A stretch of DNA of 39,120 nt. It comes from Anaerolineae bacterium (GTDB lineage Bacteria > Chloroflexota > Anaerolineae > Anaerolineales > Villigracilaceae). The position numbers and the translations under genes are program-made. Positions 1-39,120 of the stretch are shown here, one piece after another. Numbering within the stretch: position 1 is the first letter of the stretch; every line of letters starts with the position of its first letter. The notes under the pieces are model-generated. The model saw nothing but the letters and a program-made list of their open reading frames with translations. It ran no database searches and had not been told where the DNA came from. Location of the stretch: the NCBI GenBank assembly GCA_021324435.1, contig JAJPIZ010000013.1:1-39120 (forward strand), given 5' to 3'.

Positions 1-42
1 AACTACTAACTACTAACTACTAACTACTAACTACTAACGACT
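1..42. repeat. 7-bp tandem repeat upstream of typA
   Basis: Five perfect copies of AACTACT are followed by one variant copy, AACGACT. The array ends four bases before the typA start codon and is cut by the window edge, so the full copy number is unknown. No recognisable Shine-Dalgarno sequence lies between the array and the ATG, so the repeat occupies the place of the normal leader. Confidence 0.9.
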
Positions 43-46
43 CACT

Positions 47-1903
47 ATGCTAACCGAACGAACCGACCTCCGTAACATCGCCATCATTGCACACGTGGAT
101 CACGGTAAGACCACGCTTGTGGATTTTTTGCTTCGCCAGGCACACACCTTCCGCGAGAATCAACAAGTCGCGGAGCGTGTCATGGATTCCAACGACCTCG
201 AACGCGAACGCGGCATCACCATCCTTGCCAAGAACACCGCCATCAGCATCGTTGATCCGCAAACCAAACAACCGGTCAAGATCAACATCGTGGATACGCC
301 CGGCCATGCCGATTTTGGCGGCGAGGTCGAGCGCGTCATGAACATGGTGGATGGCGTTCTGCTCCTCGTGGATGCCGCCGAAGGCCCCATGCCTCAAACG
401 CGCTTCGTGCTCAAGAAGGCGCTCGAAATGGGACACAAGGCTGTGGTCGTCATCAACAAAGTGGATCGCAAAGATGCCGAACCTTCGCGCGTTTTGAACG
501 AAACATTTGACTTGTTCATCGAACTCGGCGCGAGCGAAGAACAAGCGGACTTTCCTGTGATCTATGCTCAAGCCACGGCGGGCCGCGCCGGTCTTTCCCC
601 GGACCTCGGGCCGGACCTCCAGCCTTTGTTCGATGCCATCCTCCGACACATCCCCGCGCCGAAAGTTGACCCCGACGCGCCTCTGCAAGTGCTCGTCACG
701 ACTCTCGGCTACGACGATTATCGCGGCGTGACCGCGGTCGGACGCGTCTTCGCCGGCACGATCAAAGCCGGGCAAAAAGTGGCGCGCCTCACCGCGGATG
801 GCAAGATCCTCCCCGAATGGGCGCGTTATCTTTACACATTTCAAGGCTTGAATAAAATCGAAGTGGAAGAATCCAAAGCGGGCGATATCATTTCTCTCGC
901 CGGTCTCGAAGGTATCGCTATTGGTGAGACCCTCGCTGACCCAGCCAATCCCATTGCTTTGCCCACCATCAAAGTCGAAGAGCCGACCGTCCGCATGACG
1001 TTTGGAGTCAACACGTCACCATTCGCGGGCCGGGAGGGGAAGTGGAGCACCTCGCGCAAACTGCGCGAGCGTCTCTACGATGAACTCCGCACGAACGTCG
1101 CTTTGCGCGTGGAAGACACGGACTCGGCAGAAAACTTTTTGGTCAGCGGGCGCGGCGAGTTGCATTTGGGAATCTTGATTGAAACCATGCGTCGTGAGGG
1201 ATATGAGTTTCAAGTCTCGCGTCCCGAAGTGATTTTCCACAAGGCCGAAGACGGTTCCCTGCTTGAACCGTACGAAGAAGTCCATATCGAAACCAGCAAT
1301 GAAACCGTCGGCGCGGTGGTGGAAATGCTCGGGGCGCGGCGCGGCAAAATGATGGAGATGCACGACACAGGTCAAGGCACGACGCGCATGGTGTATATCG
1401 CGCCGACGCGCGGCCTGCTTGGTTTCCGCTATCAATTCCTCACGTCCACGCGCGGCGCGGGCGTCATGCACACCATCTTCCACGGCTACGATGAAATGGC
1501 CGGAGCGATGTCCACGCGCGGCACCGGTTCGATTGTCTCGATGGAAGCGGGAGTCACCACTGCGTATGCGCTTGAGAATGCAGAACAACGCGGCGTGTTG
1601 TTTTACGGCCCCGGCGTGGATGTGTACGAGGGCATGGTGGTGGGCGAGAATTCGCGCCCTGGCGACCTGTCCATCAATGTTTGCAAGAAGAAGCACCTGA
1701 CCAATGTGCGTTCCTCGCGCGGCGATATGGAAATCCGCCTCACGCCGCCCCGACAAATGTCTCTCGACGAAGCGGTCGAATACCTGGCTGACGACGAACT
1801 GCTCGAAGTTACGCCGGAGAATTATCGCATCCGCAAGCGCATCCTCGATACCGAGGAGCGCGGCAAGCAGGCGAAGAAAGCCAAAGAGCAGTTTGGAGAA
1901 TAA
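47..1903 (+). CDS. typA: Ribosome-associated GTPase TypA/BipA
   Basis: This is a translational GTPase of the EF-G/LepA class that binds the ribosome and supports ribosome assembly and stress adaptation. The 618-residue length is normal for the family. The G domain holds the P-loop (HVDHGKTT, about residues 16-23), the RERGIT switch I (about 53-58), DTPGH (about 83-87) and NKVD (about 137-140). EF-Tu-like domain 2, EF-G domains III and V and the BipA-specific C-terminal domain with its conserved LTNVRSS segment follow. The ATG at 47 gives the expected N-terminus, although no clear ribosome binding site precedes it. The gene stands alone, closed by a strong hairpin one base after the stop, with convergent lipoprotein genes beyond. 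Confidence 0.97.
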
Positions 1904-1939
1904 AAAATTGGCAGTCACACAAAAGTGACTGCCAATTTT
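1904..1939. terminator. Bidirectional intrinsic terminator
   Basis: A perfect 15-bp stem (1904-1918 with 1925-1939) encloses a 6-nt loop, with an A4 tract on one side and a T4 tract on the other. It lies between the convergent ends of typA and the SH3b lipoprotein gene, so it can serve both strands. Confidence 0.92.
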
Positions 1940-1940
1940 G

Positions 1941-2729
1941 TCATGGACAGTATGAGGTCACTTTGGTTTGTGCTGAAGTGCCGTAAGAGTTATAGGCCGC
2001 GACTCCATAGGTAATATTACCGCTTGGCAGGCTTGGATTTAAATGATTAAGCCGGGTGTTTTGTTGTTGGGATATTTGATTTCCATTCTCGTAAACGTAA
2101 TAGCCATCTGCCCCGCTAACATTGCTCCATGTCAACTCGACGTCGCGGCCCGGAGGCGTGCAATCCGTTTGGATTGTCAGATTTGAGGGTTGGGACGGAG
2201 CCAGAACGCTGTACAGGCCCGGGTTGACTAAGATGGGATTTGGGTTGACCACAGCGGCGCTTGTTGCCGTTGGAGAGGACTTGTTCTTCGGCACTTTGGT
2301 GGGATTCTGCGCGACCGTAGTCGGCGGTGGAGCGGGCGGCACCATTTCAGCCAATGTGCTTGTGTCACCCTGTACTGCGGCGTAAGCGCCCCATAGCCAG
2401 CACGTTCCGCCAGTGGGCGTTTTTATGATCCAGTAATTCGATGGCGTATATTTGCCCACGACTTCTGCGGTCTGGCCCGGTTGAAAGACTAGGACGAGAT
2501 CATAATTTGTACCTGGGCCGGTGCGGCAATTGGTTGCTGTGCTGACCGTTACGAACACTGTGGATGAAGTGGTGGGCGTAGACGTTGCCGCAGTTGCTTG
2601 TTCGGTCCCTGCGATGGCCGTGAGCACCGCGTCTGTGTTCGGTTTCTGTGATGGGAGATTGCAGGCTAATGCGGCAAGCACGAGAGCGATAACTGCTAAA
2701 GTGAATTTTTTACCAATGAAGTCTTTCAC
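1941..2729 (-). CDS. SH3b-Fn3 lipoprotein, paralog 1
   Basis: This predicted surface lipoprotein of 262 residues has a signal peptide ending in a lipobox with Cys23 (LAALAC). A low-complexity Thr/Pro stretch leads into a bacterial SH3 domain (about 58-122, with NCRTGPG and CWLWG). A Pro-rich linker follows, then a C-terminal fibronectin type III-like domain (about 185-262). Initiation is at GTG, with AGGAG six bases upstream. It is the most downstream of five tandem paralogs on this strand. Four cysteines are shared by all members, two in the SH3b and two bracketing the Fn3 domain, which suggests disulfides. SH3b domains often bind cell wall or protein partners; the ligand here is unknown. 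Confidence 0.85.
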   Translation of the reverse strand: MKDFIGKKFTLAVIALVLAALACNLPSQKPNTDAVLTAIAGTEQATAATSTPTTSSTVFVTVSTATNCRTGPGTNYDLVLVFQPGQTAEVVGKYTPSNYWIIKTPTGGTCWLWGAYAAVQGDTSTLAEMVPPAPPPTTVAQNPTKVPKNKSSPTATSAAVVNPNPILVNPGLYSVLAPSQPSNLTIQTDCTPPGRDVELTWSNVSGADGYYVYENGNQISQQQNTRLNHLNPSLPSGNITYGVAAYNSYGTSAQTKVTSYCP

Positions 2730-2826
2730 GTCGAACTCCTTTCATTTCATGTATTATTTTGTTCCATTGTGTCTGTGCAGGCAATCCCCATCATGTACCA
2801 AAATACTGAAGCGGTTCGGTGAATAA

Positions 2827-2865
2827 AAAAGATGACGGTCACCTTTGAAGTGGCCGTCATCTTTT
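2827..2865 (-). terminator. Intrinsic terminator of paralog 2
   Basis: A 16-bp stem with a single U-G wobble (2827-2842 with 2850-2865) has a 7-nt loop. On the minus strand it is followed by a run of T. It lies just past the stop codon of the gene at 2875-3666. Confidence 0.88.
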
Positions 2866-2874
2866 ACGCTTATG

Positions 2875-3666
2875 TTAAGGGCAGGTCGAAAAACTTACTT
2901 CTTTGATTACCGAACTGCCATAACTGTTGTAGGACGCAACTCCGTAGGTCCATGTTGTGCCGCTGATAATCAGCCCAACATCGAACTCGTCTTTGTAAGA
3001 AGTGGTGTTGGGGCCGACATTTGCAAGCAATGAGCCATTCTTGTAAACGGAGAAACCTTCTTCGTTGTTTGAGTTATCTTTCCAGGTGATCTTCACCGTC
3101 CAGTGGTAACTAATGATCCAGAAGTTGCCGACTTTGTGCGAGTTGTTGACGCTATTGCAACTGTAGTTCACGCCCTTGGGCGGATTCGGCGCGGTTGGTT
3201 CAGGCGTTGGGGTGGGCGGAAGCGGCGGCGGAACCATCTCCGGTAATCCGCTGGTGTCGCCGACGACAGTGGCGTATTGCCCCCACAGCCAGCAGGTATT
3301 TCCGCCTCCGCCCGGGTACTTGATAATCCAATAATTCGAGGATGTATACTTGCCGATCACCTCTGCGCTAAAACCGGGTTGGAATAACATCACAAAGTCA
3401 TAATAGACGCTTGGGCCAGTGCGGCAGTTGGTGTCCGAACTGACTGTCACGGTTGGCGCGGTCGCGGGCGGAGGGACTGTGTTGGTGGGGATGCCCGACT
3501 GCGCCTGTTGCGTGGCCGCATTGATGGTCTGCACGGCCAGCGTCAGCGCCTCGCTCAAATTCACTTGCCCCGATGGCTGTGTCGGCGCGCTGACGGAAAT
3601 ATTGCAGGCCAGCGCGATGAGCACCAGGGCGCTAAGAAAAGCAAGAGTGATCTTTTGTGTTCTCAT
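2875..3666 (-). CDS. SH3b-Fn3 lipoprotein, paralog 2
   Basis: This is a 263-residue lipoprotein with Cys21 in the lipobox (LIALAC). The SH3b domain spans roughly residues 73-140 and carries the same NCRTGP and CWLWGQYA motifs as its neighbour. A Pro-rich linker and an Fn3-like domain ending in Cys-Pro follow. AGGAG precedes the ATG at a good distance. Among the five copies it looks closest to paralog 1: both share a YGVA-YNSYG block near the C-terminus. The gap to the upstream paralog 3 is only 32 bases without a terminator, so the two are probably co-transcribed. Function beyond envelope attachment cannot be read from the sequence. Confidence 0.84.
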   Translation of the reverse strand: MRTQKITLAFLSALVLIALACNISVSAPTQPSGQVNLSEALTLAVQTINAATQQAQSGIPTNTVPPPATAPTVTVSSDTNCRTGPSVYYDFVMLFQPGFSAEVIGKYTSSNYWIIKYPGGGGNTCWLWGQYATVVGDTSGLPEMVPPPLPPTPTPEPTAPNPPKGVNYSCNSVNNSHKVGNFWIISYHWTVKITWKDNSNNEEGFSVYKNGSLLANVGPNTTSYKDEFDVGLIISGTTWTYGVASYNSYGSSVIKEVSFSTCP

Positions 3667-3698
3667 ATCTTCTCCTCGTGTCTACTATATCGCAAAAA

Positions 3699-4388
3699 TT
3701 ATTTGCAAACAAAACCTTCTACATGTTGAGCGGATTCGCCCGCGCTGTTGAAGGCCGCGATGCCGTAACTGATGCTTCCGCCAATGGCGATAAATGTGTT
3801 GTCGGTGTAGGTAGTTGTGTTGGCTGGGAGTTCTGCCAGAAGAGCGCCATTGCGATAGAGATGAAAGCCGGCCTCGTTGTTGGACGAGTCGCTCCAGGTG
3901 AGGGTCGTGGTCAAGATGCCATTGGGGCATTCGAAATGATAGAAAAAATAAACCGGGCGGGCGGGGATCGTGGCGTTCTTATCAACAACAGGTGTGCTGG
4001 CGGGCAATAAAGATGGATTGCCTCCCGAAACTTTTCCCAGTTCGCCGAGCACCCAACACTGAGCGTTGCCATTCGGCGCGTTCACAATCCAATACTTTCC
4101 GTCTGAATATTGAGATACGATTTGAACCGATGTGCCCGCGGGAATCACGACGATGATCGGGTAATTCGTTCCGGGGCCGGAACGGCAGTTGGTGTCATCG
4201 GTCACCGTCAGAATGGGTGAGCCGGGTGGAAAGGAGGGAGTCGCAGGTCCGGCCTGAAGCGTGAGCGCCACCACCGTCGCGGCCTGATCGGCAGGCGATA
4301 ATCCTTTGGATGGGATCGGCAGGTTACATCCCCAGGCGAAAAGGATCAGGAGTAGAAATAAAATCAGAACCTTTGGGAAGGATTTCAT
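3699..4388 (-). CDS. SH3b-Fn3 lipoprotein, paralog 3
   Basis: This is a lipoprotein of 229 residues when started at 4388, where a GGAGA box lies just upstream; an ATG four codons earlier at 4400 is possible. The lipobox Cys is residue 21 (LFAWGC). A short linker precedes the SH3b domain (NCRSGPG, then CWVLGELG), and an Fn3-like domain (TLTWSDSSNNEAGF) ends with Cys-Lys. The linker between domains is shorter and less proline-rich than in paralogs 1 and 2. It is the second member of the five-gene array. No enzymatic motif is present. Confidence 0.82.
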   Translation of the reverse strand: MKSFPKVLILFLLLILFAWGCNLPIPSKGLSPADQAATVVALTLQAGPATPSFPPGSPILTVTDDTNCRSGPGTNYPIIVVIPAGTSVQIVSQYSDGKYWIVNAPNGNAQCWVLGELGKVSGGNPSLLPASTPVVDKNATIPARPVYFFYHFECPNGILTTTLTWSDSSNNEAGFHLYRNGALLAELPANTTTYTDNTFIAIGGSISYGIAAFNSAGESAQHVEGFVCK

Positions 4389-4487
4389 CGCATTCTCCAT
4401 CTACAGAACCGGCCAATGGACCGATTGGTCTGACTATTTTCGCACAGAAGCCGGAGAAATCAAATCCCAGAAAAGGACTATTCAAAA

Positions 4488-4523
4488 CCCAAAGGCCCCG
4501 CTTTGGAGCGCGAGGCCTTTGGG
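4488..4523 (-). terminator. Intrinsic terminator of paralog 4
   Basis: A 10-bp GC-rich stem (4488-4497 with 4514-4523) can extend with an inner CGC/GCG pairing. On the minus strand a TTTT tract follows. It lies immediately after the stop codon of the 4530-5297 gene. Confidence 0.8.
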
Positions 4524-4529
4524 GAGTCG

Positions 4530-5297
4530 TTACTGACAGGTAAAGGTGATCGTGCGTTGTTGCGATGTGCCCACATCGTTGTATGCCTCAACGGCGTATG
4601 TGACCGAGCCGCCAGAGTATGACGCTGTATCAGTGTATGAGGTTGAATTGGCAGGCAAGTCTGCGATCAGCGTGCCGTCTCGATAGACGCGATATCCGTT
4701 TTCGTTATCGGCGCTGTCTTTCCATGTCAGCGTGGTATTGAGACTTCCGAACGAACAGGAGTAATTGTAAAACAGGCTTCCGGGTCGGGCCGGGACCGTT
4801 TGAGCGGGAGCCTCGGGCGTGACCTCTTTCACTGCCTCGTAATCTCCGCTGGGCGTGGCGTATTGACCCCAGACCCAGCAAGTCTCCTCGGTGTTCGGAA
4901 TCTTCACCAGCCAGAAATTGTTGGCCGAGTCTTTACCGAGGATATCCAGTTTGGTTCCAGGCACGAAGGCCGTAACTACCTTGAAGTTCTGACTTGGACC
5001 TTCGCGGCAGTTGCTGTTTTGATCAATGGTCAGGGTGGCTTTCACCGCGGTGGGCGTGACGGTGACGGTAACAGTGGCCGCGGCGGTGGGGGGCGCGGGG
5101 GATGCAAAAGGAACGCCCGATGTGGCTGTTGCCCCAGAGGCCGTTGGAAGACCCTGAGCTTGCAAAGTCTTCGCCACAATGGTCGCGGCCGCGTCGCGCG
5201 GGTCGTTCGATGATTGTTCGGGGATGCCGATGTTGCAGGCCAGCGCGGCAAGGATCAGAATGCAAAAAGCGGGAATAATCTTTTGGACGGGTTTCAT
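4530..5297 (-). CDS. SH3b-Fn3 lipoprotein, paralog 4
   Basis: This lipoprotein has 255 residues when started at 5297, where a GAGGAGA box sits five bases upstream; earlier in-frame ATGs at 5309 and 5333 lack such a site. The lipobox Cys is residue 21 (LAALAC). The SH3b domain carries NCREGP and CWVWGQYA, and the Fn3-like domain (TLTWKDSADNENGY) ends in Cys-Gln. Its Fn3 half resembles paralog 3 most (shared LPANSTSYTD-like segment), which suggests duplication in steps. Its own terminator follows the stop, so it may form a unit with the upstream paralog 5, 23 bases away. Confidence 0.83.
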   Translation of the reverse strand: MKPVQKIIPAFCILILAALACNIGIPEQSSNDPRDAAATIVAKTLQAQGLPTASGATATSGVPFASPAPPTAAATVTVTVTPTAVKATLTIDQNSNCREGPSQNFKVVTAFVPGTKLDILGKDSANNFWLVKIPNTEETCWVWGQYATPSGDYEAVKEVTPEAPAQTVPARPGSLFYNYSCSFGSLNTTLTWKDSADNENGYRVYRDGTLIADLPANSTSYTDTASYSGGSVTYAVEAYNDVGTSQQRTITFTCQ

Positions 5298-5320
5298 GAC
5301 TCTCCTCATCTCATCCTTCG

Positions 5321-6067
5321 CTATTTCGTACAAAGTTGATTCGTTGTAATGGTCTGTCGCGGAGAGGCGCCGGCGTCATTGTAAGCCTCCACGCTGTACC
5401 TTAATTGTGTGCCAACGATGATTTCGGTCTCGTCTTTGATCGTCGTAATGTCAGCGGGCACATCTGCGATTTGAACATCATTGCGATAGACGCGGAAGCC
5501 GTTCGCATCGTGACCGATATTCATCCATGAAATTTGAATCGTCAGTTTGTAGTGAACGTCACGCAGATAAGTGCAGTAATACGGCCAGCTGATCGGGCCG
5601 GGAATCGTTGGGAGTTTTCCCGCAACGGGCTGCGGCGTGACTTCCGGCAGGGATTGAAAATTTCCCGCCGGAGAGCCATCCTGCGCAGAGACCCAGCACA
5701 TGTCCGCGCTGTTGGGAACCCTGACCAGCCACGCGCTGGCAGGCGTATCTCTGCCGATTAATTCCACGCTCATGCCGGGCGTGAAGGTAGCAATCACTTT
5801 GAAGTTGCTGGTTACTCCGCTTCGACATTTGGCATTGACGTTGATGTACAACATTGGCTGAGCGGTCGGCGAGGGGAGCGGTGACGGAAGCGGTGTGGGC
5901 GTGCTGGCGCTCGCGGTTTGGGTGACAGACTCAAAGGTCAATGCAACGAGCGTGGCGGCTGCGTCGTTAATTGTCAATGGTGTTGGCGTTGTTGCACCCG
6001 TGCTGCAGGCTGAGGCAAGGATGATCAACGCGCTTGAAAGGGTCAGCGCAGCTTTATTCAATTTCAT
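5321..6067 (-). CDS. SH3b-Fn3 lipoprotein, paralog 5 (most divergent)
   Basis: This is a lipoprotein of 248 residues from the ATG at 6067, which gives a clean signal peptide with lipobox Cys21 (ILASAC). A longer reading from 6136 would overlap hmgA and put charged residues ahead of the signal. No strong ribosome binding site is seen. The SH3b domain has CRSGV and CWVSAQDG, so the usual Trp-Gly after the second Cys is lost. The Fn3-like domain ends in Leu-Cys-Thr-Lys. It lies 44 bases after hmgA, so read-through from the catabolic operon into the lipoprotein array is possible. Confidence 0.8.
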   Translation of the reverse strand: MKLNKAALTLSSALIILASACSTGATTPTPLTINDAAATLVALTFESVTQTASASTPTPLPSPLPSPTAQPMLYINVNAKCRSGVTSNFKVIATFTPGMSVELIGRDTPASAWLVRVPNSADMCWVSAQDGSPAGNFQSLPEVTPQPVAGKLPTIPGPISWPYYCTYLRDVHYKLTIQISWMNIGHDANGFRVYRNDVQIADVPADITTIKDETEIIVGTQLRYSVEAYNDAGASPRQTITTNQLCTK

Positions 6068-6111
6068 TTTTTGAATCCGCGGTTCGATATTTTTTTCGCA
6101 AGTCAGCGCGA

Positions 6112-7278
6112 TTATTCTCCGTCGCCTTCCAGCCACGAAGCCATGTATTCCGACTTTTCCATTTGAACTGCCTGTTTGGTGAGATGCAACGGATAAAATG
6201 TATCCACCATCACGGCCAGTTCGGTCGTTTCTTTTTTGCCAATGGAGGCCTCGGTCATGCCGGGTTGCGGACCGTGGGGCAGGCCGTATGGGTGCATACT
6301 GATGTCGTACTGGTCAATGCCTTTGCGCGACATGAAATTACCTTCGGCATAATAAATCACTTCATCCGAATTCACGTTGGAGTGATTGTACGGCGCGGGA
6401 ATGGCTTCGGGGTGATAGTCGAAGAGGCGCGGCACGAAGGAACACACGACGAAGTTGTGGCCCTGAAAGGTTTGATGCGCGGGCGGCGGCTGATGGACTC
6501 GTCCGGTGATTGGTTCGAAGTCTTCGATATTGAAGATCCACGGATACAGATAACCATCCCAGCCGACGACATCGAACGGATGATGATCCAGTTCGTGACA
6601 CGAGAGGCGATCACGCACCTTTATGCGGACCTCGAAGTTGCCGCGCTCCGTGTGCGTTTCCAACTCTTCGGGCACACGGATATCGCGTTCCGAATACGGC
6701 GCGTGTTCGAGCATTTGACCGTAGTCGTTGCGGTAGCGTTTGGGTGGTTCGATCTGAGACGGATTCTCAATTGTAAAAAAGCGCGCTTCCTTGCTGTCCA
6801 GTTTCATCTGCCACGTGGTTCCAAAGGGAATCACGATATAGTCGCCTTTGCGGAATGGCAGGTTGCCGAACTGAGTCTTCAGCACGCCGCTGCCTTCATG
6901 GACCCACCAGGTCTCATAGGCTTGCGCGTTGCGATAAAAGTAATCCATGCTCTTGGTGGCGCGGCAGACTCCGAGGATCACGTCGTTGTTGCCGAGGAGA
7001 GGAATCTTTGCAGAAACAGGGTCCGCTCCGAGCGGGGCCTGAGCCGTTTTGAAGGCGCGGTGGCGGATGGGGCCGAAGTCTACATATTCGGGTTTGAGCG
7101 ACCCCATGTCTTCGGTCTTCGTCACGCGCGGGGGGAGGAAATGATGATAGAGGATGGATTGGATGGAGGAGAAACCCTCCAGGCCCATCAATTCTTCGCG
7201 ATAAAGTCTGCCATCGTTCTTTTTGAACTGCGTGTGACGTTTGTGTGGGATTTTACCGAGCTTATGATAGAAAGGCAT
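6112..7278 (-). CDS. hmgA: Homogentisate 1,2-dioxygenase
   Basis: This is a cytosolic non-haem iron cupin that opens the homogentisate ring to maleylacetoacetate in tyrosine degradation. The protein has 388 residues, shorter than the roughly 430-445 of animal and proteobacterial enzymes. The C-terminal cupin shows the likely iron ligands His299 and Glu306 in an HSNVNSDE motif and His335 in GLPHGP, which matches the family pattern. A GGDYIVIPFGT-like turn (here KGDYIVIPFGT, about 144-154) marks the N-terminal cupin. AAAAGGAG precedes the ATG. It lies 14 bases after the AhpD-like selenoprotein gene and is the last catabolic gene of the operon. Presence of hppD and fahA nearby supports the assignment. 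Confidence 0.92.
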   Translation of the reverse strand: MPFYHKLGKIPHKRHTQFKKNDGRLYREELMGLEGFSSIQSILYHHFLPPRVTKTEDMGSLKPEYVDFGPIRHRAFKTAQAPLGADPVSAKIPLLGNNDVILGVCRATKSMDYFYRNAQAYETWWVHEGSGVLKTQFGNLPFRKGDYIVIPFGTTWQMKLDSKEARFFTIENPSQIEPPKRYRNDYGQMLEHAPYSERDIRVPEELETHTERGNFEVRIKVRDRLSCHELDHHPFDVVGWDGYLYPWIFNIEDFEPITGRVHQPPPAHQTFQGHNFVVCSFVPRLFDYHPEAIPAPYNHSNVNSDEVIYYAEGNFMSRKGIDQYDISMHPYGLPHGPQPGMTEASIGKKETTELAVMVDTFYPLHLTKQAVQMEKSEYMASWLEGDGE

Positions 7279-7292
7279 TCTACACTCCTTTT

Positions 7293-7886
7293 CTAAACAA
7301 TAAATGGACGCTTGCCGATCAGAGCGTGATGTGTTTCCTCATCTAATTCTTTATAAAAGGCATCCGGGTCTGCGCCGAGCGCATCGAACACCTTGCTGAC
7401 AAACGAGCGCGCCGCCGCGGCCAACGTGATGCTGAGAATATCCTGATCAGTCCAACCGGCTTTTCGCAGTTTGTCGAAGTCGTCCTGCGTGGTGGAAGGC
7501 GCGTCGCGCACGACTTTCTGCGCGTACTCCATCATGACCACTTCCTTTTCTGCGAGACCGGCGTGACGGAAATCTTTTGCAATGGCTTCCAGTTGTTCGG
7601 CTGCGAAGAAATTTTTACGGAGCACCGCTCCGTGCGCGAGCATTCAGAATGTGCATCCCATTTCCATCGCCGCGGCTAGTGTGGTCAGTTCATAGTCGCG
7701 CAGGCGCATGTTTTTCCGGACGGATTTGATCAGCGCCTTCCAGCCTTCCCAGGTTTCGGGAAGCAGGCTGAAACTGCGGGTCGTGTTTGAAACCTGCCCA
7801 TCCTCTTTGATGTCTTGATCGTAAAATTCACGCAGTTTACCAGTCGCCTCTTGATTGGGGACGGTTTTAATGAAAAAGCCCATCAT
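7293..7886 (-). CDS. AhpD-like (CMD family) selenoprotein, in-frame UGA as Sec81
   Basis: Read through one in-frame TGA (7646-7644), this gene encodes 197 residues, the usual size of peroxidase-related carboxymuconolactone decarboxylase/AhpD proteins. Without readthrough, the 80-residue front part ends inside the active site and the back part lacks a ribosome binding site. Glu66, Cys78, Sec81 and His85 have exactly the spacing of Glu118, Cys130, Cys133 and His137 in mycobacterial AhpD, so TGA replaces the second Cys of CxxC. A SECIS-like hairpin follows. AAGGAG precedes the ATG pair at 7886/7883. Expected role: thiol/selenol peroxidase or disulfide reductase in the cytosol; substrate unknown. 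A nonsense mutation or base-call error is the alternative, but everything downstream stays intact. Confidence 0.85.
7617..7633 (-). promoter_or_regulatory. Candidate bacterial SECIS hairpin
   Basis: On the minus strand a perfect 7-bp stem (7633-7627 with 7623-7617) carries a GGU loop (7626-7624). The loop begins 17 nt after the UGA codon. The E. coli fdhF element has the same distance from UGA to its apical loop, and its loop also contains GGU. The bulged U of the E. coli stem is not evident. The hairpin is read through as codons of the protein, as in all bacterial SECIS elements. Confidence 0.75.
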
Positions 7887-7901
7887 CGCTCCTTGTCTTC
7901 A

Positions 7902-8390
7902 CTATAAATCAGAATACGAAACGTATAATTTTGAACTTTGCGAACGCGCACTTTTCAATGCAGAACTTGCTTGTTGAATCAATACCTCCGCCGAGAGGTT
8001 GGAACCGCCGAGACTGGTCGTCAGACCGATGCGTAACGCGAGAGTGTACGACTCTCCGCCTTCGGTAGTAAATGGACCTTTGAAAATGGATACCATACGC
8101 TCGCATACCGCGCATCCGCCTGTTTCATCGGTAGTTGGCAGAAGCACGAAGTAATCTTCTTTGAAATGCGCCGGGATATCTGCCGACCGCAGACGCGAAT
8201 TGAGCAGAACGGCGATCTGGGACTCTGCCGCCCTGGCAATTTCGGGCGTGTTGGGTTGAGGTTCAATGGTCATGTCCAGTAATGAGAGCGGATTCGGATA
8301 CCGCTGTGAACGGTTAACTTCATAATCCAAGAGGATTTTGAACACGTCCCATGAATATAACGTCATGCCTTGCGCATCATCTCTTTTCAC
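7902..8390 (-). CDS. Degenerate GGDEF-domain protein
   Basis: This 162-residue soluble protein has the outline of a stand-alone GGDEF fold: an N-terminal LYSWDVF...LLDYEVNRSQRY helix, an LSLLDM strand, and a LRSADIPAHFKEDYFVLLP segment at about residues 68-84. At the signature position the catalytic GGDEF is KEDYF (77-81), so diguanylate cyclase activity is not expected; it may bind a nucleotide or a partner. GTG at 8390 is preceded by GGGAGG; an ATG at 8366 is a weaker alternative. It sits 15 bases before the selenoprotein gene and 26 after a lipoprotein gene within the homogentisate operon. A regulatory role there is only a guess. Confidence 0.65.
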   Translation of the reverse strand: MKRDDAQGMTLYSWDVFKILLDYEVNRSQRYPNPLSLLDMTIEPQPNTPEIARAAESQIAVLLNSRLRSADIPAHFKEDYFVLLPTTDETGGCAVCERMVSIFKGPFTTEGGESYTLALRIGLTTSLGGSNLSAEVLIQQASSALKSARSQSSKLYVSYSDL

Positions 8391-8416
8391 GGCGGCCCTC
8401 CCGAGGGTCCATCTGT

Positions 8417-9280
8417 TTACGGCGCGACTTGCAGTGATTGTATCAGTGAGTCGAGCAGAGTAAGCGAAGGAGTAAACGATCCCGGTGCGGCGGCATTGAG
8501 TTTATCGGTAATCGCGGCCAGATAGTTGTTGTAAGTCTCCGGCTGAGGGGCGTTCAGATCCGGGAAGGGAACCCCATCCGATGGGATGCTTGCCGATGGA
8601 TCACTGCTCGCAGCCAGAAACGGCGCGCCGATGGGCAGAACTGCTATGATGTAGAATGTCCCGTCGTTGGTGAAGCCCTCGAAGTGATAGAACAATCCTT
8701 CGTTCGAGATCGGACCGATGCCCTGCGCGTATTGCGTAACTGTGCGCAGGCCCGCGCCGCTGGCAAAGGGAATGATCTTGGTTTGCGCGTCAATGACCTG
8801 ATCCGCGTTGAAATAAGGCACGCGCGGCATGATGTCCAGTGTGATCGGCGCGGATGGATTTGCCAGAATATTCTCCAGCCGCGAGACGCTGAAGTCCGCG
8901 CCCGCGTAAACATTGGCGTAATCCTGTTTCGGGTACACCCTGATCTCAGCCAGCGAAAATTTCGCGACTGAATTGTTGTATCCATTCAATGTGAACTCGA
9001 GGTGAGCGGGCGCAACCTCCCATGGCGCGCCGCTCGTTTCATCCACCGCCGCGACTTGTTTACCTGATGCGCCGTCGGCCAGTCCTTCCGGAATCACAAA
9101 ACTGATATTTTGGAATGCAATGCGGATTCCGCTCGATTGTGTCGGCGCGACCGGAGTTAGAGCCTGCATCGTCGAGGCGACGATGGTCGAGACGTTATCT
9201 GCTTGCTGGGTTGCTGTGCCCGACTCGCAAGCCAGCGTTGCGAAAATCAGCGCCAGCATCCCCGCCCAAAGTCTTTTCAT
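8417..9280 (-). CDS. Lipoprotein of unknown function in the homogentisate operon
   Basis: This is a 287-residue lipoprotein with lipobox Cys18 (FATLAC) and a short Gln/Thr-rich linker, as in the SH3b array. The mature part is a single globular region with no motif I recognise. The start at 9280 has GGAGGGG eight bases upstream and overlaps the fahA stop in an ATGA arrangement, which implies translational coupling; longer in-frame readings into fahA are shadows. A segment around residues 84-130 (LEFTLNGYN...VYPKQDYA) suggests a beta-rich fold. Its place between fahA and the GGDEF-like gene is intriguing, but the function is unknown. Confidence 0.8.
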   Translation of the reverse strand: MKRLWAGMLALIFATLACESGTATQQADNVSTIVASTMQALTPVAPTQSSGIRIAFQNISFVIPEGLADGASGKQVAAVDETSGAPWEVAPAHLEFTLNGYNNSVAKFSLAEIRVYPKQDYANVYAGADFSVSRLENILANPSAPITLDIMPRVPYFNADQVIDAQTKIIPFASGAGLRTVTQYAQGIGPISNEGLFYHFEGFTNDGTFYIIAVLPIGAPFLAASSDPSASIPSDGVPFPDLNAPQPETYNNYLAAITDKLNAAAPGSFTPSLTLLDSLIQSLQVAP

Positions 9281-10161
9281 TTTTTGTCCCCTCCAACCGT
9301 GTTTTTCAAAACTCCCAGTCGTTCGATTTCTAACTCGACCACGTCGCCGTGATTCAGCCATGGGCCTTGTGCCTTGGTCAATTCAAGCAGACAGCCTGTT
9401 CCGACTGTGCCCGATCCAATCACATCGCCCGGAAGAAGCGTCACACATTCGGATGCGCGGGCGATAATATCGCCAAACGACCAGTACATGTCTTTGAAAT
9501 TTCCACGCGATCTCTCCACGCCATTGACTCGCGCCCGCATCTCCAACTCATAGACCCCGGGCCGGCCCGCCGATTTATCGGCCAATTCCTCCGCTGTGAC
9601 GATGTACGGCCCAAACGCGGAGGCGAAGTCTTTCCCCTTTGCCGGGCCGAGGCCGACCTTCATCTCTTCGCGTTGTATGTCGCGGGCGGACCAATCGTTG
9701 AAGATGGTGTAACCGAAAATATGCTTCGGTGCATCTTCGGCTTTGATGTCCATGCCGGGTTTGCCGATGACCGCCGCGACTTCCAGTTCATAATCCATTT
9801 CCTTTGTGTATGGAGGATAGGGGATTTCGTCCTCCGGCCCGAAGATGTTGTTGGGATTGGTGAAGTAGAAGATCGGGAACTTATACCATTCGGCGGGAAC
9901 TTCGCGTCCGCGATTGGCGTTGGCGGTCTTGACGTGGGTCTCGAAGGCATAGCCGTCGCGCAGCGTGGTGGGACGGAGCGGCGAATGCAGTCTGACTTCT
10001 GCAAAAGGGAAAGACGCTTTTGACGCGTGCCGCGCGGCTTCGTCCGCGCCGGCTATGATGACGGCGCGCATGTCGGCGTAAGGCAGAGGGTGGACTCGGT
10101 TTTCTTTGACGAGGCCCGGCTGAGGCGGAGTCTGAGGCGTGGAAAAGGTCACGAATTTCAT
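9277..10161 (-). CDS. fahA: Fumarylacetoacetate hydrolase family protein
   Basis: This is a 294-residue member of the small FAH superfamily that hydrolyses C-C bonds of acylpyruvates and fumaryl- or maleylacetoacetate in the cytosol. The metal-binding motif is visible as Glu125-x-Glu127 (DYELEVA) plus Asp156 (FNDWSARD), followed by the KGKDF...FGP segment (about 176-185) typical of the family. It lacks the N-terminal domain of the 420-residue eukaryotic enzyme. Clustering with hppD and hmgA assigns it to the last step of tyrosine breakdown to fumarate and acetoacetate. No gene for maleylacetoacetate isomerase lies nearby, so it may act directly on maleylacetoacetate. The gene start has only a weak ribosome binding site. 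Confidence 0.88.
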   Translation of the reverse strand: MKFVTFSTPQTPPQPGLVKENRVHPLPYADMRAVIIAGADEAARHASKASFPFAEVRLHSPLRPTTLRDGYAFETHVKTANANRGREVPAEWYKFPIFYFTNPNNIFGPEDEIPYPPYTKEMDYELEVAAVIGKPGMDIKAEDAPKHIFGYTIFNDWSARDIQREEMKVGLGPAKGKDFASAFGPYIVTAEELADKSAGRPGVYELEMRARVNGVERSRGNFKDMYWSFGDIIARASECVTLLPGDVIGSGTVGTGCLLELTKAQGPWLNHGDVVELEIERLGVLKNTVGGDKK

Positions 10162-10200
10162 ATTTTATCGGTGGAAGGTTTGAAAGTTGAAAGTCAAAAA

Positions 10201-10230
10201 GTTGGCAGGTTAACTTGTCAACCTGCCAAC
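10201..10230 (-). terminator. Terminator or attenuator between hppD and fahA
   Basis: A perfect 11-bp stem (10201-10211 with 10220-10230) with an 8-nt loop is followed on the minus strand by TTTTT. It lies 16 bases past the hppD stop and 39 before the fahA start, so it would reduce or stop read-through from hppD into the rest of the cluster. Flanking bases form a further imperfect pairing. Confidence 0.75.
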
Positions 10231-10246
10231 CTGAAACTTTGAACCG

Positions 10247-11392
10247 TTACAGATTGCCGCGCTTTTCCTGTTCCAGTTCCAGCGCTTCGAACAGGGCTTT
10301 GAAGTTGCCTTTGCCGAAGCTTTGGGAACCGTGACGTTGGATGACTTCGATGAACATGGTGGGGCGATCCTGGATGGGTCGCGTGAAGATTTGAAGCAGG
10401 TAGCCTTCATCGTCGCGGTCCACGAGGATGCCGAGTTCATGAATGGTCTTCATGTCCTCGTCAATTTTTCCGACGCGCTCCGGCAGGATTTCATAATACG
10501 TATCTGGCACGCGCAGAAATTCCACGCCGTTATCGCGCAACTGCGCGACGGTCTTGAGGATGTCTCCGGTGATCAGCGCGATGTGTTGTGCGCCGGGTGT
10601 GAGATAGTAATCGAGATATTCTTCGATCTGACTTTTCTTCTTGCCCTCGGCAGGTTCATTGATCGGGAACTTGACGCGGCCGTTGCCGTTCTGCATCACC
10701 TTCGACATGAGCGCGGAGTATTCAGTGGAGATGTCTTTGTCGTCGAAGTGCATGAGTTGGCGGAAGCCCATCACTTTGTGATAGAAGTTGACCCATTCGT
10801 TCATCTTGCCGAGTTGCACGTTGCCCACGATGTGATCCACGGCGGCCAGGCCCGTAGATTGAGCTTCTTTATCTTTGATGGGGCGGTAGGTCGGAGCGAA
10901 GACGCCTTTGTAGTCGGCGCGATCTACGAACACGTGCAACGTCTCGCCGTAGGTGCGAATGGCAGATGTGCGAAAGATGCCGAAGTCATCCTTCTCTTCG
11001 CGCGGCGTCCATGCAGATTTGCCGCCGCGTGAAGTGGTTTCCTTCCAGGCTTTTTCAACATCGTCCACTTCCATGGCGATGACTTTGACGCCGTCACCGT
11101 GCACCATGTGATGCGCGGCGATTTCGCTGGTGGGGCTGTATGGCGCTGAGATGACAAACCGCGCCTGCCCGGACTCTAAAACGTACGAGGCAAATTCGCG
11201 GTTGCCTGTCTCCAGGCCTGAGTAGGCGACCGGTTTGAAGCCAAACGCTTTCCACCAGTAATACATGGCGTGTTTGGCGTTACCAACATAAAAGTGGACG
11301 TGGTCAATGGATTTGATCTGCAGGAAGTCGGCTTCCTCGGTCATGGGCCGGGAATCGGCGACGGGCGCAGATTTAGATGCGGTTTTAGTCAT
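10247..11392 (-). CDS. hppD: 4-hydroxyphenylpyruvate dioxygenase
   Basis: This Fe(II) enzyme converts 4-hydroxyphenylpyruvate to homogentisate, the step before HmgA. The 381-residue protein has two vicinal-oxygen-chelate domains (about 26-160 and 180-345). The iron ligands are visible as His187 (AAVDH), His270 (GAQHIAL) and Glu349 (FIEVIQR). The C-terminal helix GNFKALFEALELEQEKRG is a hallmark of the family. AAAGGAG stands in front of the ATG, and a good sigma-70 type promoter lies 28 bases further upstream. It is separated from fahA by a hairpin, so it is probably the first gene of the cluster and expressed above the rest. Confidence 0.96.
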   Translation of the reverse strand: MTKTASKSAPVADSRPMTEEADFLQIKSIDHVHFYVGNAKHAMYYWWKAFGFKPVAYSGLETGNREFASYVLESGQARFVISAPYSPTSEIAAHHMVHGDGVKVIAMEVDDVEKAWKETTSRGGKSAWTPREEKDDFGIFRTSAIRTYGETLHVFVDRADYKGVFAPTYRPIKDKEAQSTGLAAVDHIVGNVQLGKMNEWVNFYHKVMGFRQLMHFDDKDISTEYSALMSKVMQNGNGRVKFPINEPAEGKKKSQIEEYLDYYLTPGAQHIALITGDILKTVAQLRDNGVEFLRVPDTYYEILPERVGKIDEDMKTIHELGILVDRDDEGYLLQIFTRPIQDRPTMFIEVIQRHGSQSFGKGNFKALFEALELEQEKRGNL

Positions 11393-11419
11393 ATCTCTCT
11401 CCTTTGGCTGGATGTGTCG

Positions 11420-11448
11420 ATTCTACGACAAAGGTTGTCCGATTGCAA
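11420..11448 (-). promoter_or_regulatory. Sigma-70 type promoter of hppD
   Basis: On the minus strand TTGCAA (11448-11443) and TAGAAT (11425-11420) are separated by exactly 17 bases and lie upstream of the hppD ribosome binding site. Confidence 0.65.
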
Positions 11449-11480
11449 ATAAGAATTATGAAATGGCGGAAGAAAAAATT

Positions 11481-11560
11481 AAACACAAAGTACGCCAAGG
11501 GCACGAAGGAAAAACGTGTACCTGCACTGTGCCGCAGGCACATGTGCGTACTTTGTGTTT
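11481..11560. repeat. 80-bp inverted-repeat element
   Basis: A perfect 15-bp inverted repeat (11481-11495 with 11546-11560) encloses about 50 bases that contain a further small pairing. It lies between the hppD promoter and the stop codon of the esterase gene. The outer sequence resembles that of the imperfect inverted repeat at 30374-30427, so it may belong to a dispersed intergenic family. Confidence 0.75.
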
Positions 11561-11565
11561 AGAAA

Positions 11566-12486
11566 TTATGGCTTTGGATGCGCGGCAAAGAAATCCCACA
11601 TTATTTTTGTGGCGGAGATGGTCTGCGTGGGTTGATCGCCTCCCGGCCAGGCCGGGCCGTTCCCGCCGGGCCAGGCGTGACCGCCGCCGACAATGGTGTA
11701 GAGTTCGACGGCGGTTCCGTTCGCGCAGTTCGAATAGGCGTCGTGTTGAACATCAGCAAACGATTCGGTTTTTGGCGTGAGCGGACATTGATCGAATTTT
11801 AGCCAGAAGTCAATCGAGTCCTTCACCGACACAAACGGGACTCCGGCCAGCGATTTATCTCCCACGCCGCCGTCATAAGGCACGTGTTCATCCGTGGTGC
11901 CGTGAAAATCAATGACCGATAGCGGCTCTTTTGGATTGCAACGCGCATAATTCAGCGTTCCCGAAACCGGACCGATGGCCGCGAATAAATCGGATGCATC
12001 GCAAGCCAACCGATACGAAAAGATTCCGCCGTTCGATAAACCCGTCGCATAGATTCGTTTCGGGTCAACCTTGACAATGGTTTGTAAATCCGCGATCAGG
12101 GCGCGTACAAATCCGACATCGTCAATTTGATTCGCGACCGCGTAGCCGCAGCAAGTGCCGCCGTTCCACGTCAGTAGTCTGTCGCCGAGGCGGCCATTTC
12201 CATTTGGATAAACGACGATGAATCCTTTTTCGTCCGCCAGAGATTCAAAGTTGCTTGTGCGAATTTGAGTCTCTGCGTTGCCTCCGCCGCCGTGAAAATC
12301 CAGCACGAGCGGCACCGCGTGGCTGCCGTCATACACTGATGGAATGTGAACGATGTAACTGCGTTCGATGCCACCAAAGGTCAATGTGCGGATGGAATCA
12401 GCGGAAGGTGCGGGCGTTGCGCCGGTTCGGGCGCAGGCCAGCAGGCTAAAGGTCAAGGCAAGAAGCGCAGGCAGGGTTCGTTTCAT
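11566..12486 (-). CDS. Secreted or lipid-anchored PHB-depolymerase/feruloyl-esterase family hydrolase
   Basis: This is an extracytoplasmic alpha/beta hydrolase of the LpqC / polyhydroxybutyrate depolymerase-like family, 306 residues from this start. An N-terminal lipobox has Cys18 (FSLLAC). The fold shows the LDFHGGGGNAE oxyanion region, the nucleophile motif GLSNGG, a DFHGTTDEHVPY segment bearing the likely acid, and the catalytic His in GGGHAWPGG. Substrates in this family include esters of hydroxy acids, ferulate and acetyl-xylan; the specific one cannot be told. An in-frame ATG seven codons earlier (12507) is equally possible, as neither has a strong ribosome binding site. It is a single gene, divergent from the mannosyltransferase gene. 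Confidence 0.83.
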   Translation of the reverse strand: MKRTLPALLALTFSLLACARTGATPAPSADSIRTLTFGGIERSYIVHIPSVYDGSHAVPLVLDFHGGGGNAETQIRTSNFESLADEKGFIVVYPNGNGRLGDRLLTWNGGTCCGYAVANQIDDVGFVRALIADLQTIVKVDPKRIYATGLSNGGIFSYRLACDASDLFAAIGPVSGTLNYARCNPKEPLSVIDFHGTTDEHVPYDGGVGDKSLAGVPFVSVKDSIDFWLKFDQCPLTPKTESFADVQHDAYSNCANGTAVELYTIVGGGHAWPGGNGPAWPGGDQPTQTISATKIMWDFFAAHPKP

Positions 12487-12549
12487 GGGGGGCGTGGACC
12501 TTTTCATGCCATGGAGAAATTTTGCAATTCAGAGACCCGATTATAACGT

Positions 12550-12578
12550 TTGACGCGACAATGTCTGTATGCTATAGT
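12550..12578 (+). promoter_or_regulatory. Sigma-70 type promoter of the mannosyltransferase gene
   Basis: TTGACG (12550-12555) and TATAGT (12573-12578) are spaced by 17 bases. They lie 29 bases before the start codon at 12608, and a GAGG box sits in the leader. Confidence 0.75.
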
Positions 12579-12607
12579 CTTGCAATCATACTGGCTGAGG
12601 AACAGAG

Positions 12608-14095
12608 ATGAATCATCTTAGGCTGGATAAACTGAAAGTTCTGTGGAATGAACATCCAAATCTTAGACGCATTTTGCTTGCAGTCATTCTGTGGGGAATC
12701 ACGGCTCTCCTGCTTTTCCCTCGGTTGGGCTATCCTCGAGCAATTGTCTTCGACGAGACCTATATGATTCCCCGCGCACAGCGATACATGCAGGGAATTT
12801 TCTTTCAAGAGTCGCATCCTCCGTTGGGACGCTTGGCGATTGCGCTCGGCCAGATTTTAGTTCATCCTGATGAGCGACCGAGTCAATTCGCGCTGGTGGA
12901 GAAGATTCACGAATCCTGGCCGCAGGATCAGGATATGACCGGCTATCGCCTGATTCCCGCCATCTTTGGCACGCTGATCCCGGTCATTGTTTTTTTCATT
13001 CTCTTGAAAGTTCTGACCGTTGAATTGTATTCCTTCATTATCAGTTTATTCGTAGCCTTCGACAATGCGCTGTTAACGCAGGCTCATTTCGCGTTGTCTG
13101 ATAGTATTTTAATCGGCTTCAGCCTGTTGTCCATTCTTGCTTTTGTCTATTTGTACTTGCAGGACGCTCCTCCAACGCGCTCGGCCTGGATACAATGGAC
13201 TCTGTGGGGCTTCGTCTCAGCGTGTGCGCTCCTGGTCAAGTTTTCGACATGGTTCATACTCGTGCTTGTTCCGCTTTACATGTTGAAGTTGGTTCTAGCG
13301 GGCCAAAAGCGACAGGTTTTCCTGTTCAGCGCAATCTTTGGCGTGACGTTTCTTTTTGTCACGGTCGCGGTCTGGCAACTGCATTTTTCTCTGGTCCCCA
13401 AATTAGACCCGAACAATACGTACGAAATCCCCGCGGACCATCTCGATATTCTGGAGGGGAAGTCGCATCCGAATCCTGTTGTGACGTTCTATATTGAATT
13501 GCGAGATGCTCTTGTTTTTATGGCGCACTATCACGAAGGCGTTCCGAAACTGGATTTGACCAAGCCGGGCGAGATCGGCAGTCCCTGGTTTTGGTGGCCG
13601 CTGGGAGGCCGCGCCATGGATTATCGCTGGGAGACACCGGACGGAAAAACATATCGCTACATTTATCTGATCGGCAACCCGGCTACATGGTTGATTTCTT
13701 TGTTGGGCGTTTTGGCTGGCACGGGGCTGACATTATCCGATTTACTCTTTCGATTCCTCCCGGCGGAGAGACGCAAGTGGCCGTATATTTTTACACTTCT
13801 GTATTGGGCATACATGATCCCGCCGATGTTTGTCCAGCGTGTTCTATATCTTTATCACTATCTCCCGCCTTTAATCATAGGCGTCATGCTGTTTGGCGTC
13901 GTTCTCGCGGAGGCAACTCGTTTATCGTCATCGGCCAAACGAGGCATCCTTTCGGTCTCTCTGATTGCGGCGCTGATTGGATTTTGGGTGTTCAAACCTT
14001 TTACATTCTATGAGCCGCTGACGAACGAACAGGTCCAACAGCGCGCGGTCTGGCCGGCCTGGGACCTGAAATGCGCAACCTGCTCGGATAAGTGA
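12608..14095 (+). CDS. Dolichyl-phosphate-mannose-protein mannosyltransferase family protein (GT39)
   Basis: This 495-residue polytopic membrane glycosyltransferase of the PMT/GT-C type uses polyprenyl-phosphate-mannose to O-mannosylate exported proteins. After the first membrane segment (about 21-38), the loop-1 catalytic Asp49-Glu50 pair stands in VFDETY, followed by the conserved HPPLGR motif (70-75). About ten hydrophobic segments follow, and a WWPLGGR...W loop resembles the PMT extracellular region. A near-consensus promoter and GAGG ribosome binding site precede the ATG. It stands alone. Many lipoproteins with Thr/Pro-rich linkers are encoded nearby and would be plausible acceptors, but that is inference. 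Confidence 0.88.
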   Translation: MNHLRLDKLKVLWNEHPNLRRILLAVILWGITALLLFPRLGYPRAIVFDETYMIPRAQRYMQGIFFQESHPPLGRLAIALGQILVHPDERPSQFALVEKIHESWPQDQDMTGYRLIPAIFGTLIPVIVFFILLKVLTVELYSFIISLFVAFDNALLTQAHFALSDSILIGFSLLSILAFVYLYLQDAPPTRSAWIQWTLWGFVSACALLVKFSTWFILVLVPLYMLKLVLAGQKRQVFLFSAIFGVTFLFVTVAVWQLHFSLVPKLDPNNTYEIPADHLDILEGKSHPNPVVTFYIELRDALVFMAHYHEGVPKLDLTKPGEIGSPWFWWPLGGRAMDYRWETPDGKTYRYIYLIGNPATWLISLLGVLAGTGLTLSDLLFRFLPAERRKWPYIFTLLYWAYMIPPMFVQRVLYLYHYLPPLIIGVMLFGVVLAEATRLSSSAKRGILSVSLIAALIGFWVFKPFTFYEPLTNEQVQQRAVWPAWDLKCATCSDK

Positions 14096-14132
14096 TCTCG
14101 CAGGAAGGCTTTGCGTATTTTGTGAATTCTGT

Positions 14133-14609
14133 TTAAGCCTTTACCCTCACCGCTTTGCCGCCCGTCATCTTTTGTAAATCATCCGGCGTCAATTCAAAGA
14201 TGGCATTGGGCGTTCCCGCCGCGGCCCAGATCGTTTTGTATTGAAGCAAATCTTCATCAAGATACGTTTCCATTTTCTGTGCGTGACCGAGCGGAGGCAC
14301 GCCGCCAATCGCGAAGCCGGTAACGGCGCGCACGAAATCCGCGTCGGCGCGGCCGATGGCTTCGCCCGCGTACTCGCTGATACGTTTTTCGTCCACGCGA
14401 TTCGCGCCGCTGGTCAAAACCAGAATCGGTTTATTGCTCGTCTTGCCCTTGAAGATGAGGGACTTTGTAATTTGTCCCAGCGTGCAACCGGCGCGGTCTG
14501 CGGCTTCCTGTGCGGTGCGCGTGCTTTCAGCGAACTCGATCACGTTGCAGTTAAAACCAAGTGATTGCAGAATATCCTGGACTTTTTGTGCAGAGGGGGA
14601 GAGCGGCAT
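14133..14609 (-). CDS. YbaK/EbsC-family aminoacyl-tRNA deacylase
   Basis: This is a 158-residue single-domain editing protein of the YbaK/ProX family that hydrolyses mischarged aminoacyl-tRNA in trans. Family features include the STRTAQEAADRAGC segment, the strictly conserved Lys in IxKSLIFKG (about residues 49-54) and the GGVPPLGH loop (about 102-109). The open frame continues upstream to 15296, but that part is the antisense of the methyltransferase gene and has no family similarity, so the ATG at 14609 is preferred. The 42-base gap to the divergent methyltransferase gene must hold both leaders. Which mischarged amino acid is removed cannot be told. Confidence 0.88.
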   Translation of the reverse strand: MPLSPSAQKVQDILQSLGFNCNVIEFAESTRTAQEAADRAGCTLGQITKSLIFKGKTSNKPILVLTSGANRVDEKRISEYAGEAIGRADADFVRAVTGFAIGGVPPLGHAQKMETYLDEDLLQYKTIWAAAGTPNAIFELTPDDLQKMTGGKAVRVKA

Positions 14610-14651
14610 GTGATTCGTCCAATGATAGAATTGCGCAGGAGTATAACGCAA

Positions 14652-15356
14652 ATGCCGACTCAGGAAGAGATTTATCAATATCATGCTGTTGAATATGAGG
14701 CGCTTGTTTCGCGGGAAGATTATCAGGGAAATATTCTGAAAGCGATTCAAGCGATTACCAATTTGGAAAACCTGGATGTGCTCGATCTCGGCGCGGGGAC
14801 GGGGCGACTCGCTTGTCTGCTCGCGCCTCATGTGCGGACTATTCTTGCCCTCGATCTTTCGTTGCATATGCTGACGATTGCGCGCGATAAACTGCGCCGC
14901 TTCACGCGGGACAACTGGCTGGCCGCGGCTTCCGATCATCGTTTTCTTCCGCTGGCGCCGCGCGCCGCGGACCTGGTCGTCTCCGGCTGGAGCGTGAGTT
15001 ATGTCGCGGTATGGAATCCGCTTCGGTGGCGGGAAGAAGCGGACGCGTGGCTGGCCGAAGCGCGCCGCGTCCTGCGTCCCGGCGGATGGATCATCCTGTT
15101 CGAATCGCTCGGCACAGGGAATGAGTCGCCGGTGCGATTGGGGCATCTTGAAAATTTCTATAACTGGCTGGATGCAGTTGGTTTCAAAAACAAGTGGATT
15201 CGCACGGATTACAAATTTGAATCGCCTCAGGCGGCGAGCAAGATCGCGGGCTTTTTCTTCGGCGATGACATGAGAGAAAAGATTCTTCGCGAGCAAATGA
15301 CCATTCTGCCGGAATGCACGGGTGTATGGTGGTTGAGAATAGACGATGGACGATAG
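14652..15356 (+). CDS. Class I SAM-dependent methyltransferase
   Basis: This is a 234-residue soluble methyltransferase with Rossmann motif I at LDVLDLGAGTGRLA (about 41-54), an acidic motif II (ILALDLS) and a post-motif (VLRPGGWIILFES). The substrate is not evident. The start at 14652 follows AGGAG; in-frame ATGs further upstream overlap the divergent YbaK gene and are not preferred. The final codons and the TAG stop lie in a short GAC-GAT type repeat that continues into the spacer before the next gene. The alpha/beta hydrolase gene begins 29 bases later on the same strand. Confidence 0.85.
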   Translation: MPTQEEIYQYHAVEYEALVSREDYQGNILKAIQAITNLENLDVLDLGAGTGRLACLLAPHVRTILALDLSLHMLTIARDKLRRFTRDNWLAAASDHRFLPLAPRAADLVVSGWSVSYVAVWNPLRWREEADAWLAEARRVLRPGGWIILFESLGTGNESPVRLGHLENFYNWLDAVGFKNKWIRTDYKFESPQAASKIAGFFFGDDMREKILREQMTILPECTGVWWLRIDDGR

Positions 15357-15371
15357 ACAATAGACGATGGA
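15339..15371. repeat. Short direct repeat overlapping a gene end
   Basis: The 11-bp unit ATAGACGATGG occurs twice (near 15339 and 15360), with a degenerate copy between. The first copy encodes the C-terminus of the methyltransferase and leads into its stop codon. Confidence 0.7.
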
Positions 15372-15385
15372 AAAGAATTGAATTT

Positions 15386-16129
15386 ATGCTGAATTATCGA
15401 ATTGAGGGAAATGGAAGGCCGTTATTGTTGGTTCACGGCTTTGGGATTTCGTTCAACATCTGGCAGAATCTTCTTCCGCTCCTGCGCCCGCATTTTAAGT
15501 TGATCATGCCCGAATTGCCGGGGATCGGTCAATCGCCAATGACGTTGCATGGTCAGGACTATTTATGCGCCTCTGTAGATGGGCTTGAAGAATTGCGCCG
15601 TGTACTGGGCTTCGATTCGTGGGATGTGCTCGGATACTCCACCGGCTCGCGCATTGCCGAGGCTTATGTACAAAGATATTCAAGGCACGTGCAACGCGCC
15701 GTTTTCCTGTGTCCCATGGCTTTGGATATTTTCAAGGTCATGGGTCTGCGCTTCGGATTTTGGATGGATGGTTTTCTTCCCGCTATCGGCACCTGGCTTT
15801 TGCGCGGTCCGCGCCTGAAGTTTTTCATTTCCTTGTTTGGCTTCAATCTCAAGCCCGATCCTCACGCGGATGAATGGTACATGCAGATCGACGCTCTGCC
15901 CGTGCGCGTGTTGAAAGAGACGTTGAAGATGCTGATCCGCGGCGAGGCACGGACCTTCACTGTGCCCGTTCCGTTCTCGATCATTTGGGGTGATGAGGAT
16001 ATTATCCCGGTCACGCCGAGTAAGCGCGGACCGCACGACTATTTCATCCATGCCAATCATGCCGCGCCGGTCGTTGCCGCGGATGAAGTGGCAGGAGCAG
16101 TTTTATCTATTCTGAGTCAGGACTCTTAA
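15386..16129 (+). CDS. Alpha/beta-fold hydrolase
   Basis: This is a 247-residue cytosolic alpha/beta hydrolase. The oxyanion segment LLLVHGFG (13-20), nucleophile Ser85 in GYSTGS, an acid in WGDEDIIPV and the final His in the HANHAAPV region make a complete triad. No substrate-specific feature is visible. The ATG at 15386 gives the usual start directly before the first strand; an upstream extension to 15314 would read through the repeat and overlap the methyltransferase, so it is rejected. The ribosome binding site is weak (GGAAAAGAA). The end overlaps the convergent small membrane protein gene by four bases. Confidence 0.82.
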   Translation: MLNYRIEGNGRPLLLVHGFGISFNIWQNLLPLLRPHFKLIMPELPGIGQSPMTLHGQDYLCASVDGLEELRRVLGFDSWDVLGYSTGSRIAEAYVQRYSRHVQRAVFLCPMALDIFKVMGLRFGFWMDGFLPAIGTWLLRGPRLKFFISLFGFNLKPDPHADEWYMQIDALPVRVLKETLKMLIRGEARTFTVPVPFSIIWGDEDIIPVTPSKRGPHDYFIHANHAAPVVAADEVAGAVLSILSQDS

Positions 16130-16389
16130 TCATCCACTCGTTTTGTCATGAAGCGGTAAGCCAGAATATAAACCCCCGCAACAACGCAATACGACAGAAT
16201 AAAATTCTCGATGCCCTGCGCCAGGCCCGGCAGGAACAGGTCCAGGCTGAGGATGTTGAAGGCATTCAATGCAGAGAGGTCCCCGCGCAGGATGGCGGCG
16301 AGGCCCAGGATCATCAAATGAACACTCCCGAAGAACAGGATGGTTTTGGCGAGCGCTTCTACGAATCGGTTGGACAATACCTTTCTCAT
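16126..16389 (-). CDS. Small two-to-three-segment membrane protein
   Basis: This is an 87-residue hydrophobic protein with segments near residues 12-34 and 58-80, charged ends and a C-terminal Lys-Arg-Val-Asp-Asp tail. I do not recognise a family. A very strong AGGAGG precedes the ATG, which supports it as a real gene. It lies 38 bases after the glycosyltransferase gene on the same strand and may be co-transcribed with it. Confidence 0.72.
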   Translation of the reverse strand: MRKVLSNRFVEALAKTILFFGSVHLMILGLAAILRGDLSALNAFNILSLDLFLPGLAQGIENFILSYCVVAGVYILAYRFMTKRVDD

Positions 16390-16427
16390 GGAATCCTCCT
16401 GATTAAAGTCTGCTTTTCGCTCATTGG

Positions 16428-17213
16428 TTATTGTTGTTCATTCACGGGCTGTTGATCGGTAAACACATCCGTGCTCGAATCGTAGAGATGCCCGCCCATC
16501 ACATAAGTCGGTACACTGTTCAGATTTCTTTTGGTCAACAGCACCTTGAGCGCGGCTTTTGCATACAGCAGAGCAAAGCGCAGTTTTCCCTGCTTTCGGA
16601 CGCGGCGAAGTGAAAGCACAAATAGTGTTTCGCGCAGAATGTGGAGCGGAATGCCCTGTGCATTGATGCGCTGGGTGAAGTCGTAATCTTCGCCGAAGGT
16701 CAGCGATTCGTTGTAACCGCCGACCAATTCAAAAACCTCGCGCTTGACCACAGTCAGCGGACCGGGCGCAATGGGGCGATTGAAAATAATACTGCCTTCC
16801 ACGAATAAGTCTGAGATCAGTGTGAAGAACGCATCACCCGAATCCTCGCTATCAGGCCGAAACCATGAGGTGAACAAAGTTGGTTTGTGTTCTTCGATGA
16901 AGTGTTCCAGCCGTTCAATGAAGTAGGGCAGAAGCACGCTGTCTGCATCCACAAAGACCAGCCATTCGCCGCTCGCGGCTCTGGCTCCCAGATTGCGTTG
17001 AAGAGGCAGTCCCGCTTTGTGACTGACGATCACTTTTAATTCAGGCAATTTTGAACTGAATGACCGTGCAATCTCAACGGTTTTATCCGTCGAGCGGCCA
17101 TCCACGACCACAACTTCAAAATCCTGTTTCGTCTGTTGCGCGAGGGATTGCAAAAGATGCGGGATGAAATTTTCTTCGTTTAGTGCGGGGATTACGATGG
17201 ACAACCTGCCCAT
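16428..17213 (-). CDS. Family 2 glycosyltransferase
   Basis: This is a 261-residue GT-A glycosyltransferase. It starts with the standard SIVIPALNEE segment, has VVDGRSTDKT (about 37-45) and the metal-binding Asp89-Ala-Asp91 in VFVDADS. A GEDYDF acceptor motif lies near residue 180. There is no clear membrane anchor except a mildly hydrophobic stretch near the C-terminus. It most resembles enzymes that extend cell-surface glycans or glycolipids; donor and acceptor are unknown. GAGGAG is well placed before the ATG. The next gene downstream encodes a small membrane protein. Confidence 0.88.
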   Translation of the reverse strand: MGRLSIVIPALNEENFIPHLLQSLAQQTKQDFEVVVVDGRSTDKTVEIARSFSSKLPELKVIVSHKAGLPLQRNLGARAASGEWLVFVDADSVLLPYFIERLEHFIEEHKPTLFTSWFRPDSEDSGDAFFTLISDLFVEGSIIFNRPIAPGPLTVVKREVFELVGGYNESLTFGEDYDFTQRINAQGIPLHILRETLFVLSLRRVRKQGKLRFALLYAKAALKVLLTKRNLNSVPTYVMGGHLYDSSTDVFTDQQPVNEQQ

Positions 17214-17328
17214 ACACGCTCCTCATCCAGTTTTAGAAACCCCTGCCTGACCGTTTCGTTTCAGACGTGGCGTGATGATACCATGCCATCGCCATTGGCT
17301 GAGGATCAGTTTGTATTGAAATAAAAAG

Positions 17329-17796
17329 TTATCGAAGGATGGCCGAGGGGCGGTTGGCGAGCGCGTCTTCCACGCGTTCTTTGTGGCGTCCGTGCATGGG
17401 CATGGATTCGATCTCCGCCAACGTGAAGAATCCGATGTCAGTCGTCTCATTGCTCAAGCCAGGCTTCCCGCCGATGATCTTTGCTTCAAAACTCAGGACG
17501 ACGATCTGGACTTTATTGCCATCGGGATAAATGACCAGCTGGTCGCGATTGCTGTACGCGCCGATCAACCGCTCAAGCCGGACCTCGAGGCCGGTCTCCT
17601 CGAACACCTCGCGTTGACAGCACTCCTCGACCGATTCCCCTGATTCCATCCTGCCGCCGGGCACACACCATAGTCCGTTATCCGCGCGTTTGGTGAGCAG
17701 GACTTTTTCGTGCGCGTCATCGAAAATAATGGCGCACGATCCAATGCGAAGTTCCGCGCCTTTGCTGATGCGATCACCGTAGAGGACCTGGGTCAT
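17329..17796 (-). CDS. NUDIX hydrolase
   Basis: This 155-residue NUDIX pyrophosphohydrolase has a full signature: Gly48, Glu54, then REVFEETG at 62-69, with the metal-binding Glu residues at 66 and 67. The core ALLTKRAD-like strand (here VLLTKRADNG) precedes it. Substrates could be nucleotide sugars, oxidised nucleotides or ADP-ribose; none is indicated. GGAGGG precedes the ATG. A perfect 13-bp hairpin separates it from the pirin gene upstream, so the two are probably separate transcripts. Confidence 0.92.
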   Translation of the reverse strand: MTQVLYGDRISKGAELRIGSCAIIFDDAHEKVLLTKRADNGLWCVPGGRMESGESVEECCQREVFEETGLEVRLERLIGAYSNRDQLVIYPDGNKVQIVVLSFEAKIIGGKPGLSNETTDIGFFTLAEIESMPMHGRHKERVEDALANRPSAILR

Positions 17797-17812
17797 CGTC
17801 CCTCCATAATTT

Positions 17813-17841
17813 GTAGGGGCACGGCGACGCCGTGCCCCTAC
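17813..17841. terminator. Perfect GC-rich hairpin between pirin and NUDIX genes
   Basis: A 13-bp perfect stem (17813-17825 with 17829-17841) encloses a GAC loop. It lies four bases after the pirin stop. It can act as a terminator, although only a short T-rich stretch follows on the minus strand. Its sequence is the kind found in dispersed REP-type repeats. Confidence 0.7.
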
Positions 17842-17845
17842 GGGT

Positions 17846-18688
17846 TTATTTGATAAACGTTCCGTTCCGCAATTCTATCAATGTTTGTTGGATTTCCTCC
17901 ATCGTGTTCATCACGAACGGACCGTACGGCGCGATGGGTTCTTTGAATGGCTGTCCCGCCATCAGCATGAATCGGACGGGATGATTTTCGGTCTCGACGC
18001 GAATCGAATCGCCATCGTCAAATTTGATCAACTTCACCGCTTCGATGGTTTTGTCGTCAAAGACGCCTTCACCCTCGAAGACATAGGCCAGCGCGGTGTG
18101 CCCGCCTGGGATGGGTTGAATGAATTCGGTATCGGGAGGCAGTTGAACGTCGAGGTAAAGAGGCGAGGCTGCGATCTCAGTCACAGGACCGGTCACACCG
18201 CCCACTTGTCCCGCGACGACGCGGATTTTAATCCCATCTTTTTCATAAGTTGGAATCGTCTCGGCATTGACTTCCTGATAGCGCGGCTCGGTCATCTTAA
18301 GTCGGGCAGGAAGGTTGACCCATAATTGGAATCCATAAATGTTTCCGCTTTCGCCGCGGCGCGGCATTTCCTCGTGCAAGATGCCGCGGCCAGAGGTCAT
18401 CCATTGCACATCGCCGGGGCCGATCAACCCCGCGTTGCCGAGGCTGTCGCGATGATGCGTGGAACCTTCGAGCATGTAGGTGACGGTTTCGATGCCGCGA
18501 TGCGGGTGCATGGGGAAACCGCGGATGGGACCCTCGATGGGATCGTTGAAGGCGAAATGGTCGAAGAGCAGGAAGGGGTCGAAGAGATTGGATTTGTGCG
18601 GCGCGATGGAACGGCGAAGCAATACGCCTGCGCCCTCGATAACGTATTGCGGTTCGATGATTTGAGAGATCATTCTAAAGTTGGTCAT
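17846..18688 (-). CDS. Pirin family protein
   Basis: This is a 280-residue bicupin of the pirin family; some members are quercetin dioxygenases or redox sensors, many are uncharacterised. The N-terminal cupin carries the metal-site motif PMHPHRGIETVTYMLEG (about residues 60-76) with the following STHHRDSLGN segment and the GDVQWMTSGRGILHEE block. The C-terminal cupin is the usual degenerate one. ATG at 18688 is taken; another Met five codons later is possible. No strong ribosome binding site is present. It is a single gene with 138 bases of featureless spacer upstream (18689-18826). Confidence 0.92.
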   Translation of the reverse strand: MTNFRMISQIIEPQYVIEGAGVLLRRSIAPHKSNLFDPFLLFDHFAFNDPIEGPIRGFPMHPHRGIETVTYMLEGSTHHRDSLGNAGLIGPGDVQWMTSGRGILHEEMPRRGESGNIYGFQLWVNLPARLKMTEPRYQEVNAETIPTYEKDGIKIRVVAGQVGGVTGPVTEIAASPLYLDVQLPPDTEFIQPIPGGHTALAYVFEGEGVFDDKTIEAVKLIKFDDGDSIRVETENHPVRFMLMAGQPFKEPIAPYGPFVMNTMEEIQQTLIELRNGTFIK

Positions 18689-18826
18689 GCCAGTAAGATG
18701 CGGCGGGAAAGAGATATATTACACTTCCATTGGACTCAATGGCTTGCATTTGGAAAGTATAGCGTTGCCGCCCATTTTGAGCGTTATAAACTTTTCAATT
18801 ACTTGCGTATGTTGTTCCACAATTCT

Positions 18827-19252
18827 TTATCGCTCGGGCCTTTTTAGTGTGTTCAGCCTCACGGCATCGAGAATAAGTGCTTTTAGCGCAGCCTCATCTA
18901 CCGCCTCGTCTTCGTGGAAGTCAATGGCGCGAACTGTTTTGCTGTCCAGGCGCGTGTTGAAGAGTTTCTTCGGATCCTTCACCTGAGCGCCCTTGGGGAA
19001 GGTCAGTCGCACAGCGTTCTTGAGTGTATCTGCTATGCAGATGATCCCATCATGAGACCAAACAGGGACTCCCGATGGTTTGGAGGGTTTTTTCCATTTC
19101 ACTTCTTCGACCACGGCCGGGTCGGCTTTCTTGATCAAGGCGCGCAGTTGTGATAATTTCCTGCCCCGCCAGTCACCCGACTCCTTGATGATGGCATCTA
19201 TCTCTTGAGATGCGGATTTTTCTTTTGGAGCAGGCTTCGTACTTGCTTCCAT
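18827..19252 (-). CDS. DUF1801 domain protein A
   Basis: This is a 141-residue protein with a Lys/Ala-rich N-terminal tail and a YdhG/DUF1801-like domain (about 20-135). Recognisable parts are the VEEVKWKKPS segment and the following VPVWSHDGIICIADTLKNAVRLTF strand pair. Start at 19252 gives a gene that begins two bases after the stop of DUF1801 protein B; an open extension upstream overlaps that gene. The two adjacent genes look like an old tandem duplication with strong divergence. Family members have been named iron chaperones on weak evidence; the function is uncertain. Confidence 0.8.
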   Translation of the reverse strand: MEASTKPAPKEKSASQEIDAIIKESGDWRGRKLSQLRALIKKADPAVVEEVKWKKPSKPSGVPVWSHDGIICIADTLKNAVRLTFPKGAQVKDPKKLFNTRLDSKTVRAIDFHEDEAVDEAALKALILDAVRLNTLKRPER

Positions 19253-19254
19253 GT

Positions 19255-19728
19255 TCAGCTCACCGCTTTTTTCACGAGCGCGGCGATCTTTGCTTCTTCG
19301 GCTGGAGTCAGTTTGATCAATGCAAACGAAGCGGGCCACATATTGCCATCGTCGAGTTTCGCATCGGGCTGGAAGCCGAAGGTTGCGTACCGCACGTTGA
19401 ATTTACTCGCCGCTTGAAAAAAGCAAATGACTTTGCCGTTCTTGTCCGCGTAAGCAGGCATCCCGTACCACGTTTTGGGCGTGAGCTCTGGCGCGGTTGC
19501 TTTGACAATCTCATGGATTCGTTTCGCCATCGAACGGTCGGGTTCTTTCATCTTGGCAATTGCTTCCAGCGCGGCTTTTTCCATTTCCTCCTTGTTTGCG
19601 GCTAGTTTCCTCTCTTTGAGAGTCTCTTTCATGGCGGCAATTTCTTCGGGCGATAATAATCCCTTGTTTGCCTTGCCGCTCGCGGCGCTACTCTTGGCGG
19701 ACTTTTTTGCGTCTTTCTTTGTGCTCAT
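19255..19728 (-). CDS. DUF1801 domain protein B
   Basis: This is a 157-residue protein with a Lys/Ser/Ala-rich N-terminal tail, a charged helical part (about 25-70), then a DUF1801 domain with the conserved KTWYGMPAYADKNGKVICFF stretch and a C-terminal EEAKIAALVKKAV helix. GGAG precedes the ATG. It is divergently transcribed from the MarR gene across 101 bases and is the first gene of a two-gene unit with DUF1801 protein A. Regulation by the neighbouring MarR protein is plausible given an inverted repeat in the gap. Confidence 0.82.
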   Translation of the reverse strand: MSTKKDAKKSAKSSAASGKANKGLLSPEEIAAMKETLKERKLAANKEEMEKAALEAIAKMKEPDRSMAKRIHEIVKATAPELTPKTWYGMPAYADKNGKVICFFQAASKFNVRYATFGFQPDAKLDDGNMWPASFALIKLTPAEEAKIAALVKKAVS

Positions 19729-19791
19729 GGAAATCTCCTTTTGGCGACTTTTTTGAAACCTTGCGTCCTAACGAAATTAGTTATATAATAA

Positions 19792-19827
19792 AGATACTTG
19801 AAAATAAAGATAATGTCAAGGGTATCT
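19792..19827. promoter_or_regulatory. Candidate MarR operator
   Basis: An interrupted inverted repeat, AGATACTTGA (19792-19801) against TCAAGGGTATCT (19816-19827), lies in the AT-rich divergent gap between DUF1801 protein B and the MarR gene. Its right arm overlaps the MarR ribosome binding site, as expected for an autorepressor. Confidence 0.4.
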
Positions 19828-19829
19828 CT

Positions 19830-20297
19830 ATGACGCAGTCCACCAAAACAGACTTGAAGAAACGGGCCCTGATGGCGGTGAGGGATTATGGCATTCATTT
19901 GACGCTGTTCCGAAACGCGGTCAGCGAGCGGATGGGCCTCAACGTAACCGATATGGAATGCCTCAGGCTTCTATTCCTCAAAGGCGTTGCCACGCCTTCT
20001 GAACTTGCCAGGCATACGGGTCTCACTTCCGGTGCGACAACCGCCATGCTTGATCGGCTCGAAAAGGCAGGTTTGATCGAGCGACGGCCCAATCCTGATG
20101 ACCGCCGCGGAACTCTGATCGCTCCTGCAAAATCGGGCGCCGAAAAAGTCGCGTCATCGTTTGAATCGGCGAGAAAGGCGCAAGACGAATTGATTTCAAG
20201 TTACTCCGAAAAGGAACTGGAAATCATTTCTGATGTCTTTGAACGATTTACAAAATTATGGGAAAGGGAACGCGAGAAGATACGGAGAGATCAGTAG
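19830..20297 (+). CDS. MarR family transcriptional regulator
   Basis: This is a 155-residue winged-helix regulator. The helix-turn-helix lies around TPSELARHTGLTSGATTAMLDRLEKAGLIERRP (about residues 55-87), with the wing NPDDRRGTLI after it. Flanking helices form the dimer interface. The start at 19830 has AAGGG upstream; the frame is open further upstream only as antisense to DUF1801 protein B. It is divergent from the DUF1801 pair. The effector is unknown; MarR proteins commonly respond to phenolics or oxidants. Confidence 0.9.
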   Translation: MTQSTKTDLKKRALMAVRDYGIHLTLFRNAVSERMGLNVTDMECLRLLFLKGVATPSELARHTGLTSGATTAMLDRLEKAGLIERRPNPDDRRGTLIAPAKSGAEKVASSFESARKAQDELISSYSEKELEIISDVFERFTKLWEREREKIRRDQ

Positions 20298-20429
20298 GGC
20301 GGATCACGCTACGGTTGGCGTTAGTCGTAAGTGGCTTGAGGGTGTAAGCTTTCCTTGCTTGGGTGGCCAGAATTCCAGGATAGTTATTGCGCGCTGCGAC
20401 GAGCAGAAGGAGCGATCTTAGCGAGCCAA

Positions 20430-20945
20430 TCAACAATCGAATACGAACCAACAGATTTTGTTGCGCAACTTCTGGTCGTCAAGCACAAGGTCCCGGATTT
20501 CGCCTGGAAGTTGTGCGCGTTGCCATTCGCACTCAAGGCGGCCTGCTTCTTCAGCCCGACCGTCAAGCGCCGCCGAACGCGCGGCCTTGATCGCATAAGC
20601 TGCCGCGCCAAGCTCGTGTGCAGCAACATGCGCTACCACTGCCGCCTGACCGGCAGCATACGCGGCAAAACGCGCCGCCCCACTTAGATCCCTCGCTGCG
20701 CCCATTGCATGACCGCCTCGCGCGCGTGTTTCCATCATTTTGAGTTCTCCATGTGCCCACGCGCGAACTGCTTCAATTGCCTGCCGTGGGCGTGGATCAT
20801 TTGGCCGCACCGACTCGAATAGCGGAAGGACGTGCTCCGCGCATATGGCTGCCCATACCGCAAGCAGGTGATGATCAGAGTCTTGGAGGGTGCCGCCGCG
20901 ACGCACAGTGATGAATCTGGGGTCCCGCTTCTTTGGCAATATCAT
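20430..20945 (-). CDS. Imm5-like putative immunity protein
   Basis: This is a 171-residue, very Ala/Arg-rich helical protein that matches what I know of the Imm-5 type putative immunity family: an N-terminal PKKRDPRFITVRRGG motif, the LLAVWAAICAEHVLPLFE helix and a RPRQAIEAVRAW motif. In polymorphic-toxin loci such proteins neutralise a cognate toxin, but no toxin gene is adjacent here, and many homologs are orphans. It is followed by 132 bases without a gene (20298-20429). Its ribosome binding site is weak (GAAGA). Confidence 0.65.
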   Translation of the reverse strand: MILPKKRDPRFITVRRGGTLQDSDHHLLAVWAAICAEHVLPLFESVRPNDPRPRQAIEAVRAWAHGELKMMETRARGGHAMGAARDLSGAARFAAYAAGQAAVVAHVAAHELGAAAYAIKAARSAALDGRAEEAGRLECEWQRAQLPGEIRDLVLDDQKLRNKICWFVFDC

Positions 20946-21004
20946 TCTTCAATTCCACACTTCCTTCCGCGTCGCGATGCCATCCCTGCACTGGTAAAAA
21001 AGCA

Positions 21005-21625
21005 TTAAGCCTCATGACGAGGCCGCCACGGCTCATCCGTGTGCGCGAGCCAGACCAGCTCGGGGTCGAGCGCGCGCACCCGGAGCTGGCCTTCAGTGTG
21101 CGGCTCGTCGAGCTCGCCGAACCAAACCGCCACGTCACCGCCGATGATGATCGGACGTTCGCCAGTCTCGATGACGACCACCTGCATGCCGCGTGTATGG
21201 CCCGGCGCAGGGACGAGCCGCAGCCCGGGAAGCAGTTCGAGCTCGCCGTCGACCTGCACATACTGAACGCCGGGTGCATTGACCCACTCGCGAATAGTGT
21301 AGTCGTCCTTGCTGCGCGCGTCGTCGAGCTCCAGACGCTGGACGTAAATCGGCTTGCCGGCGAAGAGGTGATTGCCACCACAGTGGTCGAAGTGCAGGTG
21401 TGTATTGACGACGATGTTGACGCTGGCAAGGTCGAAGTTCTGCTTGTTCAATGGAAGGATGCGGGGATCCATATCGGCCACCGCCGGGTGCAGCTCCGTC
21501 ATGCCGGTGTCAACCAGCACACGCGCATCGGGATGGTCAATAACGTGCACATAGACCGGCATCCGCTCGCCCTCGGCGAGCAGGTCGGCAACGCGGACTG
21601 GCGTGATGGCGATTTCCTTTTTCAT
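21005..21625 (-). CDS. MBL-fold hydrolase, N-acyl-homoserine-lactonase-like
   Basis: This is a 206-residue metallo-beta-lactamase fold protein. The zinc motif is complete, with His76, His78, Asp80 and His81 in NTHLHFDHCGGN, a later His in APGHTRGMQ and Asp in GGDVAV. The overall order and the PVYVHVIDHP...VLVDTGM N-terminus resemble AiiA/AttM-type AHL lactonases, which quench quorum signals; a generic lactonase or hydrolase is equally possible. It lacks a strong ribosome binding site. The gene is 59 bases upstream of the Imm5-like gene on the same strand. Both look somewhat richer in GC than their surroundings by eye. Confidence 0.78.
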   Translation of the reverse strand: MKKEIAITPVRVADLLAEGERMPVYVHVIDHPDARVLVDTGMTELHPAVADMDPRILPLNKQNFDLASVNIVVNTHLHFDHCGGNHLFAGKPIYVQRLELDDARSKDDYTIREWVNAPGVQYVQVDGELELLPGLRLVPAPGHTRGMQVVVIETGERPIIIGGDVAVWFGELDEPHTEGQLRVRALDPELVWLAHTDEPWRPRHEA

Positions 21626-21770
21626 GGTTCTTATTTTACCGAATGTTCCATAGAGTCAGCCGCCCAACGGTGTGGGCTGTGTGGGGCGTTTTTTGTTGTG
21701 CAAGACTCGCTGCCTGAAAAAAGAACATTGCTGTTGGTTCAGCAAGATTTTTACGCAACCTAACTTTGCA

Positions 21771-22232
21771 TCACGCTTTTGCAAGTGTTTCCTTGAGCAT
21801 AGTTCTAAATTTTTGTGCCGCAGGTTCAGAACCTAACCCGATGAAGGTACTGCCGAGGTCAACGGCATCCGTTCGTAATCCAGAAATATTGAGACCAGTA
21901 TCTTGCACTAATTTGTACATTTCAGATTTTTCGTAGTCCTGCACTTGAATGTCGCGCAACCTGGCTGAAAGGACGCTGGGAGCCTCGTTGTCTTTACTCA
22001 TCGCCCAGATTAACCATTGTGGGGTGAGTATAACATCTGTCAAAACTGTCTCTGCTTTGCCGCCAAACAGCCCCTTTTTTTGTTTTGTCGAAGTTGTTTC
22101 ACAGCATATCAAGACAGACGAATCTATGTTTCCAAGTTCGTATTTTTCAATGTGGGCGTGGATAGCTGCGACTAGAACAGGGTTTAGATCATTAAGTGTG
22201 GTTTCGGGAGTCGTGCGAAGATAATCTCCCAT
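21771..22232 (-). CDS. Conserved-looking hypothetical protein
   Basis: This is a soluble protein of 153 residues from the ATG at 22232, which has AGGAGAG five bases upstream; an earlier in-frame start at 22262 or 22253 lacks such a site. A TTLNDLNPVLVAAIHAHIEKYELG segment opens it. A KQKKGLFGG stretch and a strand-rich region (LTDVILTPQWLIWAM) follow, with a C-terminal helix EPAAQKFRTMLKETL. I do not recognise the family; the pattern of strands and final helix recalls PH-like folds, which is only an impression. It stands alone. Confidence 0.65.
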   Translation of the reverse strand: MGDYLRTTPETTLNDLNPVLVAAIHAHIEKYELGNIDSSVLICCETTSTKQKKGLFGGKAETVLTDVILTPQWLIWAMSKDNEAPSVLSARLRDIQVQDYEKSEMYKLVQDTGLNISGLRTDAVDLGSTFIGLGSEPAAQKFRTMLKETLAKA

Positions 22233-22287
22233 TTTTCTCTCCTGTTGGCTCATCAGTTCCAACTAAACAGTCCCTTGAGGGGAAACG

Positions 22288-22304
22288 CCCTAAATCATTT
22301 AGGG
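22288..22304. promoter_or_regulatory. 17-bp palindrome upstream of the hypothetical gene
   Basis: CCCTAAAT and ATTTAGGG flank a single central base, forming an 8-bp perfect inverted repeat. It sits about 56 bases upstream of the hypothetical gene start, where an operator could lie. A TTTT run follows on the plus strand, but no plus-strand gene ends there. Confidence 0.3.
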
Positions 22305-22370
22305 TTTTGTGCCGCCCAAGGTTTAAACAAGACGAAAGAATTATAAGCATGGTTACAAAGCGGGTCAACG

Positions 22371-23393
22371 TCACGGCTTCACCGCGCCTGAATTCGGATC
22401 CGCCATCATCACCGAGGTATCCACGGCTTCGAAATCATCGCCGGTGAGATAATCGAGCAGGTGGAGCATGTCGTTATCCCAGTGTTCGTCTGGCGCACCG
22501 CTGACGTACCAGTTCGAGCCATTGTCCGCCAGCACGATGCCATACGTCTTCATGGCCTGCAGGATGATTTGCAGTTCCGGTGGAAAACCCGAAAGACCGT
22601 ACGAAGCCTTCAAGCGGAAGCGCGTGCCCATGGGCGGGATGTTCGGGGTGTTGTCATCTGATGTGAGATGACGCGCCGGCCAGATGTAACCATTTGTGTT
22701 TTCAGCGGTGAAGCGCAACGCATGTTGGATTTCCCCTGCCGCGATCTCATCATAGCGCACAAGCCCGGGCAAAATGGGCAATCCTGCCGCGTCGGCGGAG
22801 GTCCAACCCGCGGGGCGCAGGGCGTTCGAGTTCAAATCCCAGATCGCTCCGGAGCCGCCGCTCCACTGTCCGCTATTGAAACTGGCATCATAAATTTCGT
22901 AGAGATGACAAGTATCCGAGTCAACGATCAGGATGTGGTGGTCGCTTCCATACTCGATGATCGGATTGGATGGAATCGGATACGGCCCTGCATCCGACTC
23001 ATCGGGATAATAAAAATCGGGCGTGAACTTTTGCGTTGAAGCGCCATGCACAACATTGTATGGAATTCCAATCGGGCCGCCGTCCCACTCGCCGGAGCCG
23101 AAGTCCATGTGAAAGCCTTCGCCGCGGCCAATGGAGTTGATCCACGCGTCCGAGTGAGAATCAATTGGCAGATTGTCCACGCGCGTGTTCCAAAAATTAT
23201 CCGCAGGGAAGATCGGACAACCGCCGATCAGCGGGCTTGAGTCATTGGCAGGTGAAGTTGTCAGCGGGGGGTGGGTTGATTCGGGCGCGGCCATTGTCGG
23301 CGGAGAAGGAGGCGGCGCTTCTGTCGTCGCGGAAATTGCCTGGCAGGCCAGAGTCAGAATCAATGCAAAAGTTAACCATAGATATTTCATCAT
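22371..23393 (-). CDS. Lipoprotein with uncharacterised CPIFPADNFWN-type domain
   Basis: This is a lipoprotein of 340 residues. The signal peptide ends at Cys17 (LTLAC), followed by a 40-residue Pro/Ser/Thr-rich linker. The large C-terminal domain begins with GGCPIFPADNFWNTRVD and contains DESDAGPYPIP, DHHILIVDSDTCHLYEIYD and WPARHLTSDD. I have seen such a domain in secreted proteins of unknown function; I know of no assigned activity. The conserved His/Asp/Cys residues would fit an enzyme. The preferred ATG at 23393 follows AGGAATTG, and TTG at 23396 is in frame. The upstream EamA gene ends six bases before, so the two may form an operon. Confidence 0.8.
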   Translation of the reverse strand: MMKYLWLTFALILTLACQAISATTEAPPPSPPTMAAPESTHPPLTTSPANDSSPLIGGCPIFPADNFWNTRVDNLPIDSHSDAWINSIGRGEGFHMDFGSGEWDGGPIGIPYNVVHGASTQKFTPDFYYPDESDAGPYPIPSNPIIEYGSDHHILIVDSDTCHLYEIYDASFNSGQWSGGSGAIWDLNSNALRPAGWTSADAAGLPILPGLVRYDEIAAGEIQHALRFTAENTNGYIWPARHLTSDDNTPNIPPMGTRFRLKASYGLSGFPPELQIILQAMKTYGIVLADNGSNWYVSGAPDEHWDNDMLHLLDYLTGDDFEAVDTSVMMADPNSGAVKP

Positions 23394-23399
23394 CAATTC

Positions 23400-24275
23400 C
23401 TAAAGCGGATTGTTCGGCGATGACACCATCTCGCCGCGCGTCAATAGTATCACGGCGATCAAAATCAGCGCGCCGCCGATCAGTGTGACGATGCCGAGCG
23501 ACTCGCCGAATAAAATCGCGGCCAGCAAAACTGTCACGATGGGTTCGACCGTTGATAACATGGACGCGTTCGTCGGGCCGATGCGTTGCAGGCCGGCGAG
23601 GAATGTAACGACCGGAATGACCGTTGCAAACAGAATCACGCATCCGACCGCGACCCAACCGGCCTCCGTTTGTGGAAAGTGTGCCCCGCTGACGGCGGTC
23701 CCCGCGCCATATACCACGCCCGCGGAGGCGAAGATGATCGTTGACGATTGAATGGCCGACACTTTTTGCATCACGCCCGCCCCGACGATGATGTACACGG
23801 AATAGATCGCCGCGCCGGTGATGGCGAGAATCATGCCGAGCGGTTTCCCACCGGAGGGATTGACGGTGAGCGCCGCGCCCACGGTGGCTAGCAGGAGCGC
23901 GAGCAATTTCAAACGCGTGAATTTTTCTTTCAAAAAGATGGCCGAGAGAATCGCGACGAAGGTCGGATACAAATACAACAAAAGCGCGACCAGCCCCGCC
24001 GAGGCATATTTGATGGCGGTCAGATACGAGAACGATTGCCCGACGTAACCGATGGCGCCCATGCCGATCAGTTGAACGAGAATTTTTCCGCGCGGCCACG
24101 GCTCGCGTCGAACGAAAAGCAAAGCGGCCATGAGCGCAGCCGCAATCGTGAAGCGCAGGAAGAGAAGCGTGAATATGTCAACCTGGTCGGCGTACGCGTA
24201 GCGGCCAAAGATGGCCAGCGTCCCGAACGACGCCGCGGAAATGATGATGAGCACAATACCGATGATGCGATTCAT
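23400..24275 (-). CDS. EamA/DMT family transporter
   Basis: This is a 291-residue inner-membrane protein with ten predicted hydrophobic segments arranged as two EamA repeats. The first repeat has the typical ASFGTLAIFGRYAY start and LYLYPTFVAILSAIFLKE, and the second has NASMLSTVEPIVTVLLAAILFGE; both end with the usual charged residue. Such drug/metabolite transporters export amino acids, metabolites or drugs; the cargo here is unknown. GAGG precedes the ATG at a suitable distance. The gene is followed closely by the CPIFPADNFWN lipoprotein gene. Confidence 0.92.
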   Translation of the reverse strand: MNRIIGIVLIIISAASFGTLAIFGRYAYADQVDIFTLLFLRFTIAAALMAALLFVRREPWPRGKILVQLIGMGAIGYVGQSFSYLTAIKYASAGLVALLLYLYPTFVAILSAIFLKEKFTRLKLLALLLATVGAALTVNPSGGKPLGMILAITGAAIYSVYIIVGAGVMQKVSAIQSSTIIFASAGVVYGAGTAVSGAHFPQTEAGWVAVGCVILFATVIPVVTFLAGLQRIGPTNASMLSTVEPIVTVLLAAILFGESLGIVTLIGGALILIAVILLTRGEMVSSPNNPL

Positions 24276-24297
24276 GTTGAAGCCTCGATGATTTCTT

Positions 24298-24375
24298 GTG
24301 TCACCCTGACCCTCAACGAAGTGAAGGGGAAGGGTCTCGCTCGAGATTCTTCGCCGCTTTGCGGCTCAGAATAAC
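24298..24375. repeat. REP-like sequence upstream of EamA gene
   Basis: This spacer starts with a TGTCACCCTGA motif and contains GAGATTCTTCGC (24343-24354) and a GCCGC-TTT-GCGGC hairpin. The 12-mer is shared with the repeat at the right end of the window (39099-39110), which indicates a dispersed family. Confidence 0.6.
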
Positions 24376-24387
24376 ACGATCAGATGA

Positions 24388-25074
24388 CTATTTCTTGTCT
24401 TCTGTGGTGTTATTCAAATCCCACCACTTGGAGAGATGCGCGTGCGGGCGATGGGGCTGGTCCGCGTAATGCGAGATGTCGTTGAAAAGCATCAGCCGGG
24501 CGCGGACCGGGTCTTTGAAATCCAAAATATTCAGGCAGGCGGGGGCCTGGTCGAGCCGGTCGCGGTAGCCGCGCACATCGAATCCGAGCAGACTGCTGAT
24601 GACGAGCCGCAGAGTTGCTTTGTGCGAAACGACCAGCACGTTTTGGTCCTTGTGACTGACGACGATCTCGCGGATGACCGGCAGGGCACGCGCCAAAACA
24701 CTGATGCCCGATTCCCCGCCCTCGGGGGCGAACGTGAACGGGTCCGATTCCCAGGCGGCGTATTCCTCCGCGTAGCGCGTTTCCACCTCCTTGCGCGTCA
24801 GGCCCTCCCAATGTCCATGGTTGATCTCGCGCAGGCCATCGGACGGGATCGGATTCAAATGATGCGGCGGCGCGAGGATGCGGGCGGTCTCCATCGTGCG
24901 ATCCAGCGGACTGGCATAGATGGCGCTGAGTTTGCTATCTGCTAATCGAATGGCGAGATGACGAACCTGATCGCGTCCTTCTTCAGACAAGTAAACGTTT
25001 TCCGCGCCGGAGAATTTATCTTCGGCGGTGAGCGGCGTCGCGCCATGACGGACGAGGTAAAGGCGGGTGGTCAT
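24388..25074 (-). CDS. Histidine phosphatase family protein (phosphoglycerate-mutase-like)
   Basis: This is a 228-residue soluble phosphatase of the branch-1 histidine phosphatase superfamily. The phospho-acceptor His10 stands in YLVRHGAT, the second catalytic part in INHGHWEGL with Glu, and the second His in VVSHKATLRL. It could be a broad-specificity phosphatase, alpha-ribazole phosphatase or mutase. The ATG at 25074 begins immediately before the first strand; the open frame upstream to 25200 shows no similarity and covers the alaS promoter region. The GAAGG before the ATG is very close. Confidence 0.87.
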   Translation of the reverse strand: MTTRLYLVRHGATPLTAEDKFSGAENVYLSEEGRDQVRHLAIRLADSKLSAIYASPLDRTMETARILAPPHHLNPIPSDGLREINHGHWEGLTRKEVETRYAEEYAAWESDPFTFAPEGGESGISVLARALPVIREIVVSHKDQNVLVVSHKATLRLVISSLLGFDVRGYRDRLDQAPACLNILDFKDPVRARLMLFNDISHYADQPHRPHAHLSKWWDLNNTTEDKK

Positions 25075-25183
25075 GCCTTCGATTGTAGCGCAAAACAAAT
25101 CCTCTCCTGGGGGATGTTTATTTCTGTGACATTCTTTTTGACGCTTCTCTAAACACCTATTCACTATTCGCTCTCTTTCATCT

Positions 25184-25192
25184 TGGTATAAT
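25184..25192 (+). promoter_or_regulatory. Extended -10 promoter of alaS
   Basis: TGGTATAAT (25184-25192) gives a perfect extended -10 element 27 bases upstream of the alaS ATG. A consensus -35 at the usual distance is missing, which is common for extended -10 promoters. A GGAG ribosome binding site (25211-25214) follows. Confidence 0.6.
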
Positions 25193-25219
25193 TCCCCCAC
25201 TTCATCTTGTGGAGAACGA

Positions 25220-28003
25220 ATGAAAAAACTTACCGGCGCGGAAATCCGCCAGACCTACATAGACTTCTTCGTCGAGCACGGACACACGGCTGTGCCGTCA
25301 TCGTCGCTTGTGCCGGGCGGGGATTCCACCCTGTTGTTCACCAACTCCGGCATGGTGCAGTTCAAGGACGTGTTCCTCGGCACGGATAAGCGCGCCTACA
25401 AACGCGCCGTTGATTCCCAAAAGTGTATGCGTGTGGCGGGCAAGCACAACGACCTCGACGACGTGGGCCGCGACGACACACATCACACGTTCTTCGAGAT
25501 GCTCGGCAACTGGTCCTTCGGCGATTACTACAAAAAGGAAGCCATCCAATGGGCCTGGCAATTGCTCACTGAAGTATGGGGTTTGCCGAAAGAACGACTC
25601 TACGCCACGGTCTTCAAAGACGATAAAGGCGACATCCCCACCGATGAAGAAGCCGCGAGCAACTGGCTCAAACAACCCGGCTTCAAATCCGATCATCTTT
25701 TTTATTCGGGCCGCAAAGATAACTTTTGGGAAATGGCCGACACAGGCCCCTGCGGTCCGTGCTCTGAGATTCATTTCGACCTGCATCCCTCGGACGAGAA
25801 AGTCACCAAAGAAGTATTGGATAGCGACCGCTTCGTCGAATTGTGGAACCTCGTCTTCATGCAATACAATCGCCTCGGTCCCGACACCCTCGAGCCGCTT
25901 CCCGCCACACACGTGGACACCGGCATGGGCTTTGAGCGTTTGGTCTCGATTTTGCAAGGCGTTGACTCAAATTACAAGACCGATCTCTTCGCCAAATCGC
26001 TGGATGTTCTTCGCTCGCTTACCGGTCATACCGAAAAAGAAATGCTGGCGGATTTCACACCCTATCGCGTCATTTGCGACCACGCGCGTTCCGCCGCCTT
26101 CCTGATTGCGGATGGGGTTGTGCCCGGCAATGTGGGCCGCAACTATGTGGCGCGCATGATCATCCGCCGCGCGGCGCGCTTCGGCGCCAAGCTTGGACTC
26201 AAAGAACCGTTCCTTGCCAAAGTTGCCGAGGCTGTGATCGAGACGTATGGCGGCTTTTATACCGAACTTGTCAAAAACCGGCCCGCCATTCTGGATAACT
26301 TAACTCGCGAAGAAATCCGCTTCGCGCGGACCGTTGAAACGGGCACCGCACAATTGGAGAATCTACTCTCAGACGTGCGCAAACAAAAAAAGACCGTGCT
26401 CGACGGGCGTCGCGCCTTCGATCTTTACGCGACCTACGGTCTGCCCTTTGAAATCTCGCGCGACATCGCGCGCGAACAGGGCCTCGAAGTGGATGAAACC
26501 GGTTTCAACACCGCGAAAGATGAACACAGCCTCGCCTCCGGCGGCGGAAAGGCCATGGGCAAACTCGGCGGCGAAGACGCGGAATTCTTTGCCGGCATCC
26601 TGAAGGACTTGCAGAAGAAAAAGAAACTCGGCGAACATGGCGTGGAATACGATCCTTACACCAGTCCGCGCGTCGAAGGCGAAGTCTTGGCGTTGGTTGT
26701 GAATGGACAGTCTGTTGACTCCGCTTCGTTCGGCGATCAAGTCGAGGTCATTTTGCCAAAGACCGGTTTTTACATCGAATCCGGCGGGCAGATTGATGAT
26801 ACGGGTTACATAAAATCTCTCCCCCTGAATTCGAAGAATTCGAGGAGAGCCGGAGGGGGACAGGGCTGGGAGATCGAAGTCACCGCCATGCGCCGCCCCT
26901 CGGCAGGCGTCATCGTCCACATCGGCGAAGTGATTTCGGGTCAGCCGAAAGTCGGCGATAAATGTCTGGCTGAAGTGGACTTGGAACGCCGCCATGACAT
27001 CATGCGCAATCACACGGCCACGCATCTTCTTCATGCCGCGTTACGTCAAGTGCTGGGCGAACATGCGCGTCAGGCAGGCTCGCTGGTCGCGCCGGATCGT
27101 TTGCGTTTCGACTTCAACCATCCCGAAGCAATGACTCCGGAACAGATCGAGCGCGTGGAGAAAATCGTCAACGTGGCGATCGCGGCCGATATGACGGTCA
27201 CACCCAAACTGAAGTCCCGCGAAGACGCGATTGCCGAGGGCGCGATGGCGCTCTTCGGCGAGAAATATGGTGAGACCGTCCGCACGATCAGCATCATCCC
27301 GGCAGGTGCCGAACTCATTGACGAATCGGCGGTCGAACATCCCACCGCGCTCGTGGAACAACAACCCAAATTCTCATATGAACTGTGCGGCGGCACGCAT
27401 CTTGATCGGACCTCGGATGTCGGCGCGTTTATCATCGTCAGCGAGGGTTCGGCCGCGGCGGGCGTGCGTCGCATCGAAGCCGTCACAGGCCGCGGCGCGT
27501 ACGAGTTGATTGCGCGCCGCCTCAAGGCGTTGAAACAGGCGGCTGGCGCGCTGAAGTCTTCGGTCGAGGAAGTTCCGCAGAAAGTCGAATCCCTGCAGGA
27601 TGAAATCGAAGACTTGAAAAAGCAATTGGCTGAAATGCGAAGTGAGATTGCTCATTCCAGGTTCAGCGGTCAAATCGAGAATGTTCAAAAAGTAAAAGAT
27701 ATCAATGTATTGGCAATCGAAGTGCCGAATGCAGATGCCGATACATTACGCACACTTGCCGATAAATTCCGTGAGAAATATCCCAGGAATGGCGCCGCGC
27801 TTCTAGCGAGCGGGACAACCCTCATCGCCGTGGTGACCGAAGACCTGGTCAAGCGCGGACTCAAAGCGGGCGACCTCATCACTGCCATCGGCGGCCGCGG
27901 CGGCGGACGCCCCAACCTGGCGCAGGGCAGTCTGCCGGATGGTCTAAAGGTCAGTGAGGCGTTGAATAAAACCGCGAAAGCCGTGGAAGAGAAGTTGAAG
28001 TAA
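25220..28003 (+). CDS. alaS: Alanyl-tRNA synthetase
   Basis: This enzyme charges tRNA-Ala and edits Ser/Gly mischarging in the cytosol. The 927-residue protein has the class II catalytic core with FTNSGMVQFKDVFLG and the CMRVAGKHNDLDDVG segment, and the editing domain zinc site His598, His602, Cys723 and His727 (NHTATH and CGGTH). A coiled linker (about 775-815) and the DHHA1 C-Ala domain with RGGGRPNLAQG follow. It is about 50 residues longer than the E. coli enzyme. Part of the excess is a Gly/Ser/Arg-rich insertion at about 532-549, encoded by a repeat-like palindromic DNA segment. A strong terminator follows the stop. Confidence 0.97.
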   Translation: MKKLTGAEIRQTYIDFFVEHGHTAVPSSSLVPGGDSTLLFTNSGMVQFKDVFLGTDKRAYKRAVDSQKCMRVAGKHNDLDDVGRDDTHHTFFEMLGNWSFGDYYKKEAIQWAWQLLTEVWGLPKERLYATVFKDDKGDIPTDEEAASNWLKQPGFKSDHLFYSGRKDNFWEMADTGPCGPCSEIHFDLHPSDEKVTKEVLDSDRFVELWNLVFMQYNRLGPDTLEPLPATHVDTGMGFERLVSILQGVDSNYKTDLFAKSLDVLRSLTGHTEKEMLADFTPYRVICDHARSAAFLIADGVVPGNVGRNYVARMIIRRAARFGAKLGLKEPFLAKVAEAVIETYGGFYTELVKNRPAILDNLTREEIRFARTVETGTAQLENLLSDVRKQKKTVLDGRRAFDLYATYGLPFEISRDIAREQGLEVDETGFNTAKDEHSLASGGGKAMGKLGGEDAEFFAGILKDLQKKKKLGEHGVEYDPYTSPRVEGEVLALVVNGQSVDSASFGDQVEVILPKTGFYIESGGQIDDTGYIKSLPLNSKNSRRAGGGQGWEIEVTAMRRPSAGVIVHIGEVISGQPKVGDKCLAEVDLERRHDIMRNHTATHLLHAALRQVLGEHARQAGSLVAPDRLRFDFNHPEAMTPEQIERVEKIVNVAIAADMTVTPKLKSREDAIAEGAMALFGEKYGETVRTISIIPAGAELIDESAVEHPTALVEQQPKFSYELCGGTHLDRTSDVGAFIIVSEGSAAAGVRRIEAVTGRGAYELIARRLKALKQAAGALKSSVEEVPQKVESLQDEIEDLKKQLAEMRSEIAHSRFSGQIENVQKVKDINVLAIEVPNADADTLRTLADKFREKYPRNGAALLASGTTLIAVVTEDLVKRGLKAGDLITAIGGRGGGRPNLAQGSLPDGLKVSEALNKTAKAVEEKLK
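26813..26866. repeat. Palindromic repeat-like insert within alaS
   Basis: The segment contains CCCCCT (26821-26826) opposed by AGGGGG (26854-26859) and two GAATTC copies (26827-26832 and 26836-26841). It is in frame and encodes about 18 residues that are not expected between the DTGYI strand and the EIEVTAMRRP strand of the AlaRS family. The shape recalls palindromic elements that insert in genes. Confidence 0.6.
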
Positions 28004-28044
28004 GAGCGATATCACGTTACCGCTGCGATATTTTTAGAATGACC

Positions 28045-28081
28045 CGCCAAAGCCATTCGGTGGATGGCTTTGGCGTTTTTT
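28045..28081 (+). terminator. Intrinsic terminator of alaS
   Basis: A perfect 12-bp stem (28045-28056 with 28064-28075) with a 7-nt loop is followed by TTTTTT. A second inverted repeat, AATGACCCGC (28038-28047) and GCGGGTCATT (28090-28099), brackets it and partly competes for the same bases. Confidence 0.92.
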
Positions 28082-28099
28082 ATATCTGAGCGGGTCATT

Positions 28100-28307
28100 G
28101 AAGACGCATTCATAAAAATCGAGATTAAGTCCCTTTGGATGTCAATCAAAATTCAGCGGCGCTCTGATGTCGGTATCTTCGAGTCTGCGTTCATATCCGA
28201 GTGCACTATTCGCTCAGTGGAACGTTAGAAAATGATTAGGCTGATGCGTTTATCCCTCTCCGATGAAGAAAGGATGATTTATGATTGCCGACCAAAAGGA
28301 GAACGAT
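28100..28307 (+). other. Intergenic region with no recognised feature
   Basis: Between the alaS terminator and the lipoprotein start I see no gene or RNA. The last bases hold the strong AAAGGAGAACGAT ribosome binding site of the lipoprotein gene (GGAG around 28299). A promoter for that gene should lie here, but I cannot assign one. Confidence 0.6.
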
Positions 28308-28799
28308 ATGTCGCGCTTCTATAGATTTACTTTTCTGTCGGTCTTGATTCTTGCGAGCTTCGCTTGTAGTTTGATCACCAAGCCGATTGACCAGGCCAAG
28401 GGTCTTGCGTCAACCGCGGAAGCGATGGCGTCGTCCATGCCCACGGGCATGCCCTCCGGCATCCCCAATATCCCCGGCCTTCCGAATGTTGGAGATTATC
28501 TGAATCCTGCCGGCCAGCCGGTCAGCGAATGGAATAACATCCCGATCATGACACAGGCTAGCGCGGGGCAGGAGTTCAACAAGAACACATACAGTTTCAA
28601 AGCCAGCGGCATCACTGAAACGGATGTGCAAACTTTTTATAACGATAAACTCAAAGCCCTTGGCTGGTCGTCCGCGTTTGGCTTTCAGGGCGGAGGGCAG
28701 GGCGGCATCATGCTCTTTACCAAGGATAATCAAGCGCTTTCCATAACCATTACCACCGACGAAAATAAGAATGTGGTTGTGATTCTTCTGCTTCAATAA
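28308..28799 (+). CDS. Small lipoprotein of unknown function
   Basis: This is a 163-residue lipoprotein. The signal peptide ends in a lipobox with Cys20 (LASFAC), followed by a Met/Pro/Gly-rich low-complexity linker (about 38-65). The C-terminal domain (about 80-163) has the pattern of small lipoprotein domains with a TETDVQTFYNDKLKALGW segment followed by strands ending in ITITTDENKNVVVILLL. The start at 28308 follows GGAGAACGAT; an upstream in-frame ATG at 28281 would bury the signal peptide. The gene is flanked by terminators, so it is monocistronic. Confidence 0.8.
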   Translation: MSRFYRFTFLSVLILASFACSLITKPIDQAKGLASTAEAMASSMPTGMPSGIPNIPGLPNVGDYLNPAGQPVSEWNNIPIMTQASAGQEFNKNTYSFKASGITETDVQTFYNDKLKALGWSSAFGFQGGGQGGIMLFTKDNQALSITITTDENKNVVVILLLQ

Positions 28800-28823
28800 G
28801 ATCCCAATCCGAGAGAAACATCG

Positions 28824-28856
28824 CCTGACCCGTTTTCCAAAACGGGTCAGGTCTTT
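28824..28856 (+). terminator. Intrinsic terminator of the small lipoprotein gene
   Basis: A perfect 13-bp stem (28824-28836 with 28839-28851) with a 2-nt loop is followed by TCTTTT. It ends directly before the -10-like TATAAT of the next gene. Confidence 0.88.
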
Positions 28857-28862
28857 TATAAT
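28857..28862 (+). promoter_or_regulatory. TATAAT box, possible leaderless promoter
   Basis: A perfect TATAAT lies only eight bases before the ATG at 28871, so transcription would begin at or next to the start codon. No ribosome binding site is seen, which fits leaderless initiation. The -35 region would fall within the preceding terminator and is not consensus. Confidence 0.4.
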
Positions 28863-28870
28863 GGGTATGG

Positions 28871-30358
28871 ATGAAGACCCAGATCATTTCCCTCGAATCG
28901 CATGACGATTTGATTTCCGTGCGCGACCGCATGTCGTGGGCCAAGTCGCCGCGCATTTTGCTGGTGTGGCCGAAGTATGAAAAGGTCGCGCTTCGGCCTG
29001 TGGATTTGCGCGTGCTTCAGCATCATGCTCATGATCTCGGCGCGGATTTGGGACTGGTCACGCACATCCCAAATGTGAAGCGCGACGCGCGCGGATTCGG
29101 AATCCCGGTCTTTGACTCGACCGCCTCGGCTCAACGCGACCCGTGGCCGGAGCGCCGGTCAACGAAGCGACGCGACCCTCAAGCCGCGCGGCCCGATCTG
29201 CGCGCCATGCGAGAGACAACGCGCTTTGAGGAGGCGGGATGGAAGTCCAACTCCGCGGCGCGGATTGGATTCTTCGCGGCGGGCGTGCTGGCCGTTTTAA
29301 CGGTGGCCGCTCTGTTCGTCCCGCGCGCCGCGATTAAATTGACGCCGATTTCGCAGGAACAACGCGTCACAATTCCTGTCACCGCGGGCGAATCTATTGA
29401 ATCAGTTTCGATCACAGGAAATGTGCCGACGCACGAAATCAAGTTCACTGTGGCGGGCACGCAGTCTGCGACGATCGTTTCGCAAGCCTCGGTGCCGCAG
29501 GATAAAGCCAAGGGCGTGGCGCGTTTCAAGAGTCTCACACAAGCGCCTGTGACGATTCCCGCCGGGACGGTGATCTACAGCGCCGGGCCGACGACGGTGC
29601 GCTTTGTGACAGTGAACGAAACGCACCTCGAGGGCAAGATCAATTCGACTGTCGAGGTGCCTATCATCGCAGTGGAAGGAGGCGAGAGCGGCAACTTGCC
29701 TGCCAACGCGATTCAAGCCGTGGAGGGCAATCTTGGTTTATCTGTTTCCGTGACCAATCCACAGCCAACGACCGGTGGGACAAGCGTCATGGCGGTCGCG
29801 CCGTCGGAGGGCGATCGCCAGCGTGTGCGTGATGTATTACTGCCTCTGCTTCAATCTCAAGCGCAGAAACAGGCGATGAGTGTGATTGGCTCGAACGATA
29901 TTTTGCTGGTCAATACATTGAAGATGGGGCAGGTGCTGGAAGAAACATACGACCCGCCCGCGGGAGGAGCAGGACTGTTGTTGAAATTGACCATGCGCGT
30001 CGAATTCAGCGCACAATACATGCAAGCCAGCGATTTGAGACGACTGGCCGAGACTACGTTGAATGCTTCCGTCCCCGAAGGCTTTCTGGCCTTGCCCGAT
30101 ACGTTGAAATTCACAATGCTCGGCGCGCCAGTGCTGGACGGATCAGGCGCGTCGCATTTTGATTTGCAAGTCGAGCGCGGATTGCAGCGCGAAATCAACG
30201 CACAACGCGCCAACGCGCTCGTGCGCGGACTTTCTCCGCAGGCCGCGGCGCATGTCCTGCTCTCCGAACTGCCGCTGGAGAAATCGCCGGAGATTGATCT
30301 GAGTCCCTCATGGTGGCCGTGGATGCCGTTGATACCGTTCCGAATCACCATTCAATAA
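28871..30358 (+). CDS. Baseplate-J-like domain membrane protein
   Basis: This 495-residue protein has an N-terminal soluble part (1-110) that begins with a WAKSPRILLVWP strand, a disordered Arg-rich stretch (about 92-125), one membrane segment (about 132-152), and a large external beta-rich domain. The stretch KGVARFKSLTQAPVTIPAGTVI...VRFVTV and the later GGESGNLPANAIQAVEG resemble gp47/baseplate-J type repeats found in many Chloroflexota membrane proteins. No phage genes are nearby, so a cellular role such as envelope structure is likelier than a tail baseplate. It is the first gene upstream of ruvX and mltG on the same strand. Confidence 0.78.
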   Translation: MKTQIISLESHDDLISVRDRMSWAKSPRILLVWPKYEKVALRPVDLRVLQHHAHDLGADLGLVTHIPNVKRDARGFGIPVFDSTASAQRDPWPERRSTKRRDPQAARPDLRAMRETTRFEEAGWKSNSAARIGFFAAGVLAVLTVAALFVPRAAIKLTPISQEQRVTIPVTAGESIESVSITGNVPTHEIKFTVAGTQSATIVSQASVPQDKAKGVARFKSLTQAPVTIPAGTVIYSAGPTTVRFVTVNETHLEGKINSTVEVPIIAVEGGESGNLPANAIQAVEGNLGLSVSVTNPQPTTGGTSVMAVAPSEGDRQRVRDVLLPLLQSQAQKQAMSVIGSNDILLVNTLKMGQVLEETYDPPAGGAGLLLKLTMRVEFSAQYMQASDLRRLAETTLNASVPEGFLALPDTLKFTMLGAPVLDGSGASHFDLQVERGLQREINAQRANALVRGLSPQAAAHVLLSELPLEKSPEIDLSPSWWPWMPLIPFRITIQ

Positions 30359-30373
30359 CATTTATTTTTGAAC

Positions 30374-30427
30374 CGCAAAGATCGCGAAGACCGCGAATGA
30401 AAACAAAACAACTTGGCGGTCTTTGCG
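30374..30427. repeat. Imperfect inverted repeat between genes
   Basis: A 16-bp arm (30374-30389) pairs with 30412-30427 with two mismatches. Both arms carry CGCAAAG/CTTTGCG. The structure resembles the element at 11481-11560 and fills most of the 101-base gap before ruvX. Confidence 0.6.
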
Positions 30428-30459
30428 TGCTTAGCAGTTCGCAATCCCTTTGGAACAAA

Positions 30460-30897
30460 ATGAAAATTCTTGCAGTTGACCACGGTGAAAAAAGAATCGG
30501 CCTGGCTATTTCTGATTCAACTGGAACTATTGCCAGCCCATTGAAAGTGGTTGAGCATATTTCCCGCGCCTTGGACGCCGCGCAGGTCGCGGCCATCGCC
30601 GCGGAAAACAGCGCGGAGCGGATCGTCATTGGTCAATCGTTCGATGAAGAAGGTCATCCCAATCTGGCAGGACGGCGCGCGGCGCGGTTTGCGGAGGCGC
30701 TCAAAACGCAAACGCAAATTCCAGTCGAGATGTGGGACGAATCCCTCAGCACTCACGATGCCCGCGCGGCGCGCATCGAACTGGGTGTCTCGCGCAAAAA
30801 ACGCTCCGGCCATCTCGATGAACTCGCCGCGCAGATGATCCTGCAATCTTACCTGGATGCTCATCGCCAATCGAAAATCGTAAATCGCAAATCGTAA
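30460..30897 (+). CDS. ruvX: RuvX/YqgF family Holliday-junction resolvase
   Basis: This is a 145-residue RNase-H-fold nuclease that in other bacteria acts on pre-16S rRNA 5' ends and on Holliday junctions. The first catalytic Asp7 is in ILAVDHGEKRIG, with further acidic residues in MWDESLSTHDARAARIELG and the final HLDELAAQMILQSYLD helix. The ATG at 30460 is chosen because family proteins begin here; upstream in-frame codons lie in an inverted repeat. TGGAAC is a weak ribosome binding site. The mltG gene starts eight bases later, a known neighbourhood (yqgF-mltG). Confidence 0.93.
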   Translation: MKILAVDHGEKRIGLAISDSTGTIASPLKVVEHISRALDAAQVAAIAAENSAERIVIGQSFDEEGHPNLAGRRAARFAEALKTQTQIPVEMWDESLSTHDARAARIELGVSRKKRSGHLDELAAQMILQSYLDAHRQSKIVNRKS

Positions 30898-30905
30898 ATT
30901 GAATC

Positions 30906-32009
30906 ATGCGTCGTTTCCTTCTCATTCTTATCCTCATTGCTGTGTTCGTTTGCCTTGTTCTCTTCGCGTTCGTTTTTCCTTCATTGTCCGCGAACAAGTA
31001 TGGGCCGCCCGCGCCCTCCCTCAGTTTTTTACAGGCGGTTCAATACTCCGCCAAACTCATTTGGTATGATGGGCTGTTGATTCATCCCCTCGATCCGTCC
31101 GCGGCGGAGCAGTCTTTCACAGTTCAACAAAACGAGCCTATCAACTCGATTGCCAATCGTCTTGCCGAGGCGCGGCTGATTGTGGACGCCTCGGCCTTCC
31201 GCGATTATCTCGTGTACACCGGCCTCGACAAGACCATTCATGCTGGCGAGTATAAACTCAGCGCGGCCATGTCCATCGTGGACATCGCGCACAAAATGCA
31301 GGATGCCACGCCCGCAGATGTGACCTTTGTGATTTTGCCTGGCTGGCGGATCGAGGAGATCGCCGCCGCGCTCCCGACCTCCGGACTGGACATTACGCCG
31401 GAATCTTTTATCGCTATTGCCTCCAGCCCGCATCCCGGCTTCGACTTTGTGGCGGGCGCGCCTTCAATGGAGGGCTTTCTCTACCCCGACACATACAATG
31501 TTCCGCGCGCTGTGATGGTGGATCAATTCGTCGCGGGGCTTGTTCGTAATTTCGGTTTGCATCTCAGCACGGACCTGAAGGAGGGGTTTAGTCGTCAGGG
31601 CTTGACCGTTTATCAGGCCGTGACTCTGGCCTCCATCGTCGAGCGCGAGGCGATTCATGCAGAGGAAGCTCCGTTGATCGCCTCGGTCTATTTGAATCGT
31701 TTCAAGATTGGCATGAAACTGGATGCAGATCCGACCGTTCAATATGCGCTCGGCTTCGATCCAGATCAACAGACCTGGTGGACCAGCCCGCTCAGCCTCG
31801 ACGATCTTCAAATTGATTCAGCATATAACACGTATCGAATTGACGGCCTGCCGCCCACGCCGATAGACAACCCCGGGTTGAGTTCATTGCGGGCGGTGGC
31901 CTTTCCCGCCAAGACAGACTATTATTATTTTCAAGCGCGTTGCGACGGCTCCGGCTATCACGATTTCGTGCAGACCTTTGATGAGCAACTTCAGAATATG
32001 TGCCCATAA
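30906..32009 (+). CDS. mltG: Endolytic murein transglycosylase MltG
   Basis: This membrane-anchored lytic transglycosylase cuts nascent glycan strands and helps terminate peptidoglycan synthesis. The 367-residue protein has one N-terminal membrane segment (about 4-25), a LysM-like subdomain (about 70-130) and the YceG catalytic domain with the EGFLYPDTY signature (189-197). The catalytic Glu246 lies in LASIVEREA, followed by VYLNRF and the YNTYRIDGLPPTPI motif. It follows ruvX with an eight-base gap and is closed by a bidirectional terminator. Confidence 0.95.
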   Translation: MRRFLLILILIAVFVCLVLFAFVFPSLSANKYGPPAPSLSFLQAVQYSAKLIWYDGLLIHPLDPSAAEQSFTVQQNEPINSIANRLAEARLIVDASAFRDYLVYTGLDKTIHAGEYKLSAAMSIVDIAHKMQDATPADVTFVILPGWRIEEIAAALPTSGLDITPESFIAIASSPHPGFDFVAGAPSMEGFLYPDTYNVPRAVMVDQFVAGLVRNFGLHLSTDLKEGFSRQGLTVYQAVTLASIVEREAIHAEEAPLIASVYLNRFKIGMKLDADPTVQYALGFDPDQQTWWTSPLSLDDLQIDSAYNTYRIDGLPPTPIDNPGLSSLRAVAFPAKTDYYYFQARCDGSGYHDFVQTFDEQLQNMCP

Positions 32010-32010
32010 G

Positions 32011-32039
32011 AAAAGCCGTCCCTGATCGGGGCGGCTTTT
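32011..32039. terminator. Bidirectional terminator between mltG and a membrane protein gene
   Basis: A 12-bp stem with one G-U wobble (32011-32022 with 32028-32039) with a 5-nt loop has A4 and T4 on its ends. It lies between two convergent stop codons. Confidence 0.88.
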
Positions 32040-32042
32040 GAT

Positions 32043-32537
32043 TCATGCCGTTTTCTCTTTTCCTCGGAATATGGCTTGAATGGCCGCGCCTAATGCGGTT
32101 AACAATGTCAGCGGCGTGACGATGAACCAACCCAGATAAGGAGTCAGCCCGGCGAGCAGGAGCAGGATACTGCCGCGCGTCACGGAATTGATCCCATTCT
32201 GCCCGATACGAATACCAAGGACGTTGCTCAACGCGGCCAGCCCAAGAACGGTAAACAGACCTACGGCCAGCAAAATCAGCAAAGCGAGCAGGCCGAGGAT
32301 CCCGGCTACGATCCCGCCGCCGGCTTGTTGGGCAAGCCAGATGATGCCTGCGACTAGGACGAACGCGAACAAATCGTTAACCAGGCCCAACAACAGCGAA
32401 CGGCCCAGCGAGGTCTCCAGCGCGGCGCGCGTCCGTGCGACGGGAACGGGCAGGAGCAGGTTAACGATGATGAAGACCGAGATCAACCCCGCGCCGCCGA
32501 TCACGATAAGCAAGAGCAAACCGAATACGTTTTCCAT
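32043..32537 (-). CDS. Four-segment membrane protein of unknown function
   Basis: This is a 164-residue integral membrane protein with hydrophobic segments at about 3-28, 48-68, 73-100 and 125-155. A positively charged loop (RTRAALETSLGRS) lies after the first. The start at 32537 is preceded by AAAAGGAG. I do not recognise the family with certainty; similar proteins are paired with bactofilin-type proteins in other bacteria, but none is encoded here. It is the last gene of the ECF-sigma operon, 19 bases after the glycosidase-like gene. Confidence 0.78.
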   Translation of the reverse strand: MENVFGLLLLIVIGGAGLISVFIIVNLLLPVPVARTRAALETSLGRSLLLGLVNDLFAFVLVAGIIWLAQQAGGGIVAGILGLLALLILLAVGLFTVLGLAALSNVLGIRIGQNGINSVTRGSILLLLAGLTPYLGWFIVTPLTLLTALGAAIQAIFRGKEKTA

Positions 32538-32556
32538 TTTTTCTCCTTTTGTACGA

Positions 32557-33672
32557 TCATTTGTTTGTGCGAAATGAGTCCCACAGCTCCATGCCGGGTT
32601 TGGGTGTGCCGTCAAATTCTCGAAGTCCCACGGAAGCAAACAGGCCCAGTGTGCCGACATCGTTGCCCTGACCCTGTTGTTTCATGATTTTTGCATAGGA
32701 GTCGAGGTTGAAGTCATTCAGCAGAAGATAGACCCAGAAGGTGAGCCGCGAGCCGATTTGATTATGAATCGCGTTCAAGTACGCGACCTGATCTTCAGGC
32801 GTGCCATTGAATGGCCCGATTGGCTTGGATGTGTATCCGCCCTCGGCAACAGCCAGCGGCTTCGAGGTCCGCGTGAGAAGCGGAGTGTAGTAGTCTGCGG
32901 GAATCTCATCGCCGGATTTGAACGCCGCGAACGGATACGATGAGATCACCCATAAATCCAAGTTTGGCTCGAAAGCCTCGACTTCGTCCCAGTTGATTCT
33001 GCCGAGTTCATGGCCCGGCTCATCCTGCTGGCCGAAGCGATTGTTGAGGTCTTCCCATTGGAACGTGACGAAGATTTGTGTATCGGGCGCTTCAGCTTTG
33101 ACCGCCGCATAAATTTCATTGTAGAGGCTGATGAAGTTGGGCGCGTCATCGGGATGGGCATCCATATAGGTGTTGATCTCGGAGGCGAGACCAAGATAAC
33201 GCGGATGGAATTGGCGCACGGTCCACAGCGCGTAATTTTTGTATGATGTGCGCACGTTGGGATTCGCAAAACTTGCCTCCCAGCCCGCGGGCAGGCCGAT
33301 GAAATCGCGGCGGTTGAGTCCGTTGAGCGCATCCGCGACGAAGATATATTCGAGATGATTTTGCCGCGCCAATTTGACTTGATTGATCAAGTCGGTGCGT
33401 GTCTTCGAATCGCCGTCCACGGCGTTGACAAAATCCTGCCAGGGGTCGTTCTGTTGAATCAAAACAAAGTCCGCATGTTGGCCGAGGTCTTTGTAAAGTT
33501 TGAAGACGCTGTCGAGCGAGACTTCGGGCGGGGAAGGAAAGAATCCGTACGCGGTGCGGCCTGAATCGAAGACCGAATCTTGCGGTGTCGGAAACGGCGT
33601 GGCTGGACCGGACTCGCCGCACGCGAGGCTGACCAATGCAATCGCAAGAAGAGCCATCAGAATACGCTTCAT
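32557..33672 (-). CDS. Glycoside-hydrolase-like lipoprotein (clan GH-A type)
   Basis: This 371-residue lipoprotein (Cys18 in LVSLAC) has a TIM-barrel domain similar to clan GH-A enzymes such as GH53 galactanases. The expected acid/base is Glu165 in GLASEINTY at the end of strand 4, and the nucleophile is Glu277 in LAVAEGGYTS at the end of strand 7. Between them are VTFQWEDLN and VISSYPFAAF, usual for these barrels. Substrate is unknown; extracellular polysaccharide is likely. The ATG at 33672 overlaps the anti-sigma stop as ATGA, so it is translationally coupled; a longer frame to 33984 is antisense-like noise. Confidence 0.82.
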   Translation of the reverse strand: MKRILMALLAIALVSLACGESGPATPFPTPQDSVFDSGRTAYGFFPSPPEVSLDSVFKLYKDLGQHADFVLIQQNDPWQDFVNAVDGDSKTRTDLINQVKLARQNHLEYIFVADALNGLNRRDFIGLPAGWEASFANPNVRTSYKNYALWTVRQFHPRYLGLASEINTYMDAHPDDAPNFISLYNEIYAAVKAEAPDTQIFVTFQWEDLNNRFGQQDEPGHELGRINWDEVEAFEPNLDLWVISSYPFAAFKSGDEIPADYYTPLLTRTSKPLAVAEGGYTSKPIGPFNGTPEDQVAYLNAIHNQIGSRLTFWVYLLLNDFNLDSYAKIMKQQGQGNDVGTLGLFASVGLREFDGTPKPGMELWDSFRTNK

Positions 33673-34211
33673 TTCCGGACCTCGCGACGGTTTCGCAATA
33701 AGGTTGCATTCCCAATCACCCAAAGCGCGGAGACGCTGACGATGATGAATACCAAGTTGGAGGTTGAGAGTTGGAAGGTTGGAAGGTTGAATGTTGGAAT
33801 GGAGAGTGGTGGATGGAGGATGCTGAATAGGGAGTAGAGAGTGAAGAGTGGGAAGGTTGGAATCGAGAATTGCGGAAAGCGAAGTGCAGAGAGATCTGTT
33901 GGGATGAAATTCATAATTTGTGTCGAGAGCCAGATGAACATGCCGATGGCCGCGCCGACTTGCGCGGCGAAGAAGGGCGTCCAAATGCGAGGTTGTTTTT
34001 CTGGCAACCGTGAAAGGACGCTGGATGAAAGATCGCGGGCGAGGCGCGCTTCAGGGAGTCCGGCCAGCGCGGTGAAGATGCTTTGTAACTTGTTGAGACG
34101 GGCGCGGCACTCTGCACATTCTTGAAGATGTAGGTCCATTTCTCGGCGGGCAGACGTTTCGAGAGTATTGTCAAGATATTCGTTGAGTTGGGATTCAGTC
34201 AAATGTTTCAT
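33669..34211 (-). CDS. Zinc anti-sigma factor
   Basis: This is a 180-residue membrane-bound anti-sigma factor. A ZAS-type zinc motif, His28-x3-Cys32-x2-Cys35, stands in the cytoplasmic N-terminal domain. One membrane segment lies at about 80-100 and another at about 153-172. Between them, residues 111-153 are a Phe/Leu/Pro/Ser-rich stretch encoded by a low-complexity repeat. It overlaps the upstream membrane protein gene and the downstream glycosidase gene by ATGA, which fixes both ends. It most likely holds the neighbouring ECF sigma factor at the membrane. Confidence 0.85.
   Translation of the reverse strand: MKHLTESQLNEYLDNTLETSARREMDLHLQECAECRARLNKLQSIFTALAGLPEARLARDLSSSVLSRLPEKQPRIWTPFFAAQVGAAIGMFIWLSTQIMNFIPTDLSALRFPQFSIPTFPLFTLYSLFSILHPPLSIPTFNLPTFQLSTSNLVFIIVSVSALWVIGNATLLRNRREVRK
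33753..33881. repeat. Low-complexity purine tract within the anti-sigma gene
   Basis: On the plus strand, units such as GTTGGAAGGTTGGAA and GAGAGTG recur with little variation through about 130 bases. The DNA looks like the short repetitive spacers seen elsewhere in this window, yet it is in frame and carries no stop in the anti-sigma reading. Confidence 0.7.
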
Positions 34212-34939
34212 ATTTGTAACGGCGGGAAATGAATGTCAGGATGGTTTGGAAAGATGAAATGAATGGTCAACGCCCAGGGGATGCTGAAGAGAAACGGCAT
34301 GAGGAAAGCCAAAAGTCCATGCCGAAGTTTCGGCGGGCGCGCGCCGCGTTCGGATGGGATCGTGTAGGCAGGAAGATAAGTCATCAGGCCATAGACGAAA
34401 ATCCACAGGCCGAACTCGCTTAGATGTTGCAATCCAAAGGTCAATGTTTCGGCCAGCAGACCGTTCAGGCCGGTCAGAAGAAAGACCCAAAACGGGCCGA
34501 ACTCATAGCGTTTGAGAATCCATGCCCAGGCGATGAACCATGGGATGAAGACGATCACGCTGTGATGCAAGATCACATCCAGATAATTTGCGGAGGCGGT
34601 GATGTAGGCTTCACCGACTTTCACGCCAAACAGCGGCGCAAGATTGGTCATCGAGGTTGTGATGGCTTCTTCGAGCATGGCCAGCAGGGTTGCAAAGAGA
34701 ACGAATTTGATTTGCCAGTTCAAATGAACATTGACGACAAACTTTTTGATCGGCTCGCGAAACAAATACATCAGTGCGCCGCCAACCAGAACCCACAGCA
34801 CGATCAAGCCTGTGCCCATGCTCACGACGGCATGAACAATGCGGCTGTTCCATGTTGCTGCCAGGACGAGGGAAGTCGTCAGCATGAGCCACAAACCAAG
34901 TAGAAGAATAAAAGAAATCTTGATGGTGCGGAGAGTCAT
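34208..34939 (-). CDS. Polytopic membrane protein in the ECF operon
   Basis: This is a 243-residue membrane protein with about seven hydrophobic segments. A conserved-looking ATLLAMLEEAITTSMTN segment (about 83-99) has the Glu-Glu pair seen in CPBP-type intramembrane proteases, and His residues occur in later segments (LDVILHHSVIVF, TFGLQHLSEF). That would fit a site-2-like or CPBP role in sigma control, but the similarity is too weak to assign. Start and stop overlap the neighbours by ATGA on both sides, which shows co-translation with the sigma and anti-sigma genes. Confidence 0.75.
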   Translation of the reverse strand: MTLRTIKISFILLLGLWLMLTTSLVLAATWNSRIVHAVVSMGTGLIVLWVLVGGALMYLFREPIKKFVVNVHLNWQIKFVLFATLLAMLEEAITTSMTNLAPLFGVKVGEAYITASANYLDVILHHSVIVFIPWFIAWAWILKRYEFGPFWVFLLTGLNGLLAETLTFGLQHLSEFGLWIFVYGLMTYLPAYTIPSERGARPPKLRHGLLAFLMPFLFSIPWALTIHFIFPNHPDIHFPPLQI

Positions 34940-35478
34940 ATCAGGTCTTTCAATCGTTCGGCGAGAATTCTTCTGGCTCGAAACAAGTCGCTTTTCACGT
35001 CGCTCAATGGCCGCCTGAGTTCCTTGGCGATTTCTTCATAACTCATTTCCTGAAAATGTCTCAGCTCGATGACGAGACGATAGCGCGCAGGCAGACGATT
35101 CAATTCACTGCGGATGCGTTGATCGCGGTCGCGCTTAACGGTCAGCGCTTCGGGGCCGGGACCTGGGTCGGGCGCGGGAGCCGCTTCATCGTCCAGGCTG
35201 GAGGCGGGTTTGATTCCCTCGAGGCGGTTGAGACATACATTCACTGCGATCCGCTTGAGCCACGGCGCGAGCGGCCTGCTGGGATCAAATTTGTCGAAGA
35301 ACTGATACGCGCGAATGAAAGTCTCCTGTGTTGCGTCTTCGGCGTCGCGAACATTGCCAAGCACGCGATACGCGGCATTGAACACGCCTTGCTGATGGCG
35401 GTGCACAATCTCGGCGAAGGCATCACGATCACCTTGCCGGGCGCGCAAGGCAAGATCGTGGTCATTGGCGGAAGACAT
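34936..35478 (-). CDS. ECF RNA polymerase sigma factor
   Basis: This 180-residue sigma factor has regions sigma2 (DAFAEIVHRHQQGVFNAAYRVLGNVRDAEDATQETFIRAY, about 19-58) and sigma4 (LPARYRLVIELRHFQEMSYEEIAKELRRPLSDVKSDLFRARRIL, about 128-172), with a Pro/Ala-rich linker (about 95-112). It is the usual small RpoE-like type. The gene starts an operon with an anti-sigma factor. A candidate self-recognised promoter lies directly upstream, and no ribosome binding site is seen. Confidence 0.94.
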   Translation of the reverse strand: MSSANDHDLALRARQGDRDAFAEIVHRHQQGVFNAAYRVLGNVRDAEDATQETFIRAYQFFDKFDPSRPLAPWLKRIAVNVCLNRLEGIKPASSLDDEAAPAPDPGPGPEALTVKRDRDQRIRSELNRLPARYRLVIELRHFQEMSYEEIAKELRRPLSDVKSDLFRARRILAERLKDLI

Positions 35479-35487
35479 GTCTAAATT

Positions 35488-35517
35488 GTAGTACAGGGGA
35501 GTGTGTAAAAAGTTGCA
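35488..35517 (-). promoter_or_regulatory. Candidate ECF-type autoregulatory promoter
   Basis: On the minus strand TGCAACTTTTT (35517-35507) and TGTACTA (about 35495-35489) resemble the -35 and -10 elements of ECF promoters, with the expected spacing of about 17 bases between AAC and GTA. The predicted transcript would start only a few bases before the sigma ATG at 35478. Confidence 0.5.
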
Positions 35518-35522
35518 TGGAA

Positions 35523-35552
35523 ATCATGGCGGCGGTTGACCGCCGCCATGAT
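35523..35552. terminator. Perfect 14-bp hairpin
   Basis: The arms 35523-35536 and 35539-35552 pair perfectly around two bases. It lies seven bases after the stop of the 45-residue ORF and just upstream of the ECF promoter, so it can insulate the two units. There is no long T-tract, so termination strength is uncertain. Confidence 0.65.
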
Positions 35553-35559
35553 CATTTCA

Positions 35560-35697
35560 TTAGGCGCCGCGTTGAACTTCGGCGAGGATAAAGAAAAACA
35601 GACAAAGGCCGACTGCGCCCCGCGCGGCGGAGGCGATGCCCAGCCGGAGGCTGGTGTTGCTGAGAGTGTTAGGTTGCCGAGGAGGATTGGTCATCAT
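35560..35697 (-). CDS. 45-residue membrane miniprotein
   Basis: This ORF encodes 45 residues (44 from the second Met). A polar N-terminus (NPPRQPNTLSNTS) is followed by a single hydrophobic segment (about 21-40, with LCLFFFIL) and a short charged tail (AEVQRGA). GAGGGA stands seven bases before the first ATG. It begins 33 bases after the stop of the membrane protein gene on the same strand and is closed by a perfect hairpin. I do not recognise a family; the placement and ribosome binding site argue that it is real. Confidence 0.55.
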   Translation of the reverse strand: MMTNPPRQPNTLSNTSLRLGIASAARGAVGLCLFFFILAEVQRGA

Positions 35698-35730
35698 TGC
35701 CATTCCCTCGAGTTGCAGGTCGAGAAGTAA

Positions 35731-36795
35731 TTAAAAGACCTGTGTCTCAGCCTCGGAGGCCGCGAGCCTTGCTTTCTTCTCGCGCCGAGCCGCGTAGAAT
35801 GAAATCAAAATCATGCTCAACCCGGCAATGAACAGGAAAAGACCCTCCCATCCAGCGGGCTTGAGCATCTGACGAAACGCGGCGTCCACGATGGAGCGAA
35901 TCGCGTCTGCGATTTCCAACGGCATGGAAGTCGCGGCGCGTTTTGCCAGCATGTTTTCGAACAATCGCCGCACGAGCGGAGCGCCGCCGAAGCCAATCAT
36001 CGTTCCAAACAGACCCGTGAACAGAAGCGGCCAGCCCCACCAGGCCAGCCAGCCTTTGAAACTCCGCACGGCCAGCAGAGTGATGCCGAACAAAATTGCA
36101 ATCGGAATCAGCGGACTGAGCCGCATGATGAGGCGCAGATTCATCAGCCCGCGCAAGCGTGATTGCGCGGCGGCCGGATCTCGTTCCGCGAGAAGCGGCA
36201 CTTCATCCGGAATGGCCGCGGCCGCGGCTTCAAGTTGAATCTTGATCAACGGATGGAGCAGTTGAAGGATTTCCGGCGGCGGGTTGCAAATTTCCTGCCC
36301 GAATGTAGTCAGGATACGCGCGATCTGCTTGAGCGTGCAGACGGGTTGGGCCTGAATGATTTTCAATGCGGCATCGAGGCCCGCCGGGCTGGTCAGGCTC
36401 TGTTTGAGCGGCACGAGCGAGGCGCGCGGCGAGGTTGTTTCGCCGTTGAGGTAGGCAAAAAATTGATTGATGGCATCTTCCGTCATGGCCTGCACTTGTT
36501 GCGGCGGAAGCAAAGTCTCGATCAGAGCTTTCCAGTTGTCCGCCGTCATTTGTTGCGCGAAGGCAGGCGCGGACGGATCGAGATTTTTGGCGAGCAAATC
36601 GCCGAGCAACAGCGGAAACTTCCGATAAAAGTTTTCTTCGATCAATGCGCGTTTGTAGGTTGCGGCATTGAACGCGTTTCGCTCGATGTTGAACAGAATC
36701 AGCGACGCCAGCGCGGTCAGCACAAAAAGGACCGACAGGGCGATTGCTATCGAGCGCGCAATAATTTGTGCGGCGCTGAGGCGCGTATCGTTCAT
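35731..36795 (-). CDS. Multi-pass membrane protein of unknown function
   Basis: This 354-residue protein has a membrane segment near residues 16-38, a large helical extracytoplasmic domain (about 40-225), then three more hydrophobic segments (about 230-248, 255-278 and 318-338), and a charged C-terminus. The loop pattern with the NFYRKFPLLLGDLL and LLPPQQVQAMTEDAINQFF segments recalls uncharacterised membrane proteins common in Chloroflexota. No enzymatic motif is visible. The start at 36795 follows a weak GAGA site. It is 21 bases after the amidohydrolase-CYTH gene, with no terminator between, so they may be co-transcribed. Confidence 0.78.
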   Translation of the reverse strand: MNDTRLSAAQIIARSIAIALSVLFVLTALASLILFNIERNAFNAATYKRALIEENFYRKFPLLLGDLLAKNLDPSAPAFAQQMTADNWKALIETLLPPQQVQAMTEDAINQFFAYLNGETTSPRASLVPLKQSLTSPAGLDAALKIIQAQPVCTLKQIARILTTFGQEICNPPPEILQLLHPLIKIQLEAAAAAIPDEVPLLAERDPAAAQSRLRGLMNLRLIMRLSPLIPIAILFGITLLAVRSFKGWLAWWGWPLLFTGLFGTMIGFGGAPLVRRLFENMLAKRAATSMPLEIADAIRSIVDAAFRQMLKPAGWEGLFLFIAGLSMILISFYAARREKKARLAASEAETQVF

Positions 36796-36816
36796 GCTTT
36801 AATCTCTTTGCCCAAG

Positions 36817-38796
36817 TTACTTTCCGGTTCGGACTACTTCAATATAATCCTTCGTCACGGTTTCGCTGTTGGCGATGCCGAGAACCGCCAGCAAATCATT
36901 TGCCAGCGCGGCCTTCTGCTCTGCGTCCTTGCGGCTCCATGTGCGGGACTTGATCTCGATGAAATGCCCGAGGGCGGGTTCGATCATCTCATCCACGTTG
37001 ATGAAAAATTCGGTGTCGCGGAATTTCACCAGCCAGCGCTCGCGGTCTTTGGTGATGGTGGTTTCTTCCTTTGGTTTGAAGTATTCGCGATAGAACCGCA
37101 GGCTTTGTGTGGCCGGCGCAAAGAAGCGACTGCGCGAGAGCAGAACATCATGGGCGAATTTATCTTCGCGCTTTTGGCCGAGCAGAGTCAAGCGCGGACG
37201 CGTGTTGGTGACATTGCCGCGCGGATCGAGAAAATCGTCTTCGCGATAGCGCAGGCGTCCCTGGGATGGATCGTCGAAACCGAAGTAGACATCGTGCTGA
37301 CTGTAATGCCGGTAGCGGACGATTTCGATCTCGGGCCGCTTCAATGCCTCGACGATGGGCTGGTCGTCCGCTATTTTGACCTTGACCTGCACCTCGAACG
37401 ATTCTTCTTCCATCGAGCCGCCCAGCGCGATCAATTTTGACAGCACCGATTGTTCGCGTTCGATCAGGAATGCGTCAATCTTCTTTGCGATGTCCGCGGC
37501 GTGGGCGAGCAGTTCGTCCTGATTGAGTGTGAGCAGTTTGCGATCGCGCAGAACCCATTTGCCGTTGATCATCACATCGCTCACATCGGTGGATTTGCTG
37601 GCGTACACGATTTGAGCGTAGGCGTTGTCGTGTGAGCGTTTGAAAGATGGAGAGTTATGCAAAGGCGTTAGGTCAACAAGGATCAGGTCGGCGCGCAGGC
37701 CGGGGGTGAGCGAGCCGGTCAGGTGTCCGATATGAAGCGCTTTCGCGCCGAGGCGAGTCGCCATGGTCAGCGCGGTGGAGGCGGGCAGGGAGGTCGGATC
37801 ATTGGTCACGGCTTTGGCGATGAACGCGGCAAGGCGCACTTCCTCGAACATGTCGAGGTCGTTGTTGGAGGCGGGACCGTCGGTGCCGATGCCGACGTTG
37901 AGCCCCGTCTCGAGCATCTTCATCACGGGCGCGAAGCCCGAAGCAAGTTTGAGATTCGATGAGGGGTTGTGCGACACGCCTGTGCCCGCGTGGAGGAAGG
38001 TGCGCATCTCGCCGGTGTCAATGTGCACGCAATGCGCGGCGATGACTTTGGCTTCGAGCAATCCCTGTTTCTTCACATAAGGCACGACCGGCATGCCTTG
38101 ATCGCGACGCATGTTTTCCACTTCGAAGGCAGTCTCCGCGATGTGTGTGTGGAGCGGCACATCGAATTCGAGGGCCATCTGCGCGGTGTCGTGCAAAATT
38201 TCCGCCGTGCAAGTGTAAGGCGCATGCGGCGCGATGGACGGAACGATCAGCGGATGACCTTTCCAACGCTGGATGTAATCGCGCGCCATTTCCATCGCAT
38301 CTTCAAAAGAAGCCGCATCGGGAGTCTGGAACTTGAGCACGGATTCCCCGCAGATGGCGCGCATCCCCGCTTCCGCCGTGGCCCTGGCCACATCTTCTTC
38401 GAAATAATACATATCGTTGAAGGTGGTCACACCGCTTTTGATGAGTTCCGCGCAGGCGATCTGCGTGCCAAGCCGGACGAATTCCGGCGAAACGTATTCG
38501 CGCTCGACCGGCATCATGTAACCCATGAGCCACACATCGAGGCGCAGGTCATCGGCCAGGCCGCGCAGGAGGGTCATTGGCACATGTGTGTGCGCGTTGA
38601 TGAGGCCGGGCATCAGGATTTTGCCACTGCAGTCAATCGTCTCTTTCCCTGTGTATTCTTTTTTGATCTCGGCTTCCGGCCCAACCGCGACGATGGAATC
38701 GCCGCTGACCGCGACCGCGCCGGGGTCGTATTGATTCATCTGCTCGTCCATGCTGAGGACGTGAGCGTTGGTAAGAAGAACATCAACTGTTTTCAT
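36817..38796 (-). CDS. Amidohydrolase (MTA/SAH deaminase-like) fused to a CYTH domain
   Basis: This is a 659-residue fusion. Residues 1-445 are a cytosolic amidohydrolase like 5-methylthioadenosine/S-adenosylhomocysteine deaminases, with metal ligands His69, His71, His218 and Asp306 plus Glu221 and His255. Residues about 465-655 look like a CYTH (triphosphate tunnel) domain: RLRYRE (514-519), KDRERW (583-588) and FIEIKSR (612-618) supply the basic and acidic tunnel residues. The N-terminal ExExK signature reads Glu468-Val-Gln470-Val-Lys472, with Gln in the middle Glu position. AAGGAA precedes the ATG at 38796. An internal ATG at codon 462 could also start a free CYTH protein. Confidence 0.85.
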   Translation of the reverse strand: MKTVDVLLTNAHVLSMDEQMNQYDPGAVAVSGDSIVAVGPEAEIKKEYTGKETIDCSGKILMPGLINAHTHVPMTLLRGLADDLRLDVWLMGYMMPVEREYVSPEFVRLGTQIACAELIKSGVTTFNDMYYFEEDVARATAEAGMRAICGESVLKFQTPDAASFEDAMEMARDYIQRWKGHPLIVPSIAPHAPYTCTAEILHDTAQMALEFDVPLHTHIAETAFEVENMRRDQGMPVVPYVKKQGLLEAKVIAAHCVHIDTGEMRTFLHAGTGVSHNPSSNLKLASGFAPVMKMLETGLNVGIGTDGPASNNDLDMFEEVRLAAFIAKAVTNDPTSLPASTALTMATRLGAKALHIGHLTGSLTPGLRADLILVDLTPLHNSPSFKRSHDNAYAQIVYASKSTDVSDVMINGKWVLRDRKLLTLNQDELLAHAADIAKKIDAFLIEREQSVLSKLIALGGSMEEESFEVQVKVKIADDQPIVEALKRPEIEIVRYRHYSQHDVYFGFDDPSQGRLRYREDDFLDPRGNVTNTRPRLTLLGQKREDKFAHDVLLSRSRFFAPATQSLRFYREYFKPKEETTITKDRERWLVKFRDTEFFINVDEMIEPALGHFIEIKSRTWSRKDAEQKAALANDLLAVLGIANSETVTKDYIEVVRTGK

Positions 38797-38812
38797 ACAT
38801 TTCCTTTGATAT

Positions 38813-38914
38813 GTCGTTGCGAGGGCGAAGCCCGAAGCAATCTCCTCTCGAACGGACTGCACTGATCTTAGGAGGAGATTGCTTCGTCGGGAAAAGCACC
38901 CTCCTCGCAACGAC
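38813..38914. repeat. REP-like 102-bp inverted repeat
   Basis: Outer arms of 12 bp (38813-38824 with 38903-38914) and inner arms of 14 bp (38834-38847 with 38872-38885) are perfect inverted repeats. It lies 16 bases upstream of the amidohydrolase start and fills the leader or promoter region. Confidence 0.85.
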
Positions 38915-39044
38915 GTGGATTTAGAGGGCTTCTGACAGTTCTTTTCATTCCGGCTTGAGAGAGTTTATCAAATCAATTTTCCTTTGGCGGGAACCGCCTT
39001 TGATTTGTTTTTCTCTAGAGTGTGTATGCAAAATCAATTTCATG

Positions 39045-39120
39045 TGTCATTCTGAGGAGCGAAGCGACGAAGAATCTCAAATTTTGAACGAAAAAAACGA
39101 GATTCTTCGCTCCCGTTGGT
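39045..39120. repeat. REP-like repeat at the right edge
   Basis: The element begins with TGTCATTCTGAG. Arms CGAAGAATCTC (39068-39078) and GAGATTCTTCG (39099-39109) form an 11-bp inverted repeat. The right edge of the window cuts the element. It shares its core with the sequence at 24343-24354. The preceding 39 kb-level spacer (38915-39044) shows no gene. Confidence 0.75.

Follow-up and report, generated by a model that had tools for sequence, protein, structure and literature searches.

In the genome of an Anaerolineae bacterium (Villigracilaceae), two minus-strand open reading frames, 7886-7644 (80 amino acids) and 7643-7293 (116 amino acids), lie in one frame with a single TGA between them. 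The arrangement, found in the window (the whole stretch of 39,120 nucleotides that was analyzed), raises the question of whether the pair is the remains of a broken gene or a single selenoprotein gene. As read from the sequence, the locus combines a read-through frame, the selenocysteine (Sec) machinery in the genome, a codon that encodes only Sec or Cys among relatives, and a hairpin linked to TGA. We therefore favor, with a probability of roughly 0.88, the reading that SelB and tRNA-Sec decode the TGA as selenocysteine, directed by the hairpin just downstream, and that the product is a full-length, all-helical AhpD-like enzyme with catalysis at Sec81. Automatic annotation would misread such a gene as broken or as a pair of fragments, where there is almost certainly one selenoenzyme.

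One reading frame and the genome that probably decodes it

Reading through the TGA joins the two frames (7886-7293, minus strand) into a product of 197 residues with Glu66, Cys78, Sec81, and His85. The TGA is codon 81 (7646-7644) and sits where the CxxC site of AhpD-type proteins has its second cysteine. The corresponding residues in AhpD from Mycobacterium tuberculosis are Glu118, Cys130, Cys133, and His137, described together with a five-residue proton relay (PMC3141380), and the spacings of 12, 3, and 4 residues are the same in both proteins. The same-frame pair across one TGA, the position of this TGA at the second cysteine, and the AhpD-like spacing had all been proposed in the original prediction and were borne out here; the observation is confirmed, and its interpretation as a selenoprotein supported. 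Inspection by eye also identified a Shine-Dalgarno-like AAGGAG (7894-7889), which leaves a gap of only 2 nt to the ATG at 7886 but 5 nt to a second ATG at 7883. Because the motif suits the second ATG better, translation may start at 7883 rather than 7886, in which case Sec would become residue 80 of a 196-residue protein. The features of the locus are collected in Table 1.

Table 1. Features of the AhpD-like selenoprotein locus and of its gene neighborhood (window coordinates).
Feature	Position	Strand	Basis
AhpD-like selenoprotein gene (predicted), one TGA read through	7293..7886	-	joined ORFs; PF02627 and TIGR01926 matches
TGA codon 81, presumptive selenocysteine	7644..7646	-	TGA or TGC/TGT in 48/48 loci covering the codon
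Cys78, presumed resolving residue	7653..7655	-	Ser in 59/80 relatives (best 80 of 232)
Glu66, counterpart of AhpD Glu118	7689..7691	-	invariant in 47/47 aligned; numbering as in PMC3141380
His85, counterpart of AhpD His137	7632..7634	-	invariant in 47/47 aligned
AAGGAG, likely ribosome-binding site	7889..7894	-	read by eye
SECIS-like hairpin	7617..7633	-	7-bp stem, GGU loop, loop 17 nt after TGA
Divergent homogentisate 1,2-dioxygenase-like (hmgA-like) gene	6112..7278	-	PF20510 37.4 bits; TIGR01015 51.7 bits, cut-off 510.75
GGDEF-domain gene, weak match	7902..8390	-	PF00990 26.7 bits, cut-off 23.8
Fumarylacetoacetate hydrolase family gene	9277..10161	-	PF01557 214.4 bits; TIGR01266 (fumarylacetoacetase) 79 bits, cut-off 375.3
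4-Hydroxyphenylpyruvate dioxygenase (HPPD)	10247..11392	-	TIGR01263 440.8 bits, cut-off 277

The original prediction had proposed searching the genome for selA, selB, selC (tRNA-Sec), and selD, and all four were found in the assembly, which comprises 3.1 Mb in 51 contigs and is 97.3% complete: selA with 548 bits (cut-off 268), selB with 347 bits (cut-off 242), selD with 350 bits (cut-off 125), and tRNA-Sec with 68.3 bits (cut-off 47), the last also identified by ARAGORN as tRNA-SeC with the anticodon tca. Among 14 control genomes for each search, matches above the cut-off occurred in five for tRNA-Sec, two for selB, two for selD, and one for selA. The tRNA-Sec search gave below-cut-off matches in all 14 controls besides the five above the cut-off, and a match alone is not fully specific. 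TGA terminates six of 27 hand-picked open reading frames of the window and is thus not generally reassigned. Elsewhere, tRNA-Sec scored above the cut-off in four of the five other TGA-bearing genomes of the family that were tested (not in G429, 85% complete), in three of the four Cys-bearing genomes tested (not in G203, 76% complete), and also in both tested genomes of the same genus that are without the AhpD-like gene. The selD frame of the window's genome (L047, G000:C28:26110-27042) itself carries one in-frame TGA, and SelD is probably a selenoprotein too.

Active site, family, and predicted chemistry

To compare the site among relatives, the protein was searched in 298 genomes of the class, giving 68 hits in 56 genomes, and in 152 genomes of the family, giving 21 hits in 16 genomes, with two hits common to both lists. 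Loci were read for 49 of the 87 distinct hits, and site 81 is covered in 48 of them, the window included; L093 does not cover the site and was left out, and 38 of the 68 class hits carry no reading of it. Codon 81 is TGA in 36 of the 48 loci and TGC or TGT in the other 12, without any other residue, so that the homolog comparison suggested with the original prediction returned only Sec or Cys and no random residues. The AhpD-like gene is absent from all five other genomes of the same genus that were searched.

A first scan with the single protein returned no relative, and a scan of named genomes with the alignment A2 returned 232, of which the best 80 were kept. Site 81 is TGA in seven and Cys in 73 of these best 80 of 232 relatives, counts that lean to Cys because one of the two patterns of the A2 scan held Cys at this site; the class and family counts (87 distinct hits) are free of this lean. 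Among the same 80, residue 78 is mostly Ser (59 relatives), with Cys in 19 and Gly in one; one relative does not cover it. For the alignment A3, 46 of 78 usable relatives were taken, making 47 members in all; L122, aligned from residue 80 only, was left out of A3 and of the tree, and L179 is absent from A3 owing to the start/stop rule. Arg63, Glu66, residue 81, and His85 are among the 12 invariant columns of the 47 aligned proteins. Across the 48 loci, the Glu66 column shows Met in three and Gln in one, perhaps through alignment slips. The reading frame 3' of the TGA is conserved among the relatives. In one TGA-bearing relative (L081:566-1411), the protein continues for about 85 further residues at its C terminus; this extension contains two CxxC pairs and might be a zinc-ribbon or a reducing domain.

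Since 59 of the 80 relatives have Ser at 78 while residue 81 stays Cys or Sec, Sec81 would be the essential nucleophile. The selenium-bearing residue thus appears to be the fixed one and its partner at 78 the expendable one, which points to one-nucleophile chemistry in this AhpD-like branch.

As for the family, the protein scores 31.3 bits against the Pfam CMD domain PF02627 (cut-off 23) and 75.5 bits against TIGR01926 (peroxidase-related enzyme), 6 bits short of the cut-off of 81.8. TIGR01926 is matched by all 47 members of A3 at E 0.001, a count made without per-member cut-offs. The profile of canonical AhpD, TIGR00777, gave no match to the window protein at E 0.001 and is matched by six of the 47 members. 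Two profiles of (seleno)proteins, NF041238 (AhpD_rel_CFYUT; 26.1 bits, cut-off 175) and NF053654 (YciW-related; 26.4 bits, cut-off 310), show weak similarity across the Sec site, both far below the cut-off.

AhpD-like selenoproteins had been named in the original prediction as already reported, and this holds. The Sargasso Sea survey of 2005 (PMC1088965) gives 27 AhpD-like selenoproteins with CxxU and four with a CMD domain; the GOS survey of 2008 (PMC2398784) gives AhpD-like 1 (299) and AhpD-like 2 (70, pfam02627), both with CxxU; and a 2026 review (PMC13188914) lists an AhpD-like protein with TIGR01926 and CxxU. A survey of 2006 (PMC1794560) counts three selenoproteins in Chloroflexi and two AhpD-like ones (COG2128) overall. 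The window protein shares with the CxxU proteins, as these sources describe them, the AhpD/CMD core, Sec at the second position of CxxC, the existence of Cys homologs, and a SECIS-like hairpin, but it falls below the TIGR01926 cut-off and its nearest relatives form a group of Sec, CxxC, and SxxC forms. It is therefore a new and somewhat divergent member of a kind of selenoprotein in print since 2005. No title or abstract that we screened recognizably concerned a Chloroflexota protein of this AhpD-like group.

We modeled the protein with AlphaFold2 from the 47 aligned sequences, with Sec as Cys (pLDDT 94.8, pTM 0.91). The predicted fold is AhpD-like. The closest matches are the peroxidase-related AhpD-like proteins 2prr, 6k40, and 2oyo, with Z of about 22 over 183-184 residues. 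The proteins from Deinococcus radiodurans (6k40_A, Z 22.2) and Deinococcus geothermalis (2oyo_A, Z 22.1) share the fold over the whole length, with an rmsd of 1.9-2.0 over 183 residues, but only 22-25% identity, and the window protein differs in having Sec at 81. M. tuberculosis AhpD (1gu9, 1knc) shares the Glu/Cys/Cys/His spacing, with Sec replacing the second Cys, whereas its fold is matched only in part (Z of about 10 over 132-138 residues) and its profile TIGR00777 is unmatched.

A tree was built from 54 rows, with Rhizobium thinned and 10 other loci added by hand; its program flags that long branches meet. The Sec label needs seven changes on it and the label of a non-Cys residue 78 needs two, of which the starred branches force four and two, respectively. 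In the close clade, the Sec rows are the window, one genome of its family, and otherwise Chloroflexota; the forms with Cys or Ser are spread over several phyla. The deep forks are unsettled, so that the tree does not fix the direction of each Sec/Cys change.

Family and predicted fold together suggest a selenol-based peroxidase or reductase. We infer that Sec is actually inserted at codon 81 and that a Glu66/His85 relay would activate the Sec81 selenolate, which would attack a peroxide or another oxidized substrate. Cys78 would then resolve the oxidized selenium as a selenenylsulfide, and a thiol donor would presumably serve as the electron donor and regenerate the enzyme; in relatives with Ser78, a thiol from outside would have to resolve it. 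Peroxide is the somewhat favored substrate of the Sec81 enzyme. A selenoprotein with non-peroxide chemistry, acting as a general disulfide reductase or through some other nucleophilic, thiol-type reaction, as maybe other AhpD-fold enzymes do, is a serious though less probable alternative. The frequent Ser78 among the best 80 of 232 relatives implies that a two-Cys peroxidase cycle is inessential to the subfamily, and the fold has a further match in the debrominase Bmp8 (6ohj, Z 17.3; named from PDB titles). On the other hand, the top matches in both structure and sequence are peroxidase-related AhpD-like proteins, even though such annotations do not imply an experimental test.

Genomic neighborhood and a possible link to tyrosine degradation

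The selenoprotein gene lies 15 nt downstream of the GGDEF gene and 14 nt upstream of the hmgA-like gene on the same strand. The genes for HPPD and a fumarylacetoacetate hydrolase family protein precede it, also on the same strand, in a tyrosine-degradation cluster spanning 6112-11392. Co-transcription of the selenoprotein gene with its neighbors is likely. Relatives of hmgA occur in 37 of the 298 genomes of the class, and 30 of the 37 hits were read as loci. Weak maiA matches were obtained in nine of the 298 genomes, always below the cut-off and never in one of the 37 with hmgA. Because not one of these 37 has even a weak maiA match, the class seems generally to do without maiA. The homogentisate clusters of the class are thereby notable for having no recognizable maleylacetoacetate isomerase.

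The neighborhood suggests a further role, in which the inserted selenoprotein was recruited in this lineage to tyrosine degradation as a glutathione-independent maleylacetoacetate isomerase: the Sec81 selenolate would add to maleylacetoacetate and isomerize it, replacing the glutathione-dependent MaiA. The position directly before the hmgA-like gene in a cluster with HPPD and fumarylacetoacetate hydrolase family genes would fit such an enzyme, as would the lack of any maiA match in the window's genome and the single fixed nucleophile with residue 78 free to be Ser. We nevertheless regard this role as very doubtful. None of the other 29 hmgA-like loci read encodes an AhpD-like protein within 1.5-kb flanks or the contig limit, the search of all 30 loci yielding two chance matches of 19-20 residues with E above 0.01; another nine genomes contain AhpD-like as well as hmgA hits, but never on the same contig; and maiA is missing from the hmgA genomes whether or not they carry this gene. 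No conserved neighbor was found for the close homologs elsewhere, either by eye or in blastp clusters, although some neighbors recur within Rhizobium; the neighboring open reading frames were picked by a greedy rule on length rather than by a gene finder, and GC-rich loci are possibly misread. A functional isomerase link to hmgA was accordingly rejected, the adjacency occurring only in the window's genome among the 298 class genomes searched and the 30 hmgA loci. A literature search retrieved no glutathione-independent maleylacetoacetate isomerase.

Two related genomes bear on how the gene came to its place. In G233, of the same genus, a relative of the GGDEF gene (55% identical) ends 23 nt before hmgA with nothing selenoprotein-like between them, so a single gene was either inserted in the window's genome or lost in G233. 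In G179, of the same family, a GGDEF relative (39%) likewise stands directly before hmgA with nothing selenoprotein-like between. The selenoprotein gene appears to be a single-gene insertion between the GGDEF and hmgA-like genes, and its placement beside the latter is probably incidental.

Two other parts of the window's minus strand are worth recording. The products of five adjacent open reading frames at 1941-6136 look by eye like lipoproteins that resemble one another; they share a repeated Asn-Cys-Arg-x-Gly-like segment and apparently form a tandem family. The only one scanned (5321-6136) had no Pfam match. A frame at 20430-20945 encodes an Imm-5-like putative immunity protein (PF21805, 128.9 bits).

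A SECIS-like hairpin that accompanies TGA

Returning to the proposed decoding of the TGA as Sec, the codon is followed by 10 bases and then by a 7-bp stem whose GGU loop has G at its first two positions; the 48-nt stretch has a folding energy of -14.4 kcal/mol. The constraints on bacterial SECIS elements printed in PMC13188914 comprise a loop of 3-9 nt with G at its first two positions, a stem of 4-16 bp, a spacing of 16-37 nt, and an MFE of at most -7.5, and the hairpin, judged by its sequence only, falls within all of those printed there. Taken alone, the hairpin does not stand out from shuffled sequences (z -0.75). With random synonymous codons, the six core pairs arise in 4.2% of cases and all seven pairs in 0.56%, and a perfect stem equally long occurs in 16%. 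An Rfam search gave no match above the gathering score in the window, and within 7400-7900 only two snoRNA matches at chance level.

Folding energy was tried as a test for SECIS elements over 48 loci and proved uninformative, the mean being -11.6 kcal/mol after TGA and -15.4 kcal/mol after Cys, opposite to the expected direction; it was replaced by a pair-by-pair test. The six core pairs are complete in all seven close TGA loci (window included) and in none of five close Cys loci. Among the best 80 of 232 relatives, they are complete in all seven with TGA and in none of the 73 with Cys, one of which reaches five pairs. When both sets are merged and shared loci counted once, the core is complete in 9/9 TGA and 0/74 Cys loci, which are related by descent and do not count as independent trials. 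The hairpin thus goes with TGA across a sharp Sec/Cys switch among close relatives. Across the class and family hits, the core is complete in this register in 12 of 36 loci with TGA; the remaining 24, all distant, are without it and may use other stems.

That an ordinary AhpD-like gene with CxxC has been hit by a nonsense mutation or a miscall, a reading for which one could cite the TGC/TGT relatives (12/48) only one base away from TGA and the absence of the gene from the five other same-genus genomes, is hardly credible given TGA at the same codon in 36/48 loci, the conserved downstream frame, the complete hairpin that goes with TGA, and selA, selB, selC, and selD in the genome, and a sequencing error in particular is unlikely because other genomes have TGA at this codon.

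A second, distant group of TGA-bearing AhpD-like loci (L012-L015, L034, L091, L092, L094, L097, and L098) has U followed by an HxHDLR motif and seemingly a different common stem with complementary CCTC/GAGG.
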